From: Spiroplasma chinense
GTDB lineage: Bacteria > Bacillota_I > Bacilli_A > Mycoplasmatales > Mycoplasmataceae
Assembly: GCF_008086545.1 (NCBI RefSeq)
Contig: NZ_CP043026.1
Coordinates: 806,001-870,000 of the forward strand
DNA: 64,000 nucleotides
Direction: 5' to 3'
Positions 1-64,000 of this stretch are shown here, one piece after another; position 1 is the first letter of the stretch, and each line of letters starts with the position of its first letter. The notes beneath the pieces were generated by a model that ran no database searches, had not been told where the DNA came from, and saw nothing but the letters and a program-made list of their open reading frames with translations. Position numbers and translations under genes: made by a program.

Positions 1-1396
1 TTGGTGTTACTTGTACATCAAAAGAAACTTCAGTTGCTCCATCATATTTAAGTGTAATTTTAACACTACCAGCTTTTTCACCAGTTACAGTTACAACATC
101 TCCATTAACTGAAGTTGTTGCAATTGATTCATCTAATGAAGTTGCTGTTAACGTTTTTCCTTCAACTTTGTTTGTGATTGAAACATTAACATTTACACTT
201 TCACCAGCTTTAACTGTTTGATTTGATACATTTCCAATAATTGGATCTGCTGCTGATACTGTAATTTTAAAAGTAACATCTTGTGCATCAGTATATTTAA
301 CTGTTACAACACTTTCACCTGCTTTTACACCAGTATAGTTAATAGTTGTCCCTGAAACCGAAACTGTGGCAACTTCTGTTGATGCAGAAGTTGCACTTAA
401 AGTTCCATTTCCACCGTTATTAATTGTTACATTTACAGAACCATTTGCTCCAGCTTTAACTGTTTGGTCATCAATTTTTGCAATAGATGCAACTGGTGTT
501 ACTTCTACTTCAAATGTAACACTTTCAGCTCCTGTGTAACTTAAAGTAATTGTAGCAGTTCCTGCTTTAATTCCTTTAAAAGTTACTTTTTTACCATCAA
601 CTGAAACTGTTGCAATAGTTGTATCACTTGAGTCTGCTTTTAAAGTTTCTGTTGTTTCATGGTTAACAGTTACGTTTACTGAACCTTCTTTACCTTCAAC
701 AACAGTTTGTTTTCCAGGTGCTGTAATTTCAGGAGATACTGCTTCTTCTTGAATTGTAACTATAATTACAAAATCAGTTGCTCCTTCATATTTTAAAGTA
801 ATATCAACTGTTGCTGCTTCTTTTCCTACACTTTTAATTGTTACTTTATCTTCTCCTACTGTAACTGTTGCAACATCTGGATTAGCACTAGTTGCAGTTA
901 AAACAGTATTTGGTTTTGGATTTTCAATTGAGTATGCAACATCAACTGAGTTTCCAGTTTGAACTGTTGCTGTTTTGTTTGCAGTAATACTTGGTGTAAC
1001 AATTGTAATAGCTTGAGTAAATGTTGCTTCATCTCCTCAAACAAATTTTGATGAATCACTAGAATCAGCTTTTGATTCTTTATAAGTAATTTTCAAACTT
1101 GTATTATTAGTTTCTAATTCTGCTTTAACAAATAAAACTTGTTTTACAGCTGTTGGGCTTTCATCTCCAACAAAGATTCCTTTATCATGATCTGCTTTAA
1201 CATCGCTGTTTATTGCTGTTAATGCTAAATCCCCACTTAAGTATCCTTTTTCAGCAATTTCTTTCACTTTAGCTTTTAAATTATCTAAAAACGAAACACT
1301 GCTTTTATCAGGAGCTTTATCTCCACAGGCAACAACAGTTGCACTAGTGGTGGCTACCAATCCTGTAGCAGCCAATAATGACAATAATTTTTTCAT
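1..1396 (-). CDS. Ig-like repeat surface lipoprotein (C-terminus outside window)
   Basis: Starts at the ATG at 1396 with a lipoprotein signal (Lys-Lys, hydrophobic stretch, Val-Val-Ala-Cys with Cys24). The frame is open to base 1 when TGA at 1037-1039 is read as Trp, giving about 465 residues with no stop, so the gene continues past the window. Residues 30-120 form a module shared with the next three lipoproteins (GIFVG...PT...QVLF...YKES...FVWG). After it come about four Ig-like domains of roughly 85 residues, each ending in the BIG2-like pattern ATxTLxYxGAexVxFxVxV. Such proteins are anchored outside by the lipidated Cys; adhesion or antigenic variation is a guess from domain type. Confidence 0.85.
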
Positions 1397-1520
1397 AAAT
1401 TCCCTTTCGTTAGTCGTGACTAATTGGAGGCAAGAAAAACTTTTCTTAAATTAGTTATTATAAATTTTGTATTTTTCCTTTATACACTCATATCTTGACC
1501 TCTCACTAACATTGTATTAC

Positions 1521-1536
1521 AAAAAAAAAAAAAAAA
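1521..1536. repeat. A16 homopolymer tract upstream of the 1-1396 lipoprotein gene
   Basis: Sixteen consecutive A residues lie 125 bp upstream of the start codon at 1396. A TATAAT-like -10 (minus strand) is at 1457-1462, so the tract is upstream of the core promoter and not in a -10/-35 spacer. Also serves as the end of the region following the neighbouring lipoprotein gene. Confidence 0.6.
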
Positions 1537-1608
1537 TGCTATTAATTTTAGAAAAAATGAAAAAAAATCCGAAAAAGTGCCTTATTTTGCATCTTTTTAA
1601 GGATTTAA

Positions 1609-4600
1609 TTATTCTGCAGTTTTAATTGCTCCATTTAAGTCAAATGTAGCATTATCGATAGTATAATTTTGATCATCAATTGTGATAGTTATAACTACAT
1701 CAGTTTCACTACCTTCTTTTAAAGTAGCTTCAAGTTTTGTAACTCCTTCAAAATTTTTAACCAATTCTGCTAAAGCATCATTTACTTCTTGTAAAGATGC
1801 TTTATCTTTAATATTTAAAATATCTTCATTTTCAGAAATTGAAGTAACTTTAATTTCTGTTTTAACAACCTCTTTTTCAATAGCGTTTGTTATTGTAAAG
1901 GTATTTTCTTGACTTCCAAGAGTATAGCCTGATTCAAGTTCAATTGTAATTAAAACATCAGTATCATTATTTTTAATTGCAGATGCAGTAATTGATTTAA
2001 CTCCTTCAATTGAAATGTCTTTAAGTTTTTCATTTACTTCTGCTAAATCTTTTAAGTTACTAATTACTTTAAACTGAGAATCAGATTTGATATCATTCAT
2101 GTCTAACTCAACATCTTTTTTAGCAATAGCGTTTATTATTGTAAAAGTATTTTCTTGACTTCCAAGAGTATAGCCTGATTCAAGTTCAATTGTAATTAAA
2201 ACATCAGTATCATTATTTTTAATTGCAGATGCAGTAATTGATTTAACTCCTTCAATTGAAATGTCTTTAAGTTTTTCATTTACTTCTGCTAAATCTTTTA
2301 AGTTACTAATTGCTTCAAATTGAGAATCATCTTTGATATCATTCATGTCTAACTCAACATCTTTTTTAGCAATAGCGCTTGTTATTGTAAAGTTAGTTTC
2401 ATCAATTGAATAATTTTCTTCTAAGCTAATTTCAACTTTTACATCAGTATCGTTTATTGTAGAAGCTTTTAATGAAGAAACTCCAGTGATCTTTATTTTT
2501 CCTAAAGCTTCATTTACAGCGTTTAAATCAGAAAGATTTTGTATTTTTTTGACATCCTCATTATTAATTATGTCATTGACTTCAAGTTTAATTATTTCTG
2601 GTTCTTTTTCTTTAACTGTTACTTTGAAAGTAACTTCATCAGCACCAGGATAACTTAAAGTAATTGTAGTTTCTCCAGCTGCTTTTGCACTTATTGTAAT
2701 TTTTGAGTCAGTTACACTTACTGTTGCAATTTCTTCATCACTTGAACTTGCACTTAATTTTCCATCAGTTGTAGCATTTGCAATTGCAACTGTTATTGTT
2801 TTATCATCATCACCAACTGTTAAAGTTTGATCATCAGGAGAAGTGATCACTGGTTTTTCAACAGGTTTTTCTTCTTCTTTAACTGTTACTTTAAAAGTGA
2901 CATTATCTGCATCAGGATAACTTAAAGTAATTGTAGCTGTTCCAGCTGCTTTTGCACTTATTGTGATTTTTGAATCAGTTACACTTACTGTTGCAATTTC
3001 TTTATCACTTGAACTTGCACTTAATTTACCATCAGTTGTAGCATTTGCAATTGCAACTGTTATTGTTTTATCATCATCACCAACTGTTAAAGTTTGGTCA
3101 TCAGGAGAAGTGATCACAGGTTTTTCAACAGGTTTTTCTTCTTCTTTAACTGTTACTTTGAAAGTGACATTATCTGCATCAGGATAACTTAAAGTGATAG
3201 TAGCTGTTCCAGCTGCTTTTGCACTTATTGTAATTTTTGAGTCAGTTACACTTACTGTTGCAATTTCTTCATCACTTGAACTTGCACTTAATTTTCCATC
3301 AGTTGTAGCATTTGCAACTGCAACTGTTATTGTTTTGTCATCATCACCAACCGTTAAAGTTTGGTCATCAGGAGAAGTGATCACAGGTTTTTCAACAGGT
3401 ATTTCTTCTTCTTTAACTGTTACTTTAAAAGTGACGTTATCTGCATCAGGATAAGTTAAAGTGATAGTAGCTGTTCCAGCTGCTTTTGCACTTATTGTAA
3501 TTTTTGAGTCAGTTACACTTACTGTTGCAATTTCTTCATCACTTGAACTTGCACTTAATTTTCCATCAGTTGTAGCATTTGCAATTGCAACTGTTATTGT
3601 TTTATCATCATCACCAACTGTTAAAGTTTGGTCATCAGGAGAAGTGATCACAGGTTTTTCAACAGGTTTTTCTTCTTCTTTAACTGTTACTTTGAAAGTG
3701 ACATTATCTGCATCAGGATAACTTAAAGTAATTGTAGCTTCTCCTTTACCTACAGCATGGATTGAAACTTTATTTGTTTCTTTATCAACAGATACTGTTG
3801 CAATATCATTGCTGCTTGAACTTGCTTTTAATTCACCTTCACTTGTTGGGTTTTCTATTTCTATTGCAATAACTTTTTCTTCATCACCAACTGTTAAAGT
3901 TTGGTCGCTTGGTATTGCAATAACTGGTTTTTCAACAGGTTTATCATTTACAGTTACATTAAAAGTAACATTTGTAGCACCAGGGTAACTTAAAGTAATA
4001 ACTGCAGTTCCACTTGATTTTGCATTTAATAAAAGTTTAGTTCCATCAACACTTACTTGTACAACATTTTCTTTATCAGAAGATGCTGTTAAAGTTCCAT
4101 TATCTTGGTTAGTGATTGTAATATCTACAAATTTATTATCACCTACTGTTAAAGTTTGGTCATTTGGTTTTGTAATTACAGGTTTTGGTTTTTCATTAAC
4201 TGTTACTTTGAAAGAAACATTTTCAGCTCCAGTATAACTTAAAGTAATTGTTGCTTCTCCAGCTGCTTTTGCAGTTAATGAAACTTTTGATCCTTCAACT
4301 TTTACTTCAATAACATTTGTTTTATCAGATTCTGCAGTTAAAGTTCCATTATCTTGGTTTGCAATTGAAACATCTACAGATTTACTTTCACCAACTGTTA
4401 AAGTTTGGTCACTTGGTTTTGTAATTACAGGTTTTGGTTTTTCATTTACAGTAACTATAAATGTGAAGTCTTCTGCATTTTCGTATTTTAAAGTAACTGC
4501 AGAACTTCCTACACCTATTGCTTTAATAGTTAATTTATTATCTTTTAATGAAGCGCTTATAAAATTGTTGTTGCTTACAACAACTTGTAATTCAACACCA

Positions 4601-5091
4601 TCAATTGGATTTGTAACTTTTACATCAATTGTTTTTTCTTGTCCTATAATTAAAGTTTGATTTGCAATTTCTTGAATTACTGGTCTTGTTATTTTAATAG
4701 TTCTGTCATAACTTTGTTCTGGTCCCCAAATTATATTTGAAAGGTTTCCACTTTCATTAATTGATTCACTGTAAGTTACAACAACTTTAGTTTTTTGTGC
4801 ATTTAAATCTACACTTCTAAATAAAGTTTGGTCAATATCAGTAGGTTTTGGTATAACACCATTTTCAATAACAAACAATCCATTTTCAGGATCTGCTTTA
4901 ATTGATTCTTTAACAGCTTCTAAAGCAGCTTCTGGTGTTGCAAATCCTTTATTTACAACTTTGTCAATGTTATCATCCATAATTTCTTTTCCCAAGTTCG
5001 GAATTGGTGAAGCATCCAAACATGCAACAGCAAGCCCACTAGTTGTTGCACTAAGCGATATTACAGACAATATGCTTAATAATTTTTTCAT
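1609..5091 (-). CDS. Large Ig-like repeat surface lipoprotein (1160 aa)
   Basis: Lipoprotein signal with Cys24 (Ala-Val-Ala-Cys). Residues ~30-130 carry the shared N-terminal module ending in Trp-Gly at ~123. Then come about nine BIG2/Ig-like domains of ~85-90 residues (each starting near a DQTLTVG motif and ending YPxADxVTFKVTV), linked by acidic/proline spacers such as EEEKPVEKP. Four consecutive domains are nearly identical. The C-terminal ~300 residues are a different repeat type (LDMNDIK...NLKDLAEVNEKLKDI), present about four times, two copies nearly identical. No membrane anchor other than the lipid. Unusually large; the identical repeats would allow length change by recombination. Function unknown; an adhesin or phase/size-variable antigen is an inference. 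Stop TAA at 1609. Confidence 0.88.
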   Translation of the reverse strand: MKKLLSILSVISLSATTSGLAVACLDASPIPNLGKEIMDDNIDKVVNKGFATPEAALEAVKESIKADPENGLFVIENGVIPKPTDIDQTLFRSVDLNAQKTKVVVTYSESINESGNLSNIIWGPEQSYDRTIKITRPVIQEIANQTLIIGQEKTIDVKVTNPIDGVELQVVVSNNNFISASLKDNKLTIKAIGVGSSAVTLKYENAEDFTFIVTVNEKPKPVITKPSDQTLTVGESKSVDVSIANQDNGTLTAESDKTNVIEVKVEGSKVSLTAKAAGEATITLSYTGAENVSFKVTVNEKPKPVITKPNDQTLTVGDNKFVDITITNQDNGTLTASSDKENVVQVSVDGTKLLLNAKSSGTAVITLSYPGATNVTFNVTVNDKPVEKPVIAIPSDQTLTVGDEEKVIAIEIENPTSEGELKASSSSNDIATVSVDKETNKVSIHAVGKGEATITLSYPDADNVTFKVTVKEEEKPVEKPVITSPDDQTLTVGDDDKTITVAIANATTDGKLSASSSDEEIATVSVTDSKITISAKAAGTATITLTYPDADNVTFKVTVKEEEIPVEKPVITSPDDQTLTVGDDDKTITVAVANATTDGKLSASSSDEEIATVSVTDSKITISAKAAGTATITLSYPDADNVTFKVTVKEEEKPVEKPVITSPDDQTLTVGDDDKTITVAIANATTDGKLSASSSDKEIATVSVTDSKITISAKAAGTATITLSYPDADNVTFKVTVKEEEKPVEKPVITSPDDQTLTVGDDDKTITVAIANATTDGKLSASSSDEEIATVSVTDSKITISAKAAGETTITLSYPGADEVTFKVTVKEKEPEIIKLEVNDIINNEDVKKIQNLSDLNAVNEALGKIKITGVSSLKASTINDTDVKVEISLEENYSIDETNFTITSAIAKKDVELDMNDIKDDSQFEAISNLKDLAEVNEKLKDISIEGVKSITASAIKNNDTDVLITIELESGYTLGSQENTFTIINAIAKKDVELDMNDIKSDSQFKVISNLKDLAEVNEKLKDISIEGVKSITASAIKNNDTDVLITIELESGYTLGSQENTFTITNAIEKEVVKTEIKVTSISENEDILNIKDKASLQEVNDALAELVKNFEGVTKLEATLKEGSETDVVITITIDDQNYTIDNATFDLNGAIKTAE
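1866..2357. repeat. Two nearly identical 246-bp tandem repeats in lipoprotein C-terminus
   Basis: The same text recurs at a 246-bp interval (for example gtctaactcaacatc at 2101 and 2347), encoding two 82-residue units with only a few substitutions. Unit borders are approximate. Confidence 0.8.
2613..3947. repeat. 267-bp tandem repeat array encoding Ig-like domains
   Basis: The string aactgttacttt recurs at about 2613, 2880, 3147, 3414 and 3681, a constant 267-bp (89-codon) period. The central units differ by only a few bases, so recent expansion or gene conversion is likely; the outer units are more diverged. Confidence 0.88.
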
Positions 5092-5283
5092 TTATATATC
5101 CCCTTTTAATATTTAATAGATTAGTATTGTGATTTATAAAAAATACGTTTTATACGTTTAATTGTTAATATAGCAATATAGATAATTACTTTATTTTTAC
5201 CTAAAAATATTATAAAGTAAAAAAAGTCAATTTAACACTTAAAAATTTATGCTAAAGAGACTTTTATTAAACTATTAAATTTA

Positions 5284-7404
5284 TTATTTTACTGTAACTG
5301 TAAAAGTTACATCATCTGCAAATTCATATTTTAAAGTAATTGTTGAAGTTCCCTCTTTAAGAGCAATTATTGTTAAATCATCTCCTTTAAGATTTACTTC
5401 AATAATGTCTTTGTTTTCGTTTTCAAACTCTAATTGAGCTTTTGAATGATTAAACACTTTTGTTTTTATAGTAACTTGTTTGTCAACTTCTAATTCAAAA
5501 TCATCAATCTCTTGAATTATTGGTTTATCTACTGTTGCTATAAAACTAATTTCTGGTGCATCACCATAATTTACAAAAATCTTTGTTTTACCAGGTTTTA
5601 ATCCTTTTAAAGAAATTTCTTTACCTTGTACCAAAACTTCTACTATATCTTCATTTTCACTTTTAGCAGTTATATAACTTCCATTCTCATACTCTAATTC
5701 AACAATTATTTTTGAAATAGAGTCTACATTTAAAAGTTGATTTTCTATAGGTTTGATTACAGGTTTTTCTACATATACTTCAAATACAACAGATTGTGCA
5801 TTTTTGTAAGATATTTTTACAGAAGTTGAACCAAACGCTAAACCTTTAATTGCCAATTTGTTTCCATTTCTTATAATTGAAATTAAATTTTCATCAAATT
5901 CTTTAACTTCAAAATTATTGTCATTTGCATTTTCAATTATAACTTCAATATTTGCACTGTGATTAATAGCCATTCTTTGATCTTCTATTGGTTTTATAAC
6001 TGGTTTGTAAACTGTAACTTTAAAAGTAATTGATTTAGCATTTTTGTAAGTTACAGTTACATTAGTTTCGCCATCCATCAAACCTGTGATTATTAACTTG
6101 TTATTATTTAAATTAATTTTTATTATTTTGTTATCATAACCTTCAACACCAATTAAGTCTTCAGTTGCATTTGAAATATTTGCTTGCACTTCAATTGTTT
6201 GGTCAATATTTAATGTTTGGTCTTGTATTGGTTGAATAATTGGTTCTTCTAAAATCTCTACTTTAAAAGTTACACTTTGTGCAAAAGAATATTGAACAGT
6301 AATTGTAGCTGTTCCCAATTCTAAAGCATCAATCTTTAAAACCTTGTCTGTTAGGGAAATATTTGCAAGATCTTGTTCATTTATATTTGCACTTAATTCA
6401 CCATCAATTTCTGATTCTAAATTAATATTTACTTCACTTGAAAAACCTCTTAATATACTTATATCTTTAATTGCTCCAATTGTTGGAACTTTTACAACAT
6501 TCATTTTAAATTCTAAATCTTCAGCACCACTGTAAGTAAGTTTAATGTTTGCAGAACCAACTTTGTTTGTTTTAAGTTTTAAAATATATCTTCCTTTTGA
6601 AGCTGTGATTGGAGTTAATGTTGTAGTTAAAACACTTGTATCTGACGAACTTACATATAAAGTTGCAAGTGTTGGATTATTCACAACAACTTCAAATTCC
6701 TCTTCAAAACCAACAACTGTTTTATTTTTTAATTTATCAACCTTAATAAAAGGAGGAAATACATCATCTTTAACTTCAACATTAAACACTCTATCTTGTG
6801 CTCCTGTTGCTTTTAGAGTAATAGAAGTTGTACCTTTTTTTAAACCAGTTATTGTTAGCTTATTATTTTCTAAAGTTAAATCTATTAAATCTGTGTCTTT
6901 TGCAATTGCTTGAATATTGTCATCAATTGCATCGCTAACTTTTAAGTTTACTTCAATTTCATGCCCCACTTCTAAAATTAAATCACTTACCACTTCAATA
7001 ACTGGTTTTTTTAATTTTATTGATTGAGTAAAGTTGTTTTCTTTACCCCAAACAAAAGTTGAAGGATCTGCAATGTTAATTTCAGAAATTTTATACACAA
7101 TTGTCACAGAATTATTGTTTTCATTTGCAAAAGCATCACTAAATAAAACTTGGTGAATTTTTGTTGGTTGTTCATTACCAACAAAAACCCCATTTTCACT
7201 GTTTGAAGCAATTTTTGATTTAATAACTTCAATAGCGTGTTCTGGCGAACTAAAACTTTCTGAAGCAATATCAGAAACCATATCCTTTAAATTATTTACA
7301 TGTGTTTCAACTTCATTTACAACAGGTTCTCCACAAGCCACAACACTTGTTGTAACAGAAGAAGTAAGTGAAATTGTTGCCAATAATCCCATAAGTTTTT
7401 TCAT
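5284..7404 (-). CDS. Ig-like repeat surface lipoprotein (706 aa)
   Basis: Signal peptide with Cys24 (Val-Val-Ala-Cys-Gly). The N-terminal module (GVFVGNEQPTKIHQVLF, then FVWG near residue 120) matches the neighbouring lipoproteins. Seven or so Ig-like domains follow, with consensus PVIKPIEDQ...I...I.GL..G.T.I.ISYK.A..V.F.V.V. Unlike the 1609-5091 gene its repeats are diverged, so it looks older. Separate promoter region upstream (7405-7518). Surface location is supported by the lipobox; the binding partner is unknown. Confidence 0.87.
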   Translation of the reverse strand: MKKLMGLLATISLTSSVTTSVVACGEPVVNEVETHVNNLKDMVSDIASESFSSPEHAIEVIKSKIASNSENGVFVGNEQPTKIHQVLFSDAFANENNNSVTIVYKISEINIADPSTFVWGKENNFTQSIKLKKPVIEVVSDLILEVGHEIEVNLKVSDAIDDNIQAIAKDTDLIDLTLENNKLTITGLKKGTTSITLKATGAQDRVFNVEVKDDVFPPFIKVDKLKNKTVVGFEEEFEVVVNNPTLATLYVSSSDTSVLTTTLTPITASKGRYILKLKTNKVGSANIKLTYSGAEDLEFKMNVVKVPTIGAIKDISILRGFSSEVNINLESEIDGELSANINEQDLANISLTDKVLKIDALELGTATITVQYSFAQSVTFKVEILEEPIIQPIQDQTLNIDQTIEVQANISNATEDLIGVEGYDNKIIKINLNNNKLIITGLMDGETNVTVTYKNAKSITFKVTVYKPVIKPIEDQRMAINHSANIEVIIENANDNNFEVKEFDENLISIIRNGNKLAIKGLAFGSTSVKISYKNAQSVVFEVYVEKPVIKPIENQLLNVDSISKIIVELEYENGSYITAKSENEDIVEVLVQGKEISLKGLKPGKTKIFVNYGDAPEISFIATVDKPIIQEIDDFELEVDKQVTIKTKVFNHSKAQLEFENENKDIIEVNLKGDDLTIIALKEGTSTITLKYEFADDVTFTVTVK

Positions 7405-7518
7405 AATTTTGCCCCCATAAACATTGATTATTATTGATATTTTCTTGGTTGATATAAATAAATATAAATATATTATAAATTATTTTGCCCAATATTGAAA
7501 TAGCAAAATCAAACATAA

Positions 7519-7572
7519 AAAAACTATGCTTAGTTTTTAATAAAAAATCATTTATTTAAAACTAAGCATAGA
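7519..7572 (-). terminator. Rho-independent terminator after the 7726-8478 lipoprotein gene
   Basis: Arms ctatgcttagtttt (about 7526-7539) and aaaactaagcatag (7558-7571) are complementary, and the minus strand runs into a T tract (plus-strand A7) after the stem. Confidence 0.75.
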
Positions 7573-7608
7573 AAATTCATTTAATTTTACACTACTAATT
7601 TTATTTAC

Positions 7609-7725
7609 TTAAAAGTTAATGTTATGTACTTGTGAATTTATATTTTTAATAAATTCTTCAGCCTTTTTTTCTTTTTCGTGTGTACTGGTTGTTTAAGTAG
7701 AAGAACTATTTTTTGTATAAACTTT
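7609..7725 (-). pseudogene. In-frame 3' remnant beyond the stop of the 7726-8478 lipoprotein gene
   Basis: Continuing the same reading frame past TAG at 7726-7728 gives a short peptide, a second stop (TAA), then a lysine/glutamate-rich, coding-like tail ending EEFIKNINSQVHNINF and TAA at 7609-7611. This looks like the decayed end of a once longer protein. It could also be chance, since the stretch is only 38 codons. Confidence 0.4.
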
Positions 7726-8478
7726 CTAATCTACAGTTCCATTATAAGATACTGTAAATACATATTCTGAAACAAGCTCTTTTCATTCAAAATTGTTTAA
7801 TAATAAGTTATCTGTTGCAAATGATTCAGACAATTTATAAACAATCGTAAATACGTTTCCTTCAAGAGTGATATTTTGTAAATGTGGAACAATTTGTCCA
7901 ATACCAGTGGGACTTGTGTTTGTAGATAAAAATATTCCTTTTTCATGATTTTCAAGTAATTTACCCAAAACACTTCGAATTTCATCTTCATCACCATATT
8001 TTTTATTATCGGCATCTAATAAAATTTCTGTTTCTTTTATAAAATTTTCAGCTCCAGCATAATAAAAATTTTTTATTTTAATTCTTACTTGAATTAATTT
8101 TTCTTCTTTTGCTCATTTAAAAACTGAAGCATCTTCTGTTGAAGCAACTGATTCAAAGTAATATATTGAAATAGTGTTCATATCTTTTGCTTCTGCCCTA
8201 CTGAATGCTACTTGTTCTAAACCAGTTGGAGCTTTTATGTTATTTTCAAAAACACCATCAGCAACAGATTCTTCAATTCTGATATGGGTGACTGCTTCAT
8301 TTGTTGAATAAAAATCAATACCATCGGCTGTTAATTGATCCTCTAATTGTTTTTTTAGTGCTTCAAATGGAGTAGTTTTTTGAGGTTTTGGATTACTGGT
8401 TAATTCACAAGCTATTGTTGTTGTGCTTGATGAAATAACAAATGTAAAACTTCCTAAAATAATTAATAATTTTTTCAT
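7726..8478 (-). CDS. Lipoprotein with two copies of the shared N-terminal module, probably truncated
   Basis: Start chosen at ATG 8476-8478 because AAGGGAA lies just upstream; the ATG at 8493 overlaps that site. Lipobox Ile-Ala-Cys gives Cys24. About 250 residues through TGA(Trp) codons at 8113 and 7783. The protein holds the module found in the neighbouring lipoproteins twice in a row: DGVFENNIKAPTGLEQVAF...FKW and then KGIFLSTNTSPTGIGQIV...FEW. No Ig-like domains follow; the frame stops at TAG 7726. Together with the in-frame tail downstream this suggests a gene that lost its 3' part. Confidence 0.7.
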
Positions 8479-8493
8479 AATAATTCCCTTCAA

Positions 8494-8731
8494 ATTCTAC
8501 ATACTAATTTCAAATCTTCTAAATAAGATTTGAAATTAGTATCTTAATAATAAACTATTTTTAAAAAATAAAGTTAAAACAGAAAAAAACATTTTAAACA
8601 TAATGTTTTTTGTAGTAATTATCATTTACAAAATGTAACTCTCTGAATTTCCCTTTATTTTTTATGCTATTCAACTTTTTATATTTTTTGTTAATTAACA
8701 TTACTCTTATTATAGACAAAAAATGACACAT
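8494..8731. other. Intergenic stretch with no gene seen
   Basis: AT-rich region between the lipoprotein start and the HAD gene terminator. It should hold the promoter of the 8478 gene, but I see no convincing -35/-10 pair or structured RNA. Confidence 0.4.
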
Positions 8732-8770
8732 AAAAAAGCAATAAAATTATCAAAAATTTTATTGCTTTTA
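8732..8770 (-). terminator. Terminator after the HAD phosphatase gene
   Basis: aaaagcaataaaatt and aattttattgctttt form a long stem followed on the minus strand by T residues, 3 bp beyond the stop codon. Confidence 0.7.
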
Positions 8771-8772
8771 AT

Positions 8773-9630
8773 TTAATTAAATTCTTGGATTAATTCATTT
8801 AATTTAATCCCTACACCATCTTTATCAAAATCTAATATAACTTCTTTTGCAAGTTTTTTTATACCTTCAATAGCATTTCCTACAGCATAGCTGTTTTTGT
8901 ATTCTTTAAACATAGGATAATCATTAAATTCATCTCCAAAGATATAAACGTTGTTTTTATCTTCTATTTCTAAGAATTTTCTTAATTGGTCAAGACCTCA
9001 ATCTTTTCCACTACCTTTTTTATAGAATTCTAAAACTATTCTGTTTGCATACATAAATTCAAGTACTTCAATGTCTAAATCTTTAAGTAGATTTAATACA
9101 AATTGTTTGTATTGTTCATCACTACATTCAACATAGATTGAAGGCATTTCATTTACTTTTTCTTTAATGTTCTTGTAAAGTTCTTCTTGGTTTTCATAGA
9201 CATTAAAGATTACATCTTTACTGTCTAATAAGTTAAATTTAGTGTTTTCAAATAAACGACAATTAACTGAATCTTTAGTTAAATACGCATCAAAATCACC
9301 TAGTAAATCATATCCGATTCCACCTTCTCTTAAAATTTCGATAATTTTAAAGATCTCATCTTTTGAAAAATGATTTTTTGCAATGTATTTTTTAGTTTTT
9401 GGGTCAATTACACTAATTCCATTAGTTGTAATTACTGGAAGTGTAACTTTTAAGTTATTTACATGTTCTTCTGCTAGAAAATAATTTCTACCAGTAACAA
9501 CTGTAAAAGCATTATTTGTTTTATCCATAAAATTTTGAATAAGTTCTAAGTTTGTTTTACTTATTTTATTGTTCCTATCAACAATAGTTCCATCTAAATC
9601 TGTTGCAGCTATCTTTTTATATTCACTCAT
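8773..9630 (-). CDS. Cof-type HAD-superfamily sugar-phosphatase-like hydrolase
   Basis: 285 residues through TGA(Trp) at 8998. HAD motif I is TDLDGT with nucleophile Asp11 and Asp13; motif IV is GDEFNDYPMF with Asp233 and Asp237. Length and the C2-type cap between the motifs fit the Cof/YidA branch, cytosolic phosphatases acting on sugar phosphates or similar small metabolites; the substrate cannot be told from sequence. GAGG site precedes the ATG at 9630. It lies just downstream of engB but with that gene's terminator in between. Confidence 0.88.
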
Positions 9631-9689
9631 TTTCTTACCTCACAAGATTATTATATTTAAAAATAGCTTTATATAAAGAAATTTTTAAA

Positions 9690-9716
9690 TAAAAAAAATG
9701 AGATGTGATCTCATTA
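9690..9716 (-). terminator. Terminator after engB
   Basis: aatgagat-gtg-atctcatt hairpin with A8 on its left side, i.e. a T run on the minus strand. The stem overlaps the engB stop codon. Confidence 0.8.
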
Positions 9717-10298
9717 CTTTATAAATTCTTCAATTAATCCAAAAACTTTTTCAAAGTTTTCCTTATTTGTTGAACTGATTGATATAAATAAATCATCTTT
9801 ATCCATACCTAAAGTCTGTTTAATTAATTTTTCATTTTTTACAATATCATTTCTTTTACATTTATCACGTTTTGTAGCAATTATTAATACTCGAATATTA
9901 AATCCTTTAAAGAAGTTATACATTTCAACATCATCATTTGTTGGTTTATGACGTAAATCAACAAGTTGAACTACACCTTTTAAGTTATCTCTTTCTGTTA
10001 AGTATTCTTCCATCATTTCTGCAAAACCTTGTTTCATATCAAAACTAACTCTTGCATATCCATAACCTGGAGCATCAACTATTCTGTATTGACCATTGTT
10101 AATTTCAAAGAAATTTAACAATCTAGTTTTTCCTGGTGTTGAACTTGTTTTTGCAAGTTTGTTTTGATTTGTAAGAGCATTAATAAATGTTGATTTTCCT
10201 ACATTACTTCTTCCAACAAAACAAATTTCAGACATATCATCTGAAATTCAATCTTTCTTAGCTGCTGCTGATTTTATAAATTTAGCTTGTTTTATCAT
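9714..10298 (-). CDS. engB: Ribosome biogenesis GTPase EngB/YsxC
   Basis: 194 residues. The true start is the ATG at 10296-10298: reading through TGA(Trp17) adds 21 residues typical of the family (KFIKSAAAKKDWISDD) before the G1 motif GRSNVGKS at 29-36. G2 threonine lies in TPGKTR, G3 is DAPGYG at ~75-80, G4 is TKRD at ~142, G5 the SISS segment. This TrmE-Era-like GTPase assists late 50S subunit assembly. It follows the 10311-10646 gene by 12 bp, so the two are probably co-transcribed. Confidence 0.95.
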
Positions 10299-10310
10299 AT
10301 TATTCTTTTT

Positions 10311-10646
10311 CTATTTCAACTGTTTTCTTTGAATTCTTTCATAAGGTTTGATTAATTTTTCAAACTCCTTATCAAGATTTTTTAAAGGATCTTGACCTTT
10401 TTTAGGATCTATTAATACAACATCATAATAATACTCGTTTAATCTTTTTACAAAACGTTCTTGCTTTTCTATTTCTTCTTCAGTAATTGGATTATCAATA
10501 CTGTCTAATCTATATTTCTTTTTAAGAGACTCTAAAAGAGCTTCTTCCATTTCTAAATAAGCAAAAAAGTCTTGTTTTTTTATTTTTTTTAAGTTTTTAT
10601 GAGAAAAAAGTTTCTTTTCTTCTTTGTTTAAAAAACGTTCAAGCAT
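10311..10646 (-). CDS. Small conserved hypothetical protein, co-transcribed with engB
   Basis: 111 residues, highly charged, largely helical (EEEIEKQERFVKRLNEYY). No signal, membrane segment or recognised motif. AGGGAGAGA lies upstream of the ATG at 10646 and the stop TAG is 12 bp from the engB start. Function unknown; a cytosolic role is inferred from composition. Confidence 0.75.
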   Translation of the reverse strand: MLERFLNKEEKKLFSHKNLKKIKKQDFFAYLEMEEALLESLKKKYRLDSIDNPITEEEIEKQERFVKRLNEYYYDVVLIDPKKGQDPLKNLDKEFEKLIKPYERIQRKQLK

Positions 10647-10681
10647 AATAATCTCTCCCTTTTGTCTTTAACCTTATTATA

Positions 10682-10820
10682 GTGTAAAGTGTTAAAAAAG
10701 AAAAATTATTATGCAAATAAAAACCTAGTAAATATGGTGATTTTACTTAAAAATAAATTTAATTGTCAATTCCACTTTTAGTTTGTGTTAAATATAGTGT
10801 TATTTCCTAACACTTTACAC
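10682..10820. promoter_or_regulatory. Perfect 13-bp inverted repeat and nested operator-like dyad
   Basis: GTGTAAAGTGTTA at 10682-10694 is repeated in perfect inverse form (TAACACTTTACAC) at 10808-10820. The right arm also belongs to a local dyad AGTGTTA-TTTCC-TAACACT at 10796-10814. The element lies directly upstream of the 10646 start (minus), so it may be an operator for the engB unit. It does not match the CIRCE consensus. Confidence 0.5.
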
Positions 10821-10852
10821 AACAATAACCAAAAACCCTGGAATTAAAACAA

Positions 10853-10880
10853 AGAAAAAGTAGCAAAATTTACTACCTTT
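10853..10880 (-). terminator. Terminator after the 10882-11412 gene
   Basis: Minus-strand stem AAAAGGTAG / CTACTTTTT (one G-U pair) ending in T5, two bases past the stop codon. Confidence 0.65.
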
Positions 10881-10881
10881 T

Positions 10882-11412
10882 CTAATTATCTTTCTCTAGG
10901 AATCAATCTTTTAAGCTTCAGTGATACTTAATATAGTAAACTTCATTTCTACCCTCAGATAAGTAGTTTATGATCAATACATTCCTTCTTAAAGTGTTAT
11001 TAAAGCCTACGATTTGGCTTTTTGCAATTTTAGTTCCATCAACAAAATAATAAATATCATTTTGTTGAACAACTATCATAGATTTATAGTATTTTTCACC
11101 AACTAAAATAACAATTAAGATATAACCAACATATACTAAATAAACTATATTAAATGCAAGTGTAATTTCTTTTGCACTTTCTTCGTTTAAAGTTAATGAA
11201 TAAATTCCAAGTCCTAAACTTGAACAAAATAATAGTGGAGTTAAACAAAATACTATTATATAAAATCAAATATATGAAGTTTTGTTTTTAAAAATTCTTT
11301 GGTTTTCAAGTTTTTTAAGTTTAAATAACTTAATAGTCATAAAAATTACAGCACTTAAAAATAAAGCTGAACAAAAACTTATTAAGATTATTCCTGTTAT
11401 TACTTTTGACAT
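10882..11412 (-). CDS. Two-to-four-pass membrane protein of unknown function
   Basis: 176 residues in code 4 with several TGA(Trp) codons. N-terminal helix ITGIILISFCSALFLSAVIF, a basic loop, a second hydrophobic stretch (IWFYIIVFCLTPLLF), further helices, then a soluble beta-rich tail of ~70 residues (MIVVQQNDIYYFVDGTKI...). The start ATG at 11410-11412 has AGAGGAG upstream and lies 2 bp from the stop of the preceding gene, so the two form an operon. Both genes pair a membrane anchor with a soluble C-terminal part. No family recognised. Confidence 0.75.
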
Positions 11413-11414
11413 AA

Positions 11415-11981
11415 TTAATTCTCCTCTTTTCTATTAATAAGTTTTTTGTAAGCAACAATAAGTTCTGCACTATTGTTTGCTATTAAAAATCTTTGATTTT
11501 TAACTATTATTTCGCAACCATCAATTCATGAATTGATGTAAAAAAATACATAAGGAACAATTGAAATGTTTTCAATGTTTTCTTTTAAATATTTATCTTT
11601 AAACTCTAATAAAACGTGTTTATTTGTTAAATAAACATTAGCAGTTGTAAGTTCCAGTTTTTTAGCTTTAAAATAGTTCTTATAATCTTTATTTGCTTCA
11701 ATTGCTTCAAAACTACCTTTTTTTCTTTTTACAGAAAAATAAACTTGTTGGTTTTGTGCAAAGTAATGACAAACTTCACCCTCTTTTAATTGATGGTGGA
11801 TCTCTACATTAACTAAATTATAACCATTTTGTAATTCTTCTATTTGTTTCTTATAAGATTCTTTTAACTGTTTATAACCAACAAGCTTATTTTGATAAGC
11901 CAAAGCTAAAAGTCCTGAAATTATTAAAGAAATTAATCAAATAGAACAAATAATTGTAACTGCCAAATCTCTTGAGTTCAT
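11415..11981 (-). CDS. Single-pass membrane protein with soluble C-terminal domain
   Basis: 188 residues. Start at ATG 11979-11981; the N-terminal helix (LAVTIICSIWLISLIISGLLAL) includes a TGA-coded Trp, so it is missed with the standard code. The remaining ~150 residues are soluble and may form a PH-like beta fold (VNVEIHHQLKEGEVCHYF, KHVLLEFKDKYL). Operon leader of the pair with 10882-11412. Function unknown. Confidence 0.72.
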
Positions 11982-12045
11982 ATTTAAAACCTACTTCTTT
12001 TCTAAAATTAATTTTATATAAAAAACTATAAAATTAATTAAATTA

Positions 12046-12072
12046 TCACTATTTTTTGTTAAAAAATAGTGA
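12046..12072. promoter_or_regulatory. Perfect 12-bp inverted repeat between divergent genes
   Basis: TCACTATTTTTT-GTT-AAAAAATAGTGA, a 12-bp perfect stem with a 3-nt loop, lies between the minus gene starting at 11981 and the plus gene starting at 12113. No T run follows outside the stem, so it is more likely an operator or cruciform than a terminator. Confidence 0.5.
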
Positions 12073-12112
12073 AATAATATATTTGATATTAAATTAGAGA
12101 GTTGGAAGAAAC

Positions 12113-12790
12113 ATAGAATTAAAAACCATTAAAACAAAAGAACCTTTAGAAATTAATTCATATATCATTTATGATAATCAAACCAAAAAAGCCATAATAA
12201 TAGATTTAGCTCTAAGTGTTGAAAAAATCAATGATTTTTTAAACGCTAAGGATTTAGAAGTAACTGATGTATTTTTTACACACAAGCATTTTGATCACAC
12301 AAAAGGTTTGGAACAATTAAAAAACGCAACAAGTGCAAGAATTTGAATTGGTCTTGATGATAAAGATGGACTATTTGACATGAACAAAAACGGTAGTTTT
12401 AGACATGAACAATATCGTTGACAAATGCCTCAAGATTTTAATTTACACCTATTTTATATAGAAAAAGATAAAAACAATGAAATATCATTGTTTGATGGTA
12501 AATTTACTTTAAAAGCATTTTATACACAAGGGCATACAAGTGGATCTGTATTATATTATGCTCAAGATGAAAGATTATTATTTGTTGGTGACACTGCTTT
12601 TATCGATAAAATTGGATTTAGAGATACTCCAAATTCAGGATATGACGAACAAAAATATGACAATGCTTTAAAATTCATTTGAAATAACTTTGATAAATCT
12701 ACAAGAGTTTATCCAGGTCATTGAAAAGAAGGTTTTGAGTTAAAAGAATTAGAAAATAACATTGAGTTTATGAATGTTATAAATAAATAA
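12113..12790 (+). CDS. MBL-fold metal-dependent hydrolase (glyoxalase II-like), apparent ATA start
   Basis: 225 residues. The metallo-beta-lactamase motif THKHFDH gives His57, His59, Asp61 and His62; further ligands are seen in TQGHTSGS, FVGDTAF and YPGHW. The fold usually hydrolyses thioesters or phosphodiesters with two Zn or Fe ions; size fits the short GloB-like branch. The frame is closed by TAG at 12095-12097 and holds no ATG, GTG or TTG before the active site; the best start is ATA at 12113, five bases after GGAAG. The first in-frame ATG (about 12380) would delete the metal site. TGA(Trp) codons inside. Confidence 0.85.
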
Positions 12791-12792
12791 AG

Positions 12793-12819
12793 AAAAAGTT
12801 AGCTATAGCTAACTTTTTA
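12793..12819. terminator. Bidirectional terminator between convergent genes
   Basis: aaaaagttagc-tat-agctaactttttt-type symmetric stem with A and T runs on both sides, serving the MBL gene (plus) and the flavodoxin-fold gene (minus), whose stop codon lies in it. Confidence 0.85.
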
Positions 12820-13405
12820 TTGTGTCTTCAATTGCTCTTTGTTTAATGCTTTCTAAAAATCTTTTTCTATCTTCTTCTTTTGATTCAATTAAATCGGTGT
12901 AATGATAGAACTTAATATTAAATAATCCTATTTTCTCTAAAGAAATTTCAACCACTTCATCTTTTTGATAAAGATCAAAACCTTTATCAGATAAAGTTTT
13001 TTCACCTAAAGAGGTTTGAATTAATACTGTTTTTTCAATGTTTAACATTGGTTTGAAATATAGTTTTCCATCCCCAGTACTAATAGCTGTTCCAACAAAT
13101 ACTCTTTCAAAGAAACCTGAAAGAATTGCTGGCATATTAAAGTGTGATAATGGATATACTATTACAAGTCTGTGAGTATCATTTAAAAGTGTGTTATACA
13201 TACTTTTCACATCTTCTTCAACTAATTCACCATATCCAAATTTTTGATATTCTTTTTCTGTTATTACAGGATTAAAACCCATTTTATATAAATCTCAAAT
13301 TTCATATTCTTCACCAACTTGGTCAAAACCTTCACATATCGATTTGACAATTGCGTGGTTAAAACTATCTACTTTTGGATTTGCCAATACAATAATTGTT
13401 TTCAT
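12809..13405 (-). CDS. Flavodoxin-fold NAD(P)H:quinone oxidoreductase-like protein
   Basis: 198 residues with the start at ATG 13403-13405 (GAGGTGAAAG upstream); the first ~40 residues include a TGA(Trp). IIVLANPKVDSFNHAIV is the phosphate-binding start of the NQO1/KefF-type flavodoxin-like fold, and YPLSHFNMPAILSGFFERVF is the family's substrate-side segment (usually WPLYWYSMPALLKGWIDRVF). It should bind FMN or FAD and reduce quinones or azo compounds with NAD(P)H in the cytosol. Confidence 0.85.
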
Positions 13406-13417
13406 CTTTCACCTCGT

Positions 13418-13463
13418 ATAAAAAAATGTAAAATTTATTACCAATTAAATTTTACATTATTTT
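13418..13463 (-). terminator. Terminator after the surface-protein operon
   Basis: aatgtaaaattta / taaattttacatt stem with A7 to its left (T7 on the minus strand). Confidence 0.75.
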
Positions 13464-13476
13464 TTTATTTAGATTG

Positions 13477-16400
13477 TTATTTTTTGTCTTTTGATTTATC
13501 TTTAAGTTTATTAACTCTATCATTAATATCTTTTTCTAATTCAATTTCTTTGTCTTTTCCTTCAACAGTTTTTTTAGCTTTAGATTTACCTTTAGCTTTT
13601 TCTTCACTTGCTTGTTCTGCATCAGTTGCTCAGTGGTTTACCACTGTATCATCATCAACTAAGTCTAGATCTACATATTTTTTAGTGTATTCTGGATCTT
13701 CAAGTTTTTCATTGTTGAATTCTAAGTCTCTTTCAAATACTCCACTACGTTCTAAACCTTTATCGTGTTTAATTTTTGCAGTTTTTGTAACTTTAGCTTT
13801 TTTAACAGCTTCTTTATCTGCTTCAATTTGAGCTATTCTTGCTCTTGATTTACGTTTTTTCTTGTGAGCATCTTTTTGGTATTTTCTAAATAAGAATAGA
13901 ATTAAGAAGTATAGTCCAACTCCAGCAACTCCAGCTCCTAATAAGGCAATTAAAATAATTGCTCAAATTGGGAATGGTGCTTTTGGAAGAACTTCAACAG
14001 TAATGTCAAAAGTTCTTTCAATTCCACTTTTATCTTTTGCTTTAACAGTAACTGTGTAAGTTTGTCCTTCTGTTTCGAATAAAACAGCTTTAATTGAAAC
14101 TTTACCGTTTTTGTCAATTGTTGCAGTTAAGTTGTTTTCACTACTTGAAGTAACTGTAAAACTGTCTTGGTCAAATGCAAATGCATTTGGTAAAGCAAAT
14201 GATTTTGATTTACCTTGGTTAATTTTTACAGTTTCTTTAATATCATATTCAAGTTCTGATGAAAATGCTTTAACAGTTATTGTTTGGTCTTCTTTACCGT
14301 TTTCTGCGTGAATTGTAAGTATTGCATCTCCAGGTTTTTTTGCAGTAATAATAACTTTATTACCTTCAACTTTAACTTCAAATGCATCAGTATTATTAAC
14401 ACTTGCACTAATTTGTCCAAGGTCTTCTGCACTTCCGTTTAATACGTAAGTTGCACTTTGTCCTTCAAGTAATTGAGTTGGGTCTATTCCATTTTCTCAT
14501 GAACCTGAAATTTCTACTTTTGGTGCAGCTACATTTACAAATTTAATTTTTGCATCAACTTTATTTACAGTAATAACTGTATCTGTTATTACTAAGTCAG
14601 CGCTAAATCCAGCTTCACCAGCAACTGGTGTTGTGAAAGGATCTGCTATTTCAACATTAACTTGGTCAATGTTTTCAACATCTTTTATTGCATCTTGTAG
14701 TAACGCATTGAAATCTGCTTTAGAAGCATTTACATCAAGTTTTTTTTCAACATCAATTGTTTTAGCTTCAATAGCAGTTTTAATTGGTGCTAAATCAGTT
14801 GCAACAGCAACTTTTGTAAACTCAACATTAATTTGTCCTGATAATGAAGTTGATGTCTGAATTGTTGAAACTGGTTTTACATTAACTTTTAAAACATCAC
14901 CTTGATTAGTAATTTCTAAACTTGTAGTTTTTGAAGCATCAACTTCAAGATTAGAATCTTGTTTTTTAATTAAAGTATTAATTACTTCAATCATGTTAGT
15001 TAATTCTTCACCACTATAAGTTTTTGCTTCAACTGCATCAGTATAAGTGATTGTTTTGCTACTTAAAAAGTCTAAACTTTCTTCGTTTGTAGTTCCATTA
15101 AGTGTACCACTTGTAACATAACCCAATCCACTTCCCAATACAATTGGAGCTTTAGTAAATCATTTGTTAAAGTCTTGTGAAGTTGTTAAATTTGAAGTTA
15201 TTGCACTTGTGTCAATCATTGCTTGTCAATCTCTATCTTCAAGTTTTGCAAGTTCATCTGCTTTTGCATTTGAAAGTGCACTAACTTTTGATTTAATTGC
15301 ATTTACAATAGCAGTTCTATCACCAGCTGATAAAATTGATTTTTCCAAGTTAATAGTCTGATCACTTACTCAACTCATATCTACAGCTTCTTGAACCGAA
15401 TCAATTCTTCCGTTTACATAGTCAATACCAACAAACATGTTACCAACTATTCTTAAACGGTTTGTGTATAGAGAAGGACCACCCAATATTTGGTAGTCAT
15501 AAGTATCTGGTTTTGAAAAGTCTACATAACCTGAATCACTTTTAAAAATCACTATTCCTCTATCAGTATTTGCATAGATGGTGTGAACACCCCCTATTAA
15601 AGTTTCTGTAATGTTTTTTACAACAATTCCTTCTGGAAGATCTGCTAAATAAGTTTCTGTAGGATTTCCACTAGCATCAAATGTCAAAGAATAGAATTTA
15701 TCTTCTCTAATAACGTGGAAAAGGTTTTCCTTAGTAATTTCATAAACTGAAACATTATCTGTTGATTTCAAAGGATATTTACCCGCAGTTGTTACATAAA
15801 CAACCGAACCGTTTTTATATCTTGCTAAAATTCCATCAGTATTTGCAGTTCACCTTAAAACATCATCAGGATTATCTAAAGTAACGTTTCGTTGTTCACC
15901 TCTTGTAAAAGTTCCATCTTCAGCTACTGTAATTGTTATACTAGTGCTAGATGAGATACTTGCTAGAAATTGATTGTTAGCATTTTTATTTAAAACTTCT
16001 TGAAAATCACTTCCACCATTACTTATCATTTTGCTATCTTTACTTAAATTTAGAGTTTCTCCTTTATCCAAAGCTTCAATAATTTTTTGATTAGAAATTT
16101 GGAATGTAACAGAAGAACTTACCACATAAAGAAAGTCTCCAATTGTATACAAGGAAAGCATAAACGTTTTTTCGTCTATCAAATCATCTATAATAAGTTC
16201 TCTAATATAAGGTTTTCCGTTTTTATCATAATCTAGAGATTGGATTGCTGTTGAAGTTTTTGAAGCAAATACAAATGTAGATTTCCCATTATAAGAAACT
16301 GTATCAAATGAACCTAGATCACTTTTTTGAGATTCTGTTAAATCCATGTTAACTAAACCAGATTTAAAAGTTTTAGTTTCTAATTTAGAAAATGCATCTT

Positions 16401-16491
16401 TAACACTATTATTTAAACTATTTGCCATAGCAAGTGACGAAGCAGGTACAGAAATTGCCATTGCTCCTAATAAAGATATAAGTTTTTTCAT
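13477..16491 (-). CDS. Large surface protein with signal peptide and C-terminal membrane anchor (1004 aa)
   Basis: One frame from ATG 16491 to TAA 13477 across many TGA(Trp) codons. Signal peptide MKKLISLLGAMAISVPASSLAMA has no lipobox Cys, pointing to ordinary cleavage. Extracellular part ~850 residues: a beta-rich region (residues 30-400), a middle part with ~90-residue repeats, and Ig-like stretches near the end (SATYVLNGSAEDLG..., KKPGDAILTIHAENG). One transmembrane helix near residue ~860 (PFPIWAIILIALLGAGVAG) is followed by a ~140-residue Lys/Glu-rich cytoplasmic tail ending KDKSKDKK. Second gene of an operon, 3 bp after 16495-19617, with AAAGGAG overlapping that stop. An adhesin or cytoskeleton-linked protein is possible; no family recognised. 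Confidence 0.82.
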
Positions 16492-16494
16492 ATA

Positions 16495-19400
16495 CTATTT
16501 TTCTCCTTTAAGAGCTTTTTTAGCTTCTTTTCTTCTTGCTGCAACAATTTTAGCTTGTTCTTTACCAACAGCACGTTTATAGTGACGTTTACGAGCAATA
16601 AATCAAATCATTAATACTGTTGATGCAACAAGAGCCATTCCTCCAACTGTAAGAATTGGAATAATTCATTGTGGAAGTGGATTTACTTCTGTTAGACCAA
16701 GAATTTTAACTTGTACTTCTATTGCATTTGCTGTTAAAAAAGTATTAATACTTGGCGCACTTGGTGAAGTAAATGCTGCATCATACATTCAAACAGTAAT
16801 TGTAGTGTCATAAGGTTTGATTGATGATTGTATTTTTTTTCATTGTACTTCATCAATTCCAAATTTATAACCAGGAAGTAATGTACTTTGTTTATTTAAT
16901 AATCATTGAATTTCTTCTTTTGAAGAACCCACATTAAATCCCCTACCATTGAACTGAATTTTTTGAGCTTCTTTTTTACTATTTTCCATTTCCAATTCAA
17001 ATTTAGCTCTATTTTCAGCTTCAAGCGCTGTCTTAATTAATCTACTATCAGATTTAAATTTAACATTTATTGGCGCAAGTCTAATGTATAAAGAGTCTCC
17101 ATCTTTAAAAATACCATTTGCTTCAAAATCTTCTTCTTTGATATTTTGTCCGATTGTAAAGTAATCTTTAACATCTTTTGCAGAACCAATTTTAATATTT
17201 ATATTTGAAAGAGTTGCTGAATAATAACCATTTTCTCCTTCAACGGGAGCGTTTGCAAACAATCCTCAATCTGCTGCCCATTCACTTGATGAAGTATCAT
17301 CACCAGCTCAATTGTTTATTTGTCAGTATTGAGAACTTCTTGGAAACATAGGTCTGTCTTGAGATTTAATTTTTACAGAATCTTCCAATACTTCTTGAAC
17401 ATCACTGTAAATTTGTCCAATGATGTGATTAAAGTTATCATATTGTAAAACATTGTTATTGTATTTTTCGCTTAAAGCACTTCTAAGTTTTACAAGATCA
17501 TAAGGTAATTTATATTTTACAGCAATATTTTTAGTTGCAGAACCGCTAACTCTTGAAGTAAATGATTTTTCATTTGCTACCAGTTTAACTGTTGCATCTT
17601 CTGCAAAATCTCCATATGTGTTTTCTGGAAATAATGTTTTTTGAGTCTCTTTATCAATTTGAATATCAAAGTCTCAGTTGTCTCCAGAATCACTAGTTTT
17701 TAAAGTTGACTTTCTAAATATTTCACCAACTGATCTATCTCCTGAATTTGTATTTGTAAATTGATCTAAATTATCTTCTTTAATTTCATCTCTTAAAGCG
17801 GCAACTTTTTCTTCAACAGTTCCTAAAGAACCTAATTGTTGACTATCAATTTGCATTAGTTCATTTGTTAATAAAGTATCTAATGACACTTTTTTATAAG
17901 CGTTACTTATGTAAGTTTTTTCTAAATTTGGTTTAAAATTTGACAATCCAACTTTTGTGAAATAGTCAGTTAAAAAGTACAACTCTCCATCTATATAATT
18001 TAATGAACCTTTTTTGATTTGAACACTTGCCGGAGATTCTAATGCCCCCTCAGTTAAATTAACTCTTTGTGATTTCAAAAATAATGCTTTATAAGCAACT
18101 GAGTTGCTTGTAGCAAAATCAGCTTCTGTTTTATAAACATAAGAATACATTCCTAAGTTTGTAGTGAATGCTATAACATATTCTTTATTTGTTCTATCAT
18201 AGAATGAAATCATATTTATAACATCGTTTAATTCTTGTCCATATTCTTCTTGGCCCACTTCATTATTATCAAAAAGGTCTACTCTAAATAAGTTTTTAAG
18301 CTCTGCTTTGTCGCTACTTGTAAAATCAAGATAAGAAATAAATTGTTGTTCAACTCATTTTGCATTTTCAGTCACTGCATAAATTGCAGATACTATTGAA
18401 TAGTCTTTTTGACCTCCATAATATTTATGCATTGTATTTGCAACGTTAGTTATTTTTAAATTATGATCTTTAAAAGGAGAATTAATTTCTACTTCTTTTT
18501 TTTAATTATTACCTGCAGTATACATAATTTGCGGTTTATCTTGATCTGATGATGCAGAAAATGTAATGTCTCCATTAGAATTAACAAAATAATAAAAATT
18601 TAAATTTGCATTCATATTCACATCACTATCAGGTCAAGAAGCAGAAATGTTTGATTCAGTTAAAGTAAGTTCAGTAGTAGCTTTACCTTCTGCATCTATT
18701 ATAGTTAAGTCACCATTTCTTGTGTTTAAATAATTTGATAAATCAAGTTTATATTGAACAATCGCTCCTCTTGCATCGACCCCTTCATTTGAATAGTTAA
18801 CTGTAATATAAACTGTTTTGTCTTCATTAGCGTTTCCATCTTGAAAAACTGATAGCAATTTTCCATAAGTTTTATTAAACAGTAAATCTTTTTTTCCAAC
18901 AGTTGCTTTTTCAGGAATATGTATTTGCAAAGGACTAACATCTGGGTTAAGAACATCAAAAAAATTAACAGCATTTTTGTCAGGGTTACCTGTCATTAAA
19001 TACCTTGAATAATTTCTTCCTGAATTATCAACATATGAAAAAGGGTGCGTTGTTACAGCGCTGATTCCTTTACCATCAAGATCTGTACTTTCTTCTCAAA
19101 AATCTTCAGTATTTGGTACTCTATTATAATTAATATTTAAATCTTCATCTTTAACAACTTGGTATAAACCACCAGTTCTTTTTCAATTTACTTCAGCATT
19201 TCCGTTAGCTCTATCGACTTCTGAAGAAACTTGATATAACTTATTAATTCCTGGTGCAGTTAAGTTTCATGAACCTTTAACTTCAAGAACTTTTTTAAGT
19301 GGTTCATTATCTTGTGTAGGGATATCTTTTACAAGATCATATCCAAGCATAGGGTCGTGATAAGCTTGTAAAGCCCTTTCGTGTTTAAAGTACCCGTTAT

Positions 19401-19617
19401 CACTTGTTAGATTAGGGTTTTTAACTCCACTTCCATTTTTTTGATATTCAGTAAGTCAATTTTTGTCGTATCCTGTAGCTTCACCATACATATCTGGTTG
19501 TGAAGCTACAACAACCCCTTCACCATCTGCCAATCTTGCAATAGCTGTGTTAATTAAAACTCCAGCTGGTGCACCAGTTGCTGTTAATCCTCCTAATAAT
19601 GCTAAAAGTGTTTTCAT
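16495..19617 (-). pseudogene. Large membrane-anchored surface protein gene interrupted by an in-frame TAA
   Basis: ATG 19615-19617 (GGAG upstream) begins a signal-peptide-like stretch (MKTLLALLGGLTATGAPAGV). The frame codes for ~1040 residues, ending with a transmembrane helix (IIPILTVGGMALVASTVLMI) and a basic tail, the same plan as the downstream gene. Codon 372 is TAA (18502-18504) next to an A8 run; the same frame continues without further stops to TAG at 16495. No ribosome site is evident at the next ATG (about 18434). So it is either a recent nonsense mutant, a sequencing error, or two polypeptides. Both flanks use TGA as Trp and have coding-like composition. Confidence 0.72.
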
Positions 19618-19878
19618 TTCTTTCTTTTCTCCTTCTAGATGTTTGCCATATCTATATTTTCATAGAAAAAACTCAAATGAAATCTTTTACACTTTATTAA
19701 AACCAGTTAGCACTTTTAGCTTTAATAAAATGTAAACATACTTGAGTTAAATATAAAAATATAGTAATGTGTTGGTATAGTTTCTTTTAATTTATATAAA
19801 ATTTAGCCTTATTTTAGAAACAAGTTACCACACATAAAAACACAAATTAATAATATCAACTTTTAAGGAAAAAAACAA
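19618..19878. other. Upstream region of the surface-protein operon
   Basis: 260 bp without a gene. Contains a stem-forming inverted repeat (see 19686-19736) and should carry the promoter for the 19617 gene; no clear -35/-10 pair stands out. Confidence 0.4.
19686..19736. promoter_or_regulatory. 16-bp inverted repeat (15/16) upstream of surface-protein operon
   Basis: TTTACACTTTATTAAA (19686-19701) and TTTAATAAAATGTAAA (19721-19736) are complementary but for one position, with a 19-base loop. It lies ~70 bp upstream of the 19617 start and could be an operator or part of the 5' leader. Confidence 0.45.
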
Positions 19879-19907
19879 AAAAATGTCATAATTTGACATT
19901 TTTTTTC
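19879..19907. terminator. Terminator after the 19941-20963 gene
   Basis: aaaaatgtca-taatt-tgacattttt stem, A and T runs on both sides. Confidence 0.8.
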
Positions 19908-19940
19908 ATAAAAATTTTCTAAAACTAAATAAAAATTTTT

Positions 19941-20963
19941 TTATATCAAAAAATTAGCAATTTTAGCTTCTTGCTTATTTTCTTCGCAAATATTGTAGAT
20001 TTTTTTAATCATTAAATCTTCAAAAATAATCAATCTAATATGACTTTTTCATAAAAATCTTCTGTATATAAATTGAATCGGAAAAAAACTTCTATTGTAC
20101 TTAATTTTATACATATCCCTATATTGAGAATTTATTTTTGGTTTTAATAAAATAATCTTAGAAACCTTAAATTTAGTAAAAAACATTGCCGCTATCACAA
20201 AAAATGCATAAGGTGAAACTTTATCTATCATTTCAGAATTTTTCTTGTATATCATCATAAGCATAGTTATTTTAATTGTTATTAAAAAACCTAAATTCAA
20301 CATAAACAAAATAAACATTCTATAACAGTAATTCTCATCAAAATAAATTCTTTCTTCAAAAAAAATATTTTTTTTCTTTAAATTAAGTATTGTAAATAAA
20401 ATTATAGAAATATATTTATAAGCAATTGATGCTAACATTATGACAAAAATAAACTCTATTAAGTAATAGAATATAAAAGTTATTGTATATGTTGTAAAAT
20501 CACTCTCAAAATCCTTAATTGATATGTTTGACATCAAATCCTTAACCATTCTTAGAAATTCATCTTCATTGTAATTATTTAAAAAATCATTAGCATTTAA
20601 ATCTAGATGTTTTTTTTCTCATAAAACCATCATATAAAAAGTATATTTTAGAATTAGAACTGTTAAAAATAACATAAATATTATTTTAAAGATCAGTCAT
20701 AAACTTTTTTTAATCCTATTCTTAAAAATATAATCATTTCTAAATATTACATTTCTTTTTTTATAATGTCGGTAACAAAACAATGCAAAACATATAAATA
20801 GTGTAGATAAAATTATGATACCTCCCACTTGTGTTCCAAAACTCATTGAATCTGCAGTTTTTATTATGATTTTTGTGTTAAAAATATATTCACCAACGAT
20901 ATATAGCATCAATTGGTCAAATAAAAAGTTAAATATATATAGTATTTCAAAAAAAATACCCAT
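19941..20963 (-). CDS. Multi-pass membrane protein next to the GH32 cluster
   Basis: 340 residues, continuous through TGA(Trp) at 20697, ~20619 and 20049. AGGAGGGATTGA precedes the ATG at 20963. Hydrophobic segments: ~1-30, 50-70, 95-120, 155-185, 195-215, 230-255 and 270-290, so about six helices, with basic cytoplasmic stretches (RHYKKRN). C-terminal ~50 residues are soluble. No transporter motif recognised. Its place at the end of the GH32 array could mean a linked role, but its own ribosome site and the terminator in front of it (21070-21094) argue for separate transcription. Confidence 0.75.
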
Positions 20964-21069
20964 TCAATCCCTCCTATCCATATTAAATTAGTAATTATTT
21001 TATTCATTTTTTCTTCATTCATTTCATTTCAAATTATAATTTAACACTGTAATTTTATATTTTGAAAAT

Positions 21070-21094
21070 AAAAAAATCAACATTTAGTTGATTT
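21070..21094 (-). terminator. Terminator after the first GH32 gene
   Basis: atcaac-attta-gttgat stem and T6 on the minus strand, overlapping the stop codon. Confidence 0.7.
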
Positions 21095-22682
21095 ATATAT
21101 TATTTAAATCATAGAATTTGTAACTTCCAGTTAAAGTTTCAGAACTAATAGTTAAAGATTCTTTTGTTTTTCTATCAATTACTTTTCCTATTGTAAATGT
21201 TTTACCATCAGGTAACTTTAATTCTAAAACTGTTTTATCTAAATAAATTTCTAAGTTGAAGTTGTTTTTATCAAAATCAGATAACGAAAAGATTCTTTCT
21301 TTTTGATAATCGCTTCTCTCTTTTAAAATTTTATAAGCTGTTTTTCTTTTAACTGACACTTTATTATTTTTAAGATCTATATCTACTTTTATAGAATAAG
21401 TTGAGTCTTTAAAATAAAGAGATAAATTATCTTTAATGTCTTTTAAGTTTAAATCTAACTTGAAAGAATTATTTGAAAAACTAAGTTGTTTTTCATTTTC
21501 AAATTCTTTGTTTTCAGTTGCAGCCAAATCATCAAAACCAATATAATCAGAATTAATTGTAAAATCAGATTTACCATTTTGACTTAATGTAAGATTTCTT
21601 GCAAGTGACATTTTTCCAATTCTTCCATCATGAGGAACTACATAGTGATAGTTTCAATTACTTACTCAAGCAGTTGTTGTTAAAGATTCAACTTTTTCAT
21701 TTGAAAACACACCCTGTTGTTTTCAAAAGTTAGCAGCATAATAATCTGGTCCAAAGTCTAATCTTTTAGTTTCGCTATCAGCTTTGAAAACAAAGTTTTC
21801 GTCTAAATCTCCTGTTACATAAAAAGTACCAGTTGAAAGATCGTCTTTGTCTTCTCCTCACCCACTATTTCCACCATAAAACATAACTCATTTATAATCA
21901 TCGGTTCCTTGGATTTTCATTTTATAAAGATTTGGACATTCTAACATTGGATGTTTTGCATTGTATTGTCCTACTCTCTCATAACCTGTTAGTGGGTTTG
22001 AAGAAACTCAAACACCAAAGTTATCATTTTCTGCATTATAAATAATGTATTTTGTATTTCCTTGATCATCTTTTTGAGTAAAGAAAAATGGGTCTCTCAT
22101 ATTTCTATCTTCACCAAGTTTTTGTTCGTTTGCAATTATTGGAGTGTCTTTTAAAGCTTTAAAAGAATATCCATCATCCAAAGAATAGTAACCCAAAATG
22201 TTTTGAGCACCTTTTCCATAACTTGTTGTCATTGAAATAATAGTTTTTGCTTGACCTTTTCCTTGACCTGTTTCAAATCTTTCATCCAGTCCAAACAAGT
22301 TATCTACATCTTCAAAGATAGAACCACTAGAAACATCACCATAACTTGTTAAATCTCTTGATAATGCAATACCTTTATAATCTCAGTGAATTCAATCGGT
22401 TGTTGTTGCATGATAAAAGTTTGTACTTTTATTTCCAAATTTTTTACCATAAGGATTTACTCTAAAATCTGCTGTATACAAGTAATATACATGTCATACA
22501 CCGTTTCTATAAAAGCCTCCTTGAATATCATTCATCATTCCAGCTTCTTGTATTTGTAAGTGATAGTTATTTGTAAACCTATCTTCAATAGGTCTTTCAG
22601 TATATGTGTAAACATCAATTAAAGTTCCAGGAATTGGAGCTAGTAGTGATACACACATAAAAGATAATAATAATTTTTTCAT
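21093..22682 (-). CDS. Secreted GH32-family glycosidase, non-lipoprotein member (529 aa)
   Basis: GH32 (sucrose/fructan hydrolase) signatures in order: MMNDIQGG with nucleophile Asp52 (usual form NDPNG), HATTTDWIHWDYKG, NMRDPFFF (the RDP transition-state motif) and LECPNLY (EC motif with the acid/base Glu), then DFGPDYYA. A beta-sandwich-like C-terminal domain follows. All three catalytic carboxylates are present. The signal MKKLLLSFMCVSLLAPIPG has no lipobox Cys after the hydrophobic core, unlike its five paralogs upstream, so it may be released or held by the uncleaved helix. Monocistronic between terminators at 22730-22763 and 21070-21094. Substrate (sucrose, levan or inulin) not resolvable. 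Confidence 0.88.
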
Positions 22683-22729
22683 TTTATTTCCCGCCTTTAA
22701 AATTAAAACTATACCTAATATTTTATAAT

Positions 22730-22763
22730 AAAAAACACTATTATATTAAATAATAGTGTTTTA
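22730..22763 (-). terminator. Terminator after GH32 gene 2
   Basis: aaaacactattat / ataatagtgtttt stem with A-rich left side (T run on the minus strand), touching the stop codon. Confidence 0.8.
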
Positions 22764-24413
22764 TCCTATTTGATAATATTTGAAATTCATATCAATTTGT
22801 GAATTTGAAGTTACTTCAATATCTTCTTGAGAAACATTGTCTGGGAATTTTAACATTGAATATACTGAACCATCAGGGAACTTAAATTCTAATGTTGTTT
22901 TATCCAAGTAAATTTCAATTTCTCCTGTTTTTAGAGAACTTAAATCAGCTGAATAAACTCTATTTTTAGTAAATTCTTTATTTCCACGAACAAGTTTATC
23001 TTGTAATTTTCTATTAACAGTGATTTTGTTTTTTACAAAATCTAGCTTTGCTTCAATTTTGTAATTATCATCACCAATAGTTAATTTTAAGGTATCTTTA
23101 AAATTTGATAAATCTTTTAAAGAGATATTCATTTTAAAACTTTTACCTTTTAATGAATTTGATTCTAAAATTTTTTCATTAGTTTTAAAAGAACCTTCAC
23201 TTGTTGAAAGTGTTTTTACACTTCCTTGTGATTTATTTTCACTTCAAAAATCTACAAAGTCTGTATGCATAGTATAGTCATTGTTATTTTCTCTAAGTTC
23301 AATGTTTCTTGCAAGAGACATATAACCAAATCTTCCATCATTAGGAACTTGATAAGTATATGCTCAATTACTCATTCAACCAGTTGTTATTAATGAATCT
23401 ATATTTGTATTTTCAACACTTTTTGTCATGAACTTTGCAGCATAATAATCTGGTCCAAAGTCTAGTCTTTTAACTGATTCTTTTGAATCAGGAATAAAAA
23501 CATCATTTTCATCTAAAGTTCCTGTTGAATAATAAGTTCCTCCAGATAAGTTATCTTTACCATCTCCATGATTACCATTACCACCATAAATTAAAACTCA
23601 TTTTTTTTCACCTGTTGCTTTTCCGTTTTCATCTTTTACATTCATTTGAAATAGATTAGAACATTCAAGCATTGGATAACGTACATCAATTGACCCAACT
23701 TTTTTATAACCTTCTGTTGGAGTTTTTGATGAATAAACATCATAAAACTCACCTCTAGCTATGTACATTACAAATAACTCTTTTTCTTTATCATAGAAAA
23801 AGTAAGGATCTCTAAAGTTTTCATTTTTTCCTCTATTTGGATTTTCTAAGATAAGTTCATCTTTAACAATATCAAAAGTGTAACCTCCATCAATTGAATA
23901 AAACATCATAATATCTTGATTCCCTTTACCATTATAGTTTGTTGTTACAGCTATTTTGGTTCTAGCTTTTCCTTGACCCTTTATGTAATTAGGGTCAAGT
24001 CCAAATAAATTATCTACATCTTCAAAGAAAGTTCCACTAGCTTGGTCATTGTAGTTTTTAATGGTTTTAGGCACTCCAGGACCGTGATTTTCTCAGTTTA
24101 TTCAATCTTTAGTGGTTGCGTGATATCAAACAGAACCACCTTTACCGTGATTGTACCCATACTTATCAAATAATCCATCAGAGTTTTGTAAAAAGTATAC
24201 ATGTCACTCTTGTGTTTCTTCATCAAAAAAACCACCCTGAATGTCATTCAACATTCCTTGAGTGGGATTTTGTTGATGGAATACAGTAGTATAAAGATCG
24301 TTATTAATCTCTGGAACAGTGTAATTTTTATCCATATATTGACAAGCAATTACAGATGAAGATGAACTAATTCCAATTGTAGCAACCGCTAAAATACTAA
24401 GTATTTTTCTCAT
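22761..24413 (-). CDS. GH32-family glycosidase lipoprotein (550 aa)
   Basis: Lipobox Val-Ile-Ala-Cys24, so the enzyme is tethered to the outer face of the membrane. MLNDIQGG with Asp57 as nucleophile, NFRDPYFF and MLECSNLF keep all three GH32 catalytic carboxylates. The N-terminal approach YTVPEINNDLYTTVFHQQNP closely matches the 28001-29689 protein. Ends YYQIG. GGAG upstream of ATG 24413; it starts 21 bp after the stop of the 24435-26138 gene, forming a two-gene operon. Reads through several TGA(Trp) codons. Acts on beta-fructosides by family; exact substrate unknown. Confidence 0.9.
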
Positions 24414-24434
24414 TTTATATGTACTCCAATCAAA

Positions 24435-26138
24435 TTATAATTTGTAATATTTATATGTAAGATTTAATTCTGAAGAACTTGAAAGTTTAATAGTTTCTGG
24501 TGAAACTTCTTCAGGGAATTTAATCATTGAAATTACAGAACCATCTGGCATAATTGCTTCAATAGTTGTTGTATCAATAATAAATTCAATTTTAACTGTA
24601 TCTAACCCTTTAATATCTGCAGCATACTTTCTTAATTGAGTATAACCTTTGTTATTTTTTAAAGGTTTATAGTTAATAGTTCTAATTGAGTGAATTGTGT
24701 TTTTGTTAAAGTTTAAACGAATTTTGTTACTGTTAAAATTATCTCCAATTGAAAACTCTGTAATATTTGAAATAGTATCAACGTTTTTTAATTCTAAGTC
24801 TAATTTAAAGTTTCTATCAGATAATTTTGCTTTTGCAAGAACTTCTTCGTCTCCGCTTGAAGTCATTTCAGCATCATCAAGTCCTAAGAAGCTTGAAGTC
24901 ATTCCATATTCATCACCAGTTTTAGTTAAACTAACTTTTCTAGCAAGAGACATGTTTCCTCATTTACCTTCATTTGGAGTTTTTGTGTTGTAATCTCAAC
25001 TACTCATTCAACCAGTTCCAATTAAGTAATCTTTTTGGTCAGTAGCAGTTGGGTCTTGTCAGAATTTTGAAGCATAGAAATCAGCACCAAAGTCTAATCT
25101 TTTAGCTTCTTGTTCTTCAACAAATACGTTTTTTTCATTTAAATGACCAACTGAATAATAAGTACCTGTTCCTAATTTATCCATTTTATCAGGTCTTCCA
25201 TTTTCGTTATTTCCATTACCACCGTAAATCATAACTCATTTAGATTCAGTTTTACCGTTTTCATCAGTTACATTCATTTCATAAAGGTTTGCACATTCAA
25301 TCATTCTGTGTAAAGGAGTGTAATCACCAACGTGTTTGTATTCTCCTAAAGCTTTTTCTGATTCATAAACACCAAAATGGTCATCTTCTGAAACATACAT
25401 ATAGAATTTATTGTCTTTTTTAAATACAAATGGATCTCTAAAGTTTGGATATGTTCCTGGTTTTTTACCATTTTGTAAAATTGGTTGTTTGTCGTTTAAA
25501 GTTTCAAATTTAGCTCCATCAATTGAGTAAGAAGCTAAGATATTTTGACCTTTATCTCCGCCATATCCTGTAGTAAATGCAACATAACCTTTTGTATCAG
25601 TTGTTACACCTTCGATTTTTGCATCGATTGCAGCTTGTGCAAAGTCTCCATCTTTATCTTCGTATAATGAACCACTTGCAGCATCTCCTCAGTCAGTAAC
25701 ATACTTACTTACAGCTTCACCTTTATAGTCTCAGTGAATTCAATCTTTTGTTGTAACTCTATATCAAATAGTTCCGTTACGATCGTTATTTCCACCGTTT
25801 TCGTCATATCTTATTTCATGATTATATAAGAAGTAAACATTTCATTCTTTGTTTACTGCATCATAAAACCCACCTTGAATGTCATTTAACATTCCTCCAG
25901 CTGTTTCAATACCGTTTTCATCTACAACAGGCATGTTTGAAGGTGTGTTAACGTGAAATTTGTTTAAATATTTTTCTGTTTTTTCACTTGAACCACTGTT
26001 ATTGTCAACAGTTGAATTTACAAGTTCAATAGCTTTAACTACTTTAAAATCTTCGACTTTGCTTTTACAAGCAACTACAGAAGAAGTTGTTGAAACTCCT
26101 ACTGTTAAAGCAGCTAAAAGATTTAGCATTTTTTTCAT
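24435..26138 (-). CDS. GH32-family glycosidase lipoprotein with N-terminal spacer (567 aa)
   Basis: Lipobox Val-Val-Ala-Cys24, then a ~55-residue hydrophilic spacer before MLNDIQGG (Asp86). NFRDPFVF and MIECANLYEMN give the other two catalytic residues. The spacer and the FHVNTP approach resemble only the 29705-31339 paralog, as does the C-terminus (TYKYYKL). First gene of an operon with 22761-24413. The promoter should lie in the 120 bp before the 26222-26262 terminator. Confidence 0.9.
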
Positions 26139-26221
26139 AATTTTTCCTTATTCCCTTTTTTTATTTTTTTTCAATTTATCAACTTTATAAATAAAGTACA
26201 AAAGTAATTTTACAAAAAAAA

Positions 26222-26262
26222 TAAAAAAAAGCAATACCTATCCTTGAATAGGTATTGCTTAA
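26222..26262 (-). terminator. Strong terminator at the end of the three-gene GH32 operon
   Basis: aagcaatacctat / ataggtattgctt, a 13-bp perfect stem, then T7 on the minus strand. Confidence 0.9.
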
Positions 26263-26271
26263 ATTGATGTT

Positions 26272-27984
26272 TTATTTAGTTCTTGGTTTTCATTGTAATT
26301 GATAGTAATCAAAGCTAATTTCACTATTATTAGTTGAAGAAACACTTAATTCTTCTTCTTGAGCTCCAATTGGGTATTTTAACATTGTAAATACTTTACC
26401 ATCAGGGAATTTGTATTCAACAACATTTCTATCAATAAAAACTTCAAGTTTAGCATTTAGATCTAAATTTGTTTTATAAGTTCTTGTTGCATTAAATTCA
26501 TTTTGACCCATTGCAAATTTGTAATCTTGTTTTCTTTTTACACTTACAGTGTTATTTTTAAAGTCTAAAGTTAAAGCAACATTATATTTATCATCACCAA
26601 TTTTTACATTAGCAGAGTCTTGGTTTGAAAGTTTATTTAAATCAAGATCTAATTTAAATGTTTTACCATCATAACCATTTTTTTCTAGGAATTTTTCTTC
26701 ATTAGTTGTAGTTCCAGTTTGTTTTTTTGCAACTTCAACTGTATTGTTGTTTTTTAATTCAGAAACAGTTGATACTCCTTTTGGTAAATTAGTATCAACT
26801 TTATCTTCATCTCAGAAATTTACAAAGTTTGTTTCAAATGAATAATCATTACCATTTTTTTTCAAACTAATTTCTCTAACAAGAGACATTATTCCAAGTC
26901 TTCCATCATTTGGAGTTGATCAGTTGTAATCTCAACTGTTGATTCATCCAACAGTATACAATGAATCCACATTTGTATTAACAAAACTTTTCTTTCAAAA
27001 GTTTGCTCCATAATAATCTGGACCAAAGTCAATTCTTTTCATTGGTCCAGGATTTTCTTCAACAAAAACAAAGTTTTCATCCAAGTGCCCTACTGCATAG
27101 TAAGTTCCAAATGAAAGTGCTGGATCATTTTCTTGTTTTCCATCAGAACCAACTCCCCCATAAAACATAACTCATTTTTGTTCAATTTTACCGTTTTCAT
27201 CAGTTACATTCATTTGATATAGGTTAGGACATTCAAATTTTGGATATCTTGCAGTTACTTTACCAACTCTTTTATAACCTTCTGTTGGTTTATCAGAAAC
27301 ATAAACTCCAAAGTAGTTTTGTTCTGCCATATAAATAATATATTTAGTATTTCCTTCACTATCTTTTGAAGTAAAGAAATAAGGGTCTCTAAAATTTCCA
27401 CCATTTTCTTTTTCATTTGGATTTACTAAAACAGCTGTATCTTTAATTGGTAAGAAAGTATATCCTCCATCAATTGAATAATACATCATCATTGTTTGTC
27501 CATAATCACTGTATGAACAAGGAATTGCAATTATAGCATTGTCAAAACCATTATCTTTAGCTTGTTGTTGATATCCAAAATTATCGTCAACATCAACATA
27601 AAATGAACCAGATGATGAGTCTGAATAGTGTTCAATATTTGGAACTGCAGGTCCATGATATTCTCAGTTTACAAAATCTCTTGTTGTAACGTGATATCAA
27701 ATTGAACCAAATCCTCCATGATTGTAACCATACTTGTCAAATCTACCTTCTGCATTTTGAAGGAAGTAAATATGTCATAAGTCATTTTTTTCATCGTAAA
27801 ATCCACCTTGGATATCATTCATCATTCCTTGAGTTGGGTTTTGAACATGAAACATATTTGTATATTTTTCTTCATTTAATTCTGGCAATACATATCCTTT
27901 ATCTTTTTTTTGACAAGCAACAGCTGAAGTTGCTGTACTTGCAATTAAAGTAAATGCTGCCAATCCACTTAATAATCTTTTCAT
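26272..27984 (-). CDS. GH32-family glycosidase lipoprotein (570 aa)
   Basis: Lipobox Ala-Val-Ala-Cys24; MMNDIQGG with Asp57, NFRDPYFF, FECPNLYQMN. Last gene of the 31339-26272 operon, 16 bp after the 28001-29689 stop. TGA(Trp) codons interrupt the standard-code frame at 27775, 27172 and 26290. Ends QLQWKPRTK. Intermediate between the two subgroups in its approach sequence (YVLPELNEEKYTNMFHVQNP). Confidence 0.9.
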
Positions 27985-28000
27985 AATTTACCTCTTTTTA

Positions 28001-29689
28001 CTAACCTTGTGTTTTTTCAAATTGATAATAATTAAATGTAACTCCCAAATCAGAAGTAGTTGTTAAATGTATATCTTCTTTTGAAATAGCATCTGGGAAT
28101 TTTAACATAGTATATACAGAACCATCAGGGAATTTAAATTCCAATGTTGTTTTATCTAAGTATATTTCTATTTTTCCACTTTCAAGTGTATTTAAATCAG
28201 CTTTATAACTTCTTGCTTTTTTAAATTGCTTGTCACTATTTTCATATGCTAACTTAATATTTAAATCTCTTTTTACAGTGATTTTATTATTTTTAAAGTC
28301 TAGGTCAACATTTGCACTATATTGGTCATCACCAATTTTTAGTTTAATTGAATCTTTATAGTCTTTTAAGTTTTTTATATCTAAATCTAATTTAAATGCT
28401 TTACTATCTAAATCACTATTTTCTTCAAAGAAATTAGTGTCATTTTTATAATTTCCTGAAGTATGTTTTGTAGCTTTTGTATTTCCTTTTGATTTTCCAT
28501 CACTTCAAATATCTACAAAGTTAGTTTCCATTACATAATCATTATTCTTTTTAGTTAAGGTAATTTCTCTTGCAAGAGACATATAACCAATTCTTCCATC
28601 ATTTGGAACTTGGTAATTATATTCTCAGTTACTCATTCAACCTGTAGTTAAAAGTGAGTCAACATCTGTATTGTTTTTATTTTTTGTATAAAAATTAGAT
28701 GCATAATAATCTGGTCCAAAGTCTAATCTTTTTGTTGGATTTTTTTCTTTATCTTGAACAAACACGTCACCCTTCATTTCTCCAACTGCATAATAAGTTC
28801 CACTAGTTAGGTTATCTTGATATTTATCTGTATCTCATTCACCATTACCACCATAAATTAAAACTCATTTTTTTTCAACTGAACCATCTTCGTTTTTAAC
28901 ATTCATTTGATACAAGTTTGAACACTCTAAAGTTGGGTGATCTGCGGGTACTTTTCCGTTTTCTACTTCTTTATATCCTTCTGTTGGTTTATCTGAAGCA
29001 TAAACAGAGTAGTAATCTCCTCTTGCAATATACATTACAAAGTGTTTTGTTTCTTCATTGTAAAAGAAGAAAGGATCTCTAAAGTTATTGTTTTTTTCTC
29101 TATTAGGATTTTTTAAAATCAATTCATCTTTTACTGTTGTAAAAGAATAACCACCATCAACTGAATAAAACATCATAATGTCTTGGTTTTGATCACCATT
29201 ATAGTTTGTAGAAACTGCAACTAAAGTTTTTGCATCTCCTTGTCCTTCTACATAATCTTTATCAAGACCAAATAAATTTTTTGTATCTTTAAAAAGTGAC
29301 CCTGAAGCTTGGTCTGTAAAGTTCTCTATTGTTTTTGGAACACCAGGTCCTACATTTTCTCAATTGATTCAATCTTTTGTGATTGCATGATATCAAACTG
29401 AACCTTTTTCACCATGGTTAAAACCATACTTGTCGAATCTTCCATCTTCATTTTGTAAAAAGTAAACATGTCATTCTTGTTTAACTTCATCAAAGTATCC
29501 ACCTTGAATGTCATTCATCATTCCTTGAGTTGGATTTTGTTGATGAAAAACTGTTGTATATAGTTCATCGTTAATTTCTGGAACTATATATTCCTTGTCT
29601 TTAACAGGTTTTCTTTCACAAGCAACAACACTTGAAGTTGCACTTGTTGTAACTGTTAAAGCAGCTAATAAACTTAATATCTTTCTCAT
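28001..29689 (-). CDS. GH32-family glycosidase lipoprotein (562 aa)
   Basis: Lipobox Val-Val-Ala-Cys24; MMNDIQGG with Asp60, NFRDPFFF, LECSNLYQMN. The approach (VPEINDELYTTVFHQQNP) is nearly the same as in the 22761-24413 paralog. Second gene of the operon, 15 bp after the 29705-31339 stop. Membrane-tethered exoenzyme by inference from the lipobox and family. Confidence 0.9.
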
Positions 29690-29704
29690 TTTCTCTCTCC
29701 CAAT

Positions 29705-31339
29705 TTATAATTTAAAATTATAGTATTTATAATTTACTTTAATTTCTGATGAACTTTGTAAAACTAATTTTTCATTTTCTTTTTCATCAGAAAATTTAAC
29801 CATTGATATTGTTGAACCATCAGGCATTTGAGCTTCAATAGTTGTAGTATCAACAATTAATTTTATTTGTATATCTGTTTTATTTTTTATATTTGCTTTA
29901 TAACTTCTTGATTGTAAATAACCTGAGTTTTTAATTAAAGTTTTATATTGTGAAGTTCTACTTGAAGTAATTTCATTTTTTTTGAAATTAAGTCTTATTT
30001 TATTTTCAAAAAAACTATTTCCTAATTTAAATTCTAAAATATCTTTATTAGAATTTAAATTTTCAATATCTAAATCTAATTGGTAACTTCTTGAATTTAA
30101 TTTATTATTTTCAAAATCACTATCAGTTCCTTGTATTGCTTCAACTTGGTTTTTTAAATCCACAAAAGTTGAACTTACATCATAAAAATTATTTACATAA
30201 TTTAATTTAATTTCTCTAGCTATTGAAAGATTTCCTCATTTTCCAATACTTGGAGTTTTTGTTGCATAATCTCAATTACTCATTCAACCCATTCCTAAAA
30301 GACTGTTTTGTCCTTCTTCGATGTCTGATGAAGCGTTTTGTTGATTTCAAAACTTTGCAGCATAGAAATCAGATCCAAAATCAATTCTTTTAGCTTCTTG
30401 TTCTTCTTTAAAAATATTATTTTCATCCAAAGTACCAACAGTGTAGTACATTCCTGTACTTAACTTGTCTGATTTTTTAGGTTTAAATCAAGTATTATTA
30501 CCATTACCACTATAAATCATCATTCATTTTTGATTATTTACATCTCCGTTAACATTCATTTTATAAAGTGCAGGACATTCTAACATACCGTAAAGCGGTT
30601 TGTAAGTTCCAACTCTTTTATAACCTGATAAAGGATTTGATGAACTTCATATTCCAAATTCTTCTCCTTGTGCTAAGTACATTGTAAATAAACCATTTCT
30701 TTTTATGATTAAAGGATCTCTAAAGTTTGGATAAGAACCATCAGGTTCACCATTTTTTAAAATAGGTTCTTCATTATTTAGAGGTGAAAAATTAATTCCA
30801 TCATCAGATTGAAAAGCCATTATGTTTTGACCTCTTTCTCCTCCATATGCAGTTACAAGTGAAACATATCCACCTTTATTCGAAAAGTCTTTATCTTTAT
30901 CAAAGAAAATAGAACCACTTGCAGCATCTCCTCATTTATGTCATTTTTTAACAGCAACTCCACCTTGTTCTCAATGAATAAAGTCCTTGGTTTTCATTCG
31001 ATACCAATCAGTACCTTCTCCTCCAAGTTGTTTTCCTTCATCATCAAATGTAGATTCTGAGTTATTTAAAAAATAAACATTTCAAAACTCTCCATCAAAA
31101 AGAGCTCCTTGTACATCGTTTATCATTCCATTATAGGTTTTACCATTTTCAATTCTTGTTGGAGTATCAACATGAAATGAGTTTACAAATTTTTCTGTTT
31201 CGAGTTTTTTATCACCATCAACCATATCAATTTCTTTTAAAACAGTAAAACTATCATTGTTAGCATTACATGCTAAAACATTTGTAGTTAATGAACTTGC
31301 AAATGTTAATGAAGCAAGACTATTTAGTATTTTTTTCAT
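29705..31339 (-). CDS. GH32-family glycosidase lipoprotein, most diverged active-site motif (544 aa)
   Basis: Start ATG 31337-31339 has TTAGGAGAAAAA upstream; an in-frame ATG 42 bp earlier lacks a site. Lipobox Val-Leu-Ala-Cys24, spacer ~50 residues, GMINDVQGA with Asp75, NFRDPLII, MLECPALYKM. Catalytic carboxylates kept but the flanking residues are the least conserved of the six. First gene of the three-gene operon, 128 bp upstream of it being intergenic with a good promoter (31390-31418). Confidence 0.88.
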
Positions 31340-31389
31340 TTTTTCTCCTAATTGATAATATTCTAAATTAATAAAACACAATCTTTTTG

Positions 31390-31418
31390 ATTATACAAAA
31401 TCATTATGTCAAATACAA
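31390..31418 (-). promoter_or_regulatory. Sigma-A type promoter of the three-gene GH32 operon
   Basis: Minus strand TTGTAT (31413-31418), 17-bp spacer, TATAAT (31390-31395); about 50 bp upstream of the start at 31339. A perfect TTGACA also overlaps the spacer but is too close (11 bp) to the -10. Confidence 0.6.
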
Positions 31419-31470
31419 CTAATCAGTTTATTGACAAACATTGAAAAAATAAGCCTCTTTCTAAACTTAT

Positions 31471-31497
31471 AAAAAAAGAAGGTTTAACCTTCTTAGT
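31471..31497 (-). terminator. Terminator after the membrane-protein pair
   Basis: aagaaggtt / aaccttctt stem with A7 to the left (T run on minus), overlapping the stop at 31493. Confidence 0.75.
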
Positions 31498-32173
31498 TTG
31501 TAGCAACTTTTTTAAATGGATGCACTTCTTTTAAATGTCTTGCTAAATTAGTTGTTATAAATAAAGTCATTGCACAACTAAATACAAGTAAAACTAAAGA
31601 AATATAAGTTTTAATATTTAAATGAAATTCACTTTTATCAATTTCACCAACTATTTCATATTCTTTTATTTTTTCAGCACGATCTTTGTTTTGTTCGTTA
31701 ATTATTTTATGTTGATCTAAAACAAATCTAATATAAACCAAGAACATCAAAGCTATGAAAATTGTAATTAATAATGATGCCATCAAGTTAATAGATTTAA
31801 TTAAAACTAATACTTGTTTATTTTTTGAATTAAATAGATAAACAATATTTGCCAAAAAATAGATAACTAAAATTACCATACAAGCTATAAATAACTCATA
31901 CAAAGCGTGCAATCTTGAAAATATTCTAAAAGATTTTCAATATTCTATAATTCCAGATGATTGCTCATCTACTAAATCAGAATATGTAGGTCAAATATAT
32001 TTAATTGCTTCAAGTGAACCGAAATCTTGATTAATTTTATTTGTTTGTATATTATTTTGACTTAAAATATGAACCTCTTGTATGTTGATGCTAAAACCAA
32101 ATGTTGTAAAAACAAGTAATAAAATAAACATTATCGCAAGAGTGATAAATAAATTTCTTGAAATAGATTTCAT
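31493..32173 (-). CDS. Four-pass membrane protein, paralog of its upstream neighbour
   Basis: 226 residues, one frame through TGA(Trp) at 31991. Helices near residues 9-28, 88-112, 125-150 and 185-205. The pattern NKQVLVLIKSINLMASLLI ... DKSEFHLNIKTYISLVLLVF ... HPFKK parallels KEIYVSIKGINIFTTFIIF ... DKSKYYFKFGFLKSTYVTVLLF ... EPFKK in 32173-32895. Its ATG overlaps the upstream stop (TAATG), so translation is likely coupled. No known family; lies immediately upstream of the GH32 operon in the same direction. Confidence 0.78.
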
Positions 32174-32895
32174 TAATCATTTACCTCCAAAATTGGTCCA
32201 TTATCTTCAATTTTTGTTTTTACAATAACTTTCTTTTCAGTTTTCTTAAATGGTTCAACTTTTGCTAAAGTTCTGTCAATTACTAAAAATTGTCAAAAAA
32301 CAAGAACTATCATTGAAGCAAACAATAAAACAGTAACGTAAGTTGATTTTAAAAATCCAAATTTAAAGTAATATTTTGATTTATCAATTGTAGTTTCTGA
32401 ATTTAGATCTTGTTCATAATCTTTGATATGTTGATTAAATGATGAAAGAGCCTTGTTTATTTGGCTTCCATAAGTTGAGAAAATAATAATAATCATTGAG
32501 AAAATAATAAAAGTTGTAAATATATTTATCCCTTTAATTGAAACATATATTTCCTTTCTTGAAAATTTCATCATAAGTATTACATTTAAAGCTATTTGTA
32601 CTGCTAACAATGCAAAAATTACATTCAAAGCCATATTCATGGCAGAAAAGTCTAAAACTTGTGCGTAATATCCATAGCTGCCACTATCAATACTTACTGA
32701 ATCGACATAAACACCATATGGATTTGTAAATGCAGCTTTTGATAATAAAAATATTTCTTTATCTTTAGTGGTTGGAATTCCTTGAACTACATCGTGTCCA
32801 ATAATTTTGAACCCAAACCCTGTTACGTAAAACGCTATTATTAAAAGTGTTAAAACTGAAACGTTTAACACTAAATTAAAAGCTATTTTTTTCAT
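32173..32895 (-). CDS. Four-pass membrane protein (first of a tandem paralogous pair)
   Basis: 240 residues through TGA(Trp) at 32293. N-terminal helix, ~60-residue outer loop rich in Ser/Tyr (DSVSIDSGSYGYYAQ), two helices, a charged loop, a last helix, then a Lys-rich cytoplasmic tail ending KTKIEDNGPILEVND. AAAGGAG before the ATG at 32895. Stop TAA shares a base with the next ATG. Function unknown. Confidence 0.78.
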
Positions 32896-32998
32896 TTTTC
32901 TTTCTCCTTTTATAATTCATAAAAAATTCAAAATATAATTTAATAGGTAGTCACTTTATTCATTCATATCATTCTCTTTTATGCATTAAAATTATTGC

Positions 32999-33032
32999 AA
33001 AAAAAAAAAAAAAATGCAACATATAAGTTGCA
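32999..33032 (-). terminator. Terminator with a T16 tail after the DnaJ-like gene
   Basis: atgcaac-atataa-gttgcat stem, followed on the minus strand by sixteen T residues (plus-strand A16 at 32999-33014). Confidence 0.85.
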
Positions 33033-33038
33033 TAATAA

Positions 33039-33480
33039 TTAAATTTGGTAAAAATAAAAGTTCTTTAAGTAATCATATGCCTCATTTATTTCAATAAAAC
33101 GAGGTGAGTGTCTACCTTGATTTGCATCAGGGTGATACTTTTTACATAACTCTAAATAACGTTTTTTTGTTTCATCAAAAGTTGCTAATCCACTCATTCC
33201 TAAAATTTTAAACTTTTCATAAGCTACTTTGTTAAAGCTTTCATCATGATCGGGTATATTTTCTCAAGTTGGAGCTCCTTTTTTAGTATTAGTGTTATCA
33301 TGTTTATTTTTAAACCTTGCATAACCTATTATACAAAGTATAAACCCAGGAAATACACCCGATAACATTGCCAAAAAAAATACCAATTGCCTTACCTTTA
33401 GCTGATGTTATATAAGTAAGAACTAATAAGATTATTCAAACTATTGTTAAGAGCACCATTAAAACAAAATAAATTCCCAT
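33039..33480 (-). pseudogene. Membrane-anchored DnaJ-domain protein gene with a frameshift in an A8/T8 tract
   Basis: From ATG 33478-33480 the frame gives a transmembrane helix (YFVLMVLLTIVWIILLVLTY) and then closes. The -1/+1 neighbouring frame carries on with a second helix (FLAMLSGVFPGFILCIIGYA) and a C-terminal J domain with the Hsp70-stimulating HPD tripeptide (KKYHPDANQGRHSPRFIEIN). The frames meet at the eight-base run 33373-33380; removing one base joins them smoothly. About 146 residues when joined. J-domain co-chaperones recruit DnaK. Could be a real lesion, slippage-controlled expression, or a sequencing error. Confidence 0.72.
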
Positions 33481-33520
33481 CCTTTTTAATCCTAATCTTT
33501 CTAATCTAAAACTATTATAT

Positions 33521-33548
33521 AAAAAAACAACCAAAATTTGGTTGTTTA
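33521..33548 (-). terminator. Terminator after the 33558-34394 gene
   Basis: aaacaacca-aaat-ttggttgttt stem preceded by A7 (T run on the minus strand). Confidence 0.82.
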
Positions 33549-33557
33549 TTGAAAAAT

Positions 33558-34394
33558 TTATTTTCTACCGATTTCATTTTTTCTGCTTTGTTGAGTTTTT
33601 TCAACATAGCCTAAGAAATTTTCTCATCAAGTGTTGTGAACTTTTTGTTCTGCATTTTCACCATAAATTGGTTTGAAAAAGTAAGCAAAACTTAATCCAA
33701 TTCCTAAATAAACTGTTCCTACTGTTAAGATGAACAGCATAATGTAAGGTCTTGGTCAATTTAGTTCAAGTGCTCCTGCAACTTCTCCAACGATGTAGTC
33801 TGATCCAAAGTATTGGTTTCAAACTTCAACTCCACAAACAACAATGATTGCTGTAATAGCACTTCTAAAGATTGCATCTCTTCCAAATTTGTAATTTGTG
33901 TGTCCATATAAATATAAGTACATTGCTGCAAACAATGTGCAAGCATGTCCAAAGTAGAATGTAAATCAGTTGATTACATCTCAAGGGTCTGTACTTCAGA
34001 AATATGGTTTTTCTGTTGGAAAAATAAATGTTACTATTGGACCCATTAACATGAATGGGAAAAATGTATCCATCACTCATTTATTGGGTTTAATTAATAA
34101 AATAATTGCAGCTCAAGCAGATAATGTACAAAAGTACATTAAGAAGTAATTAGGTACATATCCTCATTCTCCAGTATCTGCTGATAAATAACCAGATTCA
34201 ATCATCTCTCTTGTATGAATTGGTACTAAATAAACTGTTCTTTCAATTTGATTAAATACTAAGAATATAATCAAAATGATTCTGATTGATAGAAAAACTC
34301 TACCATCTTTGTAGTATTTTGGAAACATCGATAAAGATGCTCACATAAATAAAGCTAATATAATAGCTATAGCTCATGCTAAATTTCCTTGCAT
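33558..34394 (-). CDS. YwaF/TMEM164-like multi-pass membrane protein
   Basis: 278 residues in code 4, about seven helices, many Trp coded by TGA. Start at ATG 34392-34394, because GGAAGGA lies 8 bp before it; the upstream ATG at 34412 has no site. The segment FYFGHACTLFAAMYLYLYGH and the overall plan resemble the TIGR02206 (YwaF) family of unknown function. C-terminal tail is charged and ends ENFLGYVEKTQQSRKNEIGRK-like. Family call is from pattern memory and is moderate. Confidence 0.6.
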
Positions 34395-34529
34395 ATGTAT
34401 TATTCCTTCCATTTAATTTTTTATTATTAAATATTTAAAAATAAATACACACGTCTTTTTGATAAAAATACACCTTATAATTTTACTACTATTTTTAACA
34501 AGATACTATATAGAGTGTAATTTTTTACA

Positions 34530-34560
34530 AAAAGAAATCTCTTAGAGATTTCTTTTTTTT
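34530..34560. terminator. Bidirectional terminator after the 34588-34998 gene
   Basis: aaagaaatctc-tta-gagatttcttt with A/T runs on both sides. Confidence 0.85.
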
Positions 34561-34587
34561 ATTTTACAAGTGTGTATTTATAGGGTT

Positions 34588-34998
34588 TTATTCAGCTATT
34601 TCTTTTTTATTAGACATTATTTTATAAACTGGATAACAAATAACTAAAGCAACTATTCCAACTAAACCAATTGCAATTGATGCAATTGTATATCCTGGGT
34701 GTTGTGCTACATTGTTTGTTGTTAAGATCATTACAAGACTTGCAACTAAACCTGCAAATCCTACAGCACCAATTAATGATGAAGTTGTTAAAGGTAAAGT
34801 TATTTTAAACATTTTTTTACCAGCTAAAATTCAATAAACTGGGAAAATTGCTATTAAAATTACTGCACCAATACTTCCAGCAATAACTCCTGGAATAAAT
34901 AAATTTCATTCAGCCATTAAAGCCATAACCATTCCTAGAGAAAATGCAATTCCCCCTATGATTCCAAGAATCATTGAAGCTAAGTTTTCTTTTTTCAT
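34588..34998 (-). CDS. Small four-helix membrane protein
   Basis: 136 residues. Helices at ~5-30, 38-60, 70-95 and 102-125; glycine/alanine rich, with a two-residue basic start (MKKEN) and end (NKKEIAE). AAGGAGA before ATG 34998. The standard-code frame starts too late because of a TGA(Trp). Divergent from the HTH regulator gene at 35203, which could control it. No family recognised. Confidence 0.75.
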
Positions 34999-35202
34999 TA
35001 TAAAATTCTCCTTTTCTTATACGTCTCAATTGACTCTTTTATATTATTAAGTTTATAGATTTTTTAAAACCAACTTATGGTTGCAAAGTGACAACTAGCA
35101 GTTGCTTTTAAAAATAATTTTAAATATTTAATGCTTTTTTGGTTTTTTACTTTAAATGATAAAATAAAAAAGACTTAAAAAGAATATACAAATGAGGTAC
35201 TT

Positions 35203-35799
35203 ATGCAGTTATATGACAAAATACAATTATTAAGAAAAGAAAATAATTTAACTCAAAGTGAACTTGCCGAGAAATTAAATGTTTCTAGGCAAGCGGTTCA
35301 AAAATGAGAAGCTGGAACAGCTACTCCTGATGTTTTAAAATTACCAGAACTTGCAAAAATCTTTAATGTAACTATAGATTATTTACTAGATAATGATGCA
35401 GAACAAAAAGAAGAAAATAACGAGAAAAATAATTCTCAGGAAAAAGTAGTTTTTAAAACAAAAACAAGTAGCAGTGATATGATATTTTTCATTCCCCTTG
35501 CGACAGCTATTTTCACTTTTTTAGGTATGTGATTTTTTATTGGTGGAATAATTGTTGGAATGTTATTTATTTTTATAGCTTTTTTACCAATAGCTGGGGT
35601 TATATCATTTGTATTAATGTTTTTAAATCTTAACAGTGGAACTGGCTCTATTTTAATATACCTATCTATGACAATTCTTGGTCTTTCTTTAGCATATCCA
35701 ACTTATTTATTAAGCTTTATATGTTTAAGATACTATAAAAAATATTCAAAAATAATTATTCATAAAATTAGAAACTATAAATTTGGAGGAATAAACTAA
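35203..35799 (+). CDS. XRE-family HTH regulator with C-terminal membrane domain
   Basis: 198 residues. Residues 1-65 are a Cro/CI-type helix-turn-helix (LRKENNLTQSELAEKLNVSR, QAVQKWEAGTATPDVLKL, FNVTIDYLL); then a charged linker, then three or four hydrophobic helices (residues ~90-185). Membrane-tethered XRE regulators of this layout occur widely in Firmicutes. GAGGT precedes the ATG. It overlaps the next small gene (TAATG), and faces the 34588-34998 membrane protein gene across ~200 bp. Confidence 0.87.
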
Positions 35800-35909
35800 T
35801 GAAAAAAATAGCTTTATATATATCACTTGGTTTTGTTTTAGTTGGTTTAATACTTTTATTAACAGGATATTTACTACATGGTTTTAGTGATTTTAATTTT
35901 TGATTTTAA
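35799..35909 (+). CDS. 36-residue single-pass membrane peptide coupled to the HTH regulator
   Basis: ATG shares its A with the upstream TAA (TAATG) and has GGAGGAA a few bases before. Sequence is one helix (YISLGFVLVGLILLLTGYLL) with a Lys-Lys start and a C-terminal GFSDFNFWF (Trp by TGA). Terminator follows at once. May modulate the membrane domain of the regulator; inference only. Confidence 0.65.
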
Positions 35910-35926
35910 TTAAAATCAATTTTTTT
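35897..35926 (+). terminator. Terminator after the regulator unit
   Basis: ttgattttaattaaaatcaa is self-complementary and runs into T7; it overlaps the stop codon. Confidence 0.8.
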
Positions 35927-36163
35927 ATCGTAAAAATTTCATATTTATTGAAATACAGCTTAAATTTTGTTATATTTATTTCGTCTGGTAGAAATATCAG
36001 ACCCCAATTAAGTTATTATAAACCCTCCCAAGTTTATGATGACAATTAACTTTTAATATTTAATATGACAAATGAAAATTTAATTCGATTATGGACAGGC
36101 GAAAACTTAAATGTATTTATACATTATAGATTTTGTTGAGAGTTAAGATTCACAAGCCATATT
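35927..36163 (+). other. Gene-poor region with an RNA-like hairpin; possible small RNA
   Basis: About 240 bp lacking a convincing gene. GTCTGGTA-GAAA-TATCAGAC at 35983-36002 is an 8-bp stem capped by a GNRA-type GAAA loop, and the plus strand ends in a strong terminator (36164-36199), so a transcript of ~200 nt is possible. A 41-codon frame from ATG 36065 also exists (RLWTGENLNVFIHYRFCWEL) but has no ribosome site. I matched it to no known RNA. Confidence 0.35.
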
Positions 36164-36199
36164 AAAAAGCATTCTATATAGCCGTAGAATGCTTTTTTT
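36164..36199. terminator. Bidirectional terminator
   Basis: aaaaagcattcta / tagaatgcttttttt stem. Ends the 36209-37018 gene on the minus strand and any plus transcript from 35.9 kb. Confidence 0.85.
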
Positions 36200-36208
36200 C
36201 TTTTTAAA

Positions 36209-37018
36209 TTAATCTCTGTAAAATTTAACTTTTAATGATAAGTTTTCAGTCCCATCAATTGTCAAAGCATCTCCTGAAGATACTTTGAATTCATATTCTT
36301 TTTTATTTTCAATATCTGAAATACTTTTTAATTCATCATTTTTAATTGATATATCAGTTCCTAAAGTAAATTCACTTGTAAATGTTTGATTTTTAACACC
36401 ATCTACAAGTTTTCCATTAAATAGATCACTTTTTTTTAAAAAACTTACCTCTAGATATTCACTGTATTGTTCTAAGATATCTTGATAAACTTCAGACAAA
36501 CTATCATCTCTATCATATTCAACTCTCAATGAATTTGCAGCACTTGTAAATGCAGAGCTAATTGCTTGGTTTGAAAAACTCATAGCAGTATTATAAACAG
36601 AAATGATTTCAGTTTCTCTATCTCACTCGTTATCATCTCATTCATAAAATTGAACTAAAATTGAGTAATTATCCTTTGTATGATCAAAATCATCATCTCC
36701 TGAAATTTCAACTCTATTTGATTCTTTTTCACCATACAATCAATAGAAATCAAGAATTTCTATTGAGTTGGATTGAATTTTATCAGTCAAACCTGCGTTA
36801 CTAATAAAATTATTTAATATCTGTTCGTAATTACCTGTCAATTCATTTAAATTCAAACCACTTTCAACAGTCAAAAATCTTTCTTTTAAATTAGTTAAAG
36901 CCTTTTGGTTTCTAAAAAATAGTTCTTTAGTTCCTGGTTGGTCAGTACAGGAAATTACACTCGCACTAGTTGAAGCAACCAGTGAAAAAGATAACAATGT
37001 TTTTAATAATGTTTTCAT
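36209..37018 (-). CDS. Lipoprotein of unknown function (269 aa)
   Basis: Signal MKTLLKTLLSFSLVASTSAS with lipobox Val-Ile-Ser-Cys24. GGGGAGGGAA before the ATG. Reads through TGA(Trp) at 36740. No Ig-like repeat or module of the 1-8.5 kb family; mixed alpha/beta, acidic. Surface-exposed by inference from the lipobox. Confidence 0.82.
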
Positions 37019-37068
37019 TTAATATTCCCTCCCCTTAAATCTAATTATATACAAAAAAATGAAAATAT

Positions 37069-37842
37069 TTACTCTTCCATTTCGAAGGCAAATATTCTCA
37101 TAATTTTGTATTCTCCTCTTTTTCTTGCATTTTTATAATTATCTGCAAGAACTTTGTATTTTTCCATTACATAAGGAACTACATCTTCATAAATTGGTTC
37201 TATGTCTTTAAAAACTATTTCTTCTTTATCTATTCTTTTATTTGTATAACATTTTTGAAAATCTAAATCAGTTGTTCTTTCATAAACATTGTAATTGTAT
37301 TTAATTCTTTTTAATCCCTTCATTTTAGGGATTGCTTTTGAAAAGTCTACAAACTTTTCAATTCTTTCTAATGTTTTACTAATTTTTTCATTTTTAAGTT
37401 TTATTGATAATAAGCTTTTAGAAACTGGTTGTAAGAAACGTAAAATGTTTCTAAACCAACCTCCAAAATGATTTTGTTTTTTGAAATACATAAAAAAGTT
37501 TAATTGGATTTTGTGGTTATTGATTGAATCGTCAACTAAATGATCTTCAATCATTTCTCTTAAATTTTCACCTTCGACATACATTGGTTGATTGTAATTA
37601 ATATTTAAAGTGGTTTCAAATTCACCTTTTCATTTTGTTCTTACAAATAGATTTATATCCATTAAAGGATGACTCATAACAAAGTTTGATTCATCCACAT
37701 TTTCCATCATACACTTGATTTGAAAATAAGCATTTTTTGAGATTTCTTCCTTATGTAAAACTCAATTTATTTTAAATACTCCTCAAGGTTCTCTGGGATC
37801 TATTGTTTGATTACAAATACAACATATTTTTTCGTAGTACAT
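37069..37842 (-). CDS. Hypothetical protein with N-terminal Cys cluster
   Basis: 257 residues. Start at ATG 37840-37842, eight bases after AGGAG; the ATG at 37848 is too close to the site. Begins MYYEKICCICNQTIDPREPW, a Cys-Cys-x-x-Cys-like half of a zinc knuckle, with another Cys near residue ~45 (IKCMMEN). Rest is soluble, basic, with TGA(Trp) codons. Co-directional with 37866-38381 (23-bp gap). No family recognised. Confidence 0.65.
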
Positions 37843-37865
37843 TCACATCACTCCTTACTGTTCTA

Positions 37866-38381
37866 TTAAATAAATAAGGGTAAAAATTCATTCATAAATG
37901 ATTTAAAATCATCAAAATATATTAATTCTGTTATTGATAATGATTGTTTTGCGGTATTTTTATATTTTAAAATTTCAATATAAATATTTATTTGCTCTAC
38001 ATCTAAAGTATCTAGGAATCTAACTGGAGATGATTGAAGAGAAGGTTCCATCGGTTGAAAACCTAAGTTGCTTTCTCTTTCTAAATACATGTCCAGTAAC
38101 TGCTCGGTCTCTTCTTTACTCTTGCCATTAACATCAATTTGATAAGATACAGCTTGATGGTTATCTGCTCTGTAGATAACGTTATTTGAATTAAAACGTA
38201 AAAAGAAATTTATAAATTTATAATTAGAATTTAAAAAACTGATTTTAAAGATTTGGTCGAAAACTCTTACACCTTCTTTTGAGTTTATTTCAACATCTCG
38301 TGGCTCATAAAATTCTATATGAGTACAACCAGCTGCATTTAAGAATTTATTAATTTCTGTAAACATTTCTTTCATATTCAT
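37866..38381 (-). CDS. Hypothetical soluble protein
   Basis: 171 residues from ATG 38379-38381 (GGTAG upstream; a TTG three codons earlier is less likely). No signal, helix span or motif recognised. Likely operon partner of 37069-37842. Confidence 0.65.
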   Translation of the reverse strand: MNMKEMFTEINKFLNAAGCTHIEFYEPRDVEINSKEGVRVFDQIFKISFLNSNYKFINFFLRFNSNNVIYRADNHQAVSYQIDVNGKSKEETEQLLDMYLERESNLGFQPMEPSLQSSPVRFLDTLDVEQINIYIEILKYKNTAKQSLSITELIYFDDFKSFMNEFLPLFI

Positions 38382-38443
38382 TGCTACCAACCCGTTTCTA
38401 TTTTAATTTTATCATTTAAATTTTATATACTATAACCTTAATT

Positions 38444-38470
38444 AAAAAAAGCAAGAAATTTCTTGCTTAT
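38444..38470 (-). terminator. Terminator after the metallopeptidase-like gene
   Basis: aagcaagaaatttcttgctt is a palindromic stem with A7 to its left, overlapping the stop codon. Confidence 0.82.
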
Positions 38471-40032
38471 TGTTTTTTCTTACGTTTTGGTTTTATAACT
38501 AAGAAGTAAAATATTAAACTTCCACCAACAAGTCCCCCAATTAAACCAACACTACTTGCAACTATTGTTGCTATGTTGTTTTTTTTGAAAGAACCATCAG
38601 CAAAACTTTTACCTTCATAAATACTTAAAGCATTAGAATTTAAAATAGTTTTTCAAGTTCTAACATTTGATTTTACTTTTTCTAGAGTAATTCCTAAGTA
38701 ACCATCAAGTACATGTCCCATTTCGTGATTTATTGTGGCATATATGTTTGGTGTACTTCATCAAAATTGTTGATATTGGTCATTTTCACTTGCATCACTA
38801 AACATATCAATTGATTTTCCACTAACAACAATACTTGCAAATGCAGTTGAAGTGTATATTGAATTGTTGTAAAAGTAAGAAGAAGTGTATGCCATAACCC
38901 CTTCTTGCGTTCCACTTAATGGATAGTCTGGTGAAATCACTAATGCAAAAAAGTAATATAAGAAGTAGTCTTGTTCATCTCATTTTGTAATGGATAAAGT
39001 TAAGTTAATCATTTCTAACATTTGATTTTTAAATCCATCAGTTTTTACGTCAGATCAACCAAAATGTTTTTGTAAATTATTTACACTTTCTAAAAAGTTT
39101 ATAGTTGAACCAGAACTGGTTGTTGATGTGAATTTTGTATGTTCTAAATAATATTCATCCATTTCATCATAAGTTGCAAAATATTCTTCTTTGAGTTTTT
39201 CTTTATATTCATCAAATTCACTAATTGAATTTGATGAAGCTTTTGTAAATGTATCATTCATAAAGTTTGAAGTTTGAAATTTTTCGACATCTTCTTTGTC
39301 AATTGGCAACGTTTTTAAAACCTTATCTTGTCCATAACTTAGATTTCCATCATAATTTCAATAACCAAATGAAGTTGCCAGTGCTTTTAAAGTATAATTA
39401 TAATTTTTTACACCAATTTGAGAAGAAAGATATTGTAAATCATTGTATGTTAAATCACTACCTGAAACACTTGTTTTAGAAGTGTTATATTTTAAGCTAT
39501 CTTTCACAGGATTTTCATTAATTCAATTCTTAACATTTTCTCAATTAACATCACTAATTGCTCCTGAATAAGAGTTTTTAATTACATTATAAACATGCAT
39601 AAAAAAGTAATTTAAAAGTTCTCAACTTTTGTTTTTTGCAGAATCTTCTGTAGTTTGTCATTTTGCATATGCTTCTGCAAAAAACTCTTGATAACTTGTT
39701 AATCCATACATTGAAATATTTACAATACTTCCAATTAATCCCATTTCAAAGAAAATTGATGAGTCACTTTCATACCCATCTCGACCACTTACTTTTTCAA
39801 CCAAATCATTTACATATGTATTTTCTGAAATATCAGAGTTTTTATATAAAAAATATTGTAATGCTCGTCCAGCTCACATAAATTCATCAGTTGAACTTGA
39901 TCCAGATGTATTTTCACTGTACGAAACTACTATATTGTTTTTTGTTGCAGTTATTGTATCATTTACAAAAACTGTACTAATTGATAAAGAACCTATCACT
40001 GTTGTGAATAGATATTTAATAGATTTTATCAA
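38467..40032 (-). CDS. Membrane-anchored zinc metallopeptidase-like protein, reversed motif order
   Basis: 521 residues from TTG 40030-40032 (AGGTGAG four bases before). Signal peptide at residues ~3-25. Residues 109-125 read YGLTSYQEFFAEAYAKW, like the third-ligand helix of anthrax lethal factor-type (ATLF/M34) peptidases. The zinc-binding HExxH is NHEMGHVLDGYLG with His436, Glu437, His440. A helix (IVASSVGLIGGLVGGSLIFYF) near 485-510 anchors the C-terminus before a Lys/Arg tail. In the classical family HExxH comes first and the EFFAEAF helix ~45 residues later; here the order is inverted with >300 residues between. Peptidase activity is plausible since both motifs are intact, but unproven. 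Confidence 0.7.
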
Positions 40033-40117
40033 TTAACTCACCTCTTTCAAAGATAATAACATTATTCCCCTCTTTTGACTAGGTTTTATCTTGCTAACAT
40101 TCAATATTTCAAAAAAA

Positions 40118-40147
40118 AGAAAAAAAATTTCCTTTTGCAAGGAAATG
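40118..40147 (-). terminator. Terminator after the Pr6Pr-like gene
   Basis: Minus-strand atttcctt-gcaa-aaggaaat, then T8. Confidence 0.85.
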
Positions 40148-40160
40148 TATTATTTATTTT

Positions 40161-40913
40161 TTAAATTGTTTTGAAACTCTTTTGATAGTATTTAGCTTTA
40201 CATACTTTATTGTTAATTCAATTGTATAAATAACTAAATCCGATCATAATTCCAAGAATTAAGAAGAAAGCTATAAAGAATCAACCAACTCCAGGAATTC
40301 CAATCAATCCATCTCCATGAATATTAAGGAAAAAATACGGGTATAAAATTCCTTTATATTCAGGACCTGAATGATATCTCATTTCACCTCTTACCATGGC
40401 ATAAATACAGTAAGAAATTACTAATGTAAAGTGTATTCAAAACTTCTTTAAAAAGAAATCGTTCAAATTTATGTTTATTTTGTTTGGCATAAGTACAAGA
40501 ACATAAACCACATAAGCTATTGGGGAAATTATATGATTTATGACATTGGCAGTTTGGGGGATGGGTTTAGAAGGAAACGCATCATCCAAAGGAACCAAGA
40601 TGAAATTTCAAATCAAAGCAGTTACTGTAATCATAACAGCCACACAATTGGCAGTTGTTTGACTTAAGATTTTTGTTTGACCCTCTTTTTTATAGTCTAT
40701 AGCGGCAACTAAAAACCATACACATACTAATACATTTGAAAGCAAAGTAAAAGTTGTAAAATAATCAATGGTATAAGTTTCATAGCTATTAAAATAATCA
40801 GTTGCAATCACTTGCCCATCTACTAAATTGTAAATATAGTAGAATATTATTGAAAAAGCTGATAATAATCCAAATACTCATTTATAGATCAACCTTATTT
40901 TCTTAGAATCCAT
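40161..40913 (-). CDS. Pr6Pr/FAR-17a-like multi-pass membrane protein
   Basis: 250 residues, about six helices, through several TGA(Trp) codons. The second helix starts DYFTTFTLLSNVLVCVWFLV, like the FRYFTxQSNLLV signature of the Pr6Pr family common in Mollicutes; late GILYPYFFLNIHG and IPGVGWFFIAFFLILGIMIG also fit. GGAG before ATG 40913. Function unknown in bacteria. Confidence 0.65.
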
Positions 40914-41076
40914 CAGTATGCTCCTTTCTTTCTTGGTTGTTATAATTGTAAATCAATATATTAAAAGCGCTAAAAACCCAAAAGTTATTTTAAATTTTAA
41001 AAATTATTTTATTGCTGTATCTATTTTATTTTTTTGGTATATAACTATTTATGGAAAAAAGAAAGGTATGAATTAA

Positions 41077-41775
41077 TTGAAAGAACAATTATCTAAGGTC
41101 ACTAGCTCTGCTTTTGCAGGATCTAAGATTAATATACTGTTGTCAGAAAATGACAAACACATTAGTTACACTAAAGTCGAAAATGAATATGAAATTATTG
41201 ATAAAAGCATCATGTTGTTTTCATCGATACCAAATAGTCGAATAAGATATTTTTTATATGAAATGAATAATACTGTTTTTTTCAATATTAAAGCTCTTGA
41301 AAATTTAGGTTTTCATAAAGATGCTTTAAATTTATTAGAACAAAAACATTTTAAAAACACTACTTTCGATACTCTTGAAAAAGTTGGTTTCTTTAGAGAT
41401 GATATTTCTAAGGATATTTATATTTCAGAAACCAACACTCTTCTTGTAGGCTCAAAAGGTCCAAAATTTTGATGAGAGTGACTAACTTTTAGTTGAAGTT
41501 TGTTTTTAAGTTATAGATATGTAAATGCTCTTTATTCAAATAAGCATAAAGATAAATTAACTGAAAACTTAAACATCTTACATGAAGTTATAGCTCAAAT
41601 TCCTGGTTTTGGTATACAAAAAGAATTTGTAATTAAAGTAATTGATAATCTAATGAAGGTAAAAAAAGCAAAAATTAAGTGATTTAATACAAATCGTGGA
41701 GTTATGATTAAATTTAGAAAAACCAATATCAAAAATATTAATCGATCAAGAATAAATTTAAAAAAGTATAAATAA
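41077..41775 (+). CDS. Hypothetical protein with TTG start (232 aa)
   Basis: TTG at 41077 follows GAAAGG by about 11 bases; the nearby ATG at 41068 closes after two codons. Continues through TGA-TGA and two further TGA (Trp-Trp-Glu-Trp, then Trp). Basic C-terminus (KVKKAKIKWFNTNRGVMIKF). N-terminal half is helical with LFSSIPNSRIRYFLYEMNNT, which resembles the winged-helix part of DUF6088-type (AbiEi-like) proteins only loosely, so I give no function. Single gene. Confidence 0.65.
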
Positions 41776-41776
41776 A

Positions 41777-41809
41777 AACAAAAAAACTGCAATGAATTGC
41801 AGTTTTTTT
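41777..41809 (+). terminator. Terminator after 41077-41775
   Basis: aaaaactgcaa-tgaa-ttgcagttttttt. Confidence 0.88.
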
Positions 41810-41936
41810 AATAACAATAACGTTCGCTTAAATACACAATTTTATTAGAAACTTCTGAAACTAAATTAGGTCGTTAGTAACTACTTCAAATATATAGTGT
41901 TTAGAAAATATTATGTTAATTCGTTGATACTTTTAA

Positions 41937-42167
41937 CTAAACTCTTTTTAAAGAAATTTTAGCTTGTTGTTTTGGTTCATCAATTGAAATTACGTATCCG
42001 TCTAATTCTTGACCTACACTTAAGTGATCATTTACATTAGTTACGTATGCGTCTGTAATTTCTGAAATGTGAATTAACCCATTGTACACTTTACCATCAA
42101 TTGTCACATCACAGAATGCTCCAAAATTAACGATATTTGTAATAGTTACTTTAACGATTTGTCCCAT
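41937..42167 (-). CDS. Single S1-domain RNA-binding protein (YugI/GSP13-like)
   Basis: 76 residues from ATG 42167 (AAAGGAG upstream). The whole protein is one S1/OB fold: GQIVKVTITNIVNFGAFCDV, LIHISEI, VGQELDGYVISID, AKISLKRV. Such stand-alone S1 proteins bind RNA or ribosomes. Nothing noteworthy in the 126 bp downstream. Confidence 0.88.
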   Translation of the reverse strand: MGQIVKVTITNIVNFGAFCDVTIDGKVYNGLIHISEITDAYVTNVNDHLSVGQELDGYVISIDEPKQQAKISLKRV

Positions 42168-42280
42168 ATTTTGCTTCTCCTTTATCATTACTATATATCA
42201 AAAAAGTATATAAAGATAGTATTTTGGAAAATTATTTTAAAATAATTTAAATTTTTTATAAAAAAATGACACCTATTTTG

Positions 42281-43333
42281 CTAGTTAATTGCATTAAAGC
42301 CTCTAGAACCAGATTGACTAAATTCTATTCATTTTGTTTCGTTTTTCTTTAATTCTTGTTTGTTTCATGAGTTTTTATCATTTTCTTCTAAAATATAAAA
42401 ACTAATATCATCAAGAGTTAATCTTTTATGATTTAAATATTCAACTATTTTTTTGTATTTCATTTCAGATTTCTCTCAAAAATTATTCTGAATTTGATTA
42501 ATTTGATTAATGTGTTGTTTCCAACGTCTTATCAAATTCTCTGCAAGACCCACATAAATTGGTAAGTGATATTGATCATAATCAATTTCACCTACCACTA
42601 TCATGTAAATTCCTTGGTTTTCATTAGTATAATAACCATTTGCTATAAGCGAGTACTCTATCTTTGTACTATTTTTTATTATTTCTTTTAAATCTTTATT
42701 GTCAAACTCTTGTTTTCTTTTTACATTATAAATAATTTTATTATAAGCATATTGGGATAAAACTTTGATATTTGAATAATAAACCTGTAATAAATTATGA
42801 GCAGAATTATGGTATTCTTTTGAAACAAACAAAAATACTATTCCCAAAATCACCATTATTACCGAAACGATTATCATTATATTTCAAATAATATTTACAC
42901 TCCCATTTGTAGAATCAGCTTCAAAAGAAACTTTTTTAAAAATACTAATACCCAAAACTATTAAAAACATAAATGAAAAAAGTGCCAACATCAAGAATAT
43001 GGATTTTTTTGACTCAATTTTTGCAACCTCTTTATCAACGGCCATTTTTTCTTCTTTTTTCTTTGATACATATTGACTATATTCGTTCACACTGTAAAAC
43101 TCCGGTTCATCTTGTTCCAAAAATGGATTAATGTCATTAGAGTCTTTGATTGTCAAATATTTAACTCCACCCCTAGGCCCCACTTCTTTGACGTATTTCT
43201 TCTTCTTTTCTAAAGCAAAAAAACTTCCTAATTGTTCTTTATTTGTAAAATCTAATGTAAAAAAAGTGTCAATTGAATTAATATCCTCTTCTTTTATTAA
43301 ATGGTAACTGTTTTTATAAAAATTTTCTATCAT
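42281..43333 (-). CDS. Two-helix membrane protein with cytoplasmic GIY-YIG nuclease domain
   Basis: 350 residues in one frame through TGA(Trp). N-terminal ~115 residues soluble and basic (KKKKYVKEVGPRGGVKYLTI), two transmembrane helices (~118-140 and ~152-172), then a GIY-YIG domain: Gly-Ile-Tyr at 241-243, IYVG near 259-262, and Arg269 in ENLIRRWKQH. The domain usually cuts DNA; a stand-alone GIY-YIG on a membrane anchor is uncommon. GAGGAG before ATG 43333; 34 bp after the 43368-43808 stop, so possibly one unit. Confidence 0.78.
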
Positions 43334-43367
43334 GATATACTCCTCTTAATATTTTCAAAAAAATTGA

Positions 43368-43808
43368 TTAAAAATTATATGGATAATTTTTAATCAAAAA
43401 TTCTTTTCATCCTGGATTAGGACTGTGATCTGGATATATTTCTCAAAAAGCATTTTGACTTTCTTTGTAATTATCTCCAGGTATAAGTTTATTTCTTACT
43501 AAATACATAAATACAATAGAAGCACTTCTATTTACCCCTCACAAACAATGGACATAAATCTTTTTAGTTGCTATATTTTTTTCAATTTGTTCTATTGCAT
43601 CATTTACTGGTCCAACATCCATTGTTTTGAAGTTTGGATAGTCTTCAAACCTGTAGTAAACTGCAGGTTCATTTAAATCTCAAAAGATATCTTGTTTTTG
43701 GCTACAAACATTGTAAAATATCTCTTCAGCACAGCTTATTCTTAAATTAGTATCACTTGGTGCACTGTGTCTATCTCCAAGATAAAGGTTTTCTGTTATT
43801 TTTCTCAT
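43368..43808 (-). CDS. Dual-specificity protein phosphatase-like protein
   Basis: 146 residues, rich in TGA(Trp) so easily missed. The Cys-x5-Arg loop reads HCLWGVNRSAS with Cys88 and Arg94; Asp65-type general acid lies in the DVGP segment. Start IENLYLGDRHSAPS-like is typical of DSP folds (NLYLG). It should dephosphorylate Tyr or Ser/Thr, or phosphorylated small molecules. Upstream neighbour of the GIY-YIG membrane protein. Confidence 0.85.
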
Positions 43809-43947
43809 AATTTTACCCTTTCTAAAAGCTCATATAAGTTTATTTTAAACCAAAGAGTAGTTGTTTTGAGGTTTAGTTGTAAATAAACGTCATATGTACT
43901 TTAAAAGTGTTGTAAAGTCAATATATAATATATTTGGAGGCTAAATT

Positions 43948-44127
43948 ATGAGAAAAATAAATCTATTATTGGCAATTATCTTATTTATTATGGGTATTGT
44001 CCCTGGAGTTATCTATATTTTATTTCACCCATATCACAGCAATATCACTTTAATATTGCTGTTGATTTTCTTTGTAATACCAGGGGTTGTTTATTTATTA
44101 TGACCTAGTGAAGGTTACTTAAGATAA
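43948..44127 (+). CDS. Small two-helix membrane protein (59 aa)
   Basis: TTGGAGGC precedes the ATG. Two helices (residues 5-24 and 34-52) joined by a short loop HPYHSN; Trp by TGA near the end. Unknown function; followed by a terminator. Confidence 0.7.
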
Positions 44128-44132
44128 AATGT

Positions 44133-44160
44133 AAGAAAAAATCTCTCTAAGAGATTTTTT
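44133..44160 (+). terminator. Terminator after 43948-44127
   Basis: gaaaaaatctct / agagattttttc stem. Confidence 0.85.
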
Positions 44161-44214
44161 CTTTAGCATTTTAAATTAATGAGAGTAAACTAATAACATT
44201 AAGAGGAAAAAACA

Positions 44215-45222
44215 ATGAATACAGAAATTTACAATAAATTAACCAAAGAAATCGAACAATTATCTGACAAAATTAATAAAGTTTTATTAGAAAATGAGAA
44301 ATTAAGACAACAAAGTAGAGGGTCTGAAAAACTATCAGCTTTACATACTCAAATTTGAAATACTTTTTTTGGTAAAAATCAAAACTTTAACAATTGATTT
44401 GATCTAAACAAGTTAATTGCTACCAATGCTATAAAAGCTTGTCAAACATGTTTAGTAAATGATGTTAAAGTTTATAAAATGGATAAAACCCAAGAACAAG
44501 AATATATTAACGCTATAAAAATTGGTCAAAACCAACAGTATTTAGAAAAAATACTTAAAGGTTTTGACCAAGAAAAACAAGACCAAATTACAAATGGTTT
44601 AACTTCTAAACCTTTTCATTGTATTATTTGTAAAAATCACAGTTTTGGTCTGGTAAGTTTTTGTCAAGGTTGTGGTGATGTAGTTTGTTCTACTTGTTGT
44701 ACATATTGATATCACCAACCTAACCTTGCTCAAAAAACAGAATCTGAACAAGAATTAAACCAAGATATTGATAATTTAATCGAAAAGTTAAAAGAGTTAA
44801 AAGAAATATTAGACAGTGAGCAAAAACTAGATAAAGAAATAGTTGATAAATGTGAAACAGTATTTATTAATGTATTAAAACTATTAAAAAGAGATAGATA
44901 TACTGATGAATCTCCTATTCACTTTTATAATAGAGCTTGAGAAACATTTGTTCCTTGTTTAGGTTGTTTTGAAAGTATGCAAAAGACTTATGAAATAAGT
45001 CAAAAGGATTGAGAATCAATTGTGGTTTATACAAAAATGAATCATATTCCAATTTATGTACAATTACAAAATTTACAAGCAGTAAAAGATAAAGAAGATT
45101 TTTGTAAAATTGTAGGAAATCACTGTTATATTTGTAAGGATTTTCATAACCTAACAAATGATCAAATGTGTGTTGATTGTGACATGAACGTATGTCAAAA
45201 ATGTTGCTTTGTTAGACAATAA
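44215..45222 (+). CDS. Protein with two duplicated RING-like cysteine clusters (335 aa)
   Basis: AAGAGGA before the ATG. Cys pattern 1: C76/C79, then C136-x2-C139-x10-C150-x2-C153-x4-C158-x2-CC162. Pattern 2: a CLGC pair near 247-250, then C304-x2-C307-x11-C319-x2-C322-x4-C327-x2-CC331. The two halves are an internal duplication of about 168 residues joined by a coiled-coil-like segment (DNLIEKLKELKEILDSEQK). Residues 1-45 are also coiled coil. Likely binds several zinc ions in treble-clef/RING-like folds; function unknown. Trp by TGA. Its terminator is split by the insertion sequence that follows. Confidence 0.75.
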
Positions 45223-45263
45223 AAAAAAGAGGATTTATATAGTGGGAAAAAATAATTCTACAC

Positions 45264-46412
45264 TTAAACTTGAACATTAACACCAGCAGCAGATGCTGGT
45301 GTTTTTCAATTCAAGTTCTTTTGTATTCTTTCGTTATTATATCAATTTATATATCATGATATATGTTTTGTTATATCTTTAATATTCATTTGTTTAGTAT
45401 TTATATGATTCAAATATTCTCCCTTTAGGCAACCAAAAAAGTATTCTATTTCTCTATTGTCTAACGAATTACCAACTCTTCCCATTGAAGTTTTAGCCCT
45501 TACTTTTTTTAATGTTGCTAAAACACTTTTGCTAGAATATTGAGCACCATGATCTGAATGGAAAATAAATTCAGTTCTATTTAAATTGTTAATTGTGTCA
45601 ATCACCAATTGATTATCGTTTATGGCAGATAATTTTCAAGACTCTATATATTTAGTTTTGTGATTAATTGCAGCAGATAAATAAATATTTCTTTCCTTTA
45701 AATTTGCAGGGATGTAGGATACATCTGTTGCAATAATGTTATCTACATCAGGATTATAATTCCTTTTAACTAAATCTTTATAACGAACGTTGGTATTTTT
45801 TGATTCAGCTTTTCTTTTTTTTCTCCTTGTTAGAGTAATCAAGCCTCATCTAAACATATAGTGTCTTAAGGTTCTATCAGAAATGTCGACTCCTTGTTCA
45901 TTTAAAATTACAGCAATTTTTCGACTACCATAAATTTTTTTAGACAAATTAAAAATACTTTCAACTTGTTCTCTTAAATGATCGTACTTATATTTTCTTG
46001 TGACTTTAGCTTTGTAATAACTAGTTCTATGAAATTTTAAAATCTTTGGTATTAAATGCTTCCTTAAATGGCAAAAACTATCTAAGGAATTTTTATTTCG
46101 TTTATCTCTTTGTTCTTTTATTCAACTTTCTATAATTTCTCTTTTTTCATCTTCATTTAATTCATCGATTATTGATGGAATATCTGAATCATCGCGGCTT
46201 TTAGGTCTTCCGCTACCTTTTGTTCTAATTAATGCGTTCATACCTTTATTATCTAATAAAAAGACTTTTGATTTGATAACTCTTTGAATATAACAATTTT
46301 TTGTGGTCTTACCTGTTAATTGCTTATATTCATTTACAGCTTTCATCAAACCATCTTCTTTATATATTCCTATAATAAAAATCCATTGATTTATTGTTAA
46401 GTTTTTAGACAT
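45264..46412 (-). CDS. IS3/IS150-group transposase, single fused ORF (382 aa)
   Basis: One frame from 46412 to TAA 45264 through three TGA(Trp). N-terminal ~95 residues hold a helix-turn-helix region (KTTKNCYIQRVI, RTKGSGRPKSRD); then a middle HTH_21-like segment; the DDE catalytic core is IIATDVSYIP (first Asp), HSDHGAQYSS (second Asp) and SLDNREIEYFFGCLKGE (Glu). Many IS3 elements need a -1 frameshift between OrfA and OrfB; here both parts are in one frame. Appears intact. Confidence 0.9.
45279..45306 (+). terminator. Hairpin inside the IS end that could block transcription entering from the left
   Basis: aacaccagca-gcaga-tgctggtgtt followed by TTT on the plus strand, within the last transposase codons. 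It faces transcription arriving from the 44215-45222 gene. Confidence 0.5.
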
Positions 46413-46482
46413 AAAAAAATTCTACACTTCCTTTCAGATGTGTAGAATTATTTTTTCCCTGTTTATTAATCCTCTATTTTTT

Positions 46483-46896
46483 TTATAAATTAATTCAATT
46501 TAACAATTTTTGATTGCCCTCTTTAAATATATACTTTTTTGCAGAATTTGATAAATCTATCATTTTCCCACCAATAGAATAAATGAATTGAACTTGATTA
46601 GTCTTTACCTTCATAACTGAATCTCACATTAAAAATGAAGGTTTTTTTAATGCGTTAAAAGGTGATCTAAAACTATTTTGTAATTTTTTATAAGTTGTTT
46701 TAGTTGTTAAAGGAACAACCAATAAAACAGATTCTCCTTTTGAATTATATTTAAAATTTGACAATACAACAGCGGGTCTAGTTTTTAAAAAATCACTATC
46801 AAAATCACCATGCTTATTTTTATTTCCGCTAATTAAAACATCCTTAGAAATTGATAAATTATCAAAAATTTTGTTATCATGAATTTTGTTAATCAT
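46483..46896 (-). CDS. MazF/PemK-like endoribonuclease toxin, N-terminus possibly frameshifted
   Basis: 137 residues from ATG 46896 to TAA 46483, through TGA(Trp). LKTRPAVVLSNFKY and LVVPLTTKTTYKKL are the conserved TRP(A/V)VV strand and following strand of MazF/PemK/CcdB-like toxins; PSFLMWDSVMKVKTNQV is the late strand pair. Toxins of this family cut single-stranded RNA at short sites. The family's first strand (GDVVWV-type) is missing in this frame, but a different frame from ATG 46920-46922, nine bases after GAGG, reads MKYRKYDVVWLTKF and then closes. No antitoxin gene is adjacent. Confidence 0.72.
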
Positions 46897-46935
46897 ACTA
46901 CATCATATTTTCTATATTTCATATTTTTTTTCCTC

Positions 46936-47010
46936 AAAAAAAATCTCCCGTAAAGGGAGGGCGTGCCGCAATGGGCAAATTGAGGAGTTAACCTCTTCTA
47001 TTAATATAAC
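46936..47010 (-). ncRNA. GC-rich structured leader upstream of the MazF/PemK gene (pemK RNA-like candidate)
   Basis: On the minus strand: GAGG-TTAACT-CCTC stem, a GC-rich segment (TTTGCCCATTGCGGCACGCC), then CTCCC-TTTAC-GGGAG followed by ATTTTTTTT, a terminator that ends one base before the GAGG ribosome site of the toxin gene. High GC in this genome points to RNA structure. Structured leaders called pemK RNA have been described before pemK genes in Firmicutes; membership here is an inference. Confidence 0.5.
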
Positions 47011-47022
47011 ATTTATTCACCC

Positions 47023-47045
47023 AATTTGAAAACAGTTTTCAAATT
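47023..47045. promoter_or_regulatory. 23-bp perfect palindrome, operator candidate for the toxin promoter
   Basis: AATTTGAAAAC-A-GTTTTCAAATT, 11-bp arms around one base. It overlaps the likely -35 of the leader/toxin promoter (minus strand TTTTCA, 17 bp, TTATAT). Confidence 0.6.
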
Positions 47046-47263
47046 AAAAAAACATTAATCTTAGCCGTGTTAAGGTTTATTGCATTCACACTCCCCTATT
47101 CTTCTCTTTTAAATTATTTGTTTTTTATTTGCATTTTTTTTATTTATTGTTATTATCTCCTTGTATTAATAAAGAGAAAAACAAGTCACTCCTAAGTAAC
47201 TGGAAATGACTACATTTAATTTATTATTACACAAATAAAATATATGAAAGGAATCCAAATGAT
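47046..47263. other. Intergenic region between the toxin unit and DUF2130 gene
   Basis: 218 bp with no gene; includes GTCA...TGAC dyads near 47188-47212. Should contain the promoter of the plus-strand DUF2130-KAP unit. Confidence 0.35.
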
Positions 47264-48688
47264 ATGGAACTTAATTTTTTGTGTCCAAAATGTGGACAAA
47301 CCATTACAGAAAAAGACTTTGATCAAAGTGAACAAAGTCTAAAACATTTACATGAATTTTTTAATTCAAAAGAAAACATTTATAAAGAAGAATTATCAAA
47401 AGAAATAAAAAAATCTTTTGATAAACAAAAACAATTAGAACTAGACTCACTTAAAACAACTATTGAATCTAGTTATATTGAAAAAGTTACAAAACTTGAA
47501 AATACAATTCAAAACTTATCACAAGAAAGCGAAAACAAACTTGCCCTTTCAGTTAAAGAAACTGAAAACAAGTATATAAAAATTATCACTGACTTAGAAG
47601 CAAGTTTAAAAAACTTACAAACTGAATCTGAAAGTAAAATTTCTTTAACAGAAAAAAATATAGAAGCAAAATATTTACAACAACTAGCTGACTTAAATCA
47701 ACAAATAGAATTACTTAAATCAGAAAGTACTTCAAAAATTTCAATCGCTCAAAAAGAAGTTGAAAATAAATACATTCAACAAATTAGTGAGTTGACAGCA
47801 CAATTAGATAAAGTAAAAACTCAAAGTCAAAATGAACTTGAAACATTAGAGTCAAAAATAAAATTAACTAACCAAGAACTTTTAAATTCTAAAAATCTTG
47901 AAATTGAAAAACTAAAAAATGAATTAGCATCAATTGAAGATAAAAGTAAACTTGCAAGTAAAGAATTAATTGAAAATTACAGACAAGAATATGAAAACAA
48001 ACTTGCAATTGCAAATGCAGAAATCACAGAACTTAAAATAAGCAACGCTCAAAACAAAGTTATCCAAAATAAAACTAAAGGAGAAAACTTTGAACATGAT
48101 GTTGAAGGTGAGTTAAGAAAAGTATTTGTAAATGACATAATTGAAAAAATAAATGATGCAACTAAAAAAGCTGACTTTAGACATACCATAAAAGAAGATG
48201 GCCAAGTTATGGGTAAAATAATTTATGAAGTTAAAAATGCGGAATGAAAAAATACTTGAGAAAAAAAACTTACTGAAGATATGGCTAGAGAAGAATCTAA
48301 ATATGGTATTCTTGTGGCTACAAGTTTCAATGATCAATACAGAGGAATACCTTTTAAAGTATCAGATCAAAACCCAAATATCTTTTTAACTGATGCAGAT
48401 AGTTTTACATTTGTTGGTAACATTGTGAGAATGTTAATTAGAACAGAAAATAAATTAATTGAAAAATACAAAGATGGAAATCAGTCAGAGAAAATTAAAG
48501 AGTTTAACAATTGAAGAGATACAAGTTTTATAGCCTTTTCAAAAATGTTAGAAGATCAATTTAAAAGAATAGAACAAAGCGAAAGTTCAATAACTTTGAA
48601 AATTAATGATATCAGAATAGCTAGACAAAAAATTGTAGGACAATGGTTGAAAGTTGTTAAAACATTTATTGAAGGGATGAATATCTAA
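47264..48688 (+). CDS. DUF2130-family coiled-coil protein with restriction-nuclease-like C-terminus
   Basis: 474 residues. N-terminal zinc knuckle half (CPKC at 7-10), then a ~250-residue coiled coil (LKTTIESSYIEKVTKLENTI...), then the DUF2130 core: KADFRHTIKEDGQVMGKIIYE with Asp304, Glu322 and Lys324 in a D-x(n)-E-x-K arrangement, and WKNTWEKKLTEDMAREESKY, YGILVAT. DUF2130 is predicted to have a PD-(D/E)xK fold. AAAGGAA is 12 bp from this ATG; an ATG 6 bp earlier is in another, short frame. Followed after 2 bp by the KAP gene, so the two form an operon. Possible DNA-targeting defence component; inference. Confidence 0.85.
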
Positions 48689-48690
48689 AC

Positions 48691-50010
48691 ATGACAAAAA
48701 CCGATTGACTATTAAAAATAATACAAGATTATTTTGCAAAAAAAAATAATACAAATTCAATTGCAATTCACGGTGATTGGGGAACTGGTAAAAGTTCTTA
48801 TATGGACTTATTAAAAAAAGAAATTGCACATTATGTCGAGGACACATTAACATACAAAATAGATCTTTGAAGTCTAGAATTACATGAAGATAATTTTTTA
48901 TATATGGTTATTGTTGAATTTTTCAAATGTTTATCGATAAACCCCAGTAATGATAAATTAATTAAGAGTATTCCAAAATTTTTACTTTCAACTATTTCGA
49001 ATATTACTAAAATAGATTTCAATAAGTTTACCGAGAAAAATGATGACAAAATTATTGAAAATTTAAATAGTAAAAATGATTTAGAAAACAATTTTAAAAC
49101 GATTAGTAAAACTATAGATTCAGGAAATAATAATTATGTTTTTATTTTTGATGAACTTGACAGATGTTCAAAGGAAAATCAAATAAAATTTTTTTCAATA
49201 CTTTATAATATATTATTTAAACTTAAAAATACAAAAATATTTTTCCTAGTTTCTGCTAATTTCAAAAAAGTATCAAAAATTGATTATGACAAAACATATA
49301 CTGAAAAATTTTTTGATATAAATATTTCCATTGAAAAACTTGTTGATTTCGATAACACTTTTATTAATGGTGATAAACTAATAACCGATTTCATAAAACA
49401 TGTTTATAGTGATATTAATGATTTCAGGTTTTTTGAGAAAACTTTAAATTTAATAAAAAGTTTTATTTTAGAAGATGATTTGGATAAGATTTTTTTTCTG
49501 CACCTTAGAATTCTAAAATATAAGAATAGAGAAGTTTTTAATGAAATCTGTAATTCTCTAAAAGTAAAATTTTTAAGTAATTTATCTTATATTTGTTCTA
49601 AAATTAAATTTGGTTATTTCGATGGTTATTGAGAGGGTTATTCGACTTTTATTGAAGAAGAAAACAAGATAAATGCGAAAGAAATTTTAAAATTTCCCTT
49701 AGGCAATGAGATTACTTTTGATTTGAAAGCTTTTGAAACTTACAAGATACCATTAAAAATTGCACTACCTTTTATAAATAAAAAAAACGATAATTCAATT
49801 AAGACTAAAGATTATTTAGAAGTAGAGATAACTTCTTCAGGAGATAAAAAAGAATTCATAAATAACATACACGTTAACAATCATCTTTTGAATATCGATA
49901 ATTTGTCTGCTAAATTTTTAAATTATTTACCTCTTAAATTCAATTATGAGGATATAGACAGTTACAATAATATGGAGACAATAATCTCGTATGTTGATTT
50001 AATCGATTAA
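48691..50010 (+). CDS. KAP-family P-loop NTPase
   Basis: 439 residues. Walker A GDWGTGKS at 28-35 and Walker B VFIFDELDRC at ~151-159 are the KAP (Kidins220/PifA) signatures; sensor-like LVSANFKK follows. No transmembrane helices, unlike many KAP proteins. C-terminal ~180 residues beta-rich with no recognised domain. The ribosome site AAGGG lies within the upstream gene, two bases separate the genes, so translation is likely coupled. PifA causes phage exclusion in E. coli; a defence role here is inferred. Confidence 0.87.
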
Positions 50011-50065
50011 TAATAAAATTTGAAACAAAGATTTTCAAACTAAAACTTTAAGATGAATATTTAAA

Positions 50066-50102
50066 AAGGCTACAATTTTATTAATTGTGTAGCCTTTTTA
50101 AA
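50066..50102. terminator. Bidirectional terminator between KAP gene and opposed operon
   Basis: aaaaaggctaca / tgtagccttttt stem. Confidence 0.88.
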
Positions 50103-50123
50103 TTTAAAATGTTATCTTCTGTT

Positions 50124-50726
50124 TTATAATTTATTTAATATTCAATTTTCTTCAAAAATAAACAGTGTTTTAGCCATTGAAAAATCATCTAAGTCTTTAA
50201 TTAATTCCATGGCTAATAATTCTTTTAAACCTTCATATAGTTTTTTTTGACCTTTAAAATTTAATTCTACTAGTTCTTTTAATTTTTCAATTGTTAAATC
50301 TTCAATATCTTCAATATCATAAGTATCTAATATTTTTTCTAACTCATTATAATATTTTTTTGTTTCTTTAAAACCTTCTAATAGTTTATCTCTTGAAGGA
50401 TTTATTAAAGCTCTTTCAGTTTTAGAAAATGTATCAAACTTTAGACCATCATAAATATGTCTTGAAAATCTACCAATATGGTACATAATTTTATAACCAT
50501 TATGTTTATATTTTTCATGTATTAGATCTGAAAGTTCTTTAGCTTCATTACTATCACTTAGATTGAATGTCTTTTTTAAACCTTTAACTTCTATAAAAAC
50601 TTCTGGTATGTGAAAAGGTCCATTTGTTTTTAATGAATTTTCACATTTTTCAAACGATACACTGAATGTAAATTGTTCGCTCATTTTTTTTAATTGTTTA
50701 TCATCTATTTTTTCTATATTTTTCAT
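50124..50726 (-). CDS. Unknown protein A of a three-paralog operon (200 aa)
   Basis: AAAAGGAG before ATG 50726. EQFTFSVSFEKCENSL, HIPEVFIEVKGLKKTFNL, then DLIHEKYKHNGYK and a region ending NPSRDK align with the 51139-51696 protein; helical C-terminus (ELEKILDTYDIEDIEDLTIE). No signal, membrane span or known domain. 18 bp after 50745-51104. Ends ILNKL after a TGA(Trp). Confidence 0.68.
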
Positions 50727-50744
50727 TTTTTTCTCCTTTTTGAA

Positions 50745-51104
50745 TTACAAAAGTAATTCACATTGTTTTTTATAATTTCTAAGTCTGTAAATTATAAATT
50801 CTTTTTCAATAACATCCATATCATCAAAAATTGTATTTTGATTTTCAATGATTTCTTTTAAAGCTAAAAAGTATCTAAAGTATAAATACTTAACTACCAA
50901 AGAACCTTGCTTTGGTCACTTCTCAAAAATGAAGTTAGTCATTTTTGAAGAATAAATATTATTGCTAATTTCAAAACTTTGATTTTGTTTATCTAGGTTT
51001 AAAATAATTCTTGGTTGTAATTCTTCTATTCCAAAATCATTTTTATCACCATTTATTTTTAAATCAAAAGAAAGTTCTTTATCTATTTCTTTTATTAATT
51101 TCAT
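50745..51104 (-). CDS. Unknown protein B of a three-paralog operon (119 aa)
   Basis: GGAG before ATG 51104; reads through TGA(Trp) at 50916. Begins with the same module as its neighbours in shorter form (LSFDLKINGDKNDF, IILNLDKQNQSFEISNN), then a helical tail. Function unknown. Confidence 0.65.
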
Positions 51105-51138
51105 TTTTTCTACACTCCATGTACTAAAAAATAATTAA

Positions 51139-51696
51139 TTATTTTTTATTATATTTTTTTGATTTTGTTTTACTAGCTTTATCATCTTCAAAACTAGAAT
51201 TAAAGAAAGTTAAAAAGTCTGATTTATTTTTTGAACTATTTGGAAAGTTTGAATTTACTTTTAATTTTAGTTCTTCAACTTTTTGTGCTCTTTCTTGATT
51301 GTCAAATAAGTCAAATGACCCTTCTTTGTCTGTTTCAATTTCTTCAATTGATTCAGAAACTGAATTTTTTTCATTTCAATTAATGGTTACTCTTTTATCA
51401 ATAGGATCACTTAAATCTCTTTTTCTTTTATTAAACGGATAGCCTTTTAGAGCTTCTAAAACTCTTGAATAATAATCAAAAATTAATCCTGCTAGTTCCA
51501 AACCTCTTTCTTCAAAATGTTCTTTTAAGAAGTCTATAAGATTTTGTGCGGATTCTTTTTTTATCAAATTAAATTGTTTATCAAAATCTTCTAAATTTAA
51601 AATAACATCTGGAACATTAATTTCATCTCCATTTAATAGTTCTGCTTGTAATTTCTTATAATCTACTGTAATTTTAAAAATAAATTGGTTGTTCAT
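51139..51696 (-). CDS. Unknown protein C of a three-paralog operon (185 aa)
   Basis: Start at ATG 51694-51696 directly after AGGAGGAAAAG; an in-frame codon 18 bp upstream overlaps the site. NQFIFKITVDYKKLQAELL, NVPDVILNLEDFDKQFNLI, DFLKEHFEERGLELAGLIF aligns with protein A. C-terminal ~70 residues are acidic then Lys-rich and look disordered. First gene of the operon. Confidence 0.68.
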
Positions 51697-51789
51697 CTTT
51701 TCCTCCTCTACCAATTAAGGTATTCTACAAATTTGAGTTTTTCATTCCTCAATTAAACTATCGTCATCGTTTTAGAAAAAATGTACAAC

Positions 51790-51821
51790 TTTTTCAAAGA
51801 AATTTAAATTTCTTTGAAAAA
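51790..51821. promoter_or_regulatory. 32-bp perfect palindrome upstream of the three-paralog operon
   Basis: Sixteen bases ending ...CAAAGAAATTT are followed immediately by their exact complement AAATTTCTTTG..., with no loop. It lies ~95 bp before the start at 51696. Operator or cruciform; a hairpin would have no loop, so a terminator role is less likely. Confidence 0.55.
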
Positions 51822-51828
51822 AAACAAA

Positions 51829-51852
51829 AAAACTGACATAAATGTCAGTTTG
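51829..51852 (-). terminator. Terminator after 51859-52893
   Basis: aaactgacat-aa-atgtcagttt with A-rich left side (T run on the minus strand). Confidence 0.8.
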
Positions 51853-51858
51853 ATATAT

Positions 51859-52893
51859 TTAAAAATTTTCATCCAGGTATTTTTTTAACTCATATCCTAA
51901 ACCTTTAGCAAAATCAGAGAATCTTGCATTTAAATAATTAGATTTACTTGTAAAATTCGATTTACTTGGTAGCTTATATTCTTCTTTAGGTAATATAAAT
52001 TCTCCATCCTCATAACCATAATTTCTTTCAACATATCTTTGTAAAGTTTTTGTTTTAGAAGAAAAGGTTTTATAAAGTTCTTTTGTTAAGTTAATAAATT
52101 CTTCATCTAAAAGAATTTCATCTAAATTAAAATAAAGTAATTTAAATTTCTTGTTTTCAAGAATTTCAGAACAATCATTTATTGATAAAAAATCAGTATT
52201 ATCAATAAATTTATCTTCAAGATAATCAGACAAGTTATCAAACCATACCTTTAGGTTATCTTTTTTTAAGAAGTCTAAATTAAGTATTTTAATAGTTTTT
52301 TTATTTGCTGCAAAAGCATATAGTATTGATCTAATTAAAGCTATTTTTGAAATAGAAAATAGCTTTTTATAACTTGTTATTTTTGGTTTATCCACCAAAA
52401 TATTTGTATTTAAGAGTTTTAAAGCAAAATGATAACAAAGTTCATTTAAACTATCTAAGTCATTTTTATTTCCATTTAAAACTCTTTGAGCTTGTTTTCA
52501 CTTTTCTTCTAAAGCTAATTTCTTTTCTTCTTTCTTTTCATAGACAATATTTGCATCAAACTCTAAAAGATCTTCTTCATTTACTATTGCAAAAAAAGTA
52601 AATGAAATGCCATAGTTTTCTAAATGATAATTAAAACTTTTAGATTCTAAAATTTTATAAGATTCTTCAAGATCAAGCAAAATTGCATTTGCAAGTCTTT
52701 TTGTAATAGGATTGTAGAATTCTTTTTCATCAATTGGGATAACTTTTTTAAGATAAGGTGCTACTCTGGGAATAAATGGATAAGTATCACCAGTTCCTGG
52801 AATTGCAAAGTACCTTTTAAACAATAAAAGATATTTGCAATTTTTAAAAGAATCTAATTCTTTTGCACTTTTAATACTTATAAGCTCTTTCAT
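51859..52893 (-). CDS. Hypothetical soluble protein (344 aa)
   Basis: One frame through TGA(Trp) at 52498. GGGGAAG precedes the ATG. N-terminal half includes FAIPGTGDTYPFIPRVAPYL and acidic helical stretches (FDANIVYEKKEEKK); C-terminal half is Lys/Leu rich. No signal, span or motif recognised. Upstream of the three-paralog operon in the same direction but with its own terminator. Confidence 0.68.
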
Positions 52894-52989
52894 TTTCTTC
52901 CCCTTAACTTTTATTAAATAAACATGAATTTACCAATCCATTTATATTATACATTTCTTTTAATCACAAAAGACCTCTAATAACTTATT

Positions 52990-53022
52990 AAAAAAAAGAA
53001 AAATGTATTAACATTTTTCTTT
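52990..53022 (-). terminator. Terminator after proC
   Basis: agaaaaatgt-atta-acatttttct with A-run to the left; overlaps the stop codon. Confidence 0.82.

Positions 53023-64000: not shown

Follow-up and report, generated by a model that had tools for sequence, protein, structure and literature searches.

In Spiroplasma chinense, a gene for a KAP-family NTPase starts immediately behind a DUF2130 gene, and the pair is best explained by a mobile, probably defence-type KAP gene hitch-hiking behind a resident gene that appears to be equivalent to RmuC. We estimate the probability of this reading, which is built on sequence comparison, at about 0.6. The window, i.e., the whole stretch of DNA analysed, comprises 64,000 nucleotides (bases 806001–870000 of the 1.37-Mb genome) and was translated with genetic code 4 (TGA = Trp); under code 11 the DUF2130 and KAP genes are fragmented alike. 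The two genes lie on the same strand, the DUF2130 stop codon TAA (48686–48688) being separated from the KAP start codon (ATG at 48691) by 2 bp. With code 4, the coordinates given in the preliminary description of this DNA are exact. The neighbours it listed, a toxin gene, an insertion sequence and an operon of unknown genes, are all present as well (Table 1). Genes flanking the pair on both sides occupy the minus strand.

Table 1. Features of the DUF2130–KAP locus of S. chinense, numbered within the window.
Feature	Position	Strand	Basis
DUF2130 gene: CPxC N-terminus, coiled coil of ~230 aa, PD-(D/E)xK-like domain (D304, E322, K324), C-terminal helices	47264–48688	+	PF09903, 17-sequence alignment, synteny
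Gene for KAP-family P-loop NTPase, predicted soluble, 439 aa	48691–50010	+	PF07693, PADLOC, Walker A/B, hydropathy
2-bp gap; same place as the intrinsic terminator in three orthologues	48689–48690	+	Sequence comparison
Hairpin and T-run AAAAAGGCTACA...TGTAGCCTTTTT 3′ of KAP, probable terminator, common to the convergent operon	50062–50100	+	RNA fold, −16 kcal/mol
Gene for a DSPc-like phosphatase, upstream of DUF2130 in the ancestral gene order	43368–43808	-	Adjoins DUF2130 in G036 and G044; one gene off in G035
Insertion sequence between the DSPc gene and DUF2130; rve transposase at 45264–46412	45221–46482	-	Pfam; terminal inverted repeats
PemK/MazF-like toxin gene	46483–46896	-	PF02452, E = 3.9e-6
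Convergent accessory operon of four unknown genes	50124–52893	-	ORF calls, Pfam

The insertion sequence is bounded by terminal inverted repeats of 43 nt (88% complementary). In the convergent operon, the first three proteins resemble, by eye, distant paralogues of each other, and the first of them weakly matches an AbiEi-like model (E = 6e-4); the 344-aa gene of this operon has a single homologue among the other 59 family genomes (G021, locus L229). Further upstream, the product of 42281–43333 contains two hydrophobic stretches, weakly matches GIY-YIG at its C-terminus (E = 0.01) and also matches PDC-S14 (1.8e-4); its homologues are found upstream of DUF2130 in two other genomes (G041, G043).

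The product of the first gene matches PF09903 (DUF2130) over residues 239–456 with E = 4.4e-28 (98.7 bits against a gathering cut-off of 26.7). Three residues characteristic of the PD-(D/E)xK superfamily, D304, E322 and K324, are invariant in an alignment of 17 family homologues, and to this extent the nuclease-like part proposed in the preliminary description is retained. Modelling did not confirm its fold: the single-sequence structure model reaches a pLDDT of 53 overall and stays below 50 across the nuclease region, and the domain has no sequence match in the PDB. The “zinc knuckle” of the same description reduces to a CPxC pair; as C7 and C10 are the sole cysteines of the protein, a single chain is unable to form a four-cysteine site. 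At 47470–47850 the coiled coil has an internal repeat of ~33 residues with 21% self-identity at period 33, and the whole protein has 474 aa, compared with 411–432 aa in the syntenic orthologues.

DUF2130 is found in 46 of 60 family genomes (a broken fragment in G014 was scored as present) and in 180 of the 392 genomes sampled from the phylum. In congeneric genomes the DSPc-like gene listed in Table 1 is divergent from DUF2130, and homologues of the window genes at 40161 and 37866 lie behind it at those loci. Three congeners (G035, G036 and G044) retain this DSPc neighbour with no KAP gene adjoining DUF2130; in S. chinense, a zinc-binding-like ORF, the insertion sequence and the PemK-like gene separate the two. 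Judged by this conserved local synteny, DUF2130 is the resident partner and an old chromosomal gene.

In the orthologues of the same three congeners, no more than a few bases separate the DUF2130 stop codon from the start of a hairpin terminator. In S. chinense this position is taken by the KAP start codon, and KAP in turn is followed by a strong hairpin and a T-run. Because of this arrangement, both genes are probably co-transcribed as one unit, and the coupling, by comparison with the orthologues, is best seen as a derived state. The tight coupling asserted earlier is therefore supported for this particular genome by the 2-bp junction and by the terminator placed after KAP.

A clue to the function of DUF2130 comes from its distribution relative to RmuC, which occurs in 26 of the 60 family genomes (one more weak match, in G059, was left out) and is absent from the S. 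chinense genome according to a PF02646 search. All 14 family genomes lacking DUF2130 have RmuC, 12 have both genes and every one of the 60 has at least one of the two (Fisher p = 6e-7). At least seven changes are needed on a DnaK tree to account for the RmuC-only state, and independent gain–loss models on this tree predict about seven genomes with neither gene, against zero observed; the probability of observing none was 0.0005 when gene counts were matched in the simulations and 0.016 when they were not. Independent pairs, about five of them informative, never ran in the opposite direction in a sign test (median p 0.06). In the phylum sample, 55 genomes have both genes, 125 DUF2130 only, 150 RmuC only and 62 neither, and the two are anti-correlated with p = 1e-15, a value uncorrected for relatedness.

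Like DUF2130, RmuC (PF02646) has a PD-(D/E)xK-like core preceded by a long coiled coil, and the two replace each other in distribution; however, RmuC has a hydrophobic N-terminal stretch, whereas DUF2130 begins with CPxC. Profile comparison did not detect homology between them (hhalign probability 0.5%). Since no family genome lacks both, DUF2130 looks like a functional stand-in that takes over the housekeeping work of RmuC; the two may function alike, although the sequence of DUF2130 does not make it an RmuC. This complementarity gives a testable function to a widespread family with scant literature, and it makes the poorly understood role of RmuC look indispensable in small genomes. It may matter more than the putative defence locus beside which it was found.

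The second gene encodes a protein matching PF07693 (KAP_NTPase) with E = 2.2e-13 (50.6 bits; gathering cut-off 20). Its Walker A (GDWGTGKSS at residue 28) and Walker B (FIFDELDR at residue 151) fit the patterns GxxGxGK[ST] and hhhhDExDR, and residues G28, G31, G33, K34, D154, D157 and R158 are invariant in the alignment. In many KAP NTPases, though not all, the NTPase domain is interrupted by membrane segments. As the top hydrophobic 19-mer of this protein averages merely 1.04 on the Kyte–Doolittle scale, no membrane helix is indicated and the protein is predicted to group with the soluble KAP members, in agreement with the earlier assignment to P-loop NTPases lacking membrane helices. A single-sequence structure model had a pLDDT of 34. 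The codon-usage deviation of the gene is 0.106 against a window mean of 0.110, and its GC content is 0.220 against 0.264; composition does not show a recent transfer, as the codons of the gene are used in a way typical of the window despite the low GC.

KAP proteins of this kind occur in 10 of the 60 family genomes, the copy in G017 being broken, and on two plasmid-like contigs. One of their relatives is carried by plasmid psAtri1, where it adjoins partition and replication genes, and a frameshifted copy was found on a plasmid-like contig. Two others reside in plectrovirus-like segments of S. phoeniceum, beside a DUF3688 phage ORF1-like gene and a gene for a G2P-type replication protein. The segments (L090 and L091, strain P40) are two copies of one plectrovirus-like element with KAPs 57% identical, and the plectroviral KAP may serve spiroplasma viruses in superinfection exclusion. 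An ORF preceding KAP at a further locus (L111) gave the impression of a replication-relaxation protein but has no Pfam or NCBIfam match, and this assignment was dropped. Apart from the S. phoeniceum pair, the only matches in a scan of genome contigs were a broken copy on a Spiroplasma contig and a single distant sequence from Desulfobacteraceae. Searches of phage records and viral contigs returned no KAP relatives, and a search of viral contigs for DUF2130 gave 96 pattern matches, none of them a relative.

A relative in G014 adjoins a T4SS coupling protein gene, and one in G048 lies near Z1 and DndC-like genes; at the latter locus (L093, 8680–16635) a short KAP of 287 aa stands beside a probable defence cluster with an HSP90-type ATPase, a Z1-domain protein and a DndC-like protein. 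In G011, KAP is located between parC and a ResIII-PLD helicase gene, and parC is itself separated from parE by a GmrSD-type gene. The distance from the preceding parC is 1 bp in G011 and 50 bp in G059, which has a different KAP subfamily, and in G056 the KAP gene follows udk by ~22 bp. With two KAP subfamilies in two genera placed this way (L092 of G011, 6696–11079; L094 of G059, 6433–11057), the 3′ end of parC looks like a landing site. KAP is thus the mobile, defence-like partner of the pair. Of the anti-phage or plasmid-exclusion system proposed earlier, the defence flavour of the KAP gene stands, given its relatives on plasmids, in plectrovirus DNA and beside restriction genes; the dedicated DUF2130–KAP system does not.

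Adjacency of DUF2130 and KAP was found in one of the 60 family genomes and, among the matches listed, in one of the 392 phylum genomes, both times the genome described here, so the conservation elsewhere that such a system would entail was not seen, and genome-wide coordinates rule out a conserved two-gene system. Both outcomes that the preliminary description named as contrary to its proposal were encountered, the other being a housekeeping-like role of this DUF2130. A different association emerged from the two best family matches of this KAP (G049 and G036), each of which adjoins a single-copy RmuC gene on the same strand. In G049, RmuC is followed by KAP after 50 bp with no terminator between them; in G036, KAP precedes RmuC by 212 bp. 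RmuC and KAP are the sole genes common to the two loci.

We hypothesize that a mobile KAP gene, of a PDC-S20/QatA/PifA-like type spread by plasmids, plectroviral DNA and other elements, was inserted between the DUF2130 stop codon and a terminator. It would then be transcribed from the DUF2130 promoter, as the architecture suggests, and placement after a resident gene may simply be the means by which mobile genes lacking a promoter of their own are expressed. Powered by ATP, the KAP protein would serve largely on its own as a switch: on sensing the entry of a phage or plasmid, it would block the invader or arrest the cell. DUF2130, in turn, would be an old chromosomal coiled-coil, PD-(D/E)xK-like protein acting on DNA and doing the same indispensable job as RmuC; it would supply expression rather than an obligatory partner activity. 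Hitch-hiking is favoured because KAP relatives also sit behind parC and udk. Three observations go against parts of this scenario: hitch-hiking by itself would not lead one to expect the KAPs that adjoin RmuC in two further genomes, the ordinary codon usage of KAP, despite its low GC, gives no sign of a recent arrival, and KAP matches no named defence protein over its full length.

The RmuC-adjoining relatives instead suggest a partnership, in which this clade of KAPs gates coiled-coil PD-(D/E)xK nucleases of the RmuC type, either DUF2130 or RmuC. The NTPase would sense invasion, and the resident repair or recombination nuclease would be the effector that cuts or traps DNA. We regard this as unlikely, but it stays live: in two genomes a relative is found next to RmuC, and the present genome, which has no RmuC, has its KAP next to the RmuC equivalent DUF2130. 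The chance of at least three nuclease adjacencies among ~10 KAPs is ~2–4e-6, before correction for the post hoc choice of the family. A precedent is provided by Shield, whose RmuC-domain protein ShdA degrades DNA and acts in phage defence (PMC10270631); Shield, however, is described from Pseudomonas only, in a paper that does not mention KAP (PMC10270631), and DUF2130 is not RmuC by sequence. Against a partnership, the gene order is not the same in G036 as in G049, such a neighbour is missing for most of the clade (the plectroviral and plasmid KAPs and those of G012, G014 and G056), and KAPs are also found behind parC and udk. In addition, the tree does not recover the three nuclease-adjoining KAPs as one clade, and the phylum sample beyond the family contains no RmuC–KAP adjacency among the matches listed. 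It is somewhat more doubtful still that the KAP clade of Spiroplasma and its kin builds a defence switch by recruiting the host's own nuclease as effector, RmuC or, in genomes without it, its unrecognised equivalent DUF2130. A true partnership of KAP with such nucleases would show how mobile NTPases can borrow host repair proteins.

We consider it improbable that the two genes are neutral neighbours, i.e., that rearrangement of a variable region brought a degenerate or non-defence KAP to its place after DUF2130 and that the arrangement has no bearing on function. The region is indeed rich in insertions (the insertion sequence, PemK and the unknown operon), and the DUF2130–KAP adjacency is limited to this genome; but KAP is full length with both Walker motifs intact, the junction is 2 bp long and the terminator is placed after KAP. 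A rarely sampled, dedicated DUF2130–KAP system for anti-phage defence or plasmid exclusion, as the preliminary description proposed, is hardly credible: the tight junction and the defence-like relatives of KAP would suit it, but it has no second instance among the matches listed in 60 family and 392 phylum genomes, and DUF2130 behaves as a resident RmuC equivalent, with conserved synteny and never absent together with RmuC.

A hitch-hiking, defence-type KAP can be compared with several known systems. Against PADLOC models the protein matches PDC-S20 (E = 1.7e-8), QatA (6.7e-8) and PifA (1.3e-5), none over the full length, and no named defence protein was matched in full. PDC-S20, a single-gene KAP-type NTPase listed by PADLOC as a phage-defence candidate, is the top PADLOC match for this KAP and for most relatives tested; we found no paper describing it. 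It shares the P-loop family and the size (models of 446–464 positions, 439 aa here) but differs in that the match covers only the N-terminal half (residues 8–196), to a PADLOC model that has no cut-off. QatA is the KAP NTPase of the proven anti-phage system QatABCD. Its likeness to our protein is a local match around Walker A, and membership of QatABCD was rejected, as the NCBIfam QatA model scores 28.8 bits against a cut-off of 600 and no qatB, qatC or qatD adjoins KAP among the ORFs of the window, its neighbours being the PemK-like gene, the insertion sequence and unknowns. PifA is a KAP-family NTPase active in phage exclusion. So is Tmn (PMC11846954), which has two membrane segments where the present KAP is predicted to have none. 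Set beside these proteins, the S. chinense locus, taken as a defence locus, adds one modest new example to the known class of KAP NTPases.
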